From: Acidobacteriota bacterium
GTDB taxonomy: Bacteria > Acidobacteriota > UBA4820 > DSQY01
DNA: 49,921 nucleotides
Direction of reading: 5' to 3'
Assembly (NCBI GenBank): GCA_021787565.1
Contig: JAJYLT010000028.1
Span: forward strand, 1 to 49,921
Shown here: positions 1-49,921 of the stretch, piece by piece
How the letters are laid out: every line of letters begins with the position of its first letter
How positions within the stretch are numbered: position 1 is the stretch's first letter
The notes under the pieces: generated by a model
What the model was told of the DNA's origin: nothing
The model's database searches: none
The model's input: the letters and a program-made list of their open reading frames with translations, nothing else
Position numbers and translations under genes: made by a program

Positions 1-2573
1 ATGGTCGTCGAGACGAGCACGTCGTACCGGCCGTGAAAGAAGGCGATCATCACCTCCTCCAGGGCCCTCTCTCCCATCTGGCCGTGGGCCATGGTGACCC
101 TGGCCTCCGGGACCAACTCCTGGATCTTCCTGGCCGCCCCCGCGATGGTCTCCACCTTGTTGTGCACGTAGTACACCTGGCCGCCCCGCGAGAGCTCCCG
201 GCGGATGGAGGACCTGAGCAGATCGGGATCGAAGGGCTGGACGGAGGTCTGGATGCTGAGGCGGTCCTTGGGCGGCGTCTGGATGAGGGACATGTCGAGG
301 ATCCCCGAGAGACCCATCTGGAGGGTCCTCGGAATGGGCGTGGCGGTGAGGGTGAGGACGTCCACCTTGGTCTTGAGCTGCTTGATCTTCTCCTTGTGGG
401 CCACGCCGAAGCGCTGCTCCTCGTCCACCACCAGGAGGCCGAGCCGGGGCATGGCCACGTCCTTGGAGAGGATCCGGTGGGTGCCGATGAGCACGTCGAT
501 CTCCCCCGCCGAGGCGGCGGCGGCCACGCGCTTCTGATCCCTGGCCTGGACGAACCGGGAGAGCATGGCCACGCGGACGGGAAAGGGGGCGAACCGCTCG
601 CCGAAGCGCTCCATGTGCTGTAGCGCGAGCACGGTGGTGGGGCAGAGTACGGCCACTTGCAAACCGTCTGCCACGGCCTTGAAGGCCGCCCGCAGGGCCA
701 CCTCCGTCTTGCCGAAGCCCACGTCCCCGCAGACGAGACGGTCCATGGGCTTCACCGACTCCATGTCGGCCTTCACCTCCTCCACCGCTCTCGCCTGGTC
801 CGGCGTGAGCTCGAAGGGGAACTGCGCCTCGAATTCGGTCTGCCATTCGCCGTCCGGCCCGAACCGGTGGCCCTCGACCGTCTTCCTTTGCGCGTAGAGC
901 TTCAGGAGGTCGCCGGCGATCTCCTTGACCGCCCGGCGCACCTTGTCCTTGGTCTTCTTCCAGGTGGTGCCCCCGAGACGGTCCAGGGGCGGGACGTAGC
1001 CCTCCGGCCCCGAGTACTTCTGGATGAGATCCATCCGCTGGACCGGCACGAGCAGCCTGCTGTCTCCCTGGTAGGTCAGCACCAGGTAGTCTTCCCGCAG
1101 CCCCTCCCTGACCAGCGTCTCGATGCCCTGGTAGAGCCCCACCCCGTGCTCCAGGTGAACCACCGGGTCGCCCGCCTTGAGGTCCCTGAGCCCCGTGAAG
1201 AAGGCCTCGCGGCGCTGAACGCGCGCCTCCGGGAGCGCCCGTCCGCGCCCGAAGATCTCCTTCTCCGTGACCGTCATCCACCCCAGGCCGGGGAAGACGA
1301 CCCCCTCCTCGGCGGGGGCCAGGGCGCCGTAGAAGCCGGGCGGCAGCTCGTCGCCCCCCGGCGCCTCCCTGAGGAGCGGCAGGTCCTCGGCCAGCGCCAT
1401 CTCGGCCAGCCGGTCCAGGGTGCCTTGCCCCTGGAGCAGGGCCAGGCAGCGGTACCCCTGCGCCACGCGATCCTTGATGTGGGTCAGGAGGCGGTAGGGC
1501 TCGCCGGGGTAGACGGGGGCGCGCTCCGTGGGCACTCCCTCCCCCGCTCCGCCCGAAAAGCGGACGGTTCGAGGATCCTGGAGCAGGGCCTCCAGCTCCC
1601 CGAGGCCCATGAACAGCCGCTCCGGATCGAGGAAAGGGGGTCTGTGCCTGGCCTCGAAGCCGGACCGCCAGCCCTCGAGGGTGCTCTTCGCCTGGTCCAG
1701 GACCTGGGGCGGGTCCCAGAACGCCCACTGGGCGGAGGGGAGGAACTCCTTCAGGGTGCCGAAGAACTCACGGTCCTGGCGCACCTCGACGGCGAGCGAG
1801 GGATAGGTACCCACGCTGGAAAGCCCTTCCAGGCGCAGGGCCCCAAATTCTCCGGTTCCGGCGAGCCGGGCCTTCACGTTCTCCAGCAGGGCGTCGTCGC
1901 GAACGGCCTCGGAGAGCGGCGGCACGAGGAGGGGGCGGCCCACGGCCCCCAGAGAGTGCTGCGAGGCGGGATCGAAGAAGCGCAGGGAGTCCACCTCGTC
2001 GCCGAAGAGCTCGAGGCGCGTGGGCAGGTTTTCCAAGGGAGAGAAGAGGTCCACGATGCCCCCGCGGAAGGCGGCCTCGCCCGGTTCACCCACCTGGTCC
2101 ACCTGCCGATAGCCCAGACGCCACAGGGCGGTGCGGAACTCCCGCCGGTCCAGGGCCTGCTCCTCCTCGATCGTGATCAGGCAGCTCCTCCACCAGCCGA
2201 GCATGGGCACCCTGTAGAGGAGGCTCTCCGCCGTGGCGAGCAGGGAAGGGCGGGCGGAGGCGGCGAGGAGGGACAGGGCGGTGGCCCGCTGGGCAAGGAT
2301 TCCGGGGTGGCCGGGCAATCCCTCGTAGGGGTCCGCATCCGGGGCGGGCAGCCAGAGGGGGGCCTTTCCCTCGCCCAGCAGGGCGCGCAGGAAGCCGTGG
2401 AGCCTCAGCCCGACGGCCTGGGAGGGGACCACGATGGCGACGGCGACGTCCCGCTCGCCGAGCAGCGCCGCCAGGGCGTAGGACCGGCCGGCTCCGCCCA
2501 CGGAGGCCAGTCCTTGCGCACCGCCCAGCCGACGTCCGAGTTCGGCCAGGAAGGCTCTGACCAGGGGCGTCAC
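1..2573 (-). CDS. mfd: Transcription-repair coupling factor Mfd (partial, C-terminus outside window)
   Basis: Mfd is the superfamily 2 DNA translocase that removes RNA polymerase stalled at lesions and recruits UvrA. The reading frame runs from a GTG at 2573 off the left edge without a stop, giving about 857 residues of a protein that is usually 1100-1200. The N-terminal part has the UvrB-like region, then a CarD/RID-like RNA polymerase interaction segment (GDPVVHLEHGVGLYQG), then helicase motifs GDVGFGKTEV (Walker A, near 710-740), DEEQRFG (motif II, near 405-425) and TLTATPIPRTLQ (motif III). The start codon overlaps the stop of the upstream adenylyltransferase gene (GTGA), so the two are probably co-transcribed. 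Identity is secure; only the start codon is a choice. Confidence 0.96.
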   Translation of the reverse strand, partial: MTPLVRAFLAELGRRLGGAQGLASVGGAGRSYALAALLGERDVAVAIVVPSQAVGLRLHGFLRALLGEGKAPLWLPAPDADPYEGLPGHPGILAQRATALSLLAASARPSLLATAESLLYRVPMLGWWRSCLITIEEEQALDRREFRTALWRLGYRQVDQVGEPGEAAFRGGIVDLFSPLENLPTRLELFGDEVDSLRFFDPASQHSLGAVGRPLLVPPLSEAVRDDALLENVKARLAGTGEFGALRLEGLSSVGTYPSLAVEVRQDREFFGTLKEFLPSAQWAFWDPPQVLDQAKSTLEGWRSGFEARHRPPFLDPERLFMGLGELEALLQDPRTVRFSGGAGEGVPTERAPVYPGEPYRLLTHIKDRVAQGYRCLALLQGQGTLDRLAEMALAEDLPLLREAPGGDELPPGFYGALAPAEEGVVFPGLGWMTVTEKEIFGRGRALPEARVQRREAFFTGLRDLKAGDPVVHLEHGVGLYQGIETLVREGLREDYLVLTYQGDSRLLVPVQRMDLIQKYSGPEGYVPPLDRLGGTTWKKTKDKVRRAVKEIAGDLLKLYAQRKTVEGHRFGPDGEWQTEFEAQFPFELTPDQARAVEEVKADMESVKPMDRLVCGDVGFGKTEVALRAAFKAVADGLQVAVLCPTTVLALQHMERFGERFAPFPVRVAMLSRFVQARDQKRVAAAASAGEIDVLIGTHRILSKDVAMPRLGLLVVDEEQRFGVAHKEKIKQLKTKVDVLTLTATPIPRTLQMGLSGILDMSLIQTPPKDRLSIQTSVQPFDPDLLRSSIRRELSRGGQVYYVHNKVETIAGAARKIQELVPEARVTMAHGQMGERALEEVMIAFFHGRYDVLVSTT

Positions 2574-3052
2574 GGCCGCACGCCTCCCAGCCGGGCCAGC
2601 AGGACGGTAGTGGACCGGCCCTCCACGACCGGAATGGTCAGGACGCGGCCGCCGTGGGCCAGGACGTGATCGCGTCCCACGATGGCCTCCGCGGCCCAAT
2701 CGCCGCCCTTCACCAGCAGGTCCGGCGTAAGGAGCTCAATGAGTCGGAGGGGCGTGTCCTCCGCGAAGAGGCAGACCGCGTTCACGGCATCGAGAGCCGC
2801 CAGGATCTCGGCCCGCTCCGCCTCGGGCGTGACGGGCCGGCCCTCCCCCTTCAGCCGCCGCACCGATAAGTCGCCGTTGAGCCCCACCACCAGGCGGTCC
2901 CCGAGGCCGCGGGCCGCGTTCAGGTAGCGCACGTGTCCCGCGTGCAGGAGATCGAAACAGCCGTTGGTGAAGACCACCCTCTGCCCGTCCCGCCGCCAGC
3001 GGCGCCGGCGGCTCAGCAGGTTCTCGAGATCGAGCACCTTCCCCGCGATCAT
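2570..3052 (-). CDS. rfaE2: D-glycero-beta-D-manno-heptose 1-phosphate adenylyltransferase (RfaE2/HldE C-terminal domain type)
   Basis: A 160-residue cytidylyltransferase-fold enzyme predicted to adenylate heptose 1-phosphate to ADP-heptose for LPS inner core. The nucleotidyltransferase signature is clear: TNGCFDLLHAGHVRYL near residues 29-44 (HxGH), and later VKGGDW and the C-terminal EGRSTT segment typical of RfaE2. It is only the adenylyltransferase domain; the HldE kinase domain is absent, so the kinase must be encoded elsewhere. The ATG overlaps the stop of the upstream lipoprotein gene (ATGA) and the stop overlaps the mfd start. Related cytidylyltransferases share the fold, but the motif context favours RfaE2. 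Confidence 0.88.
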   Translation of the reverse strand: MIAGKVLDLENLLSRRRRWRRDGQRVVFTNGCFDLLHAGHVRYLNAARGLGDRLVVGLNGDLSVRRLKGEGRPVTPEAERAEILAALDAVNAVCLFAEDTPLRLIELLTPDLLVKGGDWAAEAIVGRDHVLAHGGRVLTIPVVEGRSTTVLLARLGGVRP

Positions 3053-4242
3053 CTCCCGAACCTCAGCTCGTCGACTCGGCGCTGCATGGGCGGCAGCACC
3101 TGGTCGAGGACCGATTTCAGGGGCACCGCGCGCCCCCCCTCGGCCACGCAGGCCTCGTAGGTCTGGATGACGTCTCCCCTGGCGTCGAAGCTCATCGACC
3201 CCGAGGCCCCCTGGAAGTCCTTCACGGAGAGGAGTCCCTTGCGGACATCCTGGGCCGAGAGGCCATCTCTGGCCATCACCGAAACCAGGACCATGACGGC
3301 ATCGTAGGCGTGGGCGGCATAGATGTCGGGCACGTCGTCGTAGCGACGCTCGTACGAGGAGGCAAAGACCTGCACCGCCGGGGACGACGAGTCGGGGTCG
3401 TAGGTCGGCCCCAGGAAGACCACCCCGTCCAGCAGGCGGCCGGCCTTGGCCATGAAGTGCCGCTCCGCCAGGGCGCTGACGGAGAGCATGGGGCGATCGA
3501 CTCCCTCCTTCTTCAGCCCCGCGATCAGCGGCAGCAGGTCCGGGCCGTACCCCACCAGGTACAGGAGCTGAGCCCCGCGGGATCTCTCCAGCGCGCTTTT
3601 CAGGAAGGGCTCGCTCCCCGCCTCTCCGGCGTTGAAATCGAGGCGGTCCACGCCCCGCCCCTCCGTCGAGAAGCGCTTTTCAAAGGCGGAGGCGAGACCG
3701 TCGGCGTAGGCGTTGCGCTCGGCGAGCAGGAGCACGCGGTTGGCATGGAGCGTGTAGGCCGCCAGATCCGCGGTGGCGCTGCCCTCCAGGGCGTCCGAGG
3801 GCCAGTTTCGAAAAACGAAGTCTCCGGCCTGAGAGAGCTTGGGGCTGCTCGCGGAGGGCGAGAAGAGGACCCGCTGGTACTGGTCGGCCAGCGGCGCCAT
3901 GGCCAGAGCCTCGTCGCTGCTGCCGCCGCCCACCACGACCGCCACCTTCTCATCGAGGATCAGGCTCCGAAAGGCCTCCACGGCCTGCCTGGGATCGGAG
4001 GCGGAATCCCGGACGAGGACCTCCAGCCGCCGGCCCTCGATCCCGCCTTCGCGATTCACCTGGTGAGTAGCCGTGAGGACCCCGCGCTCGAGGCTTTGGC
4101 CATAGGCCGCCAGGCCGCCGGTCAGCGGCAGCACCGCCCCGATCCGGACGGGCCTGGGGCCGCAGCCGAACAGCAGGAGAAGCGCTCCCAGGCCCGACAG
4201 CGTCCGCCAGCCACCTGGAAGGAGAGGAATGAGGTTCCGCAC
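3049..4242 (-). CDS. Periplasmic-binding lipoprotein, branched-chain amino acid (LivK/LpoA-like) type I fold
   Basis: A 397-residue periplasmic binding protein of the Peripla_BP_6 type. It starts at GTG (4242) with GGGAGG just upstream. Residues 1-27 are a lipoprotein signal ending in LLLLFGC, followed by the typical VRIGAVLPLTGGLAAYG opening of ligand-binding domain 1. Later blocks (VVVGGGSSDEALAMAPLAD, DIYAAHAYDAVMVL) also match the family. No ABC permease or ATPase gene is nearby, and the gene is translationally coupled to rfaE2 and mfd, so it may not serve a classical LIV importer. A role like LpoA, or ligand sensing, is possible but cannot be told from sequence. Ligand unknown. Confidence 0.85.
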   Translation of the reverse strand: MRNLIPLLPGGWRTLSGLGALLLLFGCGPRPVRIGAVLPLTGGLAAYGQSLERGVLTATHQVNREGGIEGRRLEVLVRDSASDPRQAVEAFRSLILDEKVAVVVGGGSSDEALAMAPLADQYQRVLFSPSASSPKLSQAGDFVFRNWPSDALEGSATADLAAYTLHANRVLLLAERNAYADGLASAFEKRFSTEGRGVDRLDFNAGEAGSEPFLKSALERSRGAQLLYLVGYGPDLLPLIAGLKKEGVDRPMLSVSALAERHFMAKAGRLLDGVVFLGPTYDPDSSSPAVQVFASSYERRYDDVPDIYAAHAYDAVMVLVSVMARDGLSAQDVRKGLLSVKDFQGASGSMSFDARGDVIQTYEACVAEGGRAVPLKSVLDQVLPPMQRRVDELRFGR

Positions 4243-4330
4243 GCGTGCCCTCCCGGGAGGTCCACTCTAGCCACCCGGGCCATTCCGGTCAAGGAGCCCG
4301 CCAAGTGTTCGGGCGCCGCCCGGGGCGTGC

Positions 4331-4336
4331 TATCAT
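4331..4336 (+). promoter_or_regulatory. Possible -10 element (TATCAT) upstream of the sulfatase/TPR gene
   Basis: TATCAT lies 28 nt before the start codon. No good -35 hexamer is present at 16-18 nt upstream, so this is a weak suggestion only. Confidence 0.3.
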
Positions 4337-4363
4337 CTGGCCCCAAGGGGAGGAGGAACTTCC

Positions 4364-6373
4364 ATGCGCGCTCGATGGCTTGTAGCGGCAGCATTGGGAT
4401 TCGCCGCACTCACGGCGACGGCCCGGGAACCCAGCGTGGTCCTCATCAGCCTCGATACCTTTCGGGCAGACCGGCTCGAGGCCTGGGGAGGGCCCAAGGG
4501 TCTGGCGCCCAACCTGAACGGGCTGGCGGCCGGGGGACTCCGTCTTACGCGATGCTTCACGCCCGCGCCCCTCACGCTCCCCGCCCACGCCACCCTCCTC
4601 ACCGGGGACTTCCCCTCCCGAACGGGCCTTCACGACAACGGCCTGGGCAGGCTGGCCGAGGGGATCCCCACCTTGGCCCAACGCTTCACCTCCCGCGGCT
4701 ACAAGACCTATGCCGTGGTGGCCAGCTCCGTCTTGGCCTCCCGGTATGGCCTCGCGAGGGGGTTCTCGCAGTACGACGATGCCGTGGGTCCGGCTGGTTC
4801 ACGCGGCGCCGAGCAGGTCACCGACCGGGCCCTGAGCGACGTGAAGGCCGCGGGGCAGGCCCCCTTCTTCCTGTGGGTCCACTACTTTGACACCCACGAG
4901 CCGTACGACGCCCCCGAGCGCTTCGCGGGACGGGGGAAGGGTCCCTACGACGGAGCCGTGGCCTACGTGGACGAGCAGGTCGGCCGCCTCCTGAAGGCCC
5001 TTCCTCCGAAGACCATCGTGGCTCTCGTGGCGGACCACGGCGAGGCCCTCGGGGAGCACGGCGAGCCCACGCACGGGATCCTACTCTTTCAGTCCACCAT
5101 CCATATCCCGCTCGTGATCAGCGGTCCAGGGACCGGCGAGCCCCGTCAGATCGACACTGCGTGCTCCCTCGCCGACGTGGACCCCACCCTGTCGGCCTTG
5201 GCCGGCCTCCCGGCATCTGTCTGCGACGGGCGGGACCTATTGGCACCGGGCAAGGCATCTCCGCCAGCCGCCAGGACCTTCCCGCTTGAGACTTGGCTCC
5301 CCTTCGACGCCTACCGGTGGAGCCCGCTCGCCGGGGTGACCGACGGACGCTTCAAGTGGATCCGGGGACCTTCGGACCGGCTCTTCGATCTCCAGAAGGA
5401 CCCAGGGGAGACCCACGACCTGGCCTCCTCTCCGCCCCCCGAGGCCGAGAGGCTGCGCGCGGCCCTCCCCAACCTGGCCCAGGCCCGCCCCCCCGAGGGT
5501 ACGGTAGATCCATCGCTGCGCGGCCTGGGGTACACCCCCGTGCCGGCGGGCTCCTCACCCGGCCCGAACCTCCCCGACCCTCAGGCCCGGGTGGCTCTCC
5601 TGCCCCTCCTCGACCAGGCCCGCCGGAATCGCGCACTGGGGGCGTGGGACCGCGCCCTGGACCTCTGCCGCCAGGTCACCGGCAGGGACCCAGGAAACCC
5701 AACGGCATGGTTTGAATACGGCGAGACGCTCCGGCGGGCCGGCCGGTTGGATCAGGCTCTGACCGCTCTCTCCCGGGCGCTGGCCCTGGCGCCCAACATG
5801 GCCGAGGCGTGGACCGCCAAGGGACACGTCCTGGTGGCCCAGGGCAAGCCGGATGATGCGGCGCGACAGTACCAACGCGCTTTGGAACTCCAGCCGGAGG
5901 AGGTGGCCGCGCTCAATCCGCTGGCCGCCTACTACCTCGACCGCAGCGACACGGAGAAGGCCTTCCCGCTCCTCGACCGCGCCGAGGGGGAGGGCATCGC
6001 CAATGAGAGGACCTATCTGCTCCAGGGGCGCGTCCACCTGGTTCAGAACAAGGAGGACCGGGCGGCCAGGGATTTCCTCGCGGCCCTGCAGATCAGCCCG
6101 TCGCCCCGGCGCACCCTGAAGGAAGAGGCGGACATCTATCTGCTCCTGAAACGCTTCAGCCAGGCCGAGCAGCTCTACAGGGAGGGCATCCGGCTCTATC
6201 CCTCCTATCCACCCAACTACCTCACCCTCGGCACGTTCTGCCTCCAGACCGACCGGCCCGAGCAGGCCCTGGGGCTGTTCCGAAAGGCCCTGGACTGCCA
6301 GCTCGACCCGGCGACCCGAAAGGACGTGGCGGACATGGTGGGGCAGCTGGAGAAGGCGCAGGGCGGACGATGA
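4364..6373 (+). CDS. Sulfatase/alkaline-phosphatase-fold hydrolase fused to C-terminal TPR domain
   Basis: 669 residues with an N-terminal signal peptide (about residues 1-20). Residues 24-330 match the sulfatase-like alkaline phosphatase superfamily: metal ligand region LISLDTFRADRLE (D31), DHGEALGEHGE and HGILLFQSTIHIPLV. The usual Cys/Ser-x-Pro-x-Arg formylglycine motif is replaced by PLTLPAHATLLTG, so the likely nucleophile is Thr71 and the protein is probably not a true sulfatase. It may be a phospho- or phosphoethanolamine-type hydrolase. Residues from about 425 to the end form several TPRs (AWFEYGETLRRAGRLDQAL, AEAWTAKGHVLVAQGKPDDA). Start ATG has GGAGGAGG upstream. It stands alone and is divergent from the lipoprotein gene. 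Substrate unknown. Confidence 0.87.
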   Translation: MRARWLVAAALGFAALTATAREPSVVLISLDTFRADRLEAWGGPKGLAPNLNGLAAGGLRLTRCFTPAPLTLPAHATLLTGDFPSRTGLHDNGLGRLAEGIPTLAQRFTSRGYKTYAVVASSVLASRYGLARGFSQYDDAVGPAGSRGAEQVTDRALSDVKAAGQAPFFLWVHYFDTHEPYDAPERFAGRGKGPYDGAVAYVDEQVGRLLKALPPKTIVALVADHGEALGEHGEPTHGILLFQSTIHIPLVISGPGTGEPRQIDTACSLADVDPTLSALAGLPASVCDGRDLLAPGKASPPAARTFPLETWLPFDAYRWSPLAGVTDGRFKWIRGPSDRLFDLQKDPGETHDLASSPPPEAERLRAALPNLAQARPPEGTVDPSLRGLGYTPVPAGSSPGPNLPDPQARVALLPLLDQARRNRALGAWDRALDLCRQVTGRDPGNPTAWFEYGETLRRAGRLDQALTALSRALALAPNMAEAWTAKGHVLVAQGKPDDAARQYQRALELQPEEVAALNPLAAYYLDRSDTEKAFPLLDRAEGEGIANERTYLLQGRVHLVQNKEDRAARDFLAALQISPSPRRTLKEEADIYLLLKRFSQAEQLYREGIRLYPSYPPNYLTLGTFCLQTDRPEQALGLFRKALDCQLDPATRKDVADMVGQLEKAQGGR

Positions 6374-6380
6374 AAAATGA

Positions 6381-6406
6381 ACCACCAAGACACCAAGACA
6401 CGTAGG
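6381..6406 (+). repeat. Short dispersed repeat, CACCAAGRCACG type
   Basis: The tract contains CACCAAGACACGTAGG. A reverse-complement relative is at 17957-17979 (reading GCACCAAGGCACGAAGG on the minus strand) and a decayed copy is near 6433-6458. Similar A/C-rich strings are common in spacers of many genomes; their function is unknown. Confidence 0.5.
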
Positions 6407-6585
6407 ATTTGAGAGTGGGGACTGGAAGAAAGCCACCGCGGCGCCGAGGCACGGGCGGGGATCGGGAAAATGAAGACAGGGTGAAAACATCGCCGAATGA
6501 GCAGGTAAGGTGAATCCCCGGGCCTGTTCGTCCCCGTTCCCCTGCCTCCCTGCCCCCGTCCCAAATTCCGCGACGGAATTGCACT

Positions 6586-6679
6586 CGTAGGAGCGCCGCC
6601 CCCGGCGCGACGGACCGTACGCGGGCACCGCATCCTGGTCGCAGGGTCACCCGGTTCGCGGCGAGGCGCCGCTCCTACG
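6586..6679. repeat. REP-like inverted repeat pair
   Basis: The left arm begins CGTAGGAGCGCCGCC (6586) and the right arm ends GGCGCCGCTCCTACG (6679), with about 40 bp between. The outer CGTAGGAGCG/CGCTCCTACG is a perfect 10-bp inverted repeat and each arm has internal G+C-rich dyad symmetry (GCGCC/GGCGC). This head-to-tail arrangement is typical of REP/BIME elements mobilised by RAYT transposases; no RAYT gene is in the window. Confidence 0.6.
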
Positions 6680-6721
6680 CAGGCGTTGAGCCGCTATCGC
6701 GGAATTGGGGCCCGTCTTCAC

Positions 6722-7480
6722 CTATCCCCTGGGCATCGGCAGGAGCGCCCCACCGGAGCAGCAGAGATCCACGCCAGTGAGGTGGCGGCTCGCCTCGCTC
6801 GCCAGGAACAGCACCGCCGAGGCCACATCTTCCGCCTCCGCCACGCGGCGCAGCGGTACCGCGGCCACGATCCGGTCCTCGCGCTCGGCCAGGGCCGCTT
6901 CGCTCATGGGGGTCCGGACCCATCCCGGAGAGACCAGATTCACGCGGATGTCAGGTGACAACTCCTGCGCGATGGAGGAGACGAGCGACTGGACCGCTCC
7001 CTTGCTTCCGGCGTAGTGGCTGTGCCCCGGCTCACCGCGCTGGCCCGCCGTGGAGCCGATGAAGATCAAGCTGCCGTGCCCCATCCGGCGCGCCGCTTCG
7101 CGGGCCAGGTAGTACGAGGAGAAGGTGTTGGTCCGGAAGGTGGTCTCCAGGGTCGTCCGGTCCATCTCCAGAATGGGCCCGTCGGTCCAGATGCCGGCCG
7201 AGTGCACCAGCACGTCGAGGCCCCCGAGCACGGCCTGGGCGGCCTCGCACAGGCCAACGCACCCCTCCTCCAAGGCCAGGTCGGCCTGGAGGGCGAAGGC
7301 CCGGCCGGCAAAAGCCTGGACGAGCCCGCTCAGCGGCGCCTCCTGATTGTGGAACTGGGCGGCCACCCTGGCCCCCTGGGTGAGGAAGGCTTCTGCGCAG
7401 GCCAGTCCGATTCCGGAAGAGGCCCCGGTGATCAGGACCCTCCGGCCCTCGATATCCGCGTAGCGCGCGGTTGCTGTCAT
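6722..7480 (-). CDS. Short-chain dehydrogenase/reductase (FabG-like)
   Basis: A 252-residue classical SDR with a Rossmann fold. Seen motifs are the cofactor-binding TGASSGIG (about residues 18-25), the HSAGIW equivalent of NNAG, a catalytic Ser in FIGSTAGQRG, the YAGSK pair (Y-x3-K) and the SPGWVRTPM loop. The cofactor is NAD(P)H and the substrate is unknown; 3-oxoacyl-ACP reductase is one possibility, but the gene is not near other fatty-acid genes. The start ATG follows GAGGAGG. It lies 26 bp upstream of the metallo-hydrolase gene on the same strand, so the two probably form an operon. Confidence 0.88.
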   Translation of the reverse strand: MTATARYADIEGRRVLITGASSGIGLACAEAFLTQGARVAAQFHNQEAPLSGLVQAFAGRAFALQADLALEEGCVGLCEAAQAVLGGLDVLVHSAGIWTDGPILEMDRTTLETTFRTNTFSSYYLAREAARRMGHGSLIFIGSTAGQRGEPGHSHYAGSKGAVQSLVSSIAQELSPDIRVNLVSPGWVRTPMSEAALAEREDRIVAAVPLRRVAEAEDVASAVLFLASEASRHLTGVDLCCSGGALLPMPRG

Positions 7481-7506
7481 CTGACATCCTCCTCGGCTCT
7501 CGGCCC

Positions 7507-8268
7507 TTACAGATCCAGTTCCAGCCCGTCGAACGCCGGTTCGGTTCCCTTCGGCAGCGACGCGGCCAACTCCTCGTGCTCCAGCTCATGGCCCATGTGG
7601 ATCAGATAGGTTCGGCGCGGCCCGATCTCCTCCGCCGCCGCCAGAGCCTCCGCCACCGTCATGTGGGTGGGATGGTCGGGACGCCTGCGCAGGGCGTTGA
7701 TCACCAGCGTGTCCACGCCGCGCAGGGCCGCCACCGCCTCCCCGGGAATCCGCTTGCAGTCCGTGAGGTAGGCGAAGCCGTCCATTCGGTAGCCAGTCAC
7801 GGGCATGCTGCCGTGGTCGGCCTCCACGGGGGTGACGGCGAGGCCCGGAAGAAGCAAGGGGCCCTCCAGCGGCCTTAGCTCCAGCCTTGGAACGCCGCCT
7901 CCCTGGGGCACCGGCTCGAAGGCGTACCAGAAGGTCCGCCTGACGCCCTCCAGAGTGGTCCGGCTTCCATAGACGGGAAGGGAACTCTTCTGCCAGTAGG
8001 CGTAGGGGCGGGTGTCGTCGAGGCCCAGAATGTGGTCGGCGTGAGGATGGGTGAGCAGGATGGCGTCGAGGCACCGGATGCCGAAGCGCAGGGCCTGCTG
8101 CCGGAAATCCACGGCGGCGTCGATGAGCACGGAGAGCTCTCCCTGGCGAATCCAGATCGACTGCCGGAGCCTGTGGTTTCTGGGATCCCGCGACGAACAG
8201 ACGGGGCAGCGACATCCCACGACGGGAACCCCAACCGACGTTCCGGTACCGAGGAAGGTGACCTTCAT
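7507..8268 (-). CDS. MBL-fold metallo-hydrolase (PhnP/RNase Z-like subgroup)
   Basis: A 253-residue metallo-beta-lactamase-fold protein. The chosen ATG at 8268 gives MKVTFLGTGTSVGVP and has GGAGG 6 nt upstream; an upstream in-frame ATG at 8310 would add 14 unlikely residues. The metal-binding motif is THPHADHILGLDD (HxHxDH), with further His in DHGSMPVTGYR and HMGHELEHEE. The N-terminal CRCPVC pair resembles the cysteine-containing loop of PhnP-type phosphodiesterases (cyclic ribose phosphate or related). Many such proteins are annotated simply as MBL-fold hydrolases, so the substrate is not assigned. It is preceded by the divergent winged-helix gene. Confidence 0.86.
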   Translation of the reverse strand: MKVTFLGTGTSVGVPVVGCRCPVCSSRDPRNHRLRQSIWIRQGELSVLIDAAVDFRQQALRFGIRCLDAILLTHPHADHILGLDDTRPYAYWQKSSLPVYGSRTTLEGVRRTFWYAFEPVPQGGGVPRLELRPLEGPLLLPGLAVTPVEADHGSMPVTGYRMDGFAYLTDCKRIPGEAVAALRGVDTLVINALRRRPDHPTHMTVAEALAAAEEIGPRRTYLIHMGHELEHEELAASLPKGTEPAFDGLELDL

Positions 8269-8338
8269 CGGGCCTCCAGGGCGGGATGGTACCACGCCCA
8301 CGGGGATCACCCAAAAGGGGGGAGAGGGGTTCTGTCAC

Positions 8339-8368
8339 TTGACATCTGATCATCCGGGGCCTTACCTT
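8339..8368 (+). promoter_or_regulatory. Candidate sigma-70 promoter for the winged-helix gene
   Basis: A perfect TTGACA (8339-8344), an 18-bp spacer and TACCTT (8363-8368). The predicted start point would fall at about the ATG at 8375, implying a leaderless or near-leaderless mRNA; no clear Shine-Dalgarno is visible before that ATG. Confidence 0.45.
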
Positions 8369-8374
8369 GGGTCC

Positions 8375-9097
8375 ATGGAGGATGACCTTCTTTCTCTGTT
8401 TGAACATGGGCGTTGCGTGCTGGCGCGTGCCGACTACGGCTACGAGGTGGCGACTCCCGCCGGATGGTCCGAAGCCGACCTGGAGCGGTTGCCCTTCCAG
8501 GCGGCGGTTGCCGAGGCATCGGCGGGCAAGGGCCTGCTGGTGAGGAACTCTGCGCTGCTCCTGGGCTGGAGCAAGACCCGCTCCGCCCACGAGTTGTGGG
8601 GCTCCCTGCGGGCCCTTGCCCGGCGCGGCCCCCTTCTCCTGCTGTGCAGGTTTCCCCGGCACGCCAAGGAGATCCGATCCCGGCTCAAGACGGCAGGGGT
8701 CCCTCCCGCCCTCTGGGAGACCCCGGCATCCGGAGAGGTTCCTCCGCTCTACCGCCGCCTGCCACCGGGCTCCGAGCTCAGGCGCCTTCACCTGAGCTAC
8801 GAGTGGGCCACCGGCCTGGCGGCGGCCCGGGGAGGCGTGGCCTTGCGGCGCGTGGCCTTTCTGGTGGCCGAGGCGGGGCCGATGACGGTGCCCGCCCTGG
8901 CCCGATCTCTGGGGCTCACGGCCGGGGCCACGCGCTCCTACGCCCGCTGGATGGAGGAAGCGGCCCTCGTGAGGCGCTCGGGCAGCGCCCTGGACTTCCG
9001 CCATCCTCTGCTCGCCGAACTCTTTCAGGGGCCCCCGCCCGCAGAGGTTAAGCTTCCGCCGAAGGAAAGGGCGTGGGACCCCGTCGAGCTGGACTGA
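8375..9097 (+). CDS. Hypothetical protein with C-terminal winged-helix domain
   Basis: A 240-residue protein whose family I do not recognise. Residues 1-140 are a mixed region with no motif I can name (a hydrophobic strand GPLLLLCRF suggests an alpha/beta fold). Residues about 160-225 look like a winged helix: PMTVPALARSLGLTAGATRSYARWMEEAALV then a wing RRSGSALDFRHPLLAELF, as seen at the C-terminus of DUF234-like and ArsR-like regulators. ATG at 8375 is chosen because the frame upstream overlaps the divergent hydrolase gene; the Shine-Dalgarno is weak. It could be a DNA-binding regulator of the neighbouring hydrolase/SDR pair. Confidence 0.65.
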   Translation: MEDDLLSLFEHGRCVLARADYGYEVATPAGWSEADLERLPFQAAVAEASAGKGLLVRNSALLLGWSKTRSAHELWGSLRALARRGPLLLLCRFPRHAKEIRSRLKTAGVPPALWETPASGEVPPLYRRLPPGSELRRLHLSYEWATGLAAARGGVALRRVAFLVAEAGPMTVPALARSLGLTAGATRSYARWMEEAALVRRSGSALDFRHPLLAELFQGPPPAEVKLPPKERAWDPVELD

Positions 9098-9098
9098 T

Positions 9099-9149
9099 CA
9101 CTCACTGGCTCCGCACTCCGACGGGTGCCGAGCTGACCCTCCGTGAGTG
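9099..9149 (+). other. Nested stem-loop after the winged-helix gene
   Basis: CACTCAC (9099-9105) pairs with GTGAGTG (9143-9149), GCTC (9108-9111) with GAGC (9130-9133), and GCACTC (9113-9118) with GGGTGC (9123-9128, one G-T pair). No T-run follows, so it is not a standard terminator. It may protect the 3' end of the upstream mRNA. Confidence 0.4.
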
Positions 9150-9192
9150 GCCCCCTCCCGCATCCCGGATGCGCCTCTTGTGCAATAACTCG

Positions 9193-9221
9193 TTGACTCA
9201 TAAAGGATTTTTCGATAGGAT
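9193..9221 (+). promoter_or_regulatory. Sigma-70 promoter for thpR-plsY-gpsA
   Basis: TTGACT (9193-9198), a 17-bp spacer and TAGGAT (9216-9221). The predicted start is about 9228, leaving a leader of about 11 nt that just contains GGAGAGG before the ATG at 9239. The surrounding sequence is notably A+T-rich for this window. Confidence 0.65.
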
Positions 9222-9238
9222 CGGGTGAGGAGAGGGTG

Positions 9239-9805
9239 ATGAGGGCCTTCCTGGCACTGGACATCCCGGAAGAGGTGAAGGGGAGGCTCACCGAATGGAT
9301 CGCGAGGCTGCGTCCGCTGACCCGAGGCGTGAAGTGGGTTTCGCCCCAGGCCATGCACCTCACCCTGCACTTCTTCGACGACCTGCCCGAGGAGGAGCTC
9401 GCCGCCGTGTCCGGCTCCTTGGCCGGAACGACGGGCCGGGCGAAGCCTTTCACCTTCGCCCTCAGGGGGCTGGGCTGCTTCGGTCAGGCGGGCAAGATCC
9501 GCGTCGTCTGGTGCGGCGTGGAGGAGCCGTCCGGCGCCCTGGCCGAACTGCACCGGTCCGTGGAGAGCTCCCTGGCGGCGATCGGCTTCCCCGGCGAGTC
9601 CCGCCCCTTTCATCCCCATCTCACCTTGGGCCGCCTCAGGGTACCCTCATTCGAGCCGCGGCTCTCCGAGGAGCTGAAGCGATCGGCGGGTAGCGCCGCC
9701 GGCGAGGTGGCGGTCCGGGATGCGACCCTCTACCAGAGCACGCTCACCCCGGCCGGACCCGTCTACAGGGCCCTCGGCCACTTTCCCCTGGGAGGCACGC
9801 CTTGA
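9239..9805 (+). CDS. thpR: RNA 2',3'-cyclic phosphodiesterase (2H phosphoesterase)
   Basis: A 188-residue 2H phosphoesterase (ThpR/LigT family) that opens 2',3'-cyclic phosphate on RNA ends. Both catalytic HxT motifs are present: MHLTLHFF (about residues 40-47) and HPHLTLGRL (about residues 125-133). The N-terminal MRAFLALDIPEEVK and the region VSPQAMHLTLHF are typical of the family, and the length is standard. An in-frame GTG at 9236 is an alternative start, but ATG 9239 matches family N-termini. The stop overlaps the TTG start of plsY (TTGA), so translation is likely coupled. Confidence 0.92.
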   Translation: MRAFLALDIPEEVKGRLTEWIARLRPLTRGVKWVSPQAMHLTLHFFDDLPEEELAAVSGSLAGTTGRAKPFTFALRGLGCFGQAGKIRVVWCGVEEPSGALAELHRSVESSLAAIGFPGESRPFHPHLTLGRLRVPSFEPRLSEELKRSAGSAAGEVAVRDATLYQSTLTPAGPVYRALGHFPLGGTP

Positions 9806-10428
9806 GCTTCCGAGATCTCCTGCTGGTCCTCCTCGCTTACTGCCTGGGTTCCATGCCCTTCGCGTTCGTCATCACCCGCTGGCGGACGGGGCGCGACATT
9901 CGGGAGATGGGCTCCGGCAACGCGGGAGCCACCAACGTGCTGCGCACCCAGGGCAAGCTGCTGGGTCTCCTGACGCTCCTTCTGGACGCCGGGAAAGCCG
10001 CTCTCTCCGTCTGGTTCTGCCGGAAGTGGGGGAGCGCCGAGTGGATGGGCGCGGCGGGGGGCGCGGCGGCGGTGGTGGGCCACTGCTTTCCCTTCTCGCT
10101 CCAGTTCCGCGGCGGCAAGGGCGTGGCCTCCGGCCTGGGGGCCTTCCTCTTCATCGCCCCCCTGCCCACCTTGCTGGCCCTGGCCGCCTTTCTGCTGGAG
10201 ATTCTGGCGTTGCGCTTCGTCTCTCTCGGGTCCATCCTCGGGTCGCTCACCTTCGGATTCTCCCTCCTGGCCTTCCATCTCATCAAAGGGTGGTACAGCC
10301 TGCCCACGGCCCTCCTGGGACTGGGCACCGCGCTCCTCCTGGTGGCCAGGCACCACCGCAACATCCGGAACCTGCTGAAGGGCACCGAATCCACCCTGTG
10401 GGGCAGGGGCAAGGAGAAGAGACCTTGA
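9802..10428 (+). CDS. plsY: Glycerol-3-phosphate acyltransferase PlsY
   Basis: A 208-residue integral membrane acyltransferase that transfers acyl groups from acyl-phosphate to sn-glycerol-3-phosphate, the first step of phospholipid synthesis. The conserved family motifs are visible: GSGNAGATNVLR (about residues 39-50), HCFPFSLQFRGGKGVASGLG (about residues 96-115) and a C-terminal HHRNIRNLLKGTE. It is hydrophobic with several membrane segments. The start is TTG at 9802, preceded by GGGAGG and overlapping the thpR stop. The stop overlaps the TTG start of gpsA, the enzyme that makes its substrate, giving a tight pathway unit. Confidence 0.95.
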   Translation: MSFRDLLLVLLAYCLGSMPFAFVITRWRTGRDIREMGSGNAGATNVLRTQGKLLGLLTLLLDAGKAALSVWFCRKWGSAEWMGAAGGAAAVVGHCFPFSLQFRGGKGVASGLGAFLFIAPLPTLLALAAFLLEILALRFVSLGSILGSLTFGFSLLAFHLIKGWYSLPTALLGLGTALLLVARHHRNIRNLLKGTESTLWGRGKEKRP

Positions 10429-11432
10429 GGGCCGGCCGCATCGTCGTGTGGGGCGCGGGCGCCTGGGGCACCGCCCTGGCCATCCACCTGGCCTCCATCT
10501 GCGAGGAAGTGGCTCTCTGGGTCTACGAGGAGGAGCAGTTCGAGCGGATGCTTGCCTCCGGAGAGAACTCGGACTTCCTGCCGGGGCATCCTCTGCCGCC
10601 CAACCTTCATCTTTTCCATGAAACCGCCAGCGTTCCCTGGCCCGCGCGGACCTGGCTCTCCGTCGCCCCGGCCCAGGCCACGCGCGCGCTCTGGAGAAGC
10701 ATCGGCCCCATCTGCCCGCCAGGCGCGCTGGTCATCTCCGCTTCCAAGGGGATCGAGCAGAAGACGCTCCTTCCGGTCAGCGCCCTGATCGAGGAACTCC
10801 TCCCCGAATCCTGCAAGCCGGTGGTGGTGCTCTCCGGCCCCTCCTTCGCGGCGGGCCTGGCCGCGGGACACCCGACCGCAGTGGTCCTCGCCTCGCCCGA
10901 TCCGGACCGGGCCGAAGCCGCACAGCGCCTGGTCTCGCGGCCTCCCTTGAGAGGCTACGCCAGCACCGATCGCACCGGCGTGGAGCTCGGGGGCGCCCTC
11001 AAGAACGTCATCGCCCTGGCCTGCGGCATAGCGGTCGGGCTGGGGTTCGGACCCAACACCATCGCCGCCCTGATCACCCGGGGACAGCGGGAGATCACCC
11101 GCCTGGGCGCGGCCATGGGAGCCGATCCCCAGACCTTCTCGGGCCTGTCGGGAGTGGGCGACCTCGTCCTCACCTGCACGGGAGCCGAGAGCCGCAACCG
11201 CACCGTGGGGGTGCGCCTGGGGCGGGGAGAGACCTTGGACGCCATCCTGAAGTCCATGAAGATGGTGGCCGAGGGTGTCCCGACCACCCGGTCGGCGGCC
11301 GATCTCGCGCGCACGAGGTCCGTGGAGATGCCCATCACCTTCGCCGTGGAGCAGATCCTCTTCGAGGGCCTGCCTCCGGCCAGGGCGCTCGAGGAACTGC
11401 TGGCCCGGGGCCTCAAGCACGAAATGGCCTAG
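10425..11432 (+). CDS. gpsA: NAD(P)+-dependent glycerol-3-phosphate dehydrogenase
   Basis: A 335-residue GpsA that reduces dihydroxyacetone phosphate to sn-glycerol-3-phosphate for phospholipid synthesis. Motifs include the Rossmann VWGAGAWGTALAIHLAS (about residues 7-23), ISASKGIE, VVLSGPSFAAGLAAGHPTA, and the catalytic GVELGGALKNVIALACGI and SGLSGVGDLVLTCTGAESRN region. The start is TTG at 10425 in a TTGA overlap with the plsY stop, with AAGGAG upstream; no better ATG lies before the Rossmann motif. A much longer frame upstream is an artefact of the plsY region. The end is followed by an intergenic promoter for the next gene. Confidence 0.95.
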   Translation: MRAGRIVVWGAGAWGTALAIHLASICEEVALWVYEEEQFERMLASGENSDFLPGHPLPPNLHLFHETASVPWPARTWLSVAPAQATRALWRSIGPICPPGALVISASKGIEQKTLLPVSALIEELLPESCKPVVVLSGPSFAAGLAAGHPTAVVLASPDPDRAEAAQRLVSRPPLRGYASTDRTGVELGGALKNVIALACGIAVGLGFGPNTIAALITRGQREITRLGAAMGADPQTFSGLSGVGDLVLTCTGAESRNRTVGVRLGRGETLDAILKSMKMVAEGVPTTRSAADLARTRSVEMPITFAVEQILFEGLPPARALEELLARGLKHEMA

Positions 11433-11455
11433 AGGCAGACAACCGCGCCATCGAT

Positions 11456-11484
11456 TTGACAGGACCGGAAGGGTTTGATAGCCT
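11456..11484 (+). promoter_or_regulatory. Candidate sigma-70 promoter for the small lipoprotein
   Basis: A perfect TTGACA (11456-11461), a 17-bp spacer and TAGCCT (11479-11484, 3/6 match). The leader would be about 56 nt and ends in GGAGGAAAACGT before the ATG at 11547. Confidence 0.5.
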
Positions 11485-11546
11485 GTTACGGGAATCGGAA
11501 ACCGTAGAGTCAAGGAAGGATCGCCTTTCGCTGTGGAGGAAAACGT

Positions 11547-11786
11547 ATGAAGACCGCAAGCAAGATTCTCATCGGCCTGATGCTGGTTCTGAGCCTCACC
11601 GCCTTCGTCTCCTGCCAGAAGGCCGAAGCCCCGGCCGAGGCGCCGGCTCCCGCCGAGCAGCCCGCCCCCGCGCCCGCCCCCGCCCCAGAGGCCACCGCTC
11701 CGGCCAATACGGCCGAGCAGCCCCAGGCCGCCCAACCCGCGACCACCGAGCAGAAGCCCGAGGCTTCCAAACCCGCCGCCAAGTAA
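11547..11786 (+). CDS. Small Ala/Pro-rich lipoprotein
   Basis: 79 residues with a clear lipoprotein signal: a basic start (MKTASK), a hydrophobic stretch and a lipobox-like AFVSC with Cys about residue 23. The mature part is almost wholly Ala, Pro, Glu, Gln and Lys in low-complexity repeats (APAEAPAPAEQPAPAPAPAP), and has no fold I recognise. Such tails occur in envelope spacer or peptidoglycan-crossing proteins; a structural or linker role is only a guess. It has its own promoter, a good Shine-Dalgarno (GGAGG), and a terminator after it, so it is likely a single strongly expressed gene. Confidence 0.8.
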   Translation: MKTASKILIGLMLVLSLTAFVSCQKAEAPAEAPAPAEQPAPAPAPAPEATAPANTAEQPQAAQPATTEQKPEASKPAAK

Positions 11787-11808
11787 GACCCGCAAGAACT
11801 TCGCCGAT

Positions 11809-11847
11809 GAGGGGGGAGCGCCCGAGGCGGTTCCCCCTCTTCGTTTT
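11809..11847 (+). terminator. Rho-independent terminator after the small lipoprotein
   Basis: GAGGGGG (11809-11815) pairs with CCCCCTC (11833-11839), followed by TTCGTTTT. Confidence 0.65.
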
Positions 11848-11931
11848 GGTTCGATCGGCATGGGGGTGCGGAGACCTGGGCGGGCAATGGAGCAACAACC
11901 CTGCCGCCTCCCCACCTGACCGCTCACCCCG

Positions 11932-12867
11932 CTACCGTCCGGGCGTCTCTTTTCCCAGCGCCTCCTGAAGCAGGGACAGGTAGCTCTCGTAGCGGCGGGG
12001 GCTGACCCGGCCCGCCTGGAGGCCCCCCTTCACGGCGCACCCCGGCTCGCGGGAGTGCTGGCAGTCGGGAAAGCGGCATCCAGCCCCAGCCTCGTGGATT
12101 TCCGGGAAGGCCACTTCCAGATCGCGCCAGCCCACCTCCCAGAGCGCGAATTCCCGAATGCCCGCGGTGTCCACGAGGATGGTGCCGTCCACGAGCCGGT
12201 GGGCGATGGCGCTGGAGGTGGTGTGCCGCCCCTTGCCGGTGGCTTCGCGGACCTCTCCCACCTTCTCCTCCGCCCCCGGCACGACGGCATTGACCAGGGT
12301 GGTCTTGCCGACCCCGGAGTGGCCCACGAGGACCACCCACCGGCCCGCCACGGCGGAGAGGAAGGCGTCCAGATCGCGGCGGAGCTTGGCGGCCATGGGG
12401 AATATCGGGTAGTTGAGCCTCCGGTAGGGCGCCAGGGTCTCGTCCACGTCGGATTCCGAGAGGAGATCCATCTTGTTCACGAGGACCGCCACCTCCATTC
12501 CCTGGGACAGCGCCGCCACGAGATAGCGATCAAGCAGGGCCGTGTTCAGGAGCGGGTTGGGAGCGAGCATGACCGCCAGCACGTCCACGTTGGCCGCCAC
12601 CACGTGTTCCGCCCCCGTGAACGACATGCGCCGGGAGAGCTTGTTCTTTCTGGGCAGGATGGCCTCGATGAGGGCCGAACCGTCGGACTGGAGCCTGAGA
12701 GTGACCCGGTCGCCCACCCCGACTCGGTTCTTGCGCCGGCCTTCGCCCAGCGCCAGGCGGCCGCCGGGGAAGCCCTGCCTCACTACGGCACCGTCCCAGA
12801 CCCAGTGCCACTTCCCCATGGTCTGGTAAACCTGGCCCTCCACTTGCAAATCCGGCCCTCCAGGCAT
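11932..12867 (-). CDS. rsgA: Ribosome small subunit-dependent GTPase A
   Basis: A 311-residue circularly permuted GTPase that acts in late 30S ribosome maturation. An N-terminal OB-fold region is followed by G4 (VNKMDLL), then G1 (GHSGVGKTTLVN), a T-rich G2 region (KGRHTTSS) and G3 (DTAGIREF). The C-terminal zinc site is CRFPDCQHSREPGC. The order G4-G1-G3 is diagnostic. ATG at 12867 is chosen because EGQVYQTMGKWHWVW aligns with the start of the OB fold; the frame extends further upstream without family similarity. It is divergent from the redox operon at 12953. Confidence 0.94.
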   Translation of the reverse strand: MPGGPDLQVEGQVYQTMGKWHWVWDGAVVRQGFPGGRLALGEGRRKNRVGVGDRVTLRLQSDGSALIEAILPRKNKLSRRMSFTGAEHVVAANVDVLAVMLAPNPLLNTALLDRYLVAALSQGMEVAVLVNKMDLLSESDVDETLAPYRRLNYPIFPMAAKLRRDLDAFLSAVAGRWVVLVGHSGVGKTTLVNAVVPGAEEKVGEVREATGKGRHTTSSAIAHRLVDGTILVDTAGIREFALWEVGWRDLEVAFPEIHEAGAGCRFPDCQHSREPGCAVKGGLQAGRVSPRRYESYLSLLQEALGKETPGR

Positions 12868-12952
12868 TATAATTCGCCCCTCTTTTCCGGGGGGGCGACC
12901 GCGTATTTTAGCATGCCCGCGGGTAGACGGCATCGCGTCCGAAGGGGGTTCC

Positions 12953-13807
12953 ATGTACCGAATCACCGGCAAGACAGTGCTCGCCACCGGAGTGGTGGAG
13001 ATGACCATCGAGGCCCCTCGGGTGGCCAAGGCCCACAAGCCCGGGCAGTTCCTGATGGTCATGAACCGGGAAGACAGCGAGCGGGTCCCGCTCACCATCG
13101 CCGACTCCAATCCGGAGAAGGGCGAGGTCACCATCGTCTTCCTGGAGGTCGGCCGCTCCACGATCGAACTGGGTGAAGAGTTCCAGGTAGGGGACGATCT
13201 CTTCGCCGTCCTCGGTCCCCTGGGCACGCCGACCCACCTGGACCGGGTGGGAACGGTGGTGGTCATCGGCGGCGGCTTGGGAGTGGCGCCCATCTACCCC
13301 ATCTGCAAGGGGCTGCGCGAGGCGGGCAACCGCGTGGTCACGATCATCGGCTACAGGCGCAAGGACCTGATGTTCTGGGACGACAAGCTTCGGTCGGCCT
13401 CCGACGAGCTGATCGTGACCACCGACGACGGCTCCTTCGGCATGAAGGGCTTCGTGAGCGACGCCCTGAAGAAACTCCACGACGAGGGGCGGCCCATGGA
13501 CCGCGTGGTGGCCATCGGCCCGCCCATCATGATGAGGGCCGTGGCGGAGATGACCCGGCCCTGGGAGGTACCCACCACGGTCTCCCTGAACACCATCATG
13601 ATCGACGGCACCGGCATGTGCGGGGGGTGCAGGGTGGGCATCGGGGACGAAACGAGATTCGTCTGCGTGGACGGGCCCGATTTCGACGGCCACAAGGTCC
13701 ACTGGGACGAGATGTTCGCCCGAATGAAGGTTTACCAGAGGGAGGAGCGCGAGGCCATCGCCTCAAGCCCTTCCTGCCGGCTCTATTTCGAAACGCTCAA
13801 GCGGTAG
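12953..13807 (+). CDS. FAD/NAD-binding [2Fe-2S] subunit, PyrK/NfnA (SudB)-like
   Basis: A 284-residue flavoprotein of the ferredoxin reductase family related to PyrK, NfnA and SudB. The N-terminal FAD-binding beta barrel includes KPGQFLMVMNRED and VPLTIAD, then the NAD-binding domain begins at VVVIGGGLGVAPIYP. The [2Fe-2S] site is GTGMCGGCRVGIGDETRFVC, close to the C-terminus. With the next gene it matches the small and large subunits of NADH-dependent ferredoxin:NADP+ oxidoreductase (Nfn) or a sulfide dehydrogenase-type complex. The spacing to the next gene is 13 bp. Whether it bifurcates electrons cannot be told from sequence. Confidence 0.88.
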   Translation: MYRITGKTVLATGVVEMTIEAPRVAKAHKPGQFLMVMNREDSERVPLTIADSNPEKGEVTIVFLEVGRSTIELGEEFQVGDDLFAVLGPLGTPTHLDRVGTVVVIGGGLGVAPIYPICKGLREAGNRVVTIIGYRRKDLMFWDDKLRSASDELIVTTDDGSFGMKGFVSDALKKLHDEGRPMDRVVAIGPPIMMRAVAEMTRPWEVPTTVSLNTIMIDGTGMCGGCRVGIGDETRFVCVDGPDFDGHKVHWDEMFARMKVYQREEREAIASSPSCRLYFETLKR

Positions 13808-13820
13808 GGGAGATGGATTC

Positions 13821-15305
13821 ATGAGCGAAACCGTTGACATCGCAGCCCTGGGCGGCGTGAAGGAGGGGGAGAAGAAACGTCCCCGCTCCAAGGACCGGCG
13901 CCTGGAGATCGCCTGCCAGAGCGTTGAGGCTCGCCTGAAGAACTTCGACGAGGTCGCCCTGGGCTACTCGCCCGCCGAGGCCGTGGCCGAGGCCATGCGC
14001 TGCCTCGAGTGCCCCAAGCCCCGGTGCGTGGTGGCTTGCCCCGTCCACATCGACATCCCCACCTTTATCGGCCACATCTCGAGGGGCCACTTCGTGGAGG
14101 CCGCCGAGGACATCCGGAAGTACAACAACCTGCCCGCCGTCTGCGGCCGCGTCTGCCCCCAGGAGAACCTCTGCGAGGCGGCCTGCATCATCAACGACAC
14201 CAACCCGAATAACCCCATCGCCATCGGCCGCCTCGAACGCTTTTCGGCGGACTGGCAGTTCGGCCATTCGGAGCGGCGGGCCGACTCGGTCGCCAAGGCG
14301 CCGGCCACGGGCTACAAGGTGGCCGTCATCGGCTCGGGCCCCGCCGGCCTCTCCTGCTCGGCCGACCTGGCCAAGATGGGTCACACGGTCCACCTCTTCG
14401 AGGCGCTGCACAAGGCCGGCGGCGTGCTCATGTACGGCATCCCCGAGTTCCGCCTCCCGAAGACCATCGTCCAGAAGGAGGTGGAGTACGTGCAGGCCCT
14501 GGGCGTCCAGCTGGAGTGCAACGTGGTGGTGGGCCGCACCATGCCCGTCAAGGAGGTGCTGGACGAGTTCGACGCCCTCTTCGTGGCCTCGGGCGCGGGT
14601 TATCCCAACATGATGGGCATTCCCGGCGAGAACCTGAACGGCGTCTACTCGGCCAACGAGTTCCTCACCCGCGTGAACCTGATGAAGGCCTGGAAATCCG
14701 AGGTCGGCACTCCGATCCGGAAACCCCGCAGGGTGGTGGTCGTGGGGGCTGGATTCACCGCCTTCGACGTGGTGCGCATCAGCCTCCGTCTGGGGGCCGA
14801 GGAGGCGAGGATCGTCTACCGGCGCAGCCGCGAGGAGATGCCGGGGCGGGGGGAGGAGATCGAGCACGCCCTGGAGGAGGGCGCCATCTTCACCCTTCTC
14901 ACCAACCCCGTGCGCTATATCGGCGACGACAACGGCTTCGTGAAAGCGGTGGAGGTGCAGAAGATGGAACTCGGCGAGCCGGACTCGTCCGGGCGCCGTC
15001 GCCCCGTCCCCGTTCCGGACAGCAACTACATCATCGAATGCGACACGGTCGTGGTCTCCATCGGCCAGACCCCCAACGTGCTCATCCCCTCCAATCTGCC
15101 GGGGCTGGCCACGCGCTGGGGCTCCGTCATCAAGGTCAACCGTGAGACTTACATGAGCACGGTGCCGAAGGTCTTCGCGGGGGGCGACGCCATCACGGGG
15201 GCGGCCACCGTGATCCTGGCCACGAGGGCGGGCCGGGAGGCGGCGCGCTCCATCGACGGTTACGTCCGCGACCCGAACCGCGGCTGGTACCCACCGGCGG
15301 TCTGA
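13821..15305 (+). CDS. gltA: NADPH-dependent glutamate synthase small chain-like / NfnB subunit
   Basis: A 494-residue iron-sulfur flavoprotein homologous to GltD/GltA and NfnB. N-terminal [4Fe-4S] ligands are in CLECPKPRCVVACPVHIDIP and CGRVCPQENLCEAACII. FAD binding is at VAVIGSGPAGLSCSADLAKM, the NADPH site follows at VVVVGAGFTAFDVVRISLR, and a last FAD contact is KVFAGGDAITGAATVILA. Length and domain order fit the family. Because a PyrK-like gene precedes it, Nfn-type transhydrogenation (NADH, NADPH and ferredoxin) is the best reading. The alternative is the reductase half of a glutamate synthase, and the GXGXG gene just after it keeps that open. Confidence 0.92.
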   Translation: MSETVDIAALGGVKEGEKKRPRSKDRRLEIACQSVEARLKNFDEVALGYSPAEAVAEAMRCLECPKPRCVVACPVHIDIPTFIGHISRGHFVEAAEDIRKYNNLPAVCGRVCPQENLCEAACIINDTNPNNPIAIGRLERFSADWQFGHSERRADSVAKAPATGYKVAVIGSGPAGLSCSADLAKMGHTVHLFEALHKAGGVLMYGIPEFRLPKTIVQKEVEYVQALGVQLECNVVVGRTMPVKEVLDEFDALFVASGAGYPNMMGIPGENLNGVYSANEFLTRVNLMKAWKSEVGTPIRKPRRVVVVGAGFTAFDVVRISLRLGAEEARIVYRRSREEMPGRGEEIEHALEEGAIFTLLTNPVRYIGDDNGFVKAVEVQKMELGEPDSSGRRRPVPVPDSNYIIECDTVVVSIGQTPNVLIPSNLPGLATRWGSVIKVNRETYMSTVPKVFAGGDAITGAATVILATRAGREAARSIDGYVRDPNRGWYPPAV

Positions 15306-15318
15306 GGGAGGGGGAGCC

Positions 15319-16104
15319 ATGGATCTGAAGAGTGTATTCGAGAGCTACCTGAACGCCCCCTACACCGAGAGCCTCGCCAAGGACTTCGAGGCGGCCATCG
15401 CGGCCCTCGGCCAGGAGCCGCTCCCCCTGGGCAGCCTTCAGGAAGCCCTTCAAACCATCGTTCCGGCCCGCGGACATATGGCCTTCGCGCGGAAGGCGGG
15501 GCTCTTCCTCTCCGCCGTCCGCCGCCGCCTGCCGGCCGACCAGACCCTCGATCTCTCCGGTCTGGAGGAGGCGTTGCTCGACTGCGTGGGCGTCTTCGGC
15601 CGCAACTTCGACCTGACCGTCAAGGGGAACCTCGGCGCGTTCACCGGAGCCCACATGGAGTCCGGCACCCTGACGGTGGAGGGCGATACGGGCGATCAGG
15701 CCGGCGCCGGGATGAAGGGCGGAGTCCTCCACGTGAAAGGATTGGCCGAGAACAACCTGGGGCATTCCATGGTGGGCGGCGAGATCCTGGTGGAGCGCAA
15801 CGCCTATGACCTCATCGGGAACTCCATGGTGGGCGGGCGCATCGTGGTCCGGGGCAACGCGGGCTACTCCGCCGGCTATCGCATGATGGGGGGCGTGATC
15901 GATATCCGGGACCTCGCGTGGGATCAGGCCGGCGAGGAGATGGTGGGCGGGCGCATCCAGATCGGGGGCCACATCGGGCGCGAACTGGGGCTCGCCATGG
16001 CCGGCGGCGAACTGGCCCTCAACGAGAAGAACGATGGCGCCCAGCGGACCAAGGCCAGCGGCGGAAAGCTGGTGATCCTCAAGAAGGGCAAGAAGACGGC
16101 TTGA
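15319..16104 (+). CDS. GXGXG beta-helix protein (GltB C-terminal / FwdC-like domain)
   Basis: 261 residues. An N-terminal region of about 100 residues that I do not recognise is followed by at least five turns of the GltS alpha C-terminal/FwdC beta-helix repeat, pattern G-x3-G-x2-M-x-GG-x-I/L-x-V-x-G. Examples are GAGMKGGVLHVKG, GHSMVGGEILVER, GNSMVGGRIVVRG and GYRMMGGVIDIRD. In glutamate synthase this domain is fused to amidotransferase and FMN domains; here it stands alone 13 bp after the NfnB/GltA gene. No gene for the amidotransferase or FMN-synthase domain is in the window. It is probably an accessory or structural subunit of the redox complex. Confidence 0.85.
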   Translation: MDLKSVFESYLNAPYTESLAKDFEAAIAALGQEPLPLGSLQEALQTIVPARGHMAFARKAGLFLSAVRRRLPADQTLDLSGLEEALLDCVGVFGRNFDLTVKGNLGAFTGAHMESGTLTVEGDTGDQAGAGMKGGVLHVKGLAENNLGHSMVGGEILVERNAYDLIGNSMVGGRIVVRGNAGYSAGYRMMGGVIDIRDLAWDQAGEEMVGGRIQIGGHIGRELGLAMAGGELALNEKNDGAQRTKASGGKLVILKKGKKTA

Positions 16105-16114
16105 GGATAGGAGA

Positions 16115-17095
16115 ATGCAGGACTCCTACGGGCGGACCGTCCACTACCTACGGGTCTCCATCACGGACCGCTGCAACCTCCGGTGCGCTTACTGCCGCCC
16201 CGCCGCCGCCATCGAGCCCGCCAACCACCCGTGGGTTCTCTCCTACGAGGAGCTCCTCCGGCTCTGCGGGCTCTTTTGCTCCCTCGGCTTCGACAAGTTC
16301 AGGCTCACGGGAGGCGAACCGCTCGTCCGGCGGGACCTAGTCCCCTTCCTCAGCCGCTTGAGGGCGCGGCTTCCCTCGGCCTCCCTGGCCCTCACCACCA
16401 ACGGGGTGCTCCTCGCCCGTTACGCCGAGGCTCTCCGTCTGGCGGGCCTCGACCGAGTCAACGTCTCGCTCGACTCGCTCGACCCCGTCACCTTTGAGGA
16501 AATCACGGGCTCTAAGGGCATCGAGGCCGTCCTGGCCGGAATCGGCGCCGCGCTGGCCCAGGGATTCTCGGCCCTCAAGCTGAACGTGGTCGTCATGCGA
16601 GGGGTCAACCACGAGGAGATCCCCCGGTTCGTGGAGCGCTTCGCCGGTTCCCCCGTGTACGTCCGCTTCATCGAATTCATGCCCTTTGGGATCAACGGGT
16701 GGGATCGCGAAAGGGTCTATCCCTACGCCTCCATCCTCCGAGACCTGGAGGCCAGGTTCACCCTCACCCCGCGCCGTCGGGACGGCTCGGGCCCGAGCCG
16801 GGATTTCGACGTGGAGGGGGCCGCCTGCCGGGTCGGGATCATCTCCCCCCTCACCCGCTCTTTCTGCGAGGACTGCAACCGCCTTCGCCTGACCAGCGAC
16901 GGCAAGATCCGCTCGTGCCTCTTCTCCGAGGAGGACGTGGACCTGCGGGTCCTTCTGCGCTCGGGGGCCGGCGACGAGGCGATCTTGTCCGCGATCGGTC
17001 AGGCCGTGGCGAGCAAGCCCAGGGAGCACCGGCTCTCCGCCGACACTACCACCCCGTCCCACTTCACTCGGACCATGCGCCAAGTGGGCGGATAA
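16115..17095 (+). CDS. moaA: GTP 3',8-cyclase MoaA
   Basis: A 326-residue radical SAM enzyme for the first step of molybdenum cofactor synthesis. The N-terminal cluster site is CNLRCAYC (CxxxCxxC) and the SAM-binding LTGGEPLVRRDL follows. The C-terminal cluster site is FCEDCNRLRLTSDGKIRSCL, and the protein ends in GG as MoaA requires for its active C-terminal tail. It starts with GGAGA upstream and lies 10 bp after the GXGXG gene, so it belongs to the same operon. No other moa or moe gene is in the window. That placement hints that a molybdo- or tungsto-enzyme may cooperate with the redox complex, which is only a suggestion. Confidence 0.95.
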   Translation: MQDSYGRTVHYLRVSITDRCNLRCAYCRPAAAIEPANHPWVLSYEELLRLCGLFCSLGFDKFRLTGGEPLVRRDLVPFLSRLRARLPSASLALTTNGVLLARYAEALRLAGLDRVNVSLDSLDPVTFEEITGSKGIEAVLAGIGAALAQGFSALKLNVVVMRGVNHEEIPRFVERFAGSPVYVRFIEFMPFGINGWDRERVYPYASILRDLEARFTLTPRRRDGSGPSRDFDVEGAACRVGIISPLTRSFCEDCNRLRLTSDGKIRSCLFSEEDVDLRVLLRSGAGDEAILSAIGQAVASKPREHRLSADTTTPSHFTRTMRQVGG

Positions 17096-17229
17096 GCCCC
17101 CAACAAGAACGGGGCCTGATGTTCATGCATGCATTGATTCTCGAAGCGAACCCCCCTTCTCATGCTTTTCTTTTCTTCCTTGTCCCCTGTCCCCCCACGA
17201 CCACGGGTGCCAGCGTCACAAGCTGCCTT

Positions 17230-17607
17230 TCAATAGGACTGCCTGGCCGGGATGACCCCGCGGACCCCGCCCCTGGGGTTGGCTACGTCCCCTTTGTACC
17301 GCGGGATCAGGTGCACGTGGACGTGCCAGACGGTCTGGCCAGCGCAGGCGCCCACGTTGACCCCCAGGTTGTATCCATGGGGGGAAAAGCGCAGATCCAA
17401 CAAGGTCTTCGCCTCCTCCATCAAGTCCATGAGCGCCTGTTTCTCCTCCGCCGTGGTATCAAAGAAATCCGATACGTGGCGGTTCGGTATCAGCAGGAGA
17501 TGGCCCGGGTTCACCGGAGAGGTGTCGAACCGGGCGTGGGCCAGCTCATTGCGGAGGAGGGCATCCTTTGCGTCGCAGAACGGGCACGGCCGAGCACCTT
17601 CCATCAT
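17230..17607 (-). CDS. HIT family hydrolase (histidine triad)
   Basis: 125 residues of the HIT superfamily, which hydrolyse nucleoside phosphoramidates or dinucleoside polyphosphates. The triad is in VWHVHVHLIPRYKGD (H-x-H-x-H). The N-terminal CPFC motif followed by PVNPGHLLLIPNRHVSDF is typical of the Hint/FHIT-like subgroup (HIT family protein, AP4A-like). The start ATG, one of two adjacent Met codons, has AAAGGAG upstream. It is convergent with moaA and its substrate is not assigned. Confidence 0.9.
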   Translation of the reverse strand: MMEGARPCPFCDAKDALLRNELAHARFDTSPVNPGHLLLIPNRHVSDFFDTTAEEKQALMDLMEEAKTLLDLRFSPHGYNLGVNVGACAGQTVWHVHVHLIPRYKGDVANPRGGVRGVIPARQSY

Positions 17608-18024
17608 GGCCTCTCCTTTCGGCGGGTCGTTCCCGCCGTTGCACTCATGAAGATCGTCGCCTGGTGTGGTTGCAGGGCTGAACGATGAATCACCTCGGCT
17701 CCTTCGAGCCCGAAACGTCGGGAAACATCAACCCGGTTGGGCGGATCCAGGGGAACTCCTTCTCCAGCACAAGATAGATAGACGGTAACGGGAATGCAAC
17801 CGCCGGCCGATTCCTCCCGGCATCTCCTCGTTTCCTCATCTCGGAATCTCGGGGATCCGAGACGCGGCACGGGACGAGGGACAGGCGGATGATGGATGAG
17901 GGATGAAGGGATGCGGGGCGGGGTCCGCCTGTCGCCTCAGTCCCAAAGCCCCAATCCCTTCGTGCCTTGGTGCCGTGGCGAATCCTCATCTTCTTACTTC
18001 TCACTTCTCACTTCTCCCTCCCCT
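17608..18024. other. Intergenic region upstream of the sigma-54 regulator operon
   Basis: About 420 bp with no credible gene on either strand. It holds the CACCAAG-type repeat copy at 17957-17979 (minus-strand sense), a pyrimidine-rich stretch with repeated CACTTCT at about 17995-18020, and purine-rich repeats (ATGGATGAGGGATGAAGGG) near 17890. It leads directly into the sigma-54 promoter. Confidence 0.6.
17957..17979 (-). repeat. Short dispersed repeat, CACCAAGRCACG type, second copy
   Basis: Its minus strand reads GCACCAAGGCACGAAGG, close to 6381-6406. It is in a spacer and opposite in orientation to the first copy. Confidence 0.5.
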
Positions 18025-18041
18025 TGGCACCCGTCTTGCTA
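18024..18041 (+). promoter_or_regulatory. Sigma-54 (-24/-12) promoter for the NtrC-type regulator and HtrA
   Basis: TTGGCACCCGTCTTGCTA matches the RpoN consensus TGGCAC-N5-TTGCW with GG (18026-18027) and GC (18038-18039) separated by exactly 10 nt. The transcript would start at about 18051, giving a 25-nt leader with AGGAGGT before the ATG at 18076. The gene it drives is itself a sigma-54 activator, so autoregulation is likely. Confidence 0.82.
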
Positions 18042-18075
18042 ATAGGTTATTCTCGCCGTTAGGAGGTGTGCCAAA

Positions 18076-19494
18076 ATGGCCCTGGGTTCGATTCTGATCC
18101 TCGAAGACGAGGAAGAAAATCTTCGAAGCCTGACCCGGGCCCTGGAGAAGGTGGGCTATGAGGTGCACCCGTTCCAGCGCCCCGACGAAGGCATGGCTTA
18201 CTTCAAGACCCACGATTCGGTGGATCTGGTTCTGACCGACCTTCGGATGCCGGGCATGGACGGCATGGAGGTGCTGCGCCAGGTGAAGCAGTCGGAGAAC
18301 TCGGTGGGCGTGCTCCTCATTACCGCCTTCGGCTCCGTCGAATCCGCGGTGCAGGCCATGAAGGTCGGGGCCGATGACTACTTGGCCAAGCCCGTCGATC
18401 TCTACGAGCTGAGGAGGCGGGTGCAGGCCCTCGTGGAGAAGCGCCGCCTGAAGGTCGAGGTGGACGAGCTCAAGGCGAGGCTGGACGAGCGGTTCGGCTT
18501 CGAGAACATCGTCGGCAACTCGGACCCCATGCGCGAGGTCTTCCAGCAGATCCGGATGGTCGCCCCCACGCGTGCCACGGTGTTCATTCAGGGGGAGTCG
18601 GGAACGGGCAAGGAGCTCATCGCCAACGCCATTCACCAAAACTCCGAGCGCAAGCGGAACCGGTTTCTCCCCATCAACTGCGCGGCCATCCCGGCCAACC
18701 TCATCGAGAGCGAGCTCTTCGGTCACGAGAAGGGTTCCTTCACGGGAGCCGACAAGGCCCACGCCGGCAAGTTCGAACAGGCCAACGGCGGCACCCTCTT
18801 CCTCGACGAGATCGGCGAGCTCTCCCTAGACCTCCAGGCCAAGCTGCTCCGGGTCCTGGAGGAGCGAGTGGTCACCCGCGTCGGAGGGACTCAGCCCATT
18901 CCCGTGGACGTCCGCTTCATCACCGCCACCCACCGGGACCTCACCAAGATGGTCCAGGAGTCTAAGTTCCGCGAGGACCTCTTCTACCGGCTGAAGGTGG
19001 TCGAGATCGTGATCCCGCCGCTGAGGGAGCGGCTGGACGACATCCCCCTCCTGGCCCACTCCTTCATGGCACACTTCAATCGTGAACACGGTAAGACCAT
19101 TTCGAGCATCCACCCCGAAGTCCTGAGGGCCTTAGGAAGCTACGGCTGGCCCGGGAACGTTCGGGAGCTGAAGAACGTCGTGGAACGCATGGTCATCTTC
19201 GGCACGGGGGAGGAGTTGCTCCCGCGCCACCTCCCGCCCGAGCTCAAAGCGGGCACCGATGCCGGTCCCCTAGGGTCGCCCCTTTCGTCCCTCTCGGGCC
19301 GCCGTCCCTTCGCGGAGCCCGGACGGCCGGTCCAGGCCTTGGATGAACTGGAAAAGCAGGCCATACTGAGGGCACTCGACCAGACGCACGGCAACAAAAC
19401 GCAGGCCGCGCGCGTACTAGGAATCGGCATCCGGACCCTGCACCGGAAGCTCAAGCAATACCTCGTTGAGGAACAGGAAAGGAGCGTTCAATGA
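18076..19494 (+). CDS. Sigma-54-dependent response regulator, NtrC family
   Basis: 472 residues in three domains. The receiver (residues 1-115) has the phospho-acceptor Asp55 in LTDLRMPG, Thr84 in LLITAFG and Lys105 in YLAKPVD. The AAA+ domain has Walker A GESGTGKE (about 173-180), the sigma-54-contacting loop as GSFTGA (Ser instead of the common Ala), Walker [13 protein letters not shown] and R-finger region [13 protein letters not shown]. The C-terminal Fis-type HTH is [21 protein letters not shown]. No histidine kinase gene is adjacent. It sits behind a -24/-12 promoter and its stop overlaps the start of the HtrA gene (ATGA). A role in envelope stress is inferred from that pairing. Confidence 0.93.
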
Positions 19495-20996
19495 AGATAG
19501 CAAAAACGTTGATGTTTGCAGCCGCTGGGAGCCTGTTGATCCTCATGGGCTTCGGGTTGGCTCAACTGCGAAACGTCAGCGCGCCCACCGCCCGGGCCGT
19601 CACCAACATGAGCCAGGCCGCCACCACCAACGCCATGGGCCTGCCGAGCTTCGCCGACATCGCCGCCAAGGTGAATCCGGCGGTGGTCAGCATCACGGCC
19701 ATCTCCGTGGAAAAGAGCCAGGGGATGGGCAACATGCCCCAGCAGTTCATGGGCCCCTTCGAGTTCTTCTTCGGAAATCCCCACCAACGCGGGCCCCAGG
19801 GCCAGCCCCCCGTGCAGGAGGCCGGCGGCAGCGGCTTCATCATCAGCCCGGACGGCTACATCCTCACGAACAACCACGTGGTGGATGACGCCACCAAGGT
19901 CACGGTGACCTTGGACGACGGGCGCACCTTCAACGCCAAGATCGTGGGACGGGACAAGGAAACGGACGTGGCCCTCCTGAAGATCGACGCCAGCAATCTT
20001 CCCACCGTCCCCCTCGGCGATTCCAGCGCCATGCGTCCCGGCGACTGGGTCATGGCCATCGGCAATCCCCTCATGTACAGCCACACCGTCACGGTGGGCG
20101 TGATCTCCGCCAAGGGCCGCCGCATCTCCTCCAATTCCCTGGATGACTTCCTCCAGACCGACGCGGCCATCAACTTCGGCAACTCGGGCGGCCCCCTCGT
20201 CAACGTCCAGGGCCAAGTCATCGGCATCAACACCGCCATCACCCGCAGCGATTACATGGGCCGGATGGTGGAGGGCATAGGCTTCGCCATCCCCATCAAC
20301 ATGGTGAAGAGCGAGCTGGAACAGCTCAAGACCACGGGTAAGGTGGAACGCGGCTACTTGGGCGTGCGGGTCAGCGCCGTGGACCAGGACGCCAGGGATT
20401 ACTTCAAGAAAGCCTACGGCCTCGACCTGAAGGGCGGTGCTCTGGTCCAGAGCGTGGACGACGGCACCCCGGCCGCCAAAGCCGGCATCCAGAAGGGCGA
20501 CATCATCGTCTCCGTGAACGGCGAGCCCATCAAGGACAGCATGGAGCTGACCCACAAGGTCGCCGGCTATCCGCCCGGCAAGACCATCACCCTGGAGGCC
20601 TACAAGGACGGCAAGAAGAAGGAGTACCGGGTGACCCTGGGCAACCGAGCCAAGGCGCTGGCCGGCCAGGAGTCCAGCGAACAAGGCCAAGGCGAAAAGC
20701 CCGCCAAGGACGTGCTGGGTATCCAGGTGCAGAACCTCACACAGGACACGCGGATGACGTACCGGATCCCTCAGGATGTCCAGGGCGTAGTGGTCGTGGG
20801 GGTGGATCCCCAGTCCAACGCCTTCGCCAAGGACATCCGAGAGGGCGCCGTCATCTCCGAGGTGAACGGCCACGTGGTCAACAACCTGGAGGACTACCGA
20901 AAGGCCATCGCCAACATCAAGAAGGGCGACCCTGTCTCCGTCTACCTTCAGGACGGCCAGGGCGGCGGCTTCTACGTCTACTTCCTCGCCGGCTGA
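19491..20996 (+). CDS. Periplasmic serine protease/chaperone, DegP/HtrA (Do) family
   Basis: 501 residues: an N-terminal signal/anchor ([20 protein letters not shown]), then the trypsin-like domain and two PDZ domains. The catalytic triad is His129 (LTNNHVVDD), Asp159 (ETDVALLKI) and Ser232 ([10 protein letters not shown]). PDZ1 begins near [15 protein letters not shown]2 near [10 protein letters not shown]. It degrades or refolds misfolded envelope proteins. Translation is coupled to the NtrC-type regulator (4-nt overlap), and a strong terminator follows. The family name (DegP, DegQ or DegS) cannot be settled from sequence, but two PDZs favour DegP/DegQ. Confidence 0.94.
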
Positions 20997-21015
20997 GGCG
21001 AAGCACAACAAGGCC

Positions 21016-21053
21016 AAAGCGGCGCGCCATTTTGGCGCGCCGCTTTTCTTTTG
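21016..21053 (+). terminator. Rho-independent terminator after HtrA
   Basis: A perfect 14-bp stem (21016-21029 with 21033-21046) has a 3-nt loop, with TTTTCTTTT at its end. It separates the regulator-protease operon from the lysS promoter. Confidence 0.93.
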
Positions 21054-21088
21054 GGGAGGCTCGCCGCCCGCGCAGAGTGCTCCATTGC

Positions 21089-21117
21089 TTGATTTTTCCA
21101 CCACCCTTGCCTATAAT
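21089..21117 (+). promoter_or_regulatory. Sigma-70 promoter for lysS-lolCD
   Basis: TTGATT (21089-21094), a 17-bp spacer and perfect TATAAT (21112-21117). Transcription would start near 21124, about 80 nt before lysS. No riboswitch-like structure is obvious in that leader. Confidence 0.82.
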
Positions 21118-21202
21118 CCGGCAACCGGCGGCCCTGGGCATCGCCGCGCTGGACGAGGACCGGAGTCTGGCCATCGGAGAGCCTTGCGGCCCGCCTCCTC
21201 CA

Positions 21203-22711
21203 ATGGGGAACCCCGTGGAAGACGAATTGATCGCGCAGCGACGAACCAAACTGTCCCAGTGGCCGGAGGCCTTTCCCGGGTGCTGCCCGGTCCGATTCGA
21301 GACCGACCGGTCGCTGGCCGGCATCCTCTCGGACCACGGGCAGGAAAGCACCGAAGCCCTCGCCCAGAAACCACCATTGGTGAAGACCGCGGGGCGCCTG
21401 CTCACGCTGAGGAAAATGGGCAAGCTCGCCTTCGGCCACATCAGCGAGGGCGGTGCCCGGCTCCAGGTCCTGTTCGAGCGCCAGCGGCTGGGCGAGGCCT
21501 ACGGCCACCTGTCCCTGCTCGACCTCGGAGACTGGATCGGCGTGGAGGGGACCCTCTTCCGCACCAAGACCGGCGAGCTGACCGTCTCCGTCGAGCGATG
21601 CCTGCCCCTCCAGAAGTGCCTCCACCCGCTGCCCGAGAAGTGGCACGGCCTCTCCGACGTGGAACTATGCTACCGCCAGAGGCACCTCGACCTGATCGTC
21701 AACGCCGACAGCCTGCCGCGCTTCCTGGCGCGCTCCCGCATGATCGCCTCCCTGCGCCGTTTCATGGGCGACGAGAGCTTCGAGGAGGTGGAGACCCCCA
21801 TGCTCCACCCCATCGCCGGGGGAGCCGCGGCCCGGCCCTTCGTCACGCACCACAACGCCCTGGACCGCCAGCTCTACCTGAGGATCGCCCCGGAGCTCTA
21901 CCTCAAGCGCCTGGTGGTGGGAGGCCTCCCGCGGGTCTTCGAGATCAACCGCAACTTCAGGAACGAGGGGATCGACACCACGCACAACCCCGAGTTCACC
22001 ATGATGGAGTTCTACAGGGCCTACGCCAGCGCCTCGGACCTGATGGCCTTCACCGAACGAATGCTGGCCACGGTGGCCGGAGAGGTTCTGGGGACCACGG
22101 AGATCACCTACCAGGGAAGGCCCCTCTCCTTCGCCGCGCCCTTCCGCCGGATCTCGCTCAGGCCCGCCGCCAAGGCCGCCCTGGCCGAAAAGGGCGTCCC
22201 CGAGGGCGCCTGGCTGACACCGGAAGGCCGGAGCGAGTGGGCCCCCAAGCTGGGGATGAGCCCGGCCAAGGCCCAGAGCCCCGAACGGTTCCTCGTGGAG
22301 GCATTCGAAACCCTGATCCAGCCCGCGCTGGAGCAGCCCACCTTCGTCCACGATTATCCCCTGGAAGTTTCACCCCTCTCCCGGCGAATGCCGGGCTCGG
22401 AGGATACGGTGGACCGCTTCGAGCTGTTCGTGGCGGGGATGGAGCTGGCCAACGGCTTCTCCGAGCTGAACGAGCCGGAGGACCAGAGGGCCCGCTTCAG
22501 GGAGCAGGTCCGCGAGAAGGCCCAGGGCAATGACGAGGCCATGCCCTATGACGAGGACTACTGCCAGGCCCTGGAGTACGGGCTGCCTCCCACCGCCGGC
22601 GAGGGGCTGGGCATCGACCGGCTGGCCATGCTCCTGACGGACACCGCCTCCATCCGCGACGTGGTCTTCTTCCCCCTGCTCAAGGCGCTGCCCTCGGGCG
22701 CGGGATCATGA
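21203..22711 (+). CDS. lysS: Lysine-tRNA ligase, class II
   Basis: A 502-residue class II lysyl-tRNA synthetase. After an N-terminal OB-type anticodon-binding domain (KTAGRLLTLRKMGKLAFGHI), the class II core has motif 1 near RFMGDESFEEVETPML, motif 2 near FEINRNFRNEGIDTTHNPEF, and motif 3 near GLGIDRLAMLLTD. The ATG at 21203 is chosen because it begins a family-like N-terminus; an in-frame GTG at 21215 is the main alternative and the Shine-Dalgarno is weak for both. An upstream extension would run through the promoter and terminator. Its stop overlaps the start of lolC (ATGA). Confidence 0.94.
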   Translation: MGNPVEDELIAQRRTKLSQWPEAFPGCCPVRFETDRSLAGILSDHGQESTEALAQKPPLVKTAGRLLTLRKMGKLAFGHISEGGARLQVLFERQRLGEAYGHLSLLDLGDWIGVEGTLFRTKTGELTVSVERCLPLQKCLHPLPEKWHGLSDVELCYRQRHLDLIVNADSLPRFLARSRMIASLRRFMGDESFEEVETPMLHPIAGGAAARPFVTHHNALDRQLYLRIAPELYLKRLVVGGLPRVFEINRNFRNEGIDTTHNPEFTMMEFYRAYASASDLMAFTERMLATVAGEVLGTTEITYQGRPLSFAAPFRRISLRPAAKAALAEKGVPEGAWLTPEGRSEWAPKLGMSPAKAQSPERFLVEAFETLIQPALEQPTFVHDYPLEVSPLSRRMPGSEDTVDRFELFVAGMELANGFSELNEPEDQRARFREQVREKAQGNDEAMPYDEDYCQALEYGLPPTAGEGLGIDRLAMLLTDTASIRDVVFFPLLKALPSGAGS

Positions 22712-23936
22712 GCCTCACTACCTTCGTGGGGCGGCGGTACCTCTTCGCCCGCCGGCGGCAGGCGTTCATCTCTCTCATCAGCGTCATCTCCATTCTGGGA
22801 GTGGCCGTGGGGACCATGGCCCTCATCATCGCCCTGGCCATCTCCACCGGCTTCACCACCCGCATCCGGGAGAAGATCCAGCTTCTGAACGCCGACCTCA
22901 ACATCCTCGGAGGCCCCGAGGAGCTCCAACCGGCGGACGTGAAGACCATCACCGAGGCGCTCGCCAAGGACCCCCGCGTCGCGGCCTACACGCCCATCGT
23001 CCTGGGCACGGGCTTGGTGAGCGGGCCCACCACGCGAGTCGGGCTGGTGGCCAAGGTGGTGGGGGTGGACCCCGGCACGCAGGCGCGCGTCGTGGATCTG
23101 CGGCCCTACGTGCGGGGCAGTTCCTTCCTCGGGAAGGACGGCCAGGGCGAACCGGAGGCGATCCTGGGGGCGGACCTCGCCGAGAGGCTGGGCGTGTGGG
23201 AGGGGGACACCATCCAGCTCCTGGCGCCCAAGCTGACCCTGTCGCCCTTCGGCAACTTCCCCAAGATCATCTCGCTCAAGGTCACGGGCATCCTCCGCAC
23301 GGGGTACTACCTCTACGACACGGAGTTCGTCTACGTGGACCTGCCCCTGGCGGAGAGCCTCTTCACCGCTCCCGGCACCGTCAGCGCCATCCAGGTGCGG
23401 CTCAAGAACCCCAGCGACCTCGCTGCCGCCCACGCCGCGCTCCAGACGGAGCTGGGGGACCACTACCGGGTGCTCGACCTGGTGGGCAGCAACGCCGAAT
23501 TTTTCAAAGCCCTCCGGATGGAGCGGGTGCTGCTCTTCCTCTCCATCGGGCTCATCGTCATGGTGGCCGCGCTGAACATCGTCTCCACCCTGATCCTCAT
23601 GGTCATGGAGAAGGTGCGGGACATCGGCATCCTCCGCAGCATGGGTGCATCGCCCGCGCACATCCTGAAGATCTTCCTCTTTCACGGCATGGTCATTGGG
23701 ATCGTGGGAACCGTCCTCGGCTCGGCTGCCGGCGTCATCGCCAGCACCATCCTGGACAGGACACACGCCATCCCCCTCTCGCTCGACGTTTATCCCCTTC
23801 CGTACGTGCCCTTCATCACGTCGTGGAGCCAGGTGCTGGCGGTCAGCGCCTTCGCCCTTCTCGTCTCCTTCGGGGCCACCCTCTACCCCGCCTACCGGGC
23901 GGCCAGGCTGGATCCCGTGGAAGCCTTGAGGTACGA

Positions 23937-23940
<4 letters not shown>
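22708..23940 (+). CDS. lolC: Lipoprotein-releasing ABC transporter permease LolC/LolE
   Basis: A 410-residue FtsX-family permease of the inner-membrane complex that hands lipoproteins to LolA. The N-terminus has the family start FVGRRYLFARRRQAFISLISVISILGVAVG, with four membrane segments: one N-terminal and three clustered at the C-terminus (from about residue 275, FLSIGLIVMVAALNIVSTLI). A large periplasmic domain lies between. Only one permease gene is present, so the complex is likely a homodimer, unlike E. coli LolC plus LolE. It overlaps lysS upstream and lolD downstream by 4 nt each. Confidence 0.9.
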
Positions 23941-24598
<658 letters not shown>

Positions 24599-24602
<4 letters not shown>

Positions 24603-24627
24603 CAGCCCTCTGGGCCGATGGTATAAT
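24599..24627 (+). promoter_or_regulatory. Sigma-70 promoter for clpC and downstream genes
   Basis: GTGACA (24599-24604, 5/6), a 17-bp spacer and perfect TATAAT (24622-24627). The -35 overlaps the lolD stop codon. The predicted start at about 24634 leaves a leader of only about 14 nt holding GGAG. Confidence 0.72.
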
Positions 24628-24647
24628 CCGGCAGTTGGAGTAAGCGG

Positions 24648-26990
24648 ATGTACGAGCGCTTCACGGAACAAGCACGGCGGGCACTCTACTTCGCGCGGTA
24701 CGAGGCCCACCAGGCTAACGCACCGGTGGCTGATACGGAACACCTTCTCGTGGGCCTCGTGGCGGTGGACTCTCCTTTGCTCAAGGAGGTCCTCGGACGG
24801 GGGCGCGTGACCCTTGACGAGCTGCGAGAGGGTATCGCCGCAACCCGCCCGGAGGAGCCCGCCGCCGCGAAGCCGGCCACGCCGGGCTGGTCCCGCGACG
24901 TCCGGCTGATCCTGGAGAAATTCGCGCCCGAGGAGTTCGAACGGATGGCCGGACTGAGGATCGGAGTGGAGCACCTCTTCCTCGGCCTCCTCCACTTGGA
25001 GGATACGCCGGCCTCGCGCCTCCTTCAGGAGCGGGGCATCACGCTGCCATCGGCCCGCGAGCGCCTGCTGGCGGCCTCGCGCCGCCAGGGCCTGGAGCGG
25101 CGGAAGGAGGCCAAGCCGGCCCTCGAGGAGTTCTCCCAGGATTTCACGGCCCTGGCGTCGGAGGGGCTGTTCGACCCCCTCATCGGACGCGAATCGGAGC
25201 TGGAGCGCATCATCCAGATCCTGGCACGCCGCCACAAGAACAACCCCATCCTCCTGGGAGAACCGGGGGTGGGCAAGACCGCACTCGTGGAGGGACTGGC
25301 TCAGCGCATCGTCTCGGGCGATGTCCCGGCCGCCTTGAAGGACAAGCGGATCCTCTCGCTGGACCTCTCCCTCGTGCTCGCCGGGACCAAGTACCGCGGG
25401 CAGTTCGAGGAGCGTCTCAAGGCCATTCTCAAGGAGGCTTACGAGGACCGGACGGTCATCCTCTTCGTGGATGAGATCCACACCCTCGTCGGGGCCGGGA
25501 GCGCCGAAGGGTCCCTGGACGCCGCGAGCATCCTCAAGCCCGCCCTGAGCCGCGGGCAGGTGCAGTGCATCGGCACCTCCACCTTTCGCGATTTCAAGCG
25601 CCACATCGAGAAGGACCGGGGCCTCGTGCGCCGGTTCCAGCCCGTGAAGGTCCTGCCTCCCTCCGAGGAGGAGACGGTCAGGATTCTGGAGGGCACCCGG
25701 CGGCGCTACGAGGAGTACCACCAAGTGCGTTACACGGACGAGGCCATCCGGAGGGCGGTCCTGCTCTCCAACCGGTACATCACGGACCGGTTCCTGCCCG
25801 ACAAGGCCCTCGACGTGATCGACGAGGCGGGCGCCAAGGCCCGCATCCTGGGGCACCGGGCGCCGGAGCCATCGGACGAGCGGCCCGGATCGGAGAGATG
25901 GGTTCCCGAGCGGCGAGGCGGCGCCTTAGCCCGCGAGGAGGAGGTCCCGACCCCGCCCGAGGTGGGACGGGAGCTCGTGGAGGAGGTGGTGGCCCTCTGG
26001 ACGGGGATCCCCGTTACCGCCATTCGCGAGGACGAGCGGGACAAGCTCATGCGCATCGAGCAGATTCTGCACCGGCGCATCATCGGACAAGACAAGGCCA
26101 TCTCGGCCCTGGCGCGCGCCATCCGGCGCTCCCGCGCGGGGATCCGCAACCCCGGACGTCCCATCGGCTCCTTCATCTTCCTGGGCCCCACGGGGGTCGG
26201 CAAGACGGAGGCGGCCAAGACCCTCTCGGAGTTCCTCTTCGGCGACGAGCGCGCCCTGATCCGCATGGACATGAGCGAGTACGCCGAAAGGCACTCCGTA
26301 TCCAAGATGATCGGCTCGCCGCCCGGCTACGTGGGATACGAGGAGGGTGGGCAGCTCGTGGAGCGGGTCAAGCGCCGGCCCTACGCCGTCATCCTCCTGG
26401 ACGAGATCGAAAAGGCCCACCCCGACGTCCTGAACGTCCTGCTGCAGATCCTGGAGGACGGCATCCTGACGGACAGCTACGGCGACACGGTGGATTTCAA
26501 GAACACGATCCTCATCCTCACGAGCAACCTGGGCTCCAAGTTCATCCTGGACAGGGGCGTGCCCGGGTTCGAGGGAGCGGCGCGGAGCGCTTCGGTGCAG
26601 AAGGACGAGGTCCATCGGCACCTGCGGCGGACCCTCCAGCCCGAATTCCTGAACCGCATCGACGAGATCATCATCTTCGATCCCCTTTCGAGAGAGGACC
26701 TACTGGCCATCGCCGTCCGCATGATCGAGGACCTGAACCGCGTCATGCGGGACCGGGGCATCGACCTGGCCGCGGAAGGGGGAGTCCCCGATTTTCTCGT
26801 GGACACCTGCTGCACCGATCCCACCTACGGTGCCCGCCCCCTTAGACGGGGAGTCCAAGCCTACATTGAGGATCCGCTCGCGGAGTGGCTCCTGCTCAAT
26901 GACGTGCGAGAGAACACTCGAATCAACCTGGAAGTGCAAGGGGATCGGATCGCGCTGGCCAGCGTGGAGCCAGTGCCCGTATCCGGATAG
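24648..26990 (+). CDS. clpC: ATP-dependent Clp protease ATP-binding subunit, ClpA/ClpC type
   Basis: A 780-residue Hsp100 unfoldase with two AAA+ modules. The N-domain (1-145) has the double Clp repeat (FTEQARRALYFARYEA, GVEHLFLGLLHLED). AAA1 has GEPGVGKT and Walker B ILFVDEIHTLVGAG; AAA2 has GPTGVGKT, ILLDEIEKAHPDV and sensor LTSNLGS. The linker between the modules is short, so there is no ClpB-type M domain. A GF pair (GVPGFEG) in AAA2 may be the ClpP-docking loop, but its match to the usual loop is imperfect. No clpP is in the window. The gene has its own promoter and is 7 bp before bamA, which ties cytosolic proteolysis to the envelope run. Confidence 0.9.
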   Translation: MYERFTEQARRALYFARYEAHQANAPVADTEHLLVGLVAVDSPLLKEVLGRGRVTLDELREGIAATRPEEPAAAKPATPGWSRDVRLILEKFAPEEFERMAGLRIGVEHLFLGLLHLEDTPASRLLQERGITLPSARERLLAASRRQGLERRKEAKPALEEFSQDFTALASEGLFDPLIGRESELERIIQILARRHKNNPILLGEPGVGKTALVEGLAQRIVSGDVPAALKDKRILSLDLSLVLAGTKYRGQFEERLKAILKEAYEDRTVILFVDEIHTLVGAGSAEGSLDAASILKPALSRGQVQCIGTSTFRDFKRHIEKDRGLVRRFQPVKVLPPSEEETVRILEGTRRRYEEYHQVRYTDEAIRRAVLLSNRYITDRFLPDKALDVIDEAGAKARILGHRAPEPSDERPGSERWVPERRGGALAREEEVPTPPEVGRELVEEVVALWTGIPVTAIREDERDKLMRIEQILHRRIIGQDKAISALARAIRRSRAGIRNPGRPIGSFIFLGPTGVGKTEAAKTLSEFLFGDERALIRMDMSEYAERHSVSKMIGSPPGYVGYEEGGQLVERVKRRPYAVILLDEIEKAHPDVLNVLLQILEDGILTDSYGDTVDFKNTILILTSNLGSKFILDRGVPGFEGAARSASVQKDEVHRHLRRTLQPEFLNRIDEIIIFDPLSREDLLAIAVRMIEDLNRVMRDRGIDLAAEGGVPDFLVDTCCTDPTYGARPLRRGVQAYIEDPLAEWLLLNDVRENTRINLEVQGDRIALASVEPVPVSG

Positions 26991-26997
26991 GTGGAGC

Positions 26998-29397
26998 ATG
27001 GCCCGAAGACTGTTGCCGATCCTGACCGTCCTTCTCCTCACCACGGTGGCACTCGCCGCCCAGAACCCACCGCCCGCCGGAGATCGGAGCGAGAAGAAAC
27101 CGGCGCCCCAGGCGGAGCAACCCGCCAAGACGGCCCAGGGCCAGCAGTCCAAACAGCCCAAAATCGAGAAGATCGTGCTCGAGGGGAACGACCGGCTCAC
27201 CCAGGACGCCTTCCTGGCGCTCACGAGCCTGCGGCCGGGAGACGTCTACGATGAAGCCCGCCTGCGGCTGGAGTTCATGAAGATCTGGAACTCCGGGCTC
27301 TTCGAGGACCTCTCGATCGACGAGGAGAATGGCAAGACGGGGAAGATCATCATCTTCCACATCAAGGAGCGGCCCATCGTGGCCTCCGTGGAGTTCACGG
27401 GCTCGAAGTCCCTTACCTCCAGCACCATCCTTGACAAGCTCAAAGAGAACAACGCCGAAATCAAGACCGGCACCGTCCTGGACTACACGAAGGTGATGCA
27501 CACCGAGGCCGCCCTCCGGTTCATGGCGGCCGAGAAGGGGTTCCCGGAGGCCGACGTCACCTCCAAGGTCCAGACCATGGGCCGGTCCGAGGTGGCCCTC
27601 ACCTTCAACATCAAGGAAGGCCCCAAGGCGCGCATCGAGAAGGTGAGGTTTCTGGGGGTTCATGCCTTCTCCCAGCGCAAGCTGCGCTGGACGCTGAAGA
27701 AGACTCGCGAGCACTGGTTTCTCTCCTGGGCCACCCGGCACGACATCTACTCGGAGGACCGCTACTACGAGGACATCAAGGCCCTGAGGAACCTGTATGA
27801 GTCGGAGGGGTACCTGGACGTGGACGTCGGAGACCCCATCGTGGACAAGAGCTTTAACAAGAGCCACACCAAGGAGTGGCTGAAGCTGACGATCCCTATC
27901 ACAGAAGGCATCGCCTACAAACTCGGGAAGGTCTCGTTCGAGGGGAACACGGTCTTTCCAAGCGCCGACCTCAAGAAGCTCGTCTTCCTCAAGGAGGGCA
28001 AGCCGCTGGACAAGGTCGGCCTCGGATACGTCATCAAGGCCATCGAGGCCAAGTACGGCGAGAAGGGCTACATCTACGCCACGGCCACCCCCATCTTTGA
28101 CAAGCACGCCAAGACCAAGACGGCGGACATCACCATCTCGATCACGGAGGACCAGATCTACTACGTCAACCGCATCGAGTTCCGCGGAAACATTTCCACC
28201 AGGGACTACGTCCTGAGGCGCGAGATGCTCATTTACGAGCAGGAGGCCTTCAATTACGTCCGCTACCAGCGGGGCCTCTACCGCCTCAAGGCGACGGGGC
28301 TCTTCACCATCAAGGACGATCCCACCATCACGAAGGTGCCCAATACCAACACGGTGGACGTGCTGGTGAAGGGGACCGAGGCAAGCAAGAACGAGCTCCT
28401 CTTCGGCGGCGGCTACGGCGGGATCAACGGCTTCTTCGTCTCGGGGTCCTTCAGGACCTACAACTTCCTGGGCATGGGCACGACCTTCTCCCTCAACGCA
28501 GACGTGGGGAAGGTGCAGAAGCTCTATTCGATCAACTATTCGGACCCGTGGTTCTTCGGCAAGAGGATAGGAGCCTCCTTCTCCATCTATAACTCCGACC
28601 TGACTTACCTCCAATTCGACCAACTGACCAGGGGAGCCTCCTTCGCCGTTTCCTTCCCCATCACCGACTTCTCCTCGTGGTCCGTGGGTTACCGGTGGGA
28701 GCGCTCCCGCGCTAACAATTTCACCACGACCTTCTCGACCCTCTATACGGATTACCTCAATAACTCCACCACCTCGGCGGTGTTTGGCGGAATCAGCTAT
28801 AACTCGGTCAACAACCCGTTCCGGCCCATGCGCGGCATGCAGCTGTCTTTCAACACGAACGTGGCCGGCAATTGGCTCGGAGGACAGAACCAGTTCATCA
28901 AGTCCAACTTCGACGGCGACATCTACATCCCCACCTTCCGGAAACAGAACGCCGCTTTCCGTCTAAGTATCGGCTACATCACAGCCTACGGTGGCCAGCA
29001 GATTCCGCTTTGGGAACGGTACTTCCTGGGCGGCCAGGACACACTTCGGGGCTTCGGCATTCGCTCCGTTTATCCCCTCACGAAGGACGGGCGCTACTTC
29101 CTGGACCCCACGACCCAGACCATCGAGGGCGGCAACCGCTTCATCCTGACCAACTGGGAGTACGTCTTTCACGTCATCGAGCAGGTGGACGTGGCCCTCT
29201 TCATGGACGCCGGCAACACCTACCACGAGCGCCAGAAAATGGAGTTGAGCAACTACCGCGCCGACGCCGGCGCGGAGCTGCGCTTCTTCATCCCCCAGTT
29301 CAACGTGCCGCTGAGACTCATTTACGCCTACAACCTCAAGAAGCGCCCCAACGACGACTTCAGCAATTTCCAGCTCTCCATAGGACTGACGTTCTGA
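26998..29397 (+). CDS. bamA: Outer membrane protein assembly factor BamA
   Basis: 799 residues. A signal peptide (about 1-20, ending LAA) and a Pro/Gln-rich linker are followed by five POTRA domains beginning near IEKIVLEGNDRLT, VASVEFTGSKSLT, IEKVRFLGVHAFS, LGKVSFEGNTVFP and VNRIEFRGNISTR. The C-terminal third is the 16-stranded barrel with DTLRGFGIRSV (the VRGF-type loop motif) and a terminal LSIGLTF ending in Phe, the outer-membrane signature. It inserts barrel proteins into the outer membrane. ATG at 26998 is 8 nt after the clpC stop with GGAG just before it. The downstream Skp-like and lpx order is the classic one. Confidence 0.95.
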   Translation: MARRLLPILTVLLLTTVALAAQNPPPAGDRSEKKPAPQAEQPAKTAQGQQSKQPKIEKIVLEGNDRLTQDAFLALTSLRPGDVYDEARLRLEFMKIWNSGLFEDLSIDEENGKTGKIIIFHIKERPIVASVEFTGSKSLTSSTILDKLKENNAEIKTGTVLDYTKVMHTEAALRFMAAEKGFPEADVTSKVQTMGRSEVALTFNIKEGPKARIEKVRFLGVHAFSQRKLRWTLKKTREHWFLSWATRHDIYSEDRYYEDIKALRNLYESEGYLDVDVGDPIVDKSFNKSHTKEWLKLTIPITEGIAYKLGKVSFEGNTVFPSADLKKLVFLKEGKPLDKVGLGYVIKAIEAKYGEKGYIYATATPIFDKHAKTKTADITISITEDQIYYVNRIEFRGNISTRDYVLRREMLIYEQEAFNYVRYQRGLYRLKATGLFTIKDDPTITKVPNTNTVDVLVKGTEASKNELLFGGGYGGINGFFVSGSFRTYNFLGMGTTFSLNADVGKVQKLYSINYSDPWFFGKRIGASFSIYNSDLTYLQFDQLTRGASFAVSFPITDFSSWSVGYRWERSRANNFTTTFSTLYTDYLNNSTTSAVFGGISYNSVNNPFRPMRGMQLSFNTNVAGNWLGGQNQFIKSNFDGDIYIPTFRKQNAAFRLSIGYITAYGGQQIPLWERYFLGGQDTLRGFGIRSVYPLTKDGRYFLDPTTQTIEGGNRFILTNWEYVFHVIEQVDVALFMDAGNTYHERQKMELSNYRADAGAELRFFIPQFNVPLRLIYAYNLKKRPNDDFSNFQLSIGLTF

Positions 29398-29422
29398 TAG
29401 GGACCTCAAGGAGGAACGAACC

Positions 29423-29944
29423 ATGCGGAAACTGACAGCCGCCCTCGCGGCCACTCTCACCCTCGCATCCCTCGGCGTGTTTGCCCAGACCCAGCTCAAA
29501 ATCGCCGTGGTGGACACCATGCGCGTGGCCAACGAGTGCAAGGAGGGGAAGAGCATTCAGGCCGCTCTGAAGGCCTTCCACGATCAGAAACAGGCCCAGA
29601 TCACGACCAAGGAGACCGAACTGAAGGCCCTGGAGCAGCAGGTCAAGGACCCGAAGATCAGCGAGGACAAGAAGGACGACCTCAGGGCCAAGTTCAATTC
29701 CAAGATGTACGAATACCAGGCCTACGCCAAGGCGGCGCAGGACGAGATGGAGGCCCGCAGCCAGAAAATGCAGGCCGAGTTCCAGCAGAAGCTTGCTGGA
29801 GTGATCACTCAGTACGCCCAGTCCAAGGGGCTCTCGGTGGTGTTCGAGAAGGGCATCTGCCTCTACAACGCGGATACCCTGGACGCCACCTCGGACGTCA
29901 TCGCGGCCATGAACCAGGCCTACCCGGGCACGAGCGAAAAATAG
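29423..29944 (+). CDS. skp: OmpH/Skp-family periplasmic chaperone
   Basis: 173 residues. The signal peptide ends near GVFAQ (about residue 22), and the start of the mature part, LKIAVVDTMRVANEC, is the family hallmark. A long helical coiled-coil follows (about 55-125, rich in K, Q, E and A). The chaperone carries unfolded outer membrane proteins to BamA, which is the gene before it. RBS is GGAGG. It is 2 nt upstream of lpxD. Confidence 0.9.
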   Translation: MRKLTAALAATLTLASLGVFAQTQLKIAVVDTMRVANECKEGKSIQAALKAFHDQKQAQITTKETELKALEQQVKDPKISEDKKDDLRAKFNSKMYEYQAYAKAAQDEMEARSQKMQAEFQQKLAGVITQYAQSKGLSVVFEKGICLYNADTLDATSDVIAAMNQAYPGTSEK

Positions 29945-29946
29945 GA

Positions 29947-30975
29947 ATGAAGATCTCGGTCATCGCCGGACAGGTCGGAGCCCGGGTGGTGGGCGATCCC
30001 GAAATGGAACTCTTCGGCATCGCGCCCTTGGATTCCGCCACCGGCCGTGACCTCGCTTTCCTGGCCAATCCGAAGTACCGGGAGGCGGCCCGCATCAGCG
30101 GAGCCGGAGCCATCCTCGTGTCCGAGGGCGAGAGCCTGCCCGGAAGGACTCTCCTCGTCTGCAAGGACCCGTACGTCGCCTTCGCCAGGGCCATCGGACT
30201 CTTCCACAAGCCCCGCGAGTTCAAGCCAGGCGTCCACCCCACCGCCATTCTCGGGGAGCGGTGCGAAGTAGCCCCCGACGCCCACGTTGGCCCCTACGCG
30301 GTCCTCGGCGATGCAACCAGAGTGGGCGCGGGAAGCGTCATCGAGGCGGGTTGCGTGCTGGGGCGCGGCTGCGAGATCGGAGAGCACTGCCGGCTCTTTC
30401 CGCGGGTGGTCCTGTACGAAGGCACGATTCTCGGCAATCGGGTAATCCTCCATGCCGGCGTGGTCATCGGCTCGGATGGGTTTGGCTACGCTCAGGAAGC
30501 GGGAAGGCACGTCAAGATTCCGCAGATCGGCCGGGCGGTGGTGGAGAGCGACGTGGAGATCGGCGCCAATACCACCGTGGACCGCGGAGCCATCGAGGAG
30601 ACCCGCATCGGCGAGGGCACGAAGGTGGACAATCTGGTCCAGGTGGCCCACAACGTCCGCATCGGTCCCCGATGCCTGCTCGTGGCCCAGGTGGGCATCA
30701 GCGGGAGTACGGTCCTCGGAGAGGACGTCATCTTCGCCGGCCAGTCGGGCGCCGTCGGCCACATCCGGATCGGCGACAGGGCGAGGGTGGGGGCCAAGTC
30801 GGCCGTCACCAAGGACGTCCCCGACGGGGGTTTCGTCACGGGCCACCCGGCGCAGGAGCACCGCCTCTGGCTCAGGGAACGGGCCCTCACCGGACGCCTG
30901 GAGGAGTTGTTCCGCCGACTCAAGCGCCTTGAGGAATCACTCGCCGGGTCCCCCTCCAAGGAGAGTCCGCAATGA
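29947..30975 (+). CDS. lpxD: UDP-3-O-(3-hydroxyacyl)glucosamine N-acyltransferase LpxD
   Basis: A 342-residue left-handed beta-helix enzyme, the third step of lipid A synthesis. The N-terminal uridine-binding domain (to about residue 100) is followed by hexapeptide repeats ([32 protein letters not shown]) and a C-terminal helix. The catalytic His is in VAHNV and other contacts are in [15 protein letters not shown] at 29947 is chosen over longer upstream frames because it gives the family start [17 protein letters not shown]. The stop overlaps the fabZ start. Confidence 0.95.
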
Positions 30976-31403
30976 TGGACGTGACGGAAATCCAGCAGAT
31001 CCTGCCGCACCGGTACCCCTTTCTCCTCGTGGACCGGATTTTGGAAGTGGAGCCTGGCAAACGGATCGTGGGCCTCAAGAACGTCACCGTCAACGAGGAG
31101 TTCTTTCAGGGACACTTTCCGGGGAAGCCCGTGATGCCGGGAGTCCTCATCATCGAGGCCATGGCCCAGGTGGGGGGGGTACTGCTCCTGAGGGAGGTCC
31201 CGGACCGGGATCAGAAGCTGGTGTACTTCATGGGCATCGACGAGGCGCGTTTTCGCAAGCCCGTGGTTCCGGGCGATCAGATCCGCTTCGAGCTGGAGGT
31301 CCTCAAGCGCAAGGCCACCACCTGCAAGCTGCAGGGCAAGGCCTTCGTGGACGGGACCCTCGTGGCCGAGGCCGTCATTCTGTCGGCCATGGTGAACCGC
31401 TGA
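30972..31403 (+). CDS. fabZ: 3-hydroxyacyl-ACP dehydratase FabZ
   Basis: A 143-residue hot-dog dehydratase of fatty acid elongation. The family motif [13 protein letters not shown] is near residues 11-23, and the catalytic His and Glu are in [22 protein letters not shown]. Length is standard. ATG at 30972 overlaps the lpxD stop, linking fatty acid and lipid A supply. Placed between lpxD and lpxA as in many Gram-negatives. Confidence 0.95.
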
Positions 31404-31500
31404 GGCTGGAAGCGGGAGTGGGGGCAAAGACCTGGCCCGAAGGCCCGGCGGCATCCCGGACGACCACGAGGCGCAATCACCTTCAGAACAGTGACGAGGC

Positions 31501-32289
31501 ATGAGAATGACGACTATCCATCCTTCCGCCGTTGTGGACCCCGACGCTAAGATCGGTGCCGACTGCACGGTTGGTCCCTTCACCTACATCGGGCCCGAGG
31601 TAGTGCTGGGAGCCCGCAACAGCATCGGCCCCAACTGCGTCTTGCACGGCCGCGTGACGCTCGGCGATGACAACCATCTCGTCTCCCACGTGGCCGTCGG
31701 CGGCCCTCCTCAGGACCTCAAGTACAAGGGCGAGCCCACCGAGGTGGTCATCGGCTCACGCAACACCATCCGTGAATTCGTGACGATCAACCGGGGAACG
31801 CCTGGGGGCGGCGGGGTCGCGCGCTTGGGTAACGACATCCTGATGATGGCCTACAGCCACGTGGCCCACGACTGCGCCGTGGGGGACTTCGTGATCTTCG
31901 CCAACGCGGGCACTCTGGCCGGCCACGTGCACGTCGGTCAGCACGCCACCGTAGGGGCCCTCTCCGCGATCCACCAGTTCTGCGTGGTGGGGGATTACGC
32001 CTTCATCGGAGGCGGCTCCATCATCACCCGCGACGTGCTCCCTTACATCAAGACCGTCGGGGCGCGCGGCGAGGGAAAGACATTCGGAATCAATACCATC
32101 GGCCTCCAGAGGAAGGGATTCAGCCCGGAGGCCATCGAAGCGCTCAAGTCGGCCTACCGCATTCTCTTCCAGTCCAAGATGTTGTTCTCGGAGGCGGTGG
32201 GCGTGGCCGATGAGAAGCTCGGGCACGTCCCCGAGGTGGCCTACCTGCTCCGGTTCATCCGAGAATCCAAGCGCGGCATACAGAGGTAG
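31501..32289 (+). CDS. lpxA: Acyl-ACP--UDP-N-acetylglucosamine O-acyltransferase LpxA
   Basis: A 262-residue hexapeptide left-handed beta-helix acyltransferase, the first step of lipid A synthesis. The catalytic His is His123 in SHVAHDCAVGD (equivalent to E. coli His125). Hexapeptide turns and GGGSIITRDVLPYIKTVG are typical, and the C-terminal helical part begins at GINTIGLQRKGFSPE. ATG at 31501 has GAGG upstream, and a second in-frame ATG at 31507 is close by. A 97-bp gap separates it from fabZ, with no clear promoter in it. The following gene is a GnnA-like dehydrogenase, so the acceptor may be a 3-amino sugar. Confidence 0.95.
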   Translation: MRMTTIHPSAVVDPDAKIGADCTVGPFTYIGPEVVLGARNSIGPNCVLHGRVTLGDDNHLVSHVAVGGPPQDLKYKGEPTEVVIGSRNTIREFVTINRGTPGGGGVARLGNDILMMAYSHVAHDCAVGDFVIFANAGTLAGHVHVGQHATVGALSAIHQFCVVGDYAFIGGGSIITRDVLPYIKTVGARGEGKTFGINTIGLQRKGFSPEAIEALKSAYRILFQSKMLFSEAVGVADEKLGHVPEVAYLLRFIRESKRGIQR

Positions 32290-32307
32290 AGCCGGGGAGG
32301 GGCGAGC

Positions 32308-33240
32308 ATGAACACAGACAGGTCTCTCCGTCTGGCCGTGGTGGGAGTGGGCTCCCTAGGTCAGCATCACGCCAGGATCCTCTCGGACATGGACGGCGCG
32401 GAGCTGGTTGGCGTCGTAGACGCCAACGGGGCTAGGGCGGCGGAGATCGCCCACAAATTCGGCACGAAGGCCTTCACCCGGCCCGAGGAGTTGCCGCCGG
32501 TGGACGGCGTGGTCGTGGCGGCTCCGACGAGCCTTCACAGGGCCCTGGCCGTGTCCTTCCTGGAACGGGGCGTGGGGGTGCTCTGCGAAAAACCCATGGC
32601 CACGACCCTTGAGGAGTGCGACGAGATCCTCGCCGCCAGGGATCGCGGCGACGCGCCTCTTCTCGTGGGACACATCGAACACTTCAATCCTGGCGTAGCG
32701 GCGCTAGCCCGGAACGTGGAGGCGCCGGGATTCCTGGAAGTGCACCGCTTGGGCGTCTTTTCGGGCCGCTCCCTGGACGTGGACGTCATTCTCGACCTCA
32801 TGATCCACGACATCGAGATCGCCCAGAGCCTGGTGAGGCGCCCCATCCGGTCGGTGGAGGCCGTAGGGGTCCGGGTGCTCACCCCTTTCGTTGATCTGGC
32901 CAACGCCCGCCTGACCTTCGAGGGAGGATGCGTGGCCAACCTCACCGCCAGCCGCATCTCCAGGGACAAGGTCCGAAAGTTGAGGGTCTTCCAACACCAG
33001 GCCTATTTGAGCGTGGACTATTCCGAACAGGCCGTCGAGTTCTACCGCCTGGAAGAGCGCGACGGCCAGAGGGCCATCGTCCAGGTGCCGGTGGCCGTGG
33101 ACAAGCGCGAGCCCCTCCGCTGCGAGCTGGAGCATTTTCTTCCGGTCCTTCGCCGCGAGACCGATCCCCTCGTGGGCGGCGAGGCCGCCCGGGAGGCGGT
33201 CTGGGTGGCTCGCTCCATTCTGGCGTGCATGTCTAGGTGA
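32308..33240 (+). CDS. Gfo/Idh/MocA-family oxidoreductase, possible GnnA (UDP-GlcNAc 3-dehydrogenase)
   Basis: A 310-residue NAD(P)-dependent dehydrogenase. The Rossmann start is LAVVGVGSLGQHHARIL (about residues 9-25), followed by the family motif CEKPMATTLEE with catalytic Lys and VGHIEHFNPGV. The catalytic region continues with DLMIHDIEIA. In Acidithiobacillus and Leptospira the gnnA gene sits next to lpxA and makes the 3-keto precursor of GlcN3N lipid A. Here the position fits, but the partner transaminase GnnB is not in the window. GnnA is thus plausible but unproven. Confidence 0.75.
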   Translation: MNTDRSLRLAVVGVGSLGQHHARILSDMDGAELVGVVDANGARAAEIAHKFGTKAFTRPEELPPVDGVVVAAPTSLHRALAVSFLERGVGVLCEKPMATTLEECDEILAARDRGDAPLLVGHIEHFNPGVAALARNVEAPGFLEVHRLGVFSGRSLDVDVILDLMIHDIEIAQSLVRRPIRSVEAVGVRVLTPFVDLANARLTFEGGCVANLTASRISRDKVRKLRVFQHQAYLSVDYSEQAVEFYRLEERDGQRAIVQVPVAVDKREPLRCELEHFLPVLRRETDPLVGGEAAREAVWVARSILACMSR

Positions 33241-34307
33241 CGGCGCACCTCGTGTCCTCCTTCTTTTCGGATCTTTCGCCGGCCCAGACCCCCGGCTACG
33301 CCTGGAGCGTGAGCACCCCGGCCGGCCGCCTGGCGGGGGGCTTCGGCGGCTTCAGGATCATGGAACCGATGCGGGCGCCGGTGGAGGAATCCACCCTTTT
33401 CGACCTGGCCTCCCTGACCAAGCCGCTCGCCACGGCGCTCATCGCGCTGCGCGCCTTCGACGCGGGTCAGATGGACCTGGAGGCCCCCGTCGCCGTGGCG
33501 GGTCCCCCGCCCTTCACCCTGCTGGATCTCCTGAGGCACGAGGCCGGGTTCCCCGATTGGCTCCCCCTTTACGGATGCGTTTCCTCCCCAGCCGCGCTCA
33601 AGACATGGCTGCTGCGGGATTGTCCCAGGGGGGAACGGGCGGGATTCCGAGCGGTCTATAGCTGCGCCGGCTACGTCCTCCTGGGAATGCTGCTGGAGGA
33701 GGGCCTGGGGGCTCCGATGGGCCAACTGTTCGAGCGCTACGTCTCGATCCCCCTCGGCCTGCCCTCGCGGGAGGCCTGCTTCTCTCCGCCGGAAGGCTGG
33801 CGCGATCGGTGCGCGGCGGAGGAGCTGGATGGGGGATACGAAGCCCGGATGGCGCGCCCCCTCGGCGCCACTCCGCCTCCCTTTCGCTCCGGCATGGCCT
33901 GGGGCGAAGTCCACGACGGGAACGCCCGATTTCTGGGCGGAGCGGCGGGCAACGCCGGCCTCTTTGGCACCCTCGCGGCGGTGGAGAGGCTGTGCCGCGC
34001 CTTCAGCCCCCAGGACCGATTCCTCTCGCCCGAAGCCCTGCGCCTGGCCTGGGAAAGCCCCCGCGCCGAGGGCCGGCACAGGACGGCCGGTTGGAAGGCG
34101 GTGGGCTCCGAGGGCTGGTGGGCCAACGCCCTCCTGCCCGAAGGGGGGATCGGACACGAAGGCTTCACCGGGACGGGCGCATGGATGGAACCTGGGGCCT
34201 TCAGAACTTATATCTTACTTACCAACCGGATCCATCCCCGGCACCCGGGGACGGACTTCGGACAGGTGCGGGCCGCCTTCCTGGAGGCGGCCAAGGAGCT
34301 CCAGTGA
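33237..34307 (+). CDS. Serine hydrolase, beta-lactamase/penicillin-binding (S12) fold
   Basis: 356 residues with the class C beta-lactamase/esterase fold. The SxxK motif is in FDLASLTKPLATAL, and the YxN equivalent is YSCAGYVLLG, where Tyr is kept but the third position is Cys rather than Asn. The third motif (H/KTG) may be GHEGFTGTG. It has no signal peptide. The GTG start overlaps the previous stop (GTGA) and its stop overlaps the TonB-like gene start. Candidate activities are esterase, amidase or DD-peptidase; not assignable. Confidence 0.8.
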   Translation: MTAHLVSSFFSDLSPAQTPGYAWSVSTPAGRLAGGFGGFRIMEPMRAPVEESTLFDLASLTKPLATALIALRAFDAGQMDLEAPVAVAGPPPFTLLDLLRHEAGFPDWLPLYGCVSSPAALKTWLLRDCPRGERAGFRAVYSCAGYVLLGMLLEEGLGAPMGQLFERYVSIPLGLPSREACFSPPEGWRDRCAAEELDGGYEARMARPLGATPPPFRSGMAWGEVHDGNARFLGGAAGNAGLFGTLAAVERLCRAFSPQDRFLSPEALRLAWESPRAEGRHRTAGWKAVGSEGWWANALLPEGGIGHEGFTGTGAWMEPGAFRTYILLTNRIHPRHPGTDFGQVRAAFLEAAKELQ

Positions 34308-35359
34308 GAGACCGCTACACTCCGAGCCTCGCCTTCCTCATCGCTCTCGCGCTGCACGTCTTCTTCCTCCTCCTCATTTCGCGTCAGTACCTCGCCTCGG
34401 CCACCCATCCGAGGAGCCTGAACCAGACGGCCCAGCGTCTCACCACCATCAACGGCCGTCCGGTCCGCTTCATCTACGTCAAGGACATGGTTCCCGCGAA
34501 AGAGCCGCCCATGGATGCCTCACGCCTCTCGGACATGAACCGGCGCGGGGCCAGCCCCTACCCGAAGAAGGGAGACTCCCCCGATCCCACCTCCTTCGGC
34601 CAGAGTCCGATCCGCCAGTCCGGCGGCCCTGGGGGCGCCGCGGACAACAGACCATCCGTGCCGCCCTCACCGGCCTCCCCCAGCCCCCGCCCCGGACGCC
34701 CGGGAAGCGTCGGGCGCGAGATGGCGCAGATGGAGCGCCCTCGGAACCCGCGCGGCGAGAGCCGGCAGGATCGTCCGGCCAACAACCAGACCTCCAAACC
34801 CGCACCCACCAAAGGTCAGGGTGAGCTTCAGCAGGGGAAGCCCACCAACGCCGAACGCGGATTGCCCGTGGGAGGAGAGGCCGTCCAGGAGCCCGCGTCC
34901 TCCCTGCCAGGTTCGCCTTCACGGACACCCATCCAGCCTCGTCCGGGACTGGGCACGCAGCTGGAGAGGATGATGCTCGGCAGCCTCCAGGGGGGCTACA
35001 ACAATCCCAACGCCAGCCAGCTCAATACGGGTTCCCTCTCCTTTGACACCGCCGCCTGGGACCTCGGCCCCTACGCCCGACAGGTGCAGGAGCGGGTCCA
35101 GGGCAACTGGCACGTTCCCCAGGCGCAGATGGTGTTGAGGCAGAAGGGCTGGGTGGCCATACGGTTCAACGTCCAGAAGGACGGCACCATCACGGACATG
35201 CAGATCATCCGGCCTTCCGGCATCCCCTCCTACGACCAGGCGGCGGTGGATGCGCTGCGTTCCTCCAACCCGCTGCCCCCCCTTCCCTCTCAGGTCACGG
35301 CGCCCAAGCTCGGCGCCGTCTTCCGGTTCTTCTACAACCTGCAGGACGAGGGCGGCTGA
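34304..35359 (+). CDS. TonB-family energy-transducer-like protein
   Basis: 351 residues. One N-terminal transmembrane helix (about 9-27, SLAFLIALALHVFFLLLIS) is followed by a long Pro/Gly/Ser/Arg-rich disordered spacer (about 75-215) and a C-terminal TonB-type domain (about 255-345) with GWVAIRFNVQKDGTITDMQI and PSGIPSYDQAAVDALRSSNP. The start is GTG in a 4-nt overlap with the hydrolase stop, with AAGGAG upstream. No exbB/exbD is nearby. Being the last gene of the envelope run, it may link the outer membrane with the cytoplasmic membrane; partner unknown. Confidence 0.82.
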   Translation: MRDRYTPSLAFLIALALHVFFLLLISRQYLASATHPRSLNQTAQRLTTINGRPVRFIYVKDMVPAKEPPMDASRLSDMNRRGASPYPKKGDSPDPTSFGQSPIRQSGGPGGAADNRPSVPPSPASPSPRPGRPGSVGREMAQMERPRNPRGESRQDRPANNQTSKPAPTKGQGELQQGKPTNAERGLPVGGEAVQEPASSLPGSPSRTPIQPRPGLGTQLERMMLGSLQGGYNNPNASQLNTGSLSFDTAAWDLGPYARQVQERVQGNWHVPQAQMVLRQKGWVAIRFNVQKDGTITDMQIIRPSGIPSYDQAAVDALRSSNPLPPLPSQVTAPKLGAVFRFFYNLQDEGG

Positions 35360-35382
35360 ACGCCCCTCGTAGACGTGCATTC

Positions 35383-35404
35383 AAGCCATGTTTTGGGCTT
35401 TTGT
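35383..35404 (+). terminator. Weak candidate terminator after the TonB-like gene
   Basis: AAGCC (35383-35387) pairs with GGCTT (35396-35400), then TTGT. Short stem, so uncertain. Confidence 0.3.
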
Positions 35405-35440
35405 CCGGGGAGATGAACTGGCGCGTTTCCCCCGGAGGCA

Positions 35441-35458
35441 TTGGCATGCCCATTGCAT
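35441..35458 (+). promoter_or_regulatory. Sigma-54 (-24/-12) promoter 1, small RNA region
   Basis: TTGGCATGCCCATTGCAT: GG at 35443-35444 and GC at 35455-35456 with exactly 10 nt between; 4 of 18 positions differ from promoter 2. A sigma-70-like TATAAT sits at 35458-35463, but no -35 hexamer fits, so sigma-54 is favoured. Upstream is an inverted repeat CCGGGG...CCCCGG (35405-35437) that could be a regulatory site. Confidence 0.72.
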
Positions 35459-35467
35459 ATAATAATT

Positions 35468-35517
35468 CCTCATACCTCCCTCCATACCTCCGAGCCCCGA
35501 CAGGGGCTCATTTATTT
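35468..35517 (+). ncRNA. Candidate small RNA 1 (C-rich box, sigma-54 driven)
   Basis: Start estimated about 12 nt after the -12 GC. The RNA would be about 50 nt: CCTCATA, then the box CCTCCCTCCATACCTCC (35475-35491), then directly the terminator stem GAGCCCC-GACA-GGGGCTC (35492-35509) and ATTTATTT. The CCTCC units are complementary to GGAGG Shine-Dalgarno sequences. No ORF or start codon with an RBS is present. It has the same architecture as small RNA 2. Confidence 0.62.
35492..35517 (+). terminator. Rho-independent terminator of small RNA 1
   Basis: A 7-bp stem (35492-35498 with 35503-35509), loop GACA, tail ATTTATTT. Confidence 0.8.
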
Positions 35518-35519
35518 GG

Positions 35520-35567
35520 AACTCATGCCTGCCGAAGGATGAGTCCAAAAGGACACGCCGTGACTCA
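35520..35567. promoter_or_regulatory. Cluster of TGAGT/ACTCA half-sites, possible enhancer site
   Basis: ACTCAT (35521-35526), ATGAGTC (35539-35545) and GACTCA (35562-35567) form overlapping inverted repeats about 90-140 bp upstream of promoter 2, the usual distance for sigma-54 activator binding. The activator is unknown. Confidence 0.4.
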
Positions 35568-35656
35568 CCCACCCCAGCAGTGCGCCCTTATGGCACATGC
35601 AGCCAAAATGGCACTGGCCACTTTTCAGGAACGCTATATATTTTCATGCTTCTTAT

Positions 35657-35674
35657 ATGGCACGGCCATTGCAA
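35657..35674 (+). promoter_or_regulatory. Sigma-54 (-24/-12) promoter 2, small RNA region
   Basis: ATGGCACGGCCATTGCAA: contains a perfect TGGCACG-N4-TTGCA, GG (35659-35660) and GC (35671-35672) with 10 nt between. This is the strongest -24/-12 match in the window. Confidence 0.82.
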
Positions 35675-35683
35675 GGTGGGAGT

Positions 35684-35741
35684 ATCCCCTCCTCCCTTCC
35701 ATTCCTCCAGCGGGAGCCACACGCTCCCGCTCCTCTTTTTT
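35684..35741 (+). ncRNA. Candidate small RNA 2 (C-rich box, sigma-54 driven)
   Basis: About 58 nt. A short leader (ATCCCCT) precedes the box CCTCCCTTCCATTCCTCC (35691-35708), and the terminator stem AGCGGGAGC-CACAC-GCTCCCGCT follows immediately (35709-35731), with CCTCTTTTTT. The box starts 19 nt after the -12 C in both small RNAs, and the boxes match at 16 of 18 aligned positions (one gap, one substitution). The CCTCCTCCC string is the kind seen in anti-Shine-Dalgarno small RNAs such as the CcsR RNAs of Rhodobacter. No coding potential. Confidence 0.68.
35709..35741 (+). terminator. Rho-independent terminator of small RNA 2
   Basis: A perfect 9-bp stem (35709-35717 with 35723-35731), loop CACAC, tail CCTCTTTTTT. 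Confidence 0.9.
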
Positions 35742-35856
35742 CGGAACGGAAGGCGCGCGCCCAATGGGGGTCCAGGAGTTCGGCGGCCGCCGCTCCGCAC
35801 CGGGCATTGGGGAACGGCCCCCGATCCGCGCCTGGCCGGGAGGGTGCTCCCGTCAG

Positions 35857-36366
35857 CTACTCTTCGAGGTTGAATTCCTGGAAGTCGAAGAAGTATCCCG
35901 TGCGGGTGAGCACGTCCACCTCGAGCTGGACGATGGCGGCGTGGCCATCCTCGATTTCGAGGAACCGCGAAAACATGGTCCGCCCGTCGGGATTGTCCAG
36001 CGTCTCCACGAGGTGCTTGTAGTAGTCGCCGACCTCATCCTCGATCTTGAGAGCCGTGAAGAGGCGGCGGTAGTCATCCTGGTAATCGCGCTTCCGCGCC
36101 GAGCTTTCCAGCATGGAGACGCCCTTGGAGAGCCATTCGGGGCTGGGCAGCGTGGTCCCCACCGGGTTGGTGTCGAGCCTCTTCTCCGCCCGCCATGTCT
36201 TGAGCCGAGACTCCAGGTAATCCACGTGGCCCTGCTCCTCCTTGGCCAAGGACTCAAAGAAATGGCGGCCCTTCGGCTCCTGCGACTCTTTGGCGGCCTG
36301 CAGGTAATGATCTCTGACCTTGGTCTCGTAGTTGAGCGCGGTGATGATGGCTTCCTCGACGTTCAT
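35857..36366 (-). CDS. Ferritin-like/rubrerythrin-type diiron protein
   Basis: A 169-residue four-helix ferritin-like protein. Two ExxH-containing halves are seen: YETKVRDHYLQAAKES and KEEQGHVDYLES in the first half, IEDEVGDYYKHLVETL and EIEDGHAAIVQLEVD in the second, giving the carboxylate and His ligands of a diiron site. There is no rubredoxin domain, so it is not a classical rubrerythrin. It may reduce peroxide or handle iron. It is transcribed from its own promoter, towards the small RNA region, and no T-rich terminator is visible after it. Confidence 0.85.
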   Translation of the reverse strand: MNVEEAIITALNYETKVRDHYLQAAKESQEPKGRHFFESLAKEEQGHVDYLESRLKTWRAEKRLDTNPVGTTLPSPEWLSKGVSMLESSARKRDYQDDYRRLFTALKIEDEVGDYYKHLVETLDNPDGRTMFSRFLEIEDGHAAIVQLEVDVLTRTGYFFDFQEFNLEE

Positions 36367-36434
36367 CGGCGGCCCCCTTGTGCGATGCCTCCGGCTTTAC
36401 CCATTTAGCGAGCCCCTGTTGAGCCTGAGCCTCC

Positions 36435-36463
36435 ACGATAAGGCATCGGCCCTCCCGGGTCAA
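36435..36463 (-). promoter_or_regulatory. Sigma-70 promoter for the ferritin-like gene
   Basis: On the minus strand: TTGACC (36463-36458), 17 bp, TATCGT (36440-36435). The predicted leader is about 60 nt. It is back-to-back with the tRNA promoter. Confidence 0.65.
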
Positions 36464-36475
36464 CTTGCCGGGGCC

Positions 36476-36505
36476 TTGACAGGGGGGGCCTTTCACGGCT
36501 ACAGT
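36476..36505 (+). promoter_or_regulatory. Sigma-70 promoter for tRNA-Gly
   Basis: TTGACA (36476-36481), 18 bp with a GGGGGGG tract, TACAGT (36500-36505). Start about 36512, a few bases before the tRNA. Confidence 0.7.
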
Positions 36506-36515
36506 AACCCCTTGG

Positions 36516-36591
36516 GCGGGAATAGCTCAGTTGGTAGAGCACAACCTTGCCAAGGTTGGGGTCGCGGGTTCGAATCCCGTTTCCCGCTCCA
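36516..36591 (+). tRNA. tRNA-Gly (GCC), CCA encoded
   Basis: A full cloverleaf can be drawn. Acceptor GCGGGAA (36516-36522) pairs with TTCCCGC (36581-36587); the D-arm holds GCTCAGTTGGTAGAGC. The anticodon stem-loop is CAACC-TTGCCAA-GGTTG with anticodon GCC at 36549-36551. The T-arm is GCGGGTTCGAATCCCGT. CCA is encoded at 36589-36591. It is followed at once by a terminator and by tandem repeats carrying its 3' end. Confidence 0.96.
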
Positions 36592-37368
36592 GAAGAGAGC
36601 AGCGAGAGGGGCCGAGAGGCCCCTTTTGGTTTGCCCGGTCAGAAAGCTCAAGGGATTCGAAGCCGCGACCCGGCGAGGGGGCGCGGGGGACGGGGAGGTC
36701 CCCCGCCCAAAGGCCCGCCCGCGTGAGGGCAGGGAGGAGCAGGGCACGCAGTGCCCGCCGAGGAGGGGCGGCTGAGCCCCTCCTCGGGGAGCGGGAGCGA
36801 CGGAGCGTGGTTCGAATCCCGTTTCCCGCTCCAGAAGAGAGCAGCGAGAGGGGCCGAGAGGCCCCTTTTGGTTTGCCCGGTCAGAAAGCTCAAGGGATTC
36901 GAAGCCGCGACCCGGCGAGGGGGCGCGGGGGACGGGGAGGTCCCCCGCCCAAAGGCCCGCCCGCGTGAGGGCAGGGAGGAGCAGGGCACGCAGTGCCCGC
37001 CGAGGAGGGGCGGCTGAGCCCCTCCTCGGGGAGCGGGAGCGACAGAGCGTGGTTCGAATCCCGTTTCCCGCTCCAGAAGAGAGCAGCAAGAGGGGCCGAG
37101 AGGCCCCTTTTGGTTTGCCCGGCCAGAAAGCTCAAGGGATTCGAAGCCGCGACCCGGCGAGGGCGCGCGGGGGACGGGGAGGTCCCCCGCCCAAAGGCCC
37201 GCCCGCGTAAGGGCAGGGAGGAGCAGGGCACGCAGTGCCCGCCGAGGAGGGGCGGCTGAGCCCCTCCTCGGGGAGCGGGAGCGACGGAGCGTGGTTCGAA
37301 TCCCGTTTCCCGCTCCAGAAGAGAGCAGCGAGAGGGGCCGAGAGGCCCCTTTTGGTTTGCCCGGCCAG
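36568..37368 (+). repeat. Tandem 242-bp repeat carrying the tRNA-Gly 3' end (3.3 copies)
   Basis: The tRNA-derived 3' tail (GTTCGAATCCCGTTTCCCG plus CTCCA) begins at 36568 (in the tRNA), 36810, 37052 and 37294, a period of exactly 242 bp. Units 1-3 are full; the fourth stops after about 75 bp at 37368, where similarity ends. Units are near-identical, with a few single-base differences. Each unit holds a terminator (as at 36607-36627), an inverted T-arm-like sequence (36652-36671 in unit 1), several GC hairpins including an 11-bp stem (36759-36769 with 36776-36786), and the tRNA tail of the next unit. Arg-rich reading frames of 88 codons recur but are probably not genes. Confidence 0.93.
36607..36627 (+). 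terminator. Rho-independent terminator after tRNA-Gly (repeated in each unit)
   Basis: AGGGGCC-GAGA-GGCCCCT followed by TTT. Copies recur at 242-bp intervals (near 36849, 37091 and 37333), giving four terminators. Confidence 0.85.
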
Positions 37369-37397
37369 GTGGAGGCGTCCCCAAAATCCCAAGTGTG

Positions 37398-37427
37398 TTG
37401 ACCCCAAAGCCTTGTAAATGGTACGCT
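37398..37427 (+). promoter_or_regulatory. Sigma-70 promoter (extended -10) for the cPGS-like/arcC/argF cluster
   Basis: TTGACC (37398-37403), an 18-bp spacer and TACGCT (37422-37427) with TG one base upstream (extended -10). Start about 37434, leader about 55 nt with AAGGAGGT before the ATG. Confidence 0.6.
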
Positions 37428-37488
37428 TTGCTTCTTGCCTGCGAAGAATGCCGTGTCCGGCAGCCGCACATGCAAGGAGGTATGTTCC

Positions 37489-38802
37489 ATGAAACCCCAG
37501 AATGTCCTCATCATGGGAGCCGCCGGAAGAGACTTCCACAACTTCAACGTCTTCTTTCGGGGCAACAATTCGTACCGCGTGGTCGCATTCACCGCCACTC
37601 AGATTCCCGACATCGCCGGACGCAAATATCCCGCCGCCCTCGCGGGCGAAGGTTATCCCGAGGGCATCCCGATCTACGACGAGAAGGAGATGCCCGAACT
37701 GATCCGCAAGGAGAAGGTGGACCTCGTGGTCTTCGCCTACTCCGACGTCTCCCACGAAACCGTCATGCACAAGGCCTCCACGGCCATCGCCGCGGGCGCT
37801 GACTTCATGATGATGGGCGCCGACCACACCATGATCTCCTCCAGCAAGCCGGTGGTCTCCATCTGCGCCGTCCGGACGGGATGCGGCAAGAGCCAGACGA
37901 CCCGCCGGGTCTGCGAGATCTTGAAGGCCGCCGGCAAGCGCGTGGTGGCCATCCGCCACCCCATGCCCTACGGCGACCTGGTGGCCCAGCGCGTGCAGCG
38001 CTTCGCCACCCTCCAGGATCTGGACAAGCACCACTGCACCATCGAGGAGCGCGAGGAGTACGAGCCGCACATTCAGCGCGGCGTGGTGGTCTATGCCGGG
38101 GTGGACTACGAGGCCATCCTCCGCGAGGCCGAGCGCGAGGCCGACGTGATCGTGTGGGACGGCGGGAACAACGACCTGCCCTTCTACAGGCCCGACCTGG
38201 AGATCGTCGTCGTCGATCCTCACCGCCCGGGTCACGAGATCGCCTATCACCCCGGCGAAGCCAACCTGCGCCGCGCCCACGTGGTGGTCATCAACAAGAT
38301 CGACACGGCCAACGGCGACGACATCGACGAGGTGCGCTTCAACATCCACCAGCTCAACCCCAAGGCCATGGTCGTGGACGCCGCCTCGCCATTGAAGGTG
38401 TCCGATCCCACCGCCATCACCGGCAAGAGCGTGCTCGTCGTGGAGGACGGCCCCACCCTCACGCACGGAGAGATGCAGTACGGCGCCGGCGTGATGGCCG
38501 CCCGGAAGTTCGGGGCGGAGGCGCTGGTGGATCCGCGGCCCTTCGCCGTGGCCTCCATCCAGGCCGTCTACGAGAAGTACCCGGACATCGGCATCCTGCT
38601 GCCCGCCATGGGCTACGGGGACCAGCAGATCAAGGACCTGGAGACCACCATCAACTCCACCGAGTGCGACCTGGTGGTGATCGCCACGCCCATCGACCTG
38701 GGCCGCATCATCCGCATCAACAAGCCCTCGGTCCGCGTCCAGTACGAGCTGCAGGAGATCGGCCAGCCCACGCTGGAGGTGCCGCTCAAGCGGTTGCTGT
38801 AG
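37489..38802 (+). CDS. Cyclic 2,3-diphosphoglycerate synthetase-like P-loop GTPase
   Basis: 437 residues. The N-terminal half has a Rossmann-like start (VLIMGAAGRDFHNFNVFFRG), and the central P-loop is CAVRTGCGKSQTTR (about residues 124-137). NKID (a G4-like motif) follows near residue 268. It belongs to the family annotated as cyclic 2,3-diphosphoglycerate synthetase, a thermoprotective solute enzyme in methanogens, but in bacteria its role is unclear. AAGGAGG upstream of ATG 37489. It lies 7 bp before arcC and in line with argF, suggesting a function tied to carbamoyl-phosphate chemistry. Confidence 0.78.
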   Translation: MKPQNVLIMGAAGRDFHNFNVFFRGNNSYRVVAFTATQIPDIAGRKYPAALAGEGYPEGIPIYDEKEMPELIRKEKVDLVVFAYSDVSHETVMHKASTAIAAGADFMMMGADHTMISSSKPVVSICAVRTGCGKSQTTRRVCEILKAAGKRVVAIRHPMPYGDLVAQRVQRFATLQDLDKHHCTIEEREEYEPHIQRGVVVYAGVDYEAILREAEREADVIVWDGGNNDLPFYRPDLEIVVVDPHRPGHEIAYHPGEANLRRAHVVVINKIDTANGDDIDEVRFNIHQLNPKAMVVDAASPLKVSDPTAITGKSVLVVEDGPTLTHGEMQYGAGVMAARKFGAEALVDPRPFAVASIQAVYEKYPDIGILLPAMGYGDQQIKDLETTINSTECDLVVIATPIDLGRIIRINKPSVRVQYELQEIGQPTLEVPLKRLL

Positions 38803-38809
38803 GCCTGCC

Positions 38810-39808
38810 ATGAGGAAGAAGAAAGCGCTGGTGGCCTTCGGGGGCAATGCCCTCATCAAGGCCGGCGAAAAGGGCACGCTCCGCGAGCAGCTCGCCAACG
38901 CCGACGAAGCGGCCGGCCAGCTGGTTCCGCTGCTGGAGAACTACGCCTGCGTCATGCTGGTGCACGGAAACGGCCCGCAGGTGGGGCAGAACCTGATCCG
39001 GGTGGAGGAGGCGGTGACCAAGGTCCCGCCCCTCCCCCTGGATGTATGCGTGGCCGAAACGCAGGGCAGCATGGGATACCTCATCGAGAAGGCGCTCTCC
39101 AACGAACTCCAGCGCCGGGGCATCCAGAGGGACCTCATGTCCGTGCTCAGCCAGGTGGAGGTGGACGCGGAGGATCCCGCCTTCAGGAATCCCACCAAGC
39201 CCATCGGTCCCTTCTACACGGCCTACCGCGCCAAGCACCTCATGGAGGTGGAGCGCTGGCCCATGGTGGAGGACAGCGGCCGGGGCTACAGGAAGGTCGT
39301 CCCGTCGCCCAAGCCCAAACGGATCCTCTCGGTGGGCGCGCTGAAGGCGCTCTTCGAGACGGGCTCCATCATCGTCGCCGGAGGAGGCGGAGGCATCCCC
39401 GTGGTGCGGGAGCTTGACGGCACCCACCGCGGCGTGGAGGCGGTCATCGACAAGGATCGCACCTCCGTCCTGCTGGCCTGCGAGCTGGATGTGGACGAGA
39501 TGCTCATCATCACCTCCGTCCCCTGCCTCTACGTGAATTTCGGGAAGCCCGATCAGAAGGCCCTGTCCGTGGTCTCTCTGCGGGAGATCCTCGGGTACCA
39601 GAAGGAGGGCCAGTTCCCGCCCGGCTCCATGGGACCGAAGGTGGAGGCGGCCGTCCAGTTCCTGGTCCGTAAGGGCGGCAGCGTCGTCATCACCGACGCC
39701 GCCCACCTCCAGGCCGCCTCCGAGGGCGGGGCCGGAACCCGCATCATCCACGAAAAGACCGAGAAGACCGAGAAGATCCACCGCATGGAGACGGCCAAGC
39801 GGGGCTGA
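38810..39808 (+). CDS. arcC: Carbamate kinase
   Basis: A 332-residue amino acid kinase-fold enzyme that makes ATP and carbamate from carbamoyl phosphate and ADP (reversible). The start [15 protein letters not shown], the HGNGPQVGQ loop and [23 protein letters not shown] and the [13 protein letters not shown] region are diagnostic. Length is normal. It is 7 bp after the cPGS-like gene and 101 bp before argF, so it probably shares a transcript with them. No arginine deiminase (arcA) is in the window. Confidence 0.94.
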
Positions 39809-39909
39809 AGGACGCGGCCGCTTTCCGGCATGACCGAGCCGTCCGCGAGGCCTTCGCCATTCAAGCGATAGGAGGCGCCCGTCGCCGCCGATCCAAGGAG
39901 GAGCCTGAC

Positions 39910-40842
39910 ATGTACCACAAAGACTTCATCTCCATTCACGATCTATCCCCGGCCACCATGGGCCACCTCCTCGAGGTGGCGCTCAAGGTCAAGGCGAGCC
40001 CCGAGAAATACGAGGATGCACTGGTCAACCACACCATGGCCATGATCTTCGAGAAACCCAGCCTGCGCACCCGCGTGAGCTTCGAGGCGGGGATGACCCA
40101 GCTCGGCGGTCACGCCATCTACCTCGGGCCCAACGACATCTCCCTGGGCAAGCGGGAGAGCGTGCCGGACATCGCCCGGACCCTGGACCGCATGGTGGAC
40201 CTCATCATGGCTCGCACCTTCTCGCATGGTTCCATCCTCCAGCTGGCCCAATTCGCCGACATCCCGGTGATCAACGGCCTCTCCGACCTGCTCCACCCCT
40301 GCCAGGCCGTGGCCGACTTCCAGACCATCCTCGAGAAGAAGGGCGAGCTGAAGGGGCTGACGCTGGCCTTCGTGGGCGACGGGAACAACGTGGCCCACTC
40401 CCTCATGTTCGCCGGCGCCAAGACCGGCGTGAACGTGCGGATCCTCTGCCCCGAGGGCTTCGACCCCAAACCCGAGATGCTCGCGCTGGCGCGCGATGAT
40501 GCCCGGGAAACCGGTGCCACCATGACCGTGACCCACGATCTGAAGGAGGGGGTTTCGGGCGCGGACGTCATCTACACCGACGTCTGGGCCTCCATGGGCC
40601 AGGAGGCGGAGGCCGAGAAGCGGAAGGCCATCTTCCGGCCCTACCAGGTCAACGCCGCCCTCATGGCCATGGCCAAGGAGGACGCCATCTTCATGCACTG
40701 CCTGCCCGCGCACCGCGGCGAAGAGGTCACCGACGAGGTGATCGAGTCGTGGCAGTCCGTGGTCTTCGACGAGGCCGAGAACCGGCTCCACGCGCAGAAG
40801 GCCATCATCCTGAGCCTCATGCTGGAGGGAGACGTGGAGTAG
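39910..40842 (+). CDS. argF: Ornithine carbamoyltransferase
   Basis: 310 residues. The carbamoyl phosphate site has [10 protein letters not shown] (SxRTR variant), the next site HPCQAVADF, and the ornithine side DVWASMGQE (SMG loop) and MHCLPAHRG. It interconverts ornithine plus carbamoyl phosphate and citrulline. RBS is AAGGAGG. Because arcC precedes it, catabolic use (arcB) is possible, and the sequence does not decide the direction. Confidence 0.93.
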
Positions 40843-40890
40843 CCGCCCGGCTCCGGGTGGGGCTCCACGCTTCTCAGCGGTCACCGACCG

Positions 40891-40919
40891 GCGGCCCCCC
40901 GGCGAACCCGGGGGGCCGC
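40891..40919 (+). terminator. Candidate terminator after argF
   Basis: A 12-bp GC stem (40891-40902 with 40908-40919), loop CGAAC. It has only a weak T-rich tail (TTGGCATACTTCTT). Confidence 0.55.
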
Positions 40920-41011
40920 TTGGCATACTTCTTGATCGGGGATTCCCAGGGTTGCTTTTCGAAAGGGGACGCCCCATCCTGGGGCCTGAAACGAAGGAGG
41001 AGGCCAGAACC

Positions 41012-42052
41012 ATGGAGATCTCGAAAGAACGGAAGAAGGCCATCGACGCCGCCGTGGCCCAGATCGAGCGCCAGTTCGGCAAGGGCTCCATCATGAGCCT
41101 GGGCGAGCGCGGCGCCAAAGTGAAGGCGGAGATCATCTCCACCGGGAGCCTCAGCCTGGACCTGGCCCTGGGCATCGGCGGGTTGCCCCGAGGCAGGGTG
41201 GTCGAGATCTACGGGCCCGAATCCTCGGGCAAGACCACACTGGCCCTGCAGGCCGTCGCCGAGGTTCATCGCAACGGGGGCATGGCCGCCTTCGTGGACG
41301 CCGAGCACGCCCTGGACCCCGATTACGCCCAGCGGCTGGGAGTCAACGTGGACAACCTGCTCATCAGCCAACCCGACACGGGCGAGCAGGCGCTGGAGAT
41401 CGCCGAGGCTCTCGTGCGCTCCGGGGCCATCGACATCGTGGTAATCGACTCGGTGGCCGCCCTCGTGCCCAAGGCCGAGCTCGAGGGCGAGATGGGCGAC
41501 AGCTTCGTGGGTCTCCAAGCCCGGCTCATGTCGCAGGCGCTGCGCAAGCTCACCGGCATCGTCAGCAAGAGCAACACCACCTGCGTCTTCATCAACCAGC
41601 TCCGCGAAAAGATCGGCGTCATGTTCGGCAACCCCGAGACCACCACCGGGGGCCGGGCGCTCAAGTTCTACGCCTCCGTCAGGCTCGACATCCGCCGGAT
41701 CGCCAACATCCAGAACGCGGCCGGCCAGGTCATCGGCGGCCGGGTCAAGGTCAAGGTGGCCAAGAACAAGCTGGCCCCTCCCTTCCGCGTGGCCGAGTTC
41801 GACATCCTGTATGGCACGGGCATCTCCAAGGCCGGCGACATCCTCGACCTGGGCGTGGAGCACAAGATCGTCGACAAGGCCGGCACCTGGTATGCCTACG
41901 GCGAGACCCGCCTGGGGCAGGGCAAGGAGAACGCCCGCCAGTACCTGGTGGAGAACCCCAAGCTCATGGACGAGATCGAAGTCAAGGTCCGCGAGAAGGC
42001 GGGGCTCACCGGGGCCGGGGCGGCCCCCGCGGAGGCCGCGGAGGCGGAGTAG
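41012..42052 (+). CDS. recA: Recombinase RecA
   Basis: A 346-residue RecA. Walker A is [13 protein letters not shown]-binding loops are near [19 protein letters not shown] and [21 protein letters not shown], and Walker B is [12 protein letters not shown]. The ATG at 41012 follows AAGGAGG and gives the expected [15 protein letters not shown]; an upstream frame extension is not family-like. The C-terminus is Ala/Glu-rich. The leader has a short dyad CTTTTCGAAAGG near 40956-40967, but I cannot call a LexA box. Confidence 0.97.
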
Positions 42053-42081
42053 ATCGACCGGCCGCTTCTGGCCGATAATGA

Positions 42082-42111
42082 GCCCCGGGGAGGAGCTTCT
42101 CTCCCCGGGGC
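42082..42111 (+). terminator. Terminator after recA
   Basis: An 11-bp stem (42082-42092 with 42101-42111), loop GAGCTTCT, then GCTTTCG. Confidence 0.7.
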
Positions 42112-42171
42112 GCTTTCGTGCCCGGAGACGAAGGGCCGGATGGGCTCCATTCCCGATGATCGGAGGCCAAG

Positions 42172-43461
42172 GTGAAACGAACGCGGAGCCAAGATTTGCT
42201 GAAGCGGGCCATCCCGCTCATTCCCGGCGGCGTCAACTCGCCCGTCAGGGCCTACCGCTCGGTGGGCGGCGATCCGCCCTTCATCGCGCGGGCGGAGGGC
42301 GCGACCCTCACCGACGAGGACGGCAACACCTACCTCGATTACGTGGGCTCCTGGGGCCCCATGATCCTCGGCCACAACCAGCCGGAGGTCCGGGAGGCCG
42401 TGGAGCGGGCGCTCAAGGACGGCGCCTCCTTTGGAGCCCCCACGCGGCTCGAGGTGGAGATGGCCGAGTGGCTGACGAGCCGCCTCCCCCACCTGGAGAT
42501 GGTGCGCATGGTGAACTCGGGCACCGAGGCCACCATGTCGGCTCTGCGCCTGGCGAGGGGCGCCACGGGCCGGGACAAGATCGTCAAGTGCGCGGGCTGT
42601 TACCACGGGCACGGCGACTCTCTGCTGGTGGAGGCGGGAAGCGGCGCCCTCACCTTCGGGACCCCCTCCAGCCCGGGCGTGCCCGCCTCCCTGGCGAAGG
42701 ACACGCTGGTCATCCCGTTCAACAAGGTCCAGGCCCTGGAGCTCGTCTGCGAGGAGAACCGGGGGCGGATCGCGGCCTTCATCCTGGAACCGCTGCCCGG
42801 CAACATGGGGGTCATCCCGCCGAGGCCCGGCTATCTGGAGGCGGTACGGGCCATCACCGAACGGGAGGGGATCGTCCTCATCTTCGACGAGGTGATGAGC
42901 GGCTTCCGCATCGGCCTCGGCGGCATGGCCGAGCGCTCGGGGGTCCGCCCCGATCTGGTCACCTACGGCAAGATCATCGGCGGAGGCCTGCCCGTGGGCG
43001 CCTACGGCGGCAGGCGGGAACTCATGAGCCAAGTCTCCCCCACCGGACCGATCTACCAGGCCGGCACCCTCTCGGGCAACCCGCTGGCCATGGCCGCTGG
43101 CCTCGCCACGCTCAAGATCCTGGAGCGGGAGGGGGAGGCGCTCTACCTCCGCCTCGAACAGCTCACCACCAGCCTCGCCGCGGGCCTAGCCCTAATCGCC
43201 AGCCAGCGCGGGGTGCCCTTCACGGGCAACCACGTGGGCTCCATGTTCACCGGCTTCTTTCACGAGGGCCCGGTGACGGACTACGTGACGGCGACCCAGT
43301 CCGACACCCAGCGCTTCGGCCGCTTCATGCGGGGCATGCTGGAGCGAGGCATCTACCTGGCGCCCAGCCAGTTCGAGGCGGGCTTCCTCAGCGCCGCCCA
43401 CACCGAGGCCGACATTCGCCGCACGCTCGATGCCGCCCGGGAGGTCTTCGAAGGGATTTGA
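42172..43461 (+). CDS. hemL: Glutamate-1-semialdehyde 2,1-aminomutase
   Basis: A 429-residue PLP-dependent aminomutase making 5-aminolevulinate in the C5 heme pathway. The start is PGGVNSPVRAYRSVGGDPPF, PLP contacts are VNSGTEATMSALRLAR, and the catalytic Lys is in TYGKIIGGGLPVGAYGG. GTG at 42172 has CGGAGG upstream. No other heme gene is nearby. Confidence 0.96.
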   Translation: MKRTRSQDLLKRAIPLIPGGVNSPVRAYRSVGGDPPFIARAEGATLTDEDGNTYLDYVGSWGPMILGHNQPEVREAVERALKDGASFGAPTRLEVEMAEWLTSRLPHLEMVRMVNSGTEATMSALRLARGATGRDKIVKCAGCYHGHGDSLLVEAGSGALTFGTPSSPGVPASLAKDTLVIPFNKVQALELVCEENRGRIAAFILEPLPGNMGVIPPRPGYLEAVRAITEREGIVLIFDEVMSGFRIGLGGMAERSGVRPDLVTYGKIIGGGLPVGAYGGRRELMSQVSPTGPIYQAGTLSGNPLAMAAGLATLKILEREGEALYLRLEQLTTSLAAGLALIASQRGVPFTGNHVGSMFTGFFHEGPVTDYVTATQSDTQRFGRFMRGMLERGIYLAPSQFEAGFLSAAHTEADIRRTLDAAREVFEGI

Positions 43462-43672
43462 GCGACGAGCGGCCGGTGGAAGGAAGCCGGGACGAGATGA
43501 GGAAATGGGCGCAAGGCGCAAGGCGAGCAGCGAGGGTTGACCGGAGCTCCCCCGGTCGCCCTGGTGCCATAGGGCTGCGCTTCGCGCTTCTCTTCCCAGC
43601 TCTCCAGCTCCCCGGCCCGATTTCTTCCCGCGCCTTCGTTCTCGCACGCTCTCGCCGCCGCCCTTCTCGGCC

Positions 43673-44368
43673 CTATCCGTTCAGCAGCCCCTCGCGGGCG
43701 AAGCTGAAGTAGCCGTTCCCGCCGACGATCAGGTGATCCAGCACGCGCACGTCCAGGTGGCCGAGGAGGCCCTTCAGCTCCTCCGTGAGCCTGAGGTCGT
43801 CGGGGCTGGGGCTGACGTGGCCGCTGGGGTGGTTGTGGGCGAGGATCACGGCGGCGGCGTTCTCCTTGAGAACCGCCTTCACGATCTCCCTCGGATGCAC
43901 GGAACTGGCGTGGATGGAACCGCGGAACATCTCCCGGTAGCTGAGGACCCCGTGCTTCTGATTGAGGAAGATGACCGCGAAGACCTCGTGGGGAAGATCG
44001 CGCAGACGCGGCTTCAAGAAGCGGTAGGTCTCTTCGGCCCCGGAGAGGGTCTCGGCGAGCCGGACCTCCTCCTCCGTGAAGCGCCGGGCCAGCTCCAGGG
44101 CAGCGAGCAATTGAGCCGCCCTGGCGGGGCCCAGGCCGTATGCACGGGCCAGCTCCGAAGGTTCAACCGCGCTGAGGGCCCGCAGGGAGCCGCACCGCGA
44201 GAGCAACTCCGAAGAAAGATCGAGGGCCGTCTTCCCCCTCGTTCCGGTTCGGAGCAGGATGGCCAGCAGCTCCGTCGTGCTCAAGGCCGCCGGCCCGCAC
44301 CGCAGACACCGCTCCCGCGGCCTTTCCGGTTCTGGCATCTCCTTGATTCCCAGACAATGCTCTCGCAT
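43673..44368 (-). CDS. radC: RadC family protein (JAB/MPN domain)
   Basis: 231 residues. An N-terminal helix-hairpin-helix-like part (ALSTTELLAILLRTGTRGKTA, AYGLGPARAAQLLAALELARRF) is followed by the RadC JAMM-like domain with HNHPSGHVSPSPDD (HxHP...SxxD). The ATG at 44368 has GGAGGTGG upstream; the frame extends 36 codons further without similarity. The true function of RadC is unsettled despite its name. It is on the minus strand facing hemL. Confidence 0.9.
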   Translation of the reverse strand: MREHCLGIKEMPEPERPRERCLRCGPAALSTTELLAILLRTGTRGKTALDLSSELLSRCGSLRALSAVEPSELARAYGLGPARAAQLLAALELARRFTEEEVRLAETLSGAEETYRFLKPRLRDLPHEVFAVIFLNQKHGVLSYREMFRGSIHASSVHPREIVKAVLKENAAAVILAHNHPSGHVSPSPDDLRLTEELKGLLGHLDVRVLDHLIVGGNGYFSFAREGLLNG

Positions 44369-44768
44369 GTTCCACCTCCGGCCGGGGGAAGAGCAAGCCC
44401 ACTGCCAGCGGCCGGAGGCACTCCTGGATCGCACCCGTCGTGGCATCCGCCGAATATCCGCTGATGGATCAATCACTTAGAGAAACGAAGCGGAGTCGGC
44501 TTCCTCCCCCATCCTTGTCCAATCGGGATTGCATCGTAACCCACTGATCCTGCATGACATCTTCTTCCACTGTCCATTTTCCAGCGGGGCCATTTCAACT
44601 CGGTTCTCCTGGGCATGGGCTTTTCGGGCAGCTACTGAAAGGTTTTCCCCTGGCATGGAGCCGGTGGCACGCAGGATGCCCCTCAGAGATCGTCCCCGAA
44701 GGGGGCTTCGGGACAGGGGAACCCGGTGAGGGCCCCTTTCATGCGGCGGAGGCCGCGAGGAGGATCCC
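44369..44768. other. 400-bp intergenic region between radC and comEA
   Basis: No credible gene on either strand. It holds a possible sigma-54 promoter at 44665-44680, and a small hairpin CCCCGAAGGGGGCTTCGGG near 44693-44712. Confidence 0.55.
44665..44680 (+). promoter_or_regulatory. Possible sigma-54 promoter upstream of comEA
   Basis: TGGCACGCAGGATGCC has a perfect -24 TGGCACG and GG-N10-GC, but the -12 element is ATGCC instead of TTGCW, so it is weaker than the other three. The leader would be about 78 nt. Confidence 0.4.
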
Positions 44769-45155
44769 ATGAAGGCAACGATCGGACGGTGGATGGTGGC
44801 ACTGGCTGGGCTGATGGTCGCCGGAGCGCTCACGGTTTCGGGTCTTCCCGCTTCGGCCGCGGCCCCGGAGCGGCAGGCCACGGCCGTAAAGGTCCAGAAG
44901 GCGCAGCGGACGCCAAAGGCGCAGAAAGCTCGGCGCACGCCCAAGGCGGCCAAGGCCATCGAAGGGAAGATCAACCTGAACTCGGCCTCGGCCGAGGAGC
45001 TGGACGCCCTGCCCCGCATCGGCCCCAAGGTGGCCCAGCGCATGGTGGAGTACAGGACCGCCCACAACGGCTTCAAGACCGTGGATGAGCTCAGGAACGT
45101 GAAGGGCATCGGCCCCAAGGTCCTGGAGGCGATCCGACCCTACCTGACCCTGTAG
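44769..45155 (+). CDS. comEA: ComEA-like helix-hairpin-helix DNA-binding protein
   Basis: 128 residues. A signal peptide or anchor (LAGLMVAGALTVSGLPASAA) is followed by a basic Lys/Arg/Ala linker and a C-terminal tandem HhH domain: INLNSASAEELDALPRIGPKVAQRM and LRNVKGIGPKVLEAIRPYL. Such proteins bind incoming DNA in natural transformation, and short versions like this are common. The next gene resembles a pseudopilin, which supports a competence or pilus link. Confidence 0.88.
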   Translation: MKATIGRWMVALAGLMVAGALTVSGLPASAAAPERQATAVKVQKAQRTPKAQKARRTPKAAKAIEGKINLNSASAEELDALPRIGPKVAQRMVEYRTAHNGFKTVDELRNVKGIGPKVLEAIRPYLTL

Positions 45156-45220
45156 GCCCGCAGGGGGGCGGCGGACCACGGACCGCCGCCCCTCGCCTGT
45201 CCGGCGCCGAGGAGGAGACC

Positions 45221-45829
45221 ATGGCCGAAAGAATGGGTGCCACTCGCAGAGGGGAGCGGGGGATGAGCTGCGCCGACGTGCTCGTCGCGGCGGCCATCCT
45301 GGGTTTATGCGCGATCACGGCGGCCGGGGCTCTGGGACGCCAGCTCGAACGGAGCGCCCTGAAGAGCCTCGCGACGACCTTTCATGCCCTCGTGGTGGAG
45401 GCCTCCTCCACGGCGGTGATCCGGCGCCGGAACACGGGCCTTCTCTTCCGCGGCGGCCCTTCGGGGATCACGGCCCAGTTATATGCAGACGGAGATCAGG
45501 ACGGCCTGTCCCTCTCGGACATCAGGGACGGCATCGACCGGGCTCTCTCTTCGCCCATACCTCTGGGGCAGGGTGCCGCGGAGCCGGGGCTCCCGCCTGG
45601 CGTGGATCGGGATCCGTCCGGAAAGAGCCTCACCGGACAGGACCCCGTCCGCTTCGGCCGCAGCGACCTCCTGAGCTTTACTCCCCATGCCACCGCCACT
45701 CCGGGCACGCTGTACGCTCGCGACGCCTCCGGCAAGGAGGGATGGGCTTTTCGCGTGGCCGGCATCGACGGGAGGGTCCGCGTGTACCGTTGGTGGGGCG
45801 GCTCATGGACGGAGATTGCCCACTGGTGA
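45221..45829 (+). CDS. Pseudopilin-like protein (GspH/FimT-like), divergent
   Basis: 202 residues. An N-terminal basic leader (MAERMGATRRGERG) is followed by MSCADVLVAAAILGLCAITAAGAL, a type IV pilin-like hydrophobic helix. Cleavage would be after Gly14, and the usual Glu5 of mature pilins is Asp here, with Met instead of Phe at position 1. The globular part ends with FRVAGIDGRVRVYRW, as in minor pseudopilins of the GspH/FimT type. An internal ATG at 45263 would remove the leader peptide, so 45221 is preferred. Assignment is moderate. Confidence 0.7.
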   Translation: MAERMGATRRGERGMSCADVLVAAAILGLCAITAAGALGRQLERSALKSLATTFHALVVEASSTAVIRRRNTGLLFRGGPSGITAQLYADGDQDGLSLSDIRDGIDRALSSPIPLGQGAAEPGLPPGVDRDPSGKSLTGQDPVRFGRSDLLSFTPHATATPGTLYARDASGKEGWAFRVAGIDGRVRVYRWWGGSWTEIAHW

Positions 45830-45849
45830 GCCTGCGACGGGGACCAGCC

Positions 45850-46434
45850 CTACTTCTTGCTGAGTTCGATGAGGACCTGCTTGGCGCAGGCCTTGAGCGT
45901 ATCGAAGACGCCGATCCCCTTGGGGGCCACCGCCTCGAAGTAGGGCTCGCTCTTGATCCTGAGCTGGCGCAGCATCTCTTCAATGGGGATGGCGGTGGGG
46001 AGGTCCCGCTTGTTGAGCTGCAGCACGTAAGGGATCATCGCAAGATCGTAGCCGTGGTCCTTCAGATTGGACTCGAGGTTGCGCACGGACTCCACGTTGG
46101 CGTCCATGCGGGCCTCCTGGGAGTCCGCCACGAAGACCACGCCGTCCACCCCCTTCAGGATGAGCTTTCGGGACGCGTCGTAGAAGACCTGGCCCGGCAC
46201 CGTGTAGAGGTGGAAGCGGGTCTTGAACCCGCGGATCGTCCCCAGGTCCAGCGGGAGGAAGTCGAAGAAGAGGGTCCGGTCCGTCTCCGTGGCGAGGGAG
46301 ATGAGCTTCCCCTTCGCGCTCGGGTTGGTCTTCTCGTAGATGTATTGGAGGTTCGTGGTCTTACCGCACAGGCCGGGGCCGTAATAGACGATCTTGCAGT
46401 TGATCTCGCGTGAGGCGTAGTTGATGAAAGACAT
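45850..46434 (-). CDS. mglA: MglA-type small Ras-like GTPase
   Basis: A 194-residue small GTPase of the MglA family that sets cell polarity and motility. Walker A is [18 protein letters not shown]3 is [13 protein letters not shown] (as in MglA, with no DxxG), and G4 is LQLNKRDLP. Length is standard. The gene starts 22 bp after the end of mglB, its GTPase-activating roadblock partner. Confidence 0.95.
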
Positions 46435-46455
46435 GCACCCACTTCCTTAGATCGT

Positions 46456-46956
46456 CTACTCGTTGAACAGAGCGTCGATATCCTCGTCGGTGATCTCCGC
46501 AAAGGGAGAATCGAAGGAGGATTCCCCGGCGGCCCTCTCGCGCTCGGTCTTTTCCATGATCTGCTGGAAGAGCCGGTTGAGCTCCTCCGAGCTCCGCTTG
46601 ACCCGGAGGCGAACCAGCCCGAGGGAGGAGCGCTCGTCGAAGATCACGACCAGGATGACCTTCCCCCCGACGATGGAGATGTGGATGTTGTCCTTCTCGC
46701 CCTCGTGGAAGAGAACGGAGAATTCCTTCTCGCCGATGAGCTTGGCCAGCCCGTCGGTGGCCGCCACGTTGCCCGCCGTGAGGGAGGCCAGGGAGGTGGT
46801 GTCCAGGCGCTCGATGTCCCCCGTGGCGGCGATCTGCTGGCCGTTCTTGTCCACGAGAAAGACCACGTTGGCGTTGGCGTCGACCCTGAGCTTGCTGATG
46901 ACCTCCTTGATTCTCTGGAATTCTTCCTCATACATGATGAGGTCGGACGCGCCCAT
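46456..46956 (-). CDS. mglB: Roadblock/LC7 domain protein MglB
   Basis: 166 residues. The roadblock fold includes VVFLVDKNGQQIAATGD, LASLTAGNVAATDGLAKLIG and HISIVGGKVILVVIFDERSSLGLVRLR. MglB is the GAP of MglA. The ATG at 46956 has GGAGGAGA upstream, and an upstream ATG at 46989 is less likely. The C-terminal tail is acidic. No Frz or pilus chemotaxis gene is adjacent. Confidence 0.92.
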   Translation of the reverse strand: MGASDLIMYEEEFQRIKEVISKLRVDANANVVFLVDKNGQQIAATGDIERLDTTSLASLTAGNVAATDGLAKLIGEKEFSVLFHEGEKDNIHISIVGGKVILVVIFDERSSLGLVRLRVKRSSEELNRLFQQIMEKTERERAAGESSFDSPFAEITDEDIDALFNE

Positions 46957-47079
46957 ACGGGTCTCCTCCAATCCTGATTCGTATACCACACAGTCCGGAA
47001 GGGATGCAATACGCTGAAAATCAAGCCCCCTCTGAACTACGGCCCTTCCGAAGCCCCCCCTTCGGGCCGGGCCTGGGGT

Positions 47080-47694
47080 TTACAGGAACCGCCTCCGCCC
47101 CGACAGCGCCCTGCTCAGCGTCAGCGTATCCACGTACTGGAAGTCCGTGCCCACGGGCAGCCCGTAGGCGATCCGGCTGATCTGGGCCACCCGTCCGGCC
47201 AGGTGGTTGGCCAGGTAGGAGGCGGTGGCCTCGCCCTCGGCCGTGGGCGGCGTGGCGAGGATCACCTCCTCCACCGTCCCGCCTCCCAGGCGTCGGTCCA
47301 GCACCTCCAGCCCCAGCTGCTCGGGGTGTATGCCCTTCATGGGGGAGAGGAGGCCGTGCAGGACGTGGTAATGGCCCCGGAACTCCCCCGTCCCCTCGAT
47401 GAGCAGCACATCCGCGGCCGATTCCACGATGCAGAGCAGACGCCCGTCCCTCGATGGATCGCCGCAGAGCGCGCATGCCGCGCCCGCTTCCTTGAAGGCC
47501 CGGCAGTCCGGGCAGCGCTCCACGCGCTTCCCAAGGGCCAGGAGGGTTTCCGCCAGTTCGACCGAGGCTCCCGCCCCCCTCTCTAAAAGGTGAAATAGGA
47601 TGCGCTGGGCCGATTTGGGCCCGATGCCGGGCAGTTTCTGGAGCTCCTCCAGACAGCGCCGGAGGCTGGGCGGATAGGCGTTCACGGCCTTCAC
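47080..47694 (-). CDS. recR: Recombination protein RecR
   Basis: 204 residues. HhH LPGIGPKSAQRILFHLL, then a Cys4 zinc motif CPDCRAFKEAGAACALC and a Toprim domain with LLCIVESAADVLLIEG and VILATPPTAEGEATA. It acts with RecO/RecF in gap repair. It follows ybaB by 10 bp in the conserved dnaX-ybaB-recR order. Confidence 0.97.
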   Translation of the reverse strand: MKAVNAYPPSLRRCLEELQKLPGIGPKSAQRILFHLLERGAGASVELAETLLALGKRVERCPDCRAFKEAGAACALCGDPSRDGRLLCIVESAADVLLIEGTGEFRGHYHVLHGLLSPMKGIHPEQLGLEVLDRRLGGGTVEEVILATPPTAEGEATASYLANHLAGRVAQISRIAYGLPVGTDFQYVDTLTLSRALSGRRRFL

Positions 47695-47704
47695 CGGCCC
47701 TTCG

Positions 47705-48004
47705 TCACATGCCCGGAAGGCCCAGACCCGTTCCCAGGCCGCCCAGCTTGTCCTGGAGGGTCTCGTCCACCTTCCGCGCCGCCTGGTTCACCGCGGCCAC
47801 CAGCAGGTCCTCGAGCATCTCTTTCTCGGAGGGGACCAGGAGGGAGGGGTCCAGCGTCACCTTCAGGATCTGCTTCTGACCGCTCATCCGGACGGTGACC
47901 ATGCCGCCGCCGGCCGACTCCTCGATGACCAGCGCCTCCATCTCCTGCTGGACTTGCTCCTGCATCTTCTGGGCCTGTTTGAGCAGCTTATTCAGGTTCG
48001 GCAT
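47705..48004 (-). CDS. ybaB: YbaB/EbfC family nucleoid-associated protein
   Basis: 99 residues, the typical length. The pattern MPNLNKLLKQAQKMQEQVQ opens it, and VRMSGQKQILKVTLDPSLL is the conserved core. A dimeric DNA-binding protein often placed between dnaX and recR. Its start overlaps the end of dnaX by 17 nt. Confidence 0.95.
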   Translation of the reverse strand: MPNLNKLLKQAQKMQEQVQQEMEALVIEESAGGGMVTVRMSGQKQILKVTLDPSLLVPSEKEMLEDLLVAAVNQAARKVDETLQDKLGGLGTGLGLPGM

Positions 48005-49697
48005 CGGTTCCTCCTGCTGGGGGCTCCAGCGCCACGGGCGTGACCTTCTGCACCTGGCCGCCCAGTATCTTCATCACGCGCCTGACGGCCTGTCCGTGCT
48101 CCCCCTCCGGGGCGGCCGTTCCTGTCCGGGCCGATTCGGCGGGTCCCGCCTCCTCCGCCTCGATGAGGACCGATCCGGCGAGTCCGAGCTGGCGAGCCAC
48201 CTCTTCCAGTTGGAGCTTCCTCTCCTTGGAGTTGAGCAAGGCCGCCGCGGTGGCCGCCGTGGCGGGCAGCGCGACGTGGACCGTCCCTTCCGGGTCGAGC
48301 GAGATCCTCGCCGTGGAGAGGGCCGGGCCCGCCAGGGGCAGGCGGTGGCTCGCCTCCTCCCGAAACCGCTCCGAGCGTTCGTCCTCCGCTTCGAAGGAGT
48401 GGGCCTCGTGTTCGTCCATCCTCTGGAAGGGGATGAGGGCTCGGAACCGCAGCCCATCGCCCGCCTCCCCGGTGGCTTCCTGGGGATCGGGGGAATCGGC
48501 CATGGCCATCGGCCGCGAGGGGCCGGCGGGTTCGCTGGCTTCGCGCCTCCTCGATGGGGGCTCTTCCGCGGGCACCGCGGGCGCCGCGGCTACCGCACCG
48601 GCCAGGAGCTGGTCGAGGGGGAGAATCTTGGGCAGGAGCGCGGCCTTCACGAGCTGGAGCTCCAGGAGCGCGTCGGGGTCCGGCGCTCCCTTCATCCGCT
48701 GCTGGGTCGCGACCAGTAGGTCCCAGAGCCGCAGCAGGTCCTCCAAGGAAAAGCGGGACGCCACCCGGGCCAGGTGCGGGTCATTCCCAGGCGTCTCCTC
48801 CCCTCCCACCCGGATACGGAGCGCGTCCCTCGTCAACTCCGTGAAGTCGGAGAGGAAGTGCTCCAGGCTCTGTCCCCGTTCGCGCAGGCCGTCCACGAAG
48901 GCCGGCACCCCGCCGGCGTCTCCCGCCGCCAGCAGATCCAGCAATCCGAGGAGCGCCTCCCGCCCCACCACCCCCAGAACCTCTACCGCGAGGGCCTCGG
49001 TCACGGGCCCGTCGGCGTAGGCCATGAGGCGGTCCAGCAGGGTCAGGCCGTCGCGCACCGAGCCTTCACCGGAGCGGGCCACGAGCCGCAGCGCCGCCGG
49101 ATCCACCTGGACGCCTTCGTTCTGACAGACCGCCTCCAGGTGACGGACCACCTGCGCCTCGGTCACCCGCCGGAACTGGAAGTGCTGGGCCCGGCTGTGG
49201 ATGGTCTCCGGGATCCTGTGGGGCTCCGTGGTGGCCAGGAGGAAGATGGCGTGGGGCGGCGGCTCCTCCAGGGTCTTGAGGAGGGCGTTGAAGGCCGCCG
49301 TGGAGAGCATGTGGACCTCGTCGATGATGAAGACGCGGAAGCGGTCCCGCACCGGCATGTAGCGGGCCGCCTGCATGAGGTCCCGCGCCTCCTCGGCCTT
49401 GGTGTTGGTGGCGCCGTCGATCTCCAGGACGTCCATGGACCGTGCGGCCGCGATCTCCTGGCAGGAGGCGCACTTATTGCAGGGCACGGCGGTGGGACCC
49501 TTTTCGCAGTTGAGCCCCTTGGCGAAGAGCCTCGCGGCGGTGGTCTTTCCCACCCCGCGGATGCCCGAGAAGATGTAGGCCGGGTGGATCTTCTGGGACT
49601 TCAGGGCGTTGGTCAGGGTCCGGACCACGGCCTCCTGGCCCACCATCTCCTCGAAGGTCTTCGGGCGATATTTCCGAGCCAGCGCTTCATGGGCCAT
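47988..49697 (-). CDS. dnaX: DNA polymerase III subunits gamma and tau
   Basis: 569 residues. The clamp-loader AAA+ core has Walker A FSGIRGVGKTTAAR, a zinc site with C-x11-C-x2-C-x2-C (ending CNKCASC), Walker B VFIIDEVHMLS and sensor LATTEPHRI. Domain III is followed by a Pro/Ala/Glu-rich variable C-terminal region. The ATG at 49697 is chosen because MAHEALARKYRPKTF is the family start; the frame extends 35 codons upstream towards the SRP RNA gene. I see no A-rich frameshift site for making a short gamma form. Confidence 0.96.
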   Translation of the reverse strand: MAHEALARKYRPKTFEEMVGQEAVVRTLTNALKSQKIHPAYIFSGIRGVGKTTAARLFAKGLNCEKGPTAVPCNKCASCQEIAAARSMDVLEIDGATNTKAEEARDLMQAARYMPVRDRFRVFIIDEVHMLSTAAFNALLKTLEEPPPHAIFLLATTEPHRIPETIHSRAQHFQFRRVTEAQVVRHLEAVCQNEGVQVDPAALRLVARSGEGSVRDGLTLLDRLMAYADGPVTEALAVEVLGVVGREALLGLLDLLAAGDAGGVPAFVDGLRERGQSLEHFLSDFTELTRDALRIRVGGEETPGNDPHLARVASRFSLEDLLRLWDLLVATQQRMKGAPDPDALLELQLVKAALLPKILPLDQLLAGAVAAAPAVPAEEPPSRRREASEPAGPSRPMAMADSPDPQEATGEAGDGLRFRALIPFQRMDEHEAHSFEAEDERSERFREEASHRLPLAGPALSTARISLDPEGTVHVALPATAATAAALLNSKERKLQLEEVARQLGLAGSVLIEAEEAGPAESARTGTAAPEGEHGQAVRRVMKILGGQVQKVTPVALEPPAGGTDAEPE

Positions 49698-49793
49698 GGG
49701 CCACCACCTGCTCAAGCGGAGGTCTGGCGCGACCGGGTTCGGGTGCCGCCGGGGCACCGCTCCCCGCGTGGGCCGAGCCCCACAAAAGGGTAT

Positions 49794-49893
49794 GGGGTTC
49801 AAGCGACCTGCGGCACACGGGCTTGCTGCTTACCGTTGCTCCCTTCCGGGCCTGGCGGGGTTCACAGGGCACGTTGCACAGGGCTCGAACCCC
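49794..49893 (-). ncRNA. ffs: Signal recognition particle RNA, small bacterial (4.5S) type
   Basis: On the minus strand the closing stem GGGGTTCGAGC pairs with GCTTGAACCCC. The central part has the conserved domain IV core with GGCCCGGAAGGGAGCA and GGTAAGCAGC, and GTGTGCCGCAGG on the opposite side. These are the Ffh-binding asymmetric loop and GGAA tetraloop. About 100 nt, no Alu domain. SRP RNA just upstream of dnaX is a common order (as scr-dnaX-recR in Bacillus). Confidence 0.9.
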
Positions 49894-49921
49894 ACAAAGG
49901 GACGGGGTGCGTACCCATCCT

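Follow-up and report, generated by a model that had tools for sequence, protein, structure and literature searches.

The window, that is the whole stretch of 49,921 nucleotides analysed here, carries behind a tRNA-Gly(GCC) gene a tandem array to which we give an even chance of being a run of a small non-autonomous mobile element, directed by a guide and building arrays by retargeting itself. The window is contig C7 of a source assembly of 3.47 Mb in 77 contigs. TRF placed the array at positions 36567-37368 with a period of 242, 3.3 copies, 98% matches and a score of 1562, the second-best array in the window scoring 73. The array consists of three 242-bp units and a 76-bp partial unit 3' of the tRNA gene; TRF, ARAGORN and Rfam agree in this with the tandem 242-bp repeats carrying the 3' end of tRNA-Gly that a sequence-only reading had described. 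It begins inside the tRNA gene, bases 1-25 of unit 1 being the tRNA's own 3' end, and the later units open with GGTTCGAATCCCGTTTCCCGCTCCA (T-arm, acceptor and CCA) followed by the terminator hairpin of the tRNA gene. Each unit is formed by 76 bp of local flank (tRNA 3' end and terminator) and a structured element of about 166 bp, and the duplicated repeat extends about 51 bp beyond the tRNA into local sequence. Every unit includes an antisense copy of the T-arm, GGGATTCGAAGCCGCGACCC, at 36652-36671 and again at +242 and +484. The features of the array are the following, with the guides named after their proposed role.

36516..36591, + strand: tRNA-Gly (GCC), the target gene (ARAGORN; Rfam RF00005, 72.8 bits)
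36559..36578, + strand: original uninterrupted target GGGTCGCG|GGTTCGAATCCC, junction 36566/36567 (guide pairing at 19/20 positions)
36567..36808, + strand: unit 1, with flank 36567-36642 and element 36643-36808 (TRF; DNA self-match)
36608..36627, + strand: terminator-like hairpin and T-run of the tRNA gene, present in each flank (read from the sequence)
36652..36671, + strand: putative guide 1, GGGATTCGAAGCCGCGACCC, antisense to the tRNA T-arm across the junction (complementarity to target)
36670..36806, + strand: structured core 1 (covariance model R1, 110.5 bits)
36683..36706, + strand: covarying hairpin 1 of core 1 (99.8% of cells paired; both-side changes in 6/9 pairs)
36758..36787, + strand: covarying hairpin 3 of core 1 (both-side changes in 12/12 pairs)
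36809..36833, + strand: first duplicated tRNA 3' end, GGTTCGAATCCCGTTTCCCGCTCCA, with more copies at 37051 and 37293 (DNA self-match)
36809..37050, + strand: unit 2 (DNA self-match)
36894..36913, + strand: putative guide 2 (sequence as guide 1, +242)
36912..37048, + strand: structured core 2 (covariance model R1, 112.4 bits)
37051..37292, + strand: unit 3 (DNA self-match)
37136..37155, + strand: putative guide 3 (sequence as guide 1, +484)
37154..37290, + strand: structured core 3 (covariance model R1, 107.1 bits)
37293..37368, + strand: partial unit, a final flank copy without guide and without core (TRF; sequence; DNA self-match)

The units are 98-100% identical to each other inside the array, separated by distinguishing substitutions at a few bases, and 97% identical to the unit of the same-genus genome G001, which has one unit and a partial at the same site against three in the window. 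These figures bear out the recent amplification or homogenisation proposed in the sequence-only reading. At this tRNA gene one or more units are present in several relatives as well, and the last units of arrays are often truncated.

Search of the unit against its own genome gave 21 matches, which, the array aside, covered approximately unit positions 66-202 and were spread over nine further contigs, in most cases not near a tRNA gene. A covariance model, R1, built from an alignment of 16 cores, detected the element in 12 of the 13 genomes and in all six genera of the order (Candidatus Aminicenantes), with 33 matches in the own genome, about 25 of them strong. The sites were mostly 3' ends of protein genes, where no common att sequence was found, and one insertion (L017) lies antisense over a gene start. 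The association with tRNA genes nevertheless recurs across the order, tRNA-Gly(GCC) being occupied in most genomes. With the core dispersed mostly at protein genes, the tRNA-specificity implied by the sequence-only reading was not upheld; its counter-proposal, a general mobile repeat unrelated to tRNAs, is right as to the dispersal and wrong as to the tRNAs, which are recurrent targets both in the order and in other phyla.

A phylum-wide covariance search gave convincing matches in the order only, but because it used stricter filters and scored few candidates per genome, the absence of R1 elsewhere in the phylum is weak evidence. The sole R1 match outside the order (L116, G340:C17:11561-11679) was an unrelated simple short tandem repeat, CACGGGATTCACTCCCGCGCGAGCGGGGG...AGCTCAAATAGCGAG. 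Five near-identical cores of genome G000 (L010, L012, L015, L018 and L019, on contigs C29, C49, C33, C58 and C44, respectively) were situated within a larger dispersed repeat with shared flanks, and these seem to have been carried along by another repeat family. At one tRNA-Gly (GCC) gene (L031, genome G012) the antisense T-arm segment GGGATTGGAACCCGAGACC stands alone behind the tRNA, with neither core nor copy, and is either a remnant or an unfilled state.

The element inserts: both filled and empty orthologous sites, the general criterion for a mobile element, were found. In G000 and G001 a DHH-family gene located behind an aminotransferase gene has the element together with a duplication of 68 bp, while G002, G005 and G007 have a single gene start without the core. 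The site at a radical-SAM gene is filled in G000, G003 and G004 and empty in G002, G005, G006 and G008, of which G006 and G008 belong to the same genus as G003. Homologous genes were also occupied in different genera (thiolase A in three genomes, thiolase B in four and lpdA in two), reflecting either vertical descent with loss or repeated targeting.

In the orientation of the element the loci have the layout A|S..X - S'A' - core - S..X. Here S..X stands for local sequence that occurs on both sides of the element, usually 33-110 bp from the 3' end of a gene. S'A' is a segment of 8-20 nt directly before the core; its reverse complement spans the junction A|S as it stands in the uninterrupted site. 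The duplicated flank and the adjacent guide were present at most loci with enough flank. Examples of guide and target are GGGATTCGAAGCCGCGACCC for GGGTCGCGGGTTCGAATCCC in the window, GCCGCCGCAG for CTGCGGCGGC at the radical-SAM gene, GGCGTGGCAGG for CCTGCCACGCC at lpdA and CCGCCGAGGCAG for CTGCCTCGGCGG at thiolase B, gene names having been assigned by eye from translated C-termini rather than by family search; at the tRNA-Gly of G008 the match covers 19/19 positions. The longest complementary run was on average 9.6 nt, against 5.2 nt when guides and targets were swapped between loci and 4.9 nt with shuffled guides.

When G-U pairs were allowed, the guide fitted the original site better than the downstream copy at 24 of 32 loci, with five ties and three worse (Wilcoxon p = 2e-5), some of these loci being orthologous and thus not all independent. 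In the tRNA-type units the copy is altered exactly at the A bases covered by the guide (GGTCGCG to GGAGCGT), and therefore only the intact site is fully matched. The better fit to the intact site disfavours the antisense segment as a closing stem only. The A part of the guide match varied from 0 to 7 nt and the distance from target to core from about 50 to 200 nt, a fixed offset not being visible. In the open-access literature we found no description of an antisense T-arm segment, either for RtT or in any other context.

The core is about 130-150 nt long, with several hairpins and an RNA-like fold. Two of its hairpins covaried strongly over 58 cores, with both-side changes in 20 of the 26 pairs and 189 both-side-change cells against 49.5 in shuffles and 20-41 in slid controls, in an alignment that was fitted to the covariance model and is biased towards its structure. 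At one hairpin position 21 G-C and 21 G-U cells were found on the modelled strand, which points to an RNA of that strand. Single-sequence folds predicted one domain for the window unit (z -3.7) and the G008 unit (z -4.8), with pairing of guide and copy at its base.

The core meets the target with its 3' end at the junction A|S, and since the sequence downstream of A|S is present both before and after the element, the gene stays intact. We propose that the guide acts as RNA or single-stranded DNA by pairing with A|S, and that an enzyme directed by this pairing would link the core, at its 3' end, to S. With the upstream A|S left intact, the same place could be targeted again, producing A-[S..X-guide-core]n-S..X, and recombination between the long direct repeats may then expand, shrink and homogenise the array. 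The tRNA 3' end would form part of the unit for no other reason than that it flanks the site.

None of the enzymes considered is a clear candidate. Reverse transcriptase was present in only 4 of the 13 genomes, uncorrelated with the element, and was rejected as the mobility enzyme. The same applies to the RAYT/Y1 transposases, which are widespread (Y1 transposases in 10 of the 13 genomes), yet no hairpins of the type at the core end were seen beside the RAYT loci examined. Nearly every protein locus has a guide of its own, so the guides cannot simply descend from a single donor; each insertion must involve adapting or copying one, a step for which the plain guide model has no explanation. At an M13-type peptidase gene (G000 and G001) two duplication starts resembled re-use of a guide, but a deletion between two copies of GCCAAGG accounts for them.

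The same plan was detected in other lineages. The junction string GCGACGGAGCGTGGTTCRA had 16 exact genome matches, of which nine showed the full layout, two in Aminicenantes and seven in Nitrospirota, and the other seven looked coincidental; in viral contigs it had no exact match. The seven Nitrospirota loci, at tRNA-Asp, tRNA-Gly(TCC) and tRNA-Gly(CCC), have an antisense T-arm, a different hairpin core and a tRNA 3'-end copy; they were selected by GCGACGGAGCGTGGTTCRA, and the antisense segment and the core lie outside this search string. In two of those at tRNA-Gly (L122 and L127) the core has an extra block of about 65 nt containing CGCGACGCGAGGAATAACGAGCGTCACG, part of which is shared by a truncated second element at L119. 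In the window's own phylum, a T-arm followed by an antisense T-arm was found in 53 of 396 genomes, against one for the reversed control. All 26 of these loci that were inspected lie behind a tRNA, none with a convergent tRNA, and 19 have a further tRNA 3'-end copy above the local null. The pattern loci (L140-L167) belong mainly to a second family of the phylum, f23, and have other cores at Arg, Thr, Ser, Pro and Gln tRNAs, some of them in tandem. At least two core types occur among them, the junction being in the T-loop in the Ser type and in the T-stem in the Arg, Thr and Pro types.

The parallel with the E. coli tyrT operon drawn in the sequence-only reading proved closer than it had stated, the K-12 units also having an antisense copy of the T-arm of their own tRNA: GGGGAAGGATGAGAAGCTTCGA, which precedes the core, matches the reverse complement of tRNA-Tyr in 19 of 22 positions. 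RtT repeats at tRNA-Pro of E. coli and Salmonella have a different antisense segment, which fits tRNA-Pro at 15 of 17 positions. At both tRNAs the guides keep a conserved GATGAGAA motif and a 2-nt mismatch. In K-12 MG1655 (NC_000913.3, approximately 3,708,300-3,708,615; L168) proK is followed by one complete RtT-like unit and a second, truncated unit; they are unannotated in this record, while other E. coli records annotate an RtT sRNA there. In E. coli O157:H7 and ST131 (H78 and H88) the proK match consists of two overlapping pieces covering about 83% of the query, without RtT annotation, and looks like the loss of a unit that left flank, guide and truncated core.

It is possible, although we consider it rather unlikely, that no dedicated machinery is involved and that the core spreads rarely through template switching in replication or repair. 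The antisense segment would then arise by snap-back copying of the original site and the long direct repeat by a second switch, and the tandem array would result from slippage or from unequal recombination. The guides do look locally made, being distinct for each locus and perfect over about 10 nt, and fresh snap-back copying would explain why the protein loci have guides of their own. Reverse transcriptase is also absent from most carriers, last units are often truncated, and copy number varies as recombination predicts: RtT is present at 1-14 places per E. coli genome, and a 175-bp rtT VNTR separates two Salmonella Paratyphi A strains (PMC2658671). However, the order of original site, antisense segment, core and copy recurs at dozens of loci, also at homologous genes of several genera and with unrelated cores in several lineages. 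The GATGAGAA motif conserved at two tRNAs would not be expected from fresh local copying and argues for inheritance of the guide with adaptation.

Improbable in our view is a functional structured RNA of the RtT kind that does not move but acts in 3'-end processing or regulation of tRNA or mRNA, its antisense segment pairing as the 5' strand with the downstream gene-end copy in a closing stem and kept by compensatory change. The predicted fold closes the core by just this pairing, the core covaries, the tRNA association recurs across the order and in E. coli records RtT is listed as an sRNA that derives from the tyrT transcript by processing. Against this, pairing of the guide is better at the intact upstream site than at the copy, which in the tRNA-type units is changed exactly at the guide-covered bases, and there are clear empty sites, many unrelated protein genes among the targets and the insertion antisense over a gene start. 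The 3' ends of tRNA genes are frequent sites of tyrosine integrases, attR carrying a copy of the tRNA 3' end, and the direct repeats might thus be attL and attR in the scar of an integrase-type element. This is very improbable, since the repeat continues about 51 bp past the tRNA, the protein-gene sites share no att sequence, 242 bp holds no gene and the antisense guide is left unexplained. An artefact of copy number, conceivable in a fragmented assembly of 77 contigs and with an N gap in the homologous array on contig C73, is scarcely credible in the face of the substitutions that distinguish the units and of the relatives with at least one unit at the same gene, G001 having one and a partial.

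If the antisense segment really directs insertion, the guided element would represent a new sequence-guided mobility in bacteria made of very small parts, and there is a real chance that the window element is a new kind of guided mobile element. That the E. coli tyrT/RtT repeats have its layout too suggests that repeats bearing a guide form a class widespread in bacteria. More tentatively, and with somewhat less than even confidence, the window array, the tRNA repeats of Nitrospirota and f23 and E. coli RtT may form one previously unrecognised class of bacterial mobile RNA-like elements, in which a short 5' guide finds the target by base pairing, long target duplications keep the host gene intact and self-retargeting amplifies the element in tandem; in Aminicenantes the class would have escaped from tRNA genes to the ends of protein genes. 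The tyrT/RtT repeats have long been known but, to our knowledge, have no accepted origin. A plan common to several lineages (original site, antisense segment, core and gene-end copy) offers a testable account of the origin of such repeats and also accounts for the tRNA 3' end inside them.

Among known systems, Rfam detected no family above chance except tRNA in the window and 14 related loci. The element resembles MITEs and IS elements in its dispersal, its presence/absence polymorphism and its target duplication, but it has no constant terminal inverted repeats: its inverted repeat is locus-specific and its duplications are long and variable (33-110 bp). In group I and II introns and in IS200/IS605 a short internal sequence complementary to the uninterrupted target sets the site (IGS, EBS and end guide, respectively). 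By analogy these may be work-alikes of the element, which differs from them in duplicating its target over 33-110 bp and in being uncorrelated with reverse transcriptase. The group I intron core (Rfam Intron_gpI) had no match in the window and related loci, and for a group II intron or retroelement there was likewise no Rfam intron match, and reverse transcriptase occurred in 4 of the 13 genomes. Like the REPs and BIMEs, the element is a small dispersed palindromic repeat near gene 3' ends, and the 3' end of its core, GCGCGAC, is GTCGCGC when read on the opposite strand, which has no more than a superficial likeness to the CGTC tag. REP/BIME and RAYT systems have REPs tagged with GTAG or CGTC (PMC3733652). 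The 20-40-nt tagged palindrome beside a RAYT gene differs from the window type in size and structure, the latter having a core of 130-150 nt with several hairpins, a locus-specific guide and duplications of 33-110 bp, and no matching hairpin was seen beside the RAYT loci examined.

The closest resemblance is to RtT (Rfam RF00391), which forms tandem units of 171-178 bp behind tRNA-Tyr and also behind tRNA-Pro (proK). In both systems each unit ends in a tRNA 3' end with CCA, an antisense T-arm of the own tRNA precedes a core of multiple hairpins, and the number of units varies between strains or genomes. The cores are unrelated in sequence: RF00391 had no match in the window and related loci up to E = 1 and 5. 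A search of phage records for the E. coli RtT core found just one mis-filed Salmonella contig. The junction of RtT is in the T-loop (TTCG|AATCC) and that of the window element before GGTTC; unlike the window element, RtT adds a sense copy of the A part, and it was seen only after tRNAs, whereas the window element also occupies protein genes. As judged from these sequences, what the window array and RtT have in common is the architecture and not the core, and the window system, although not a member of the RtT family by sequence, appears to work like the RtT repeats.
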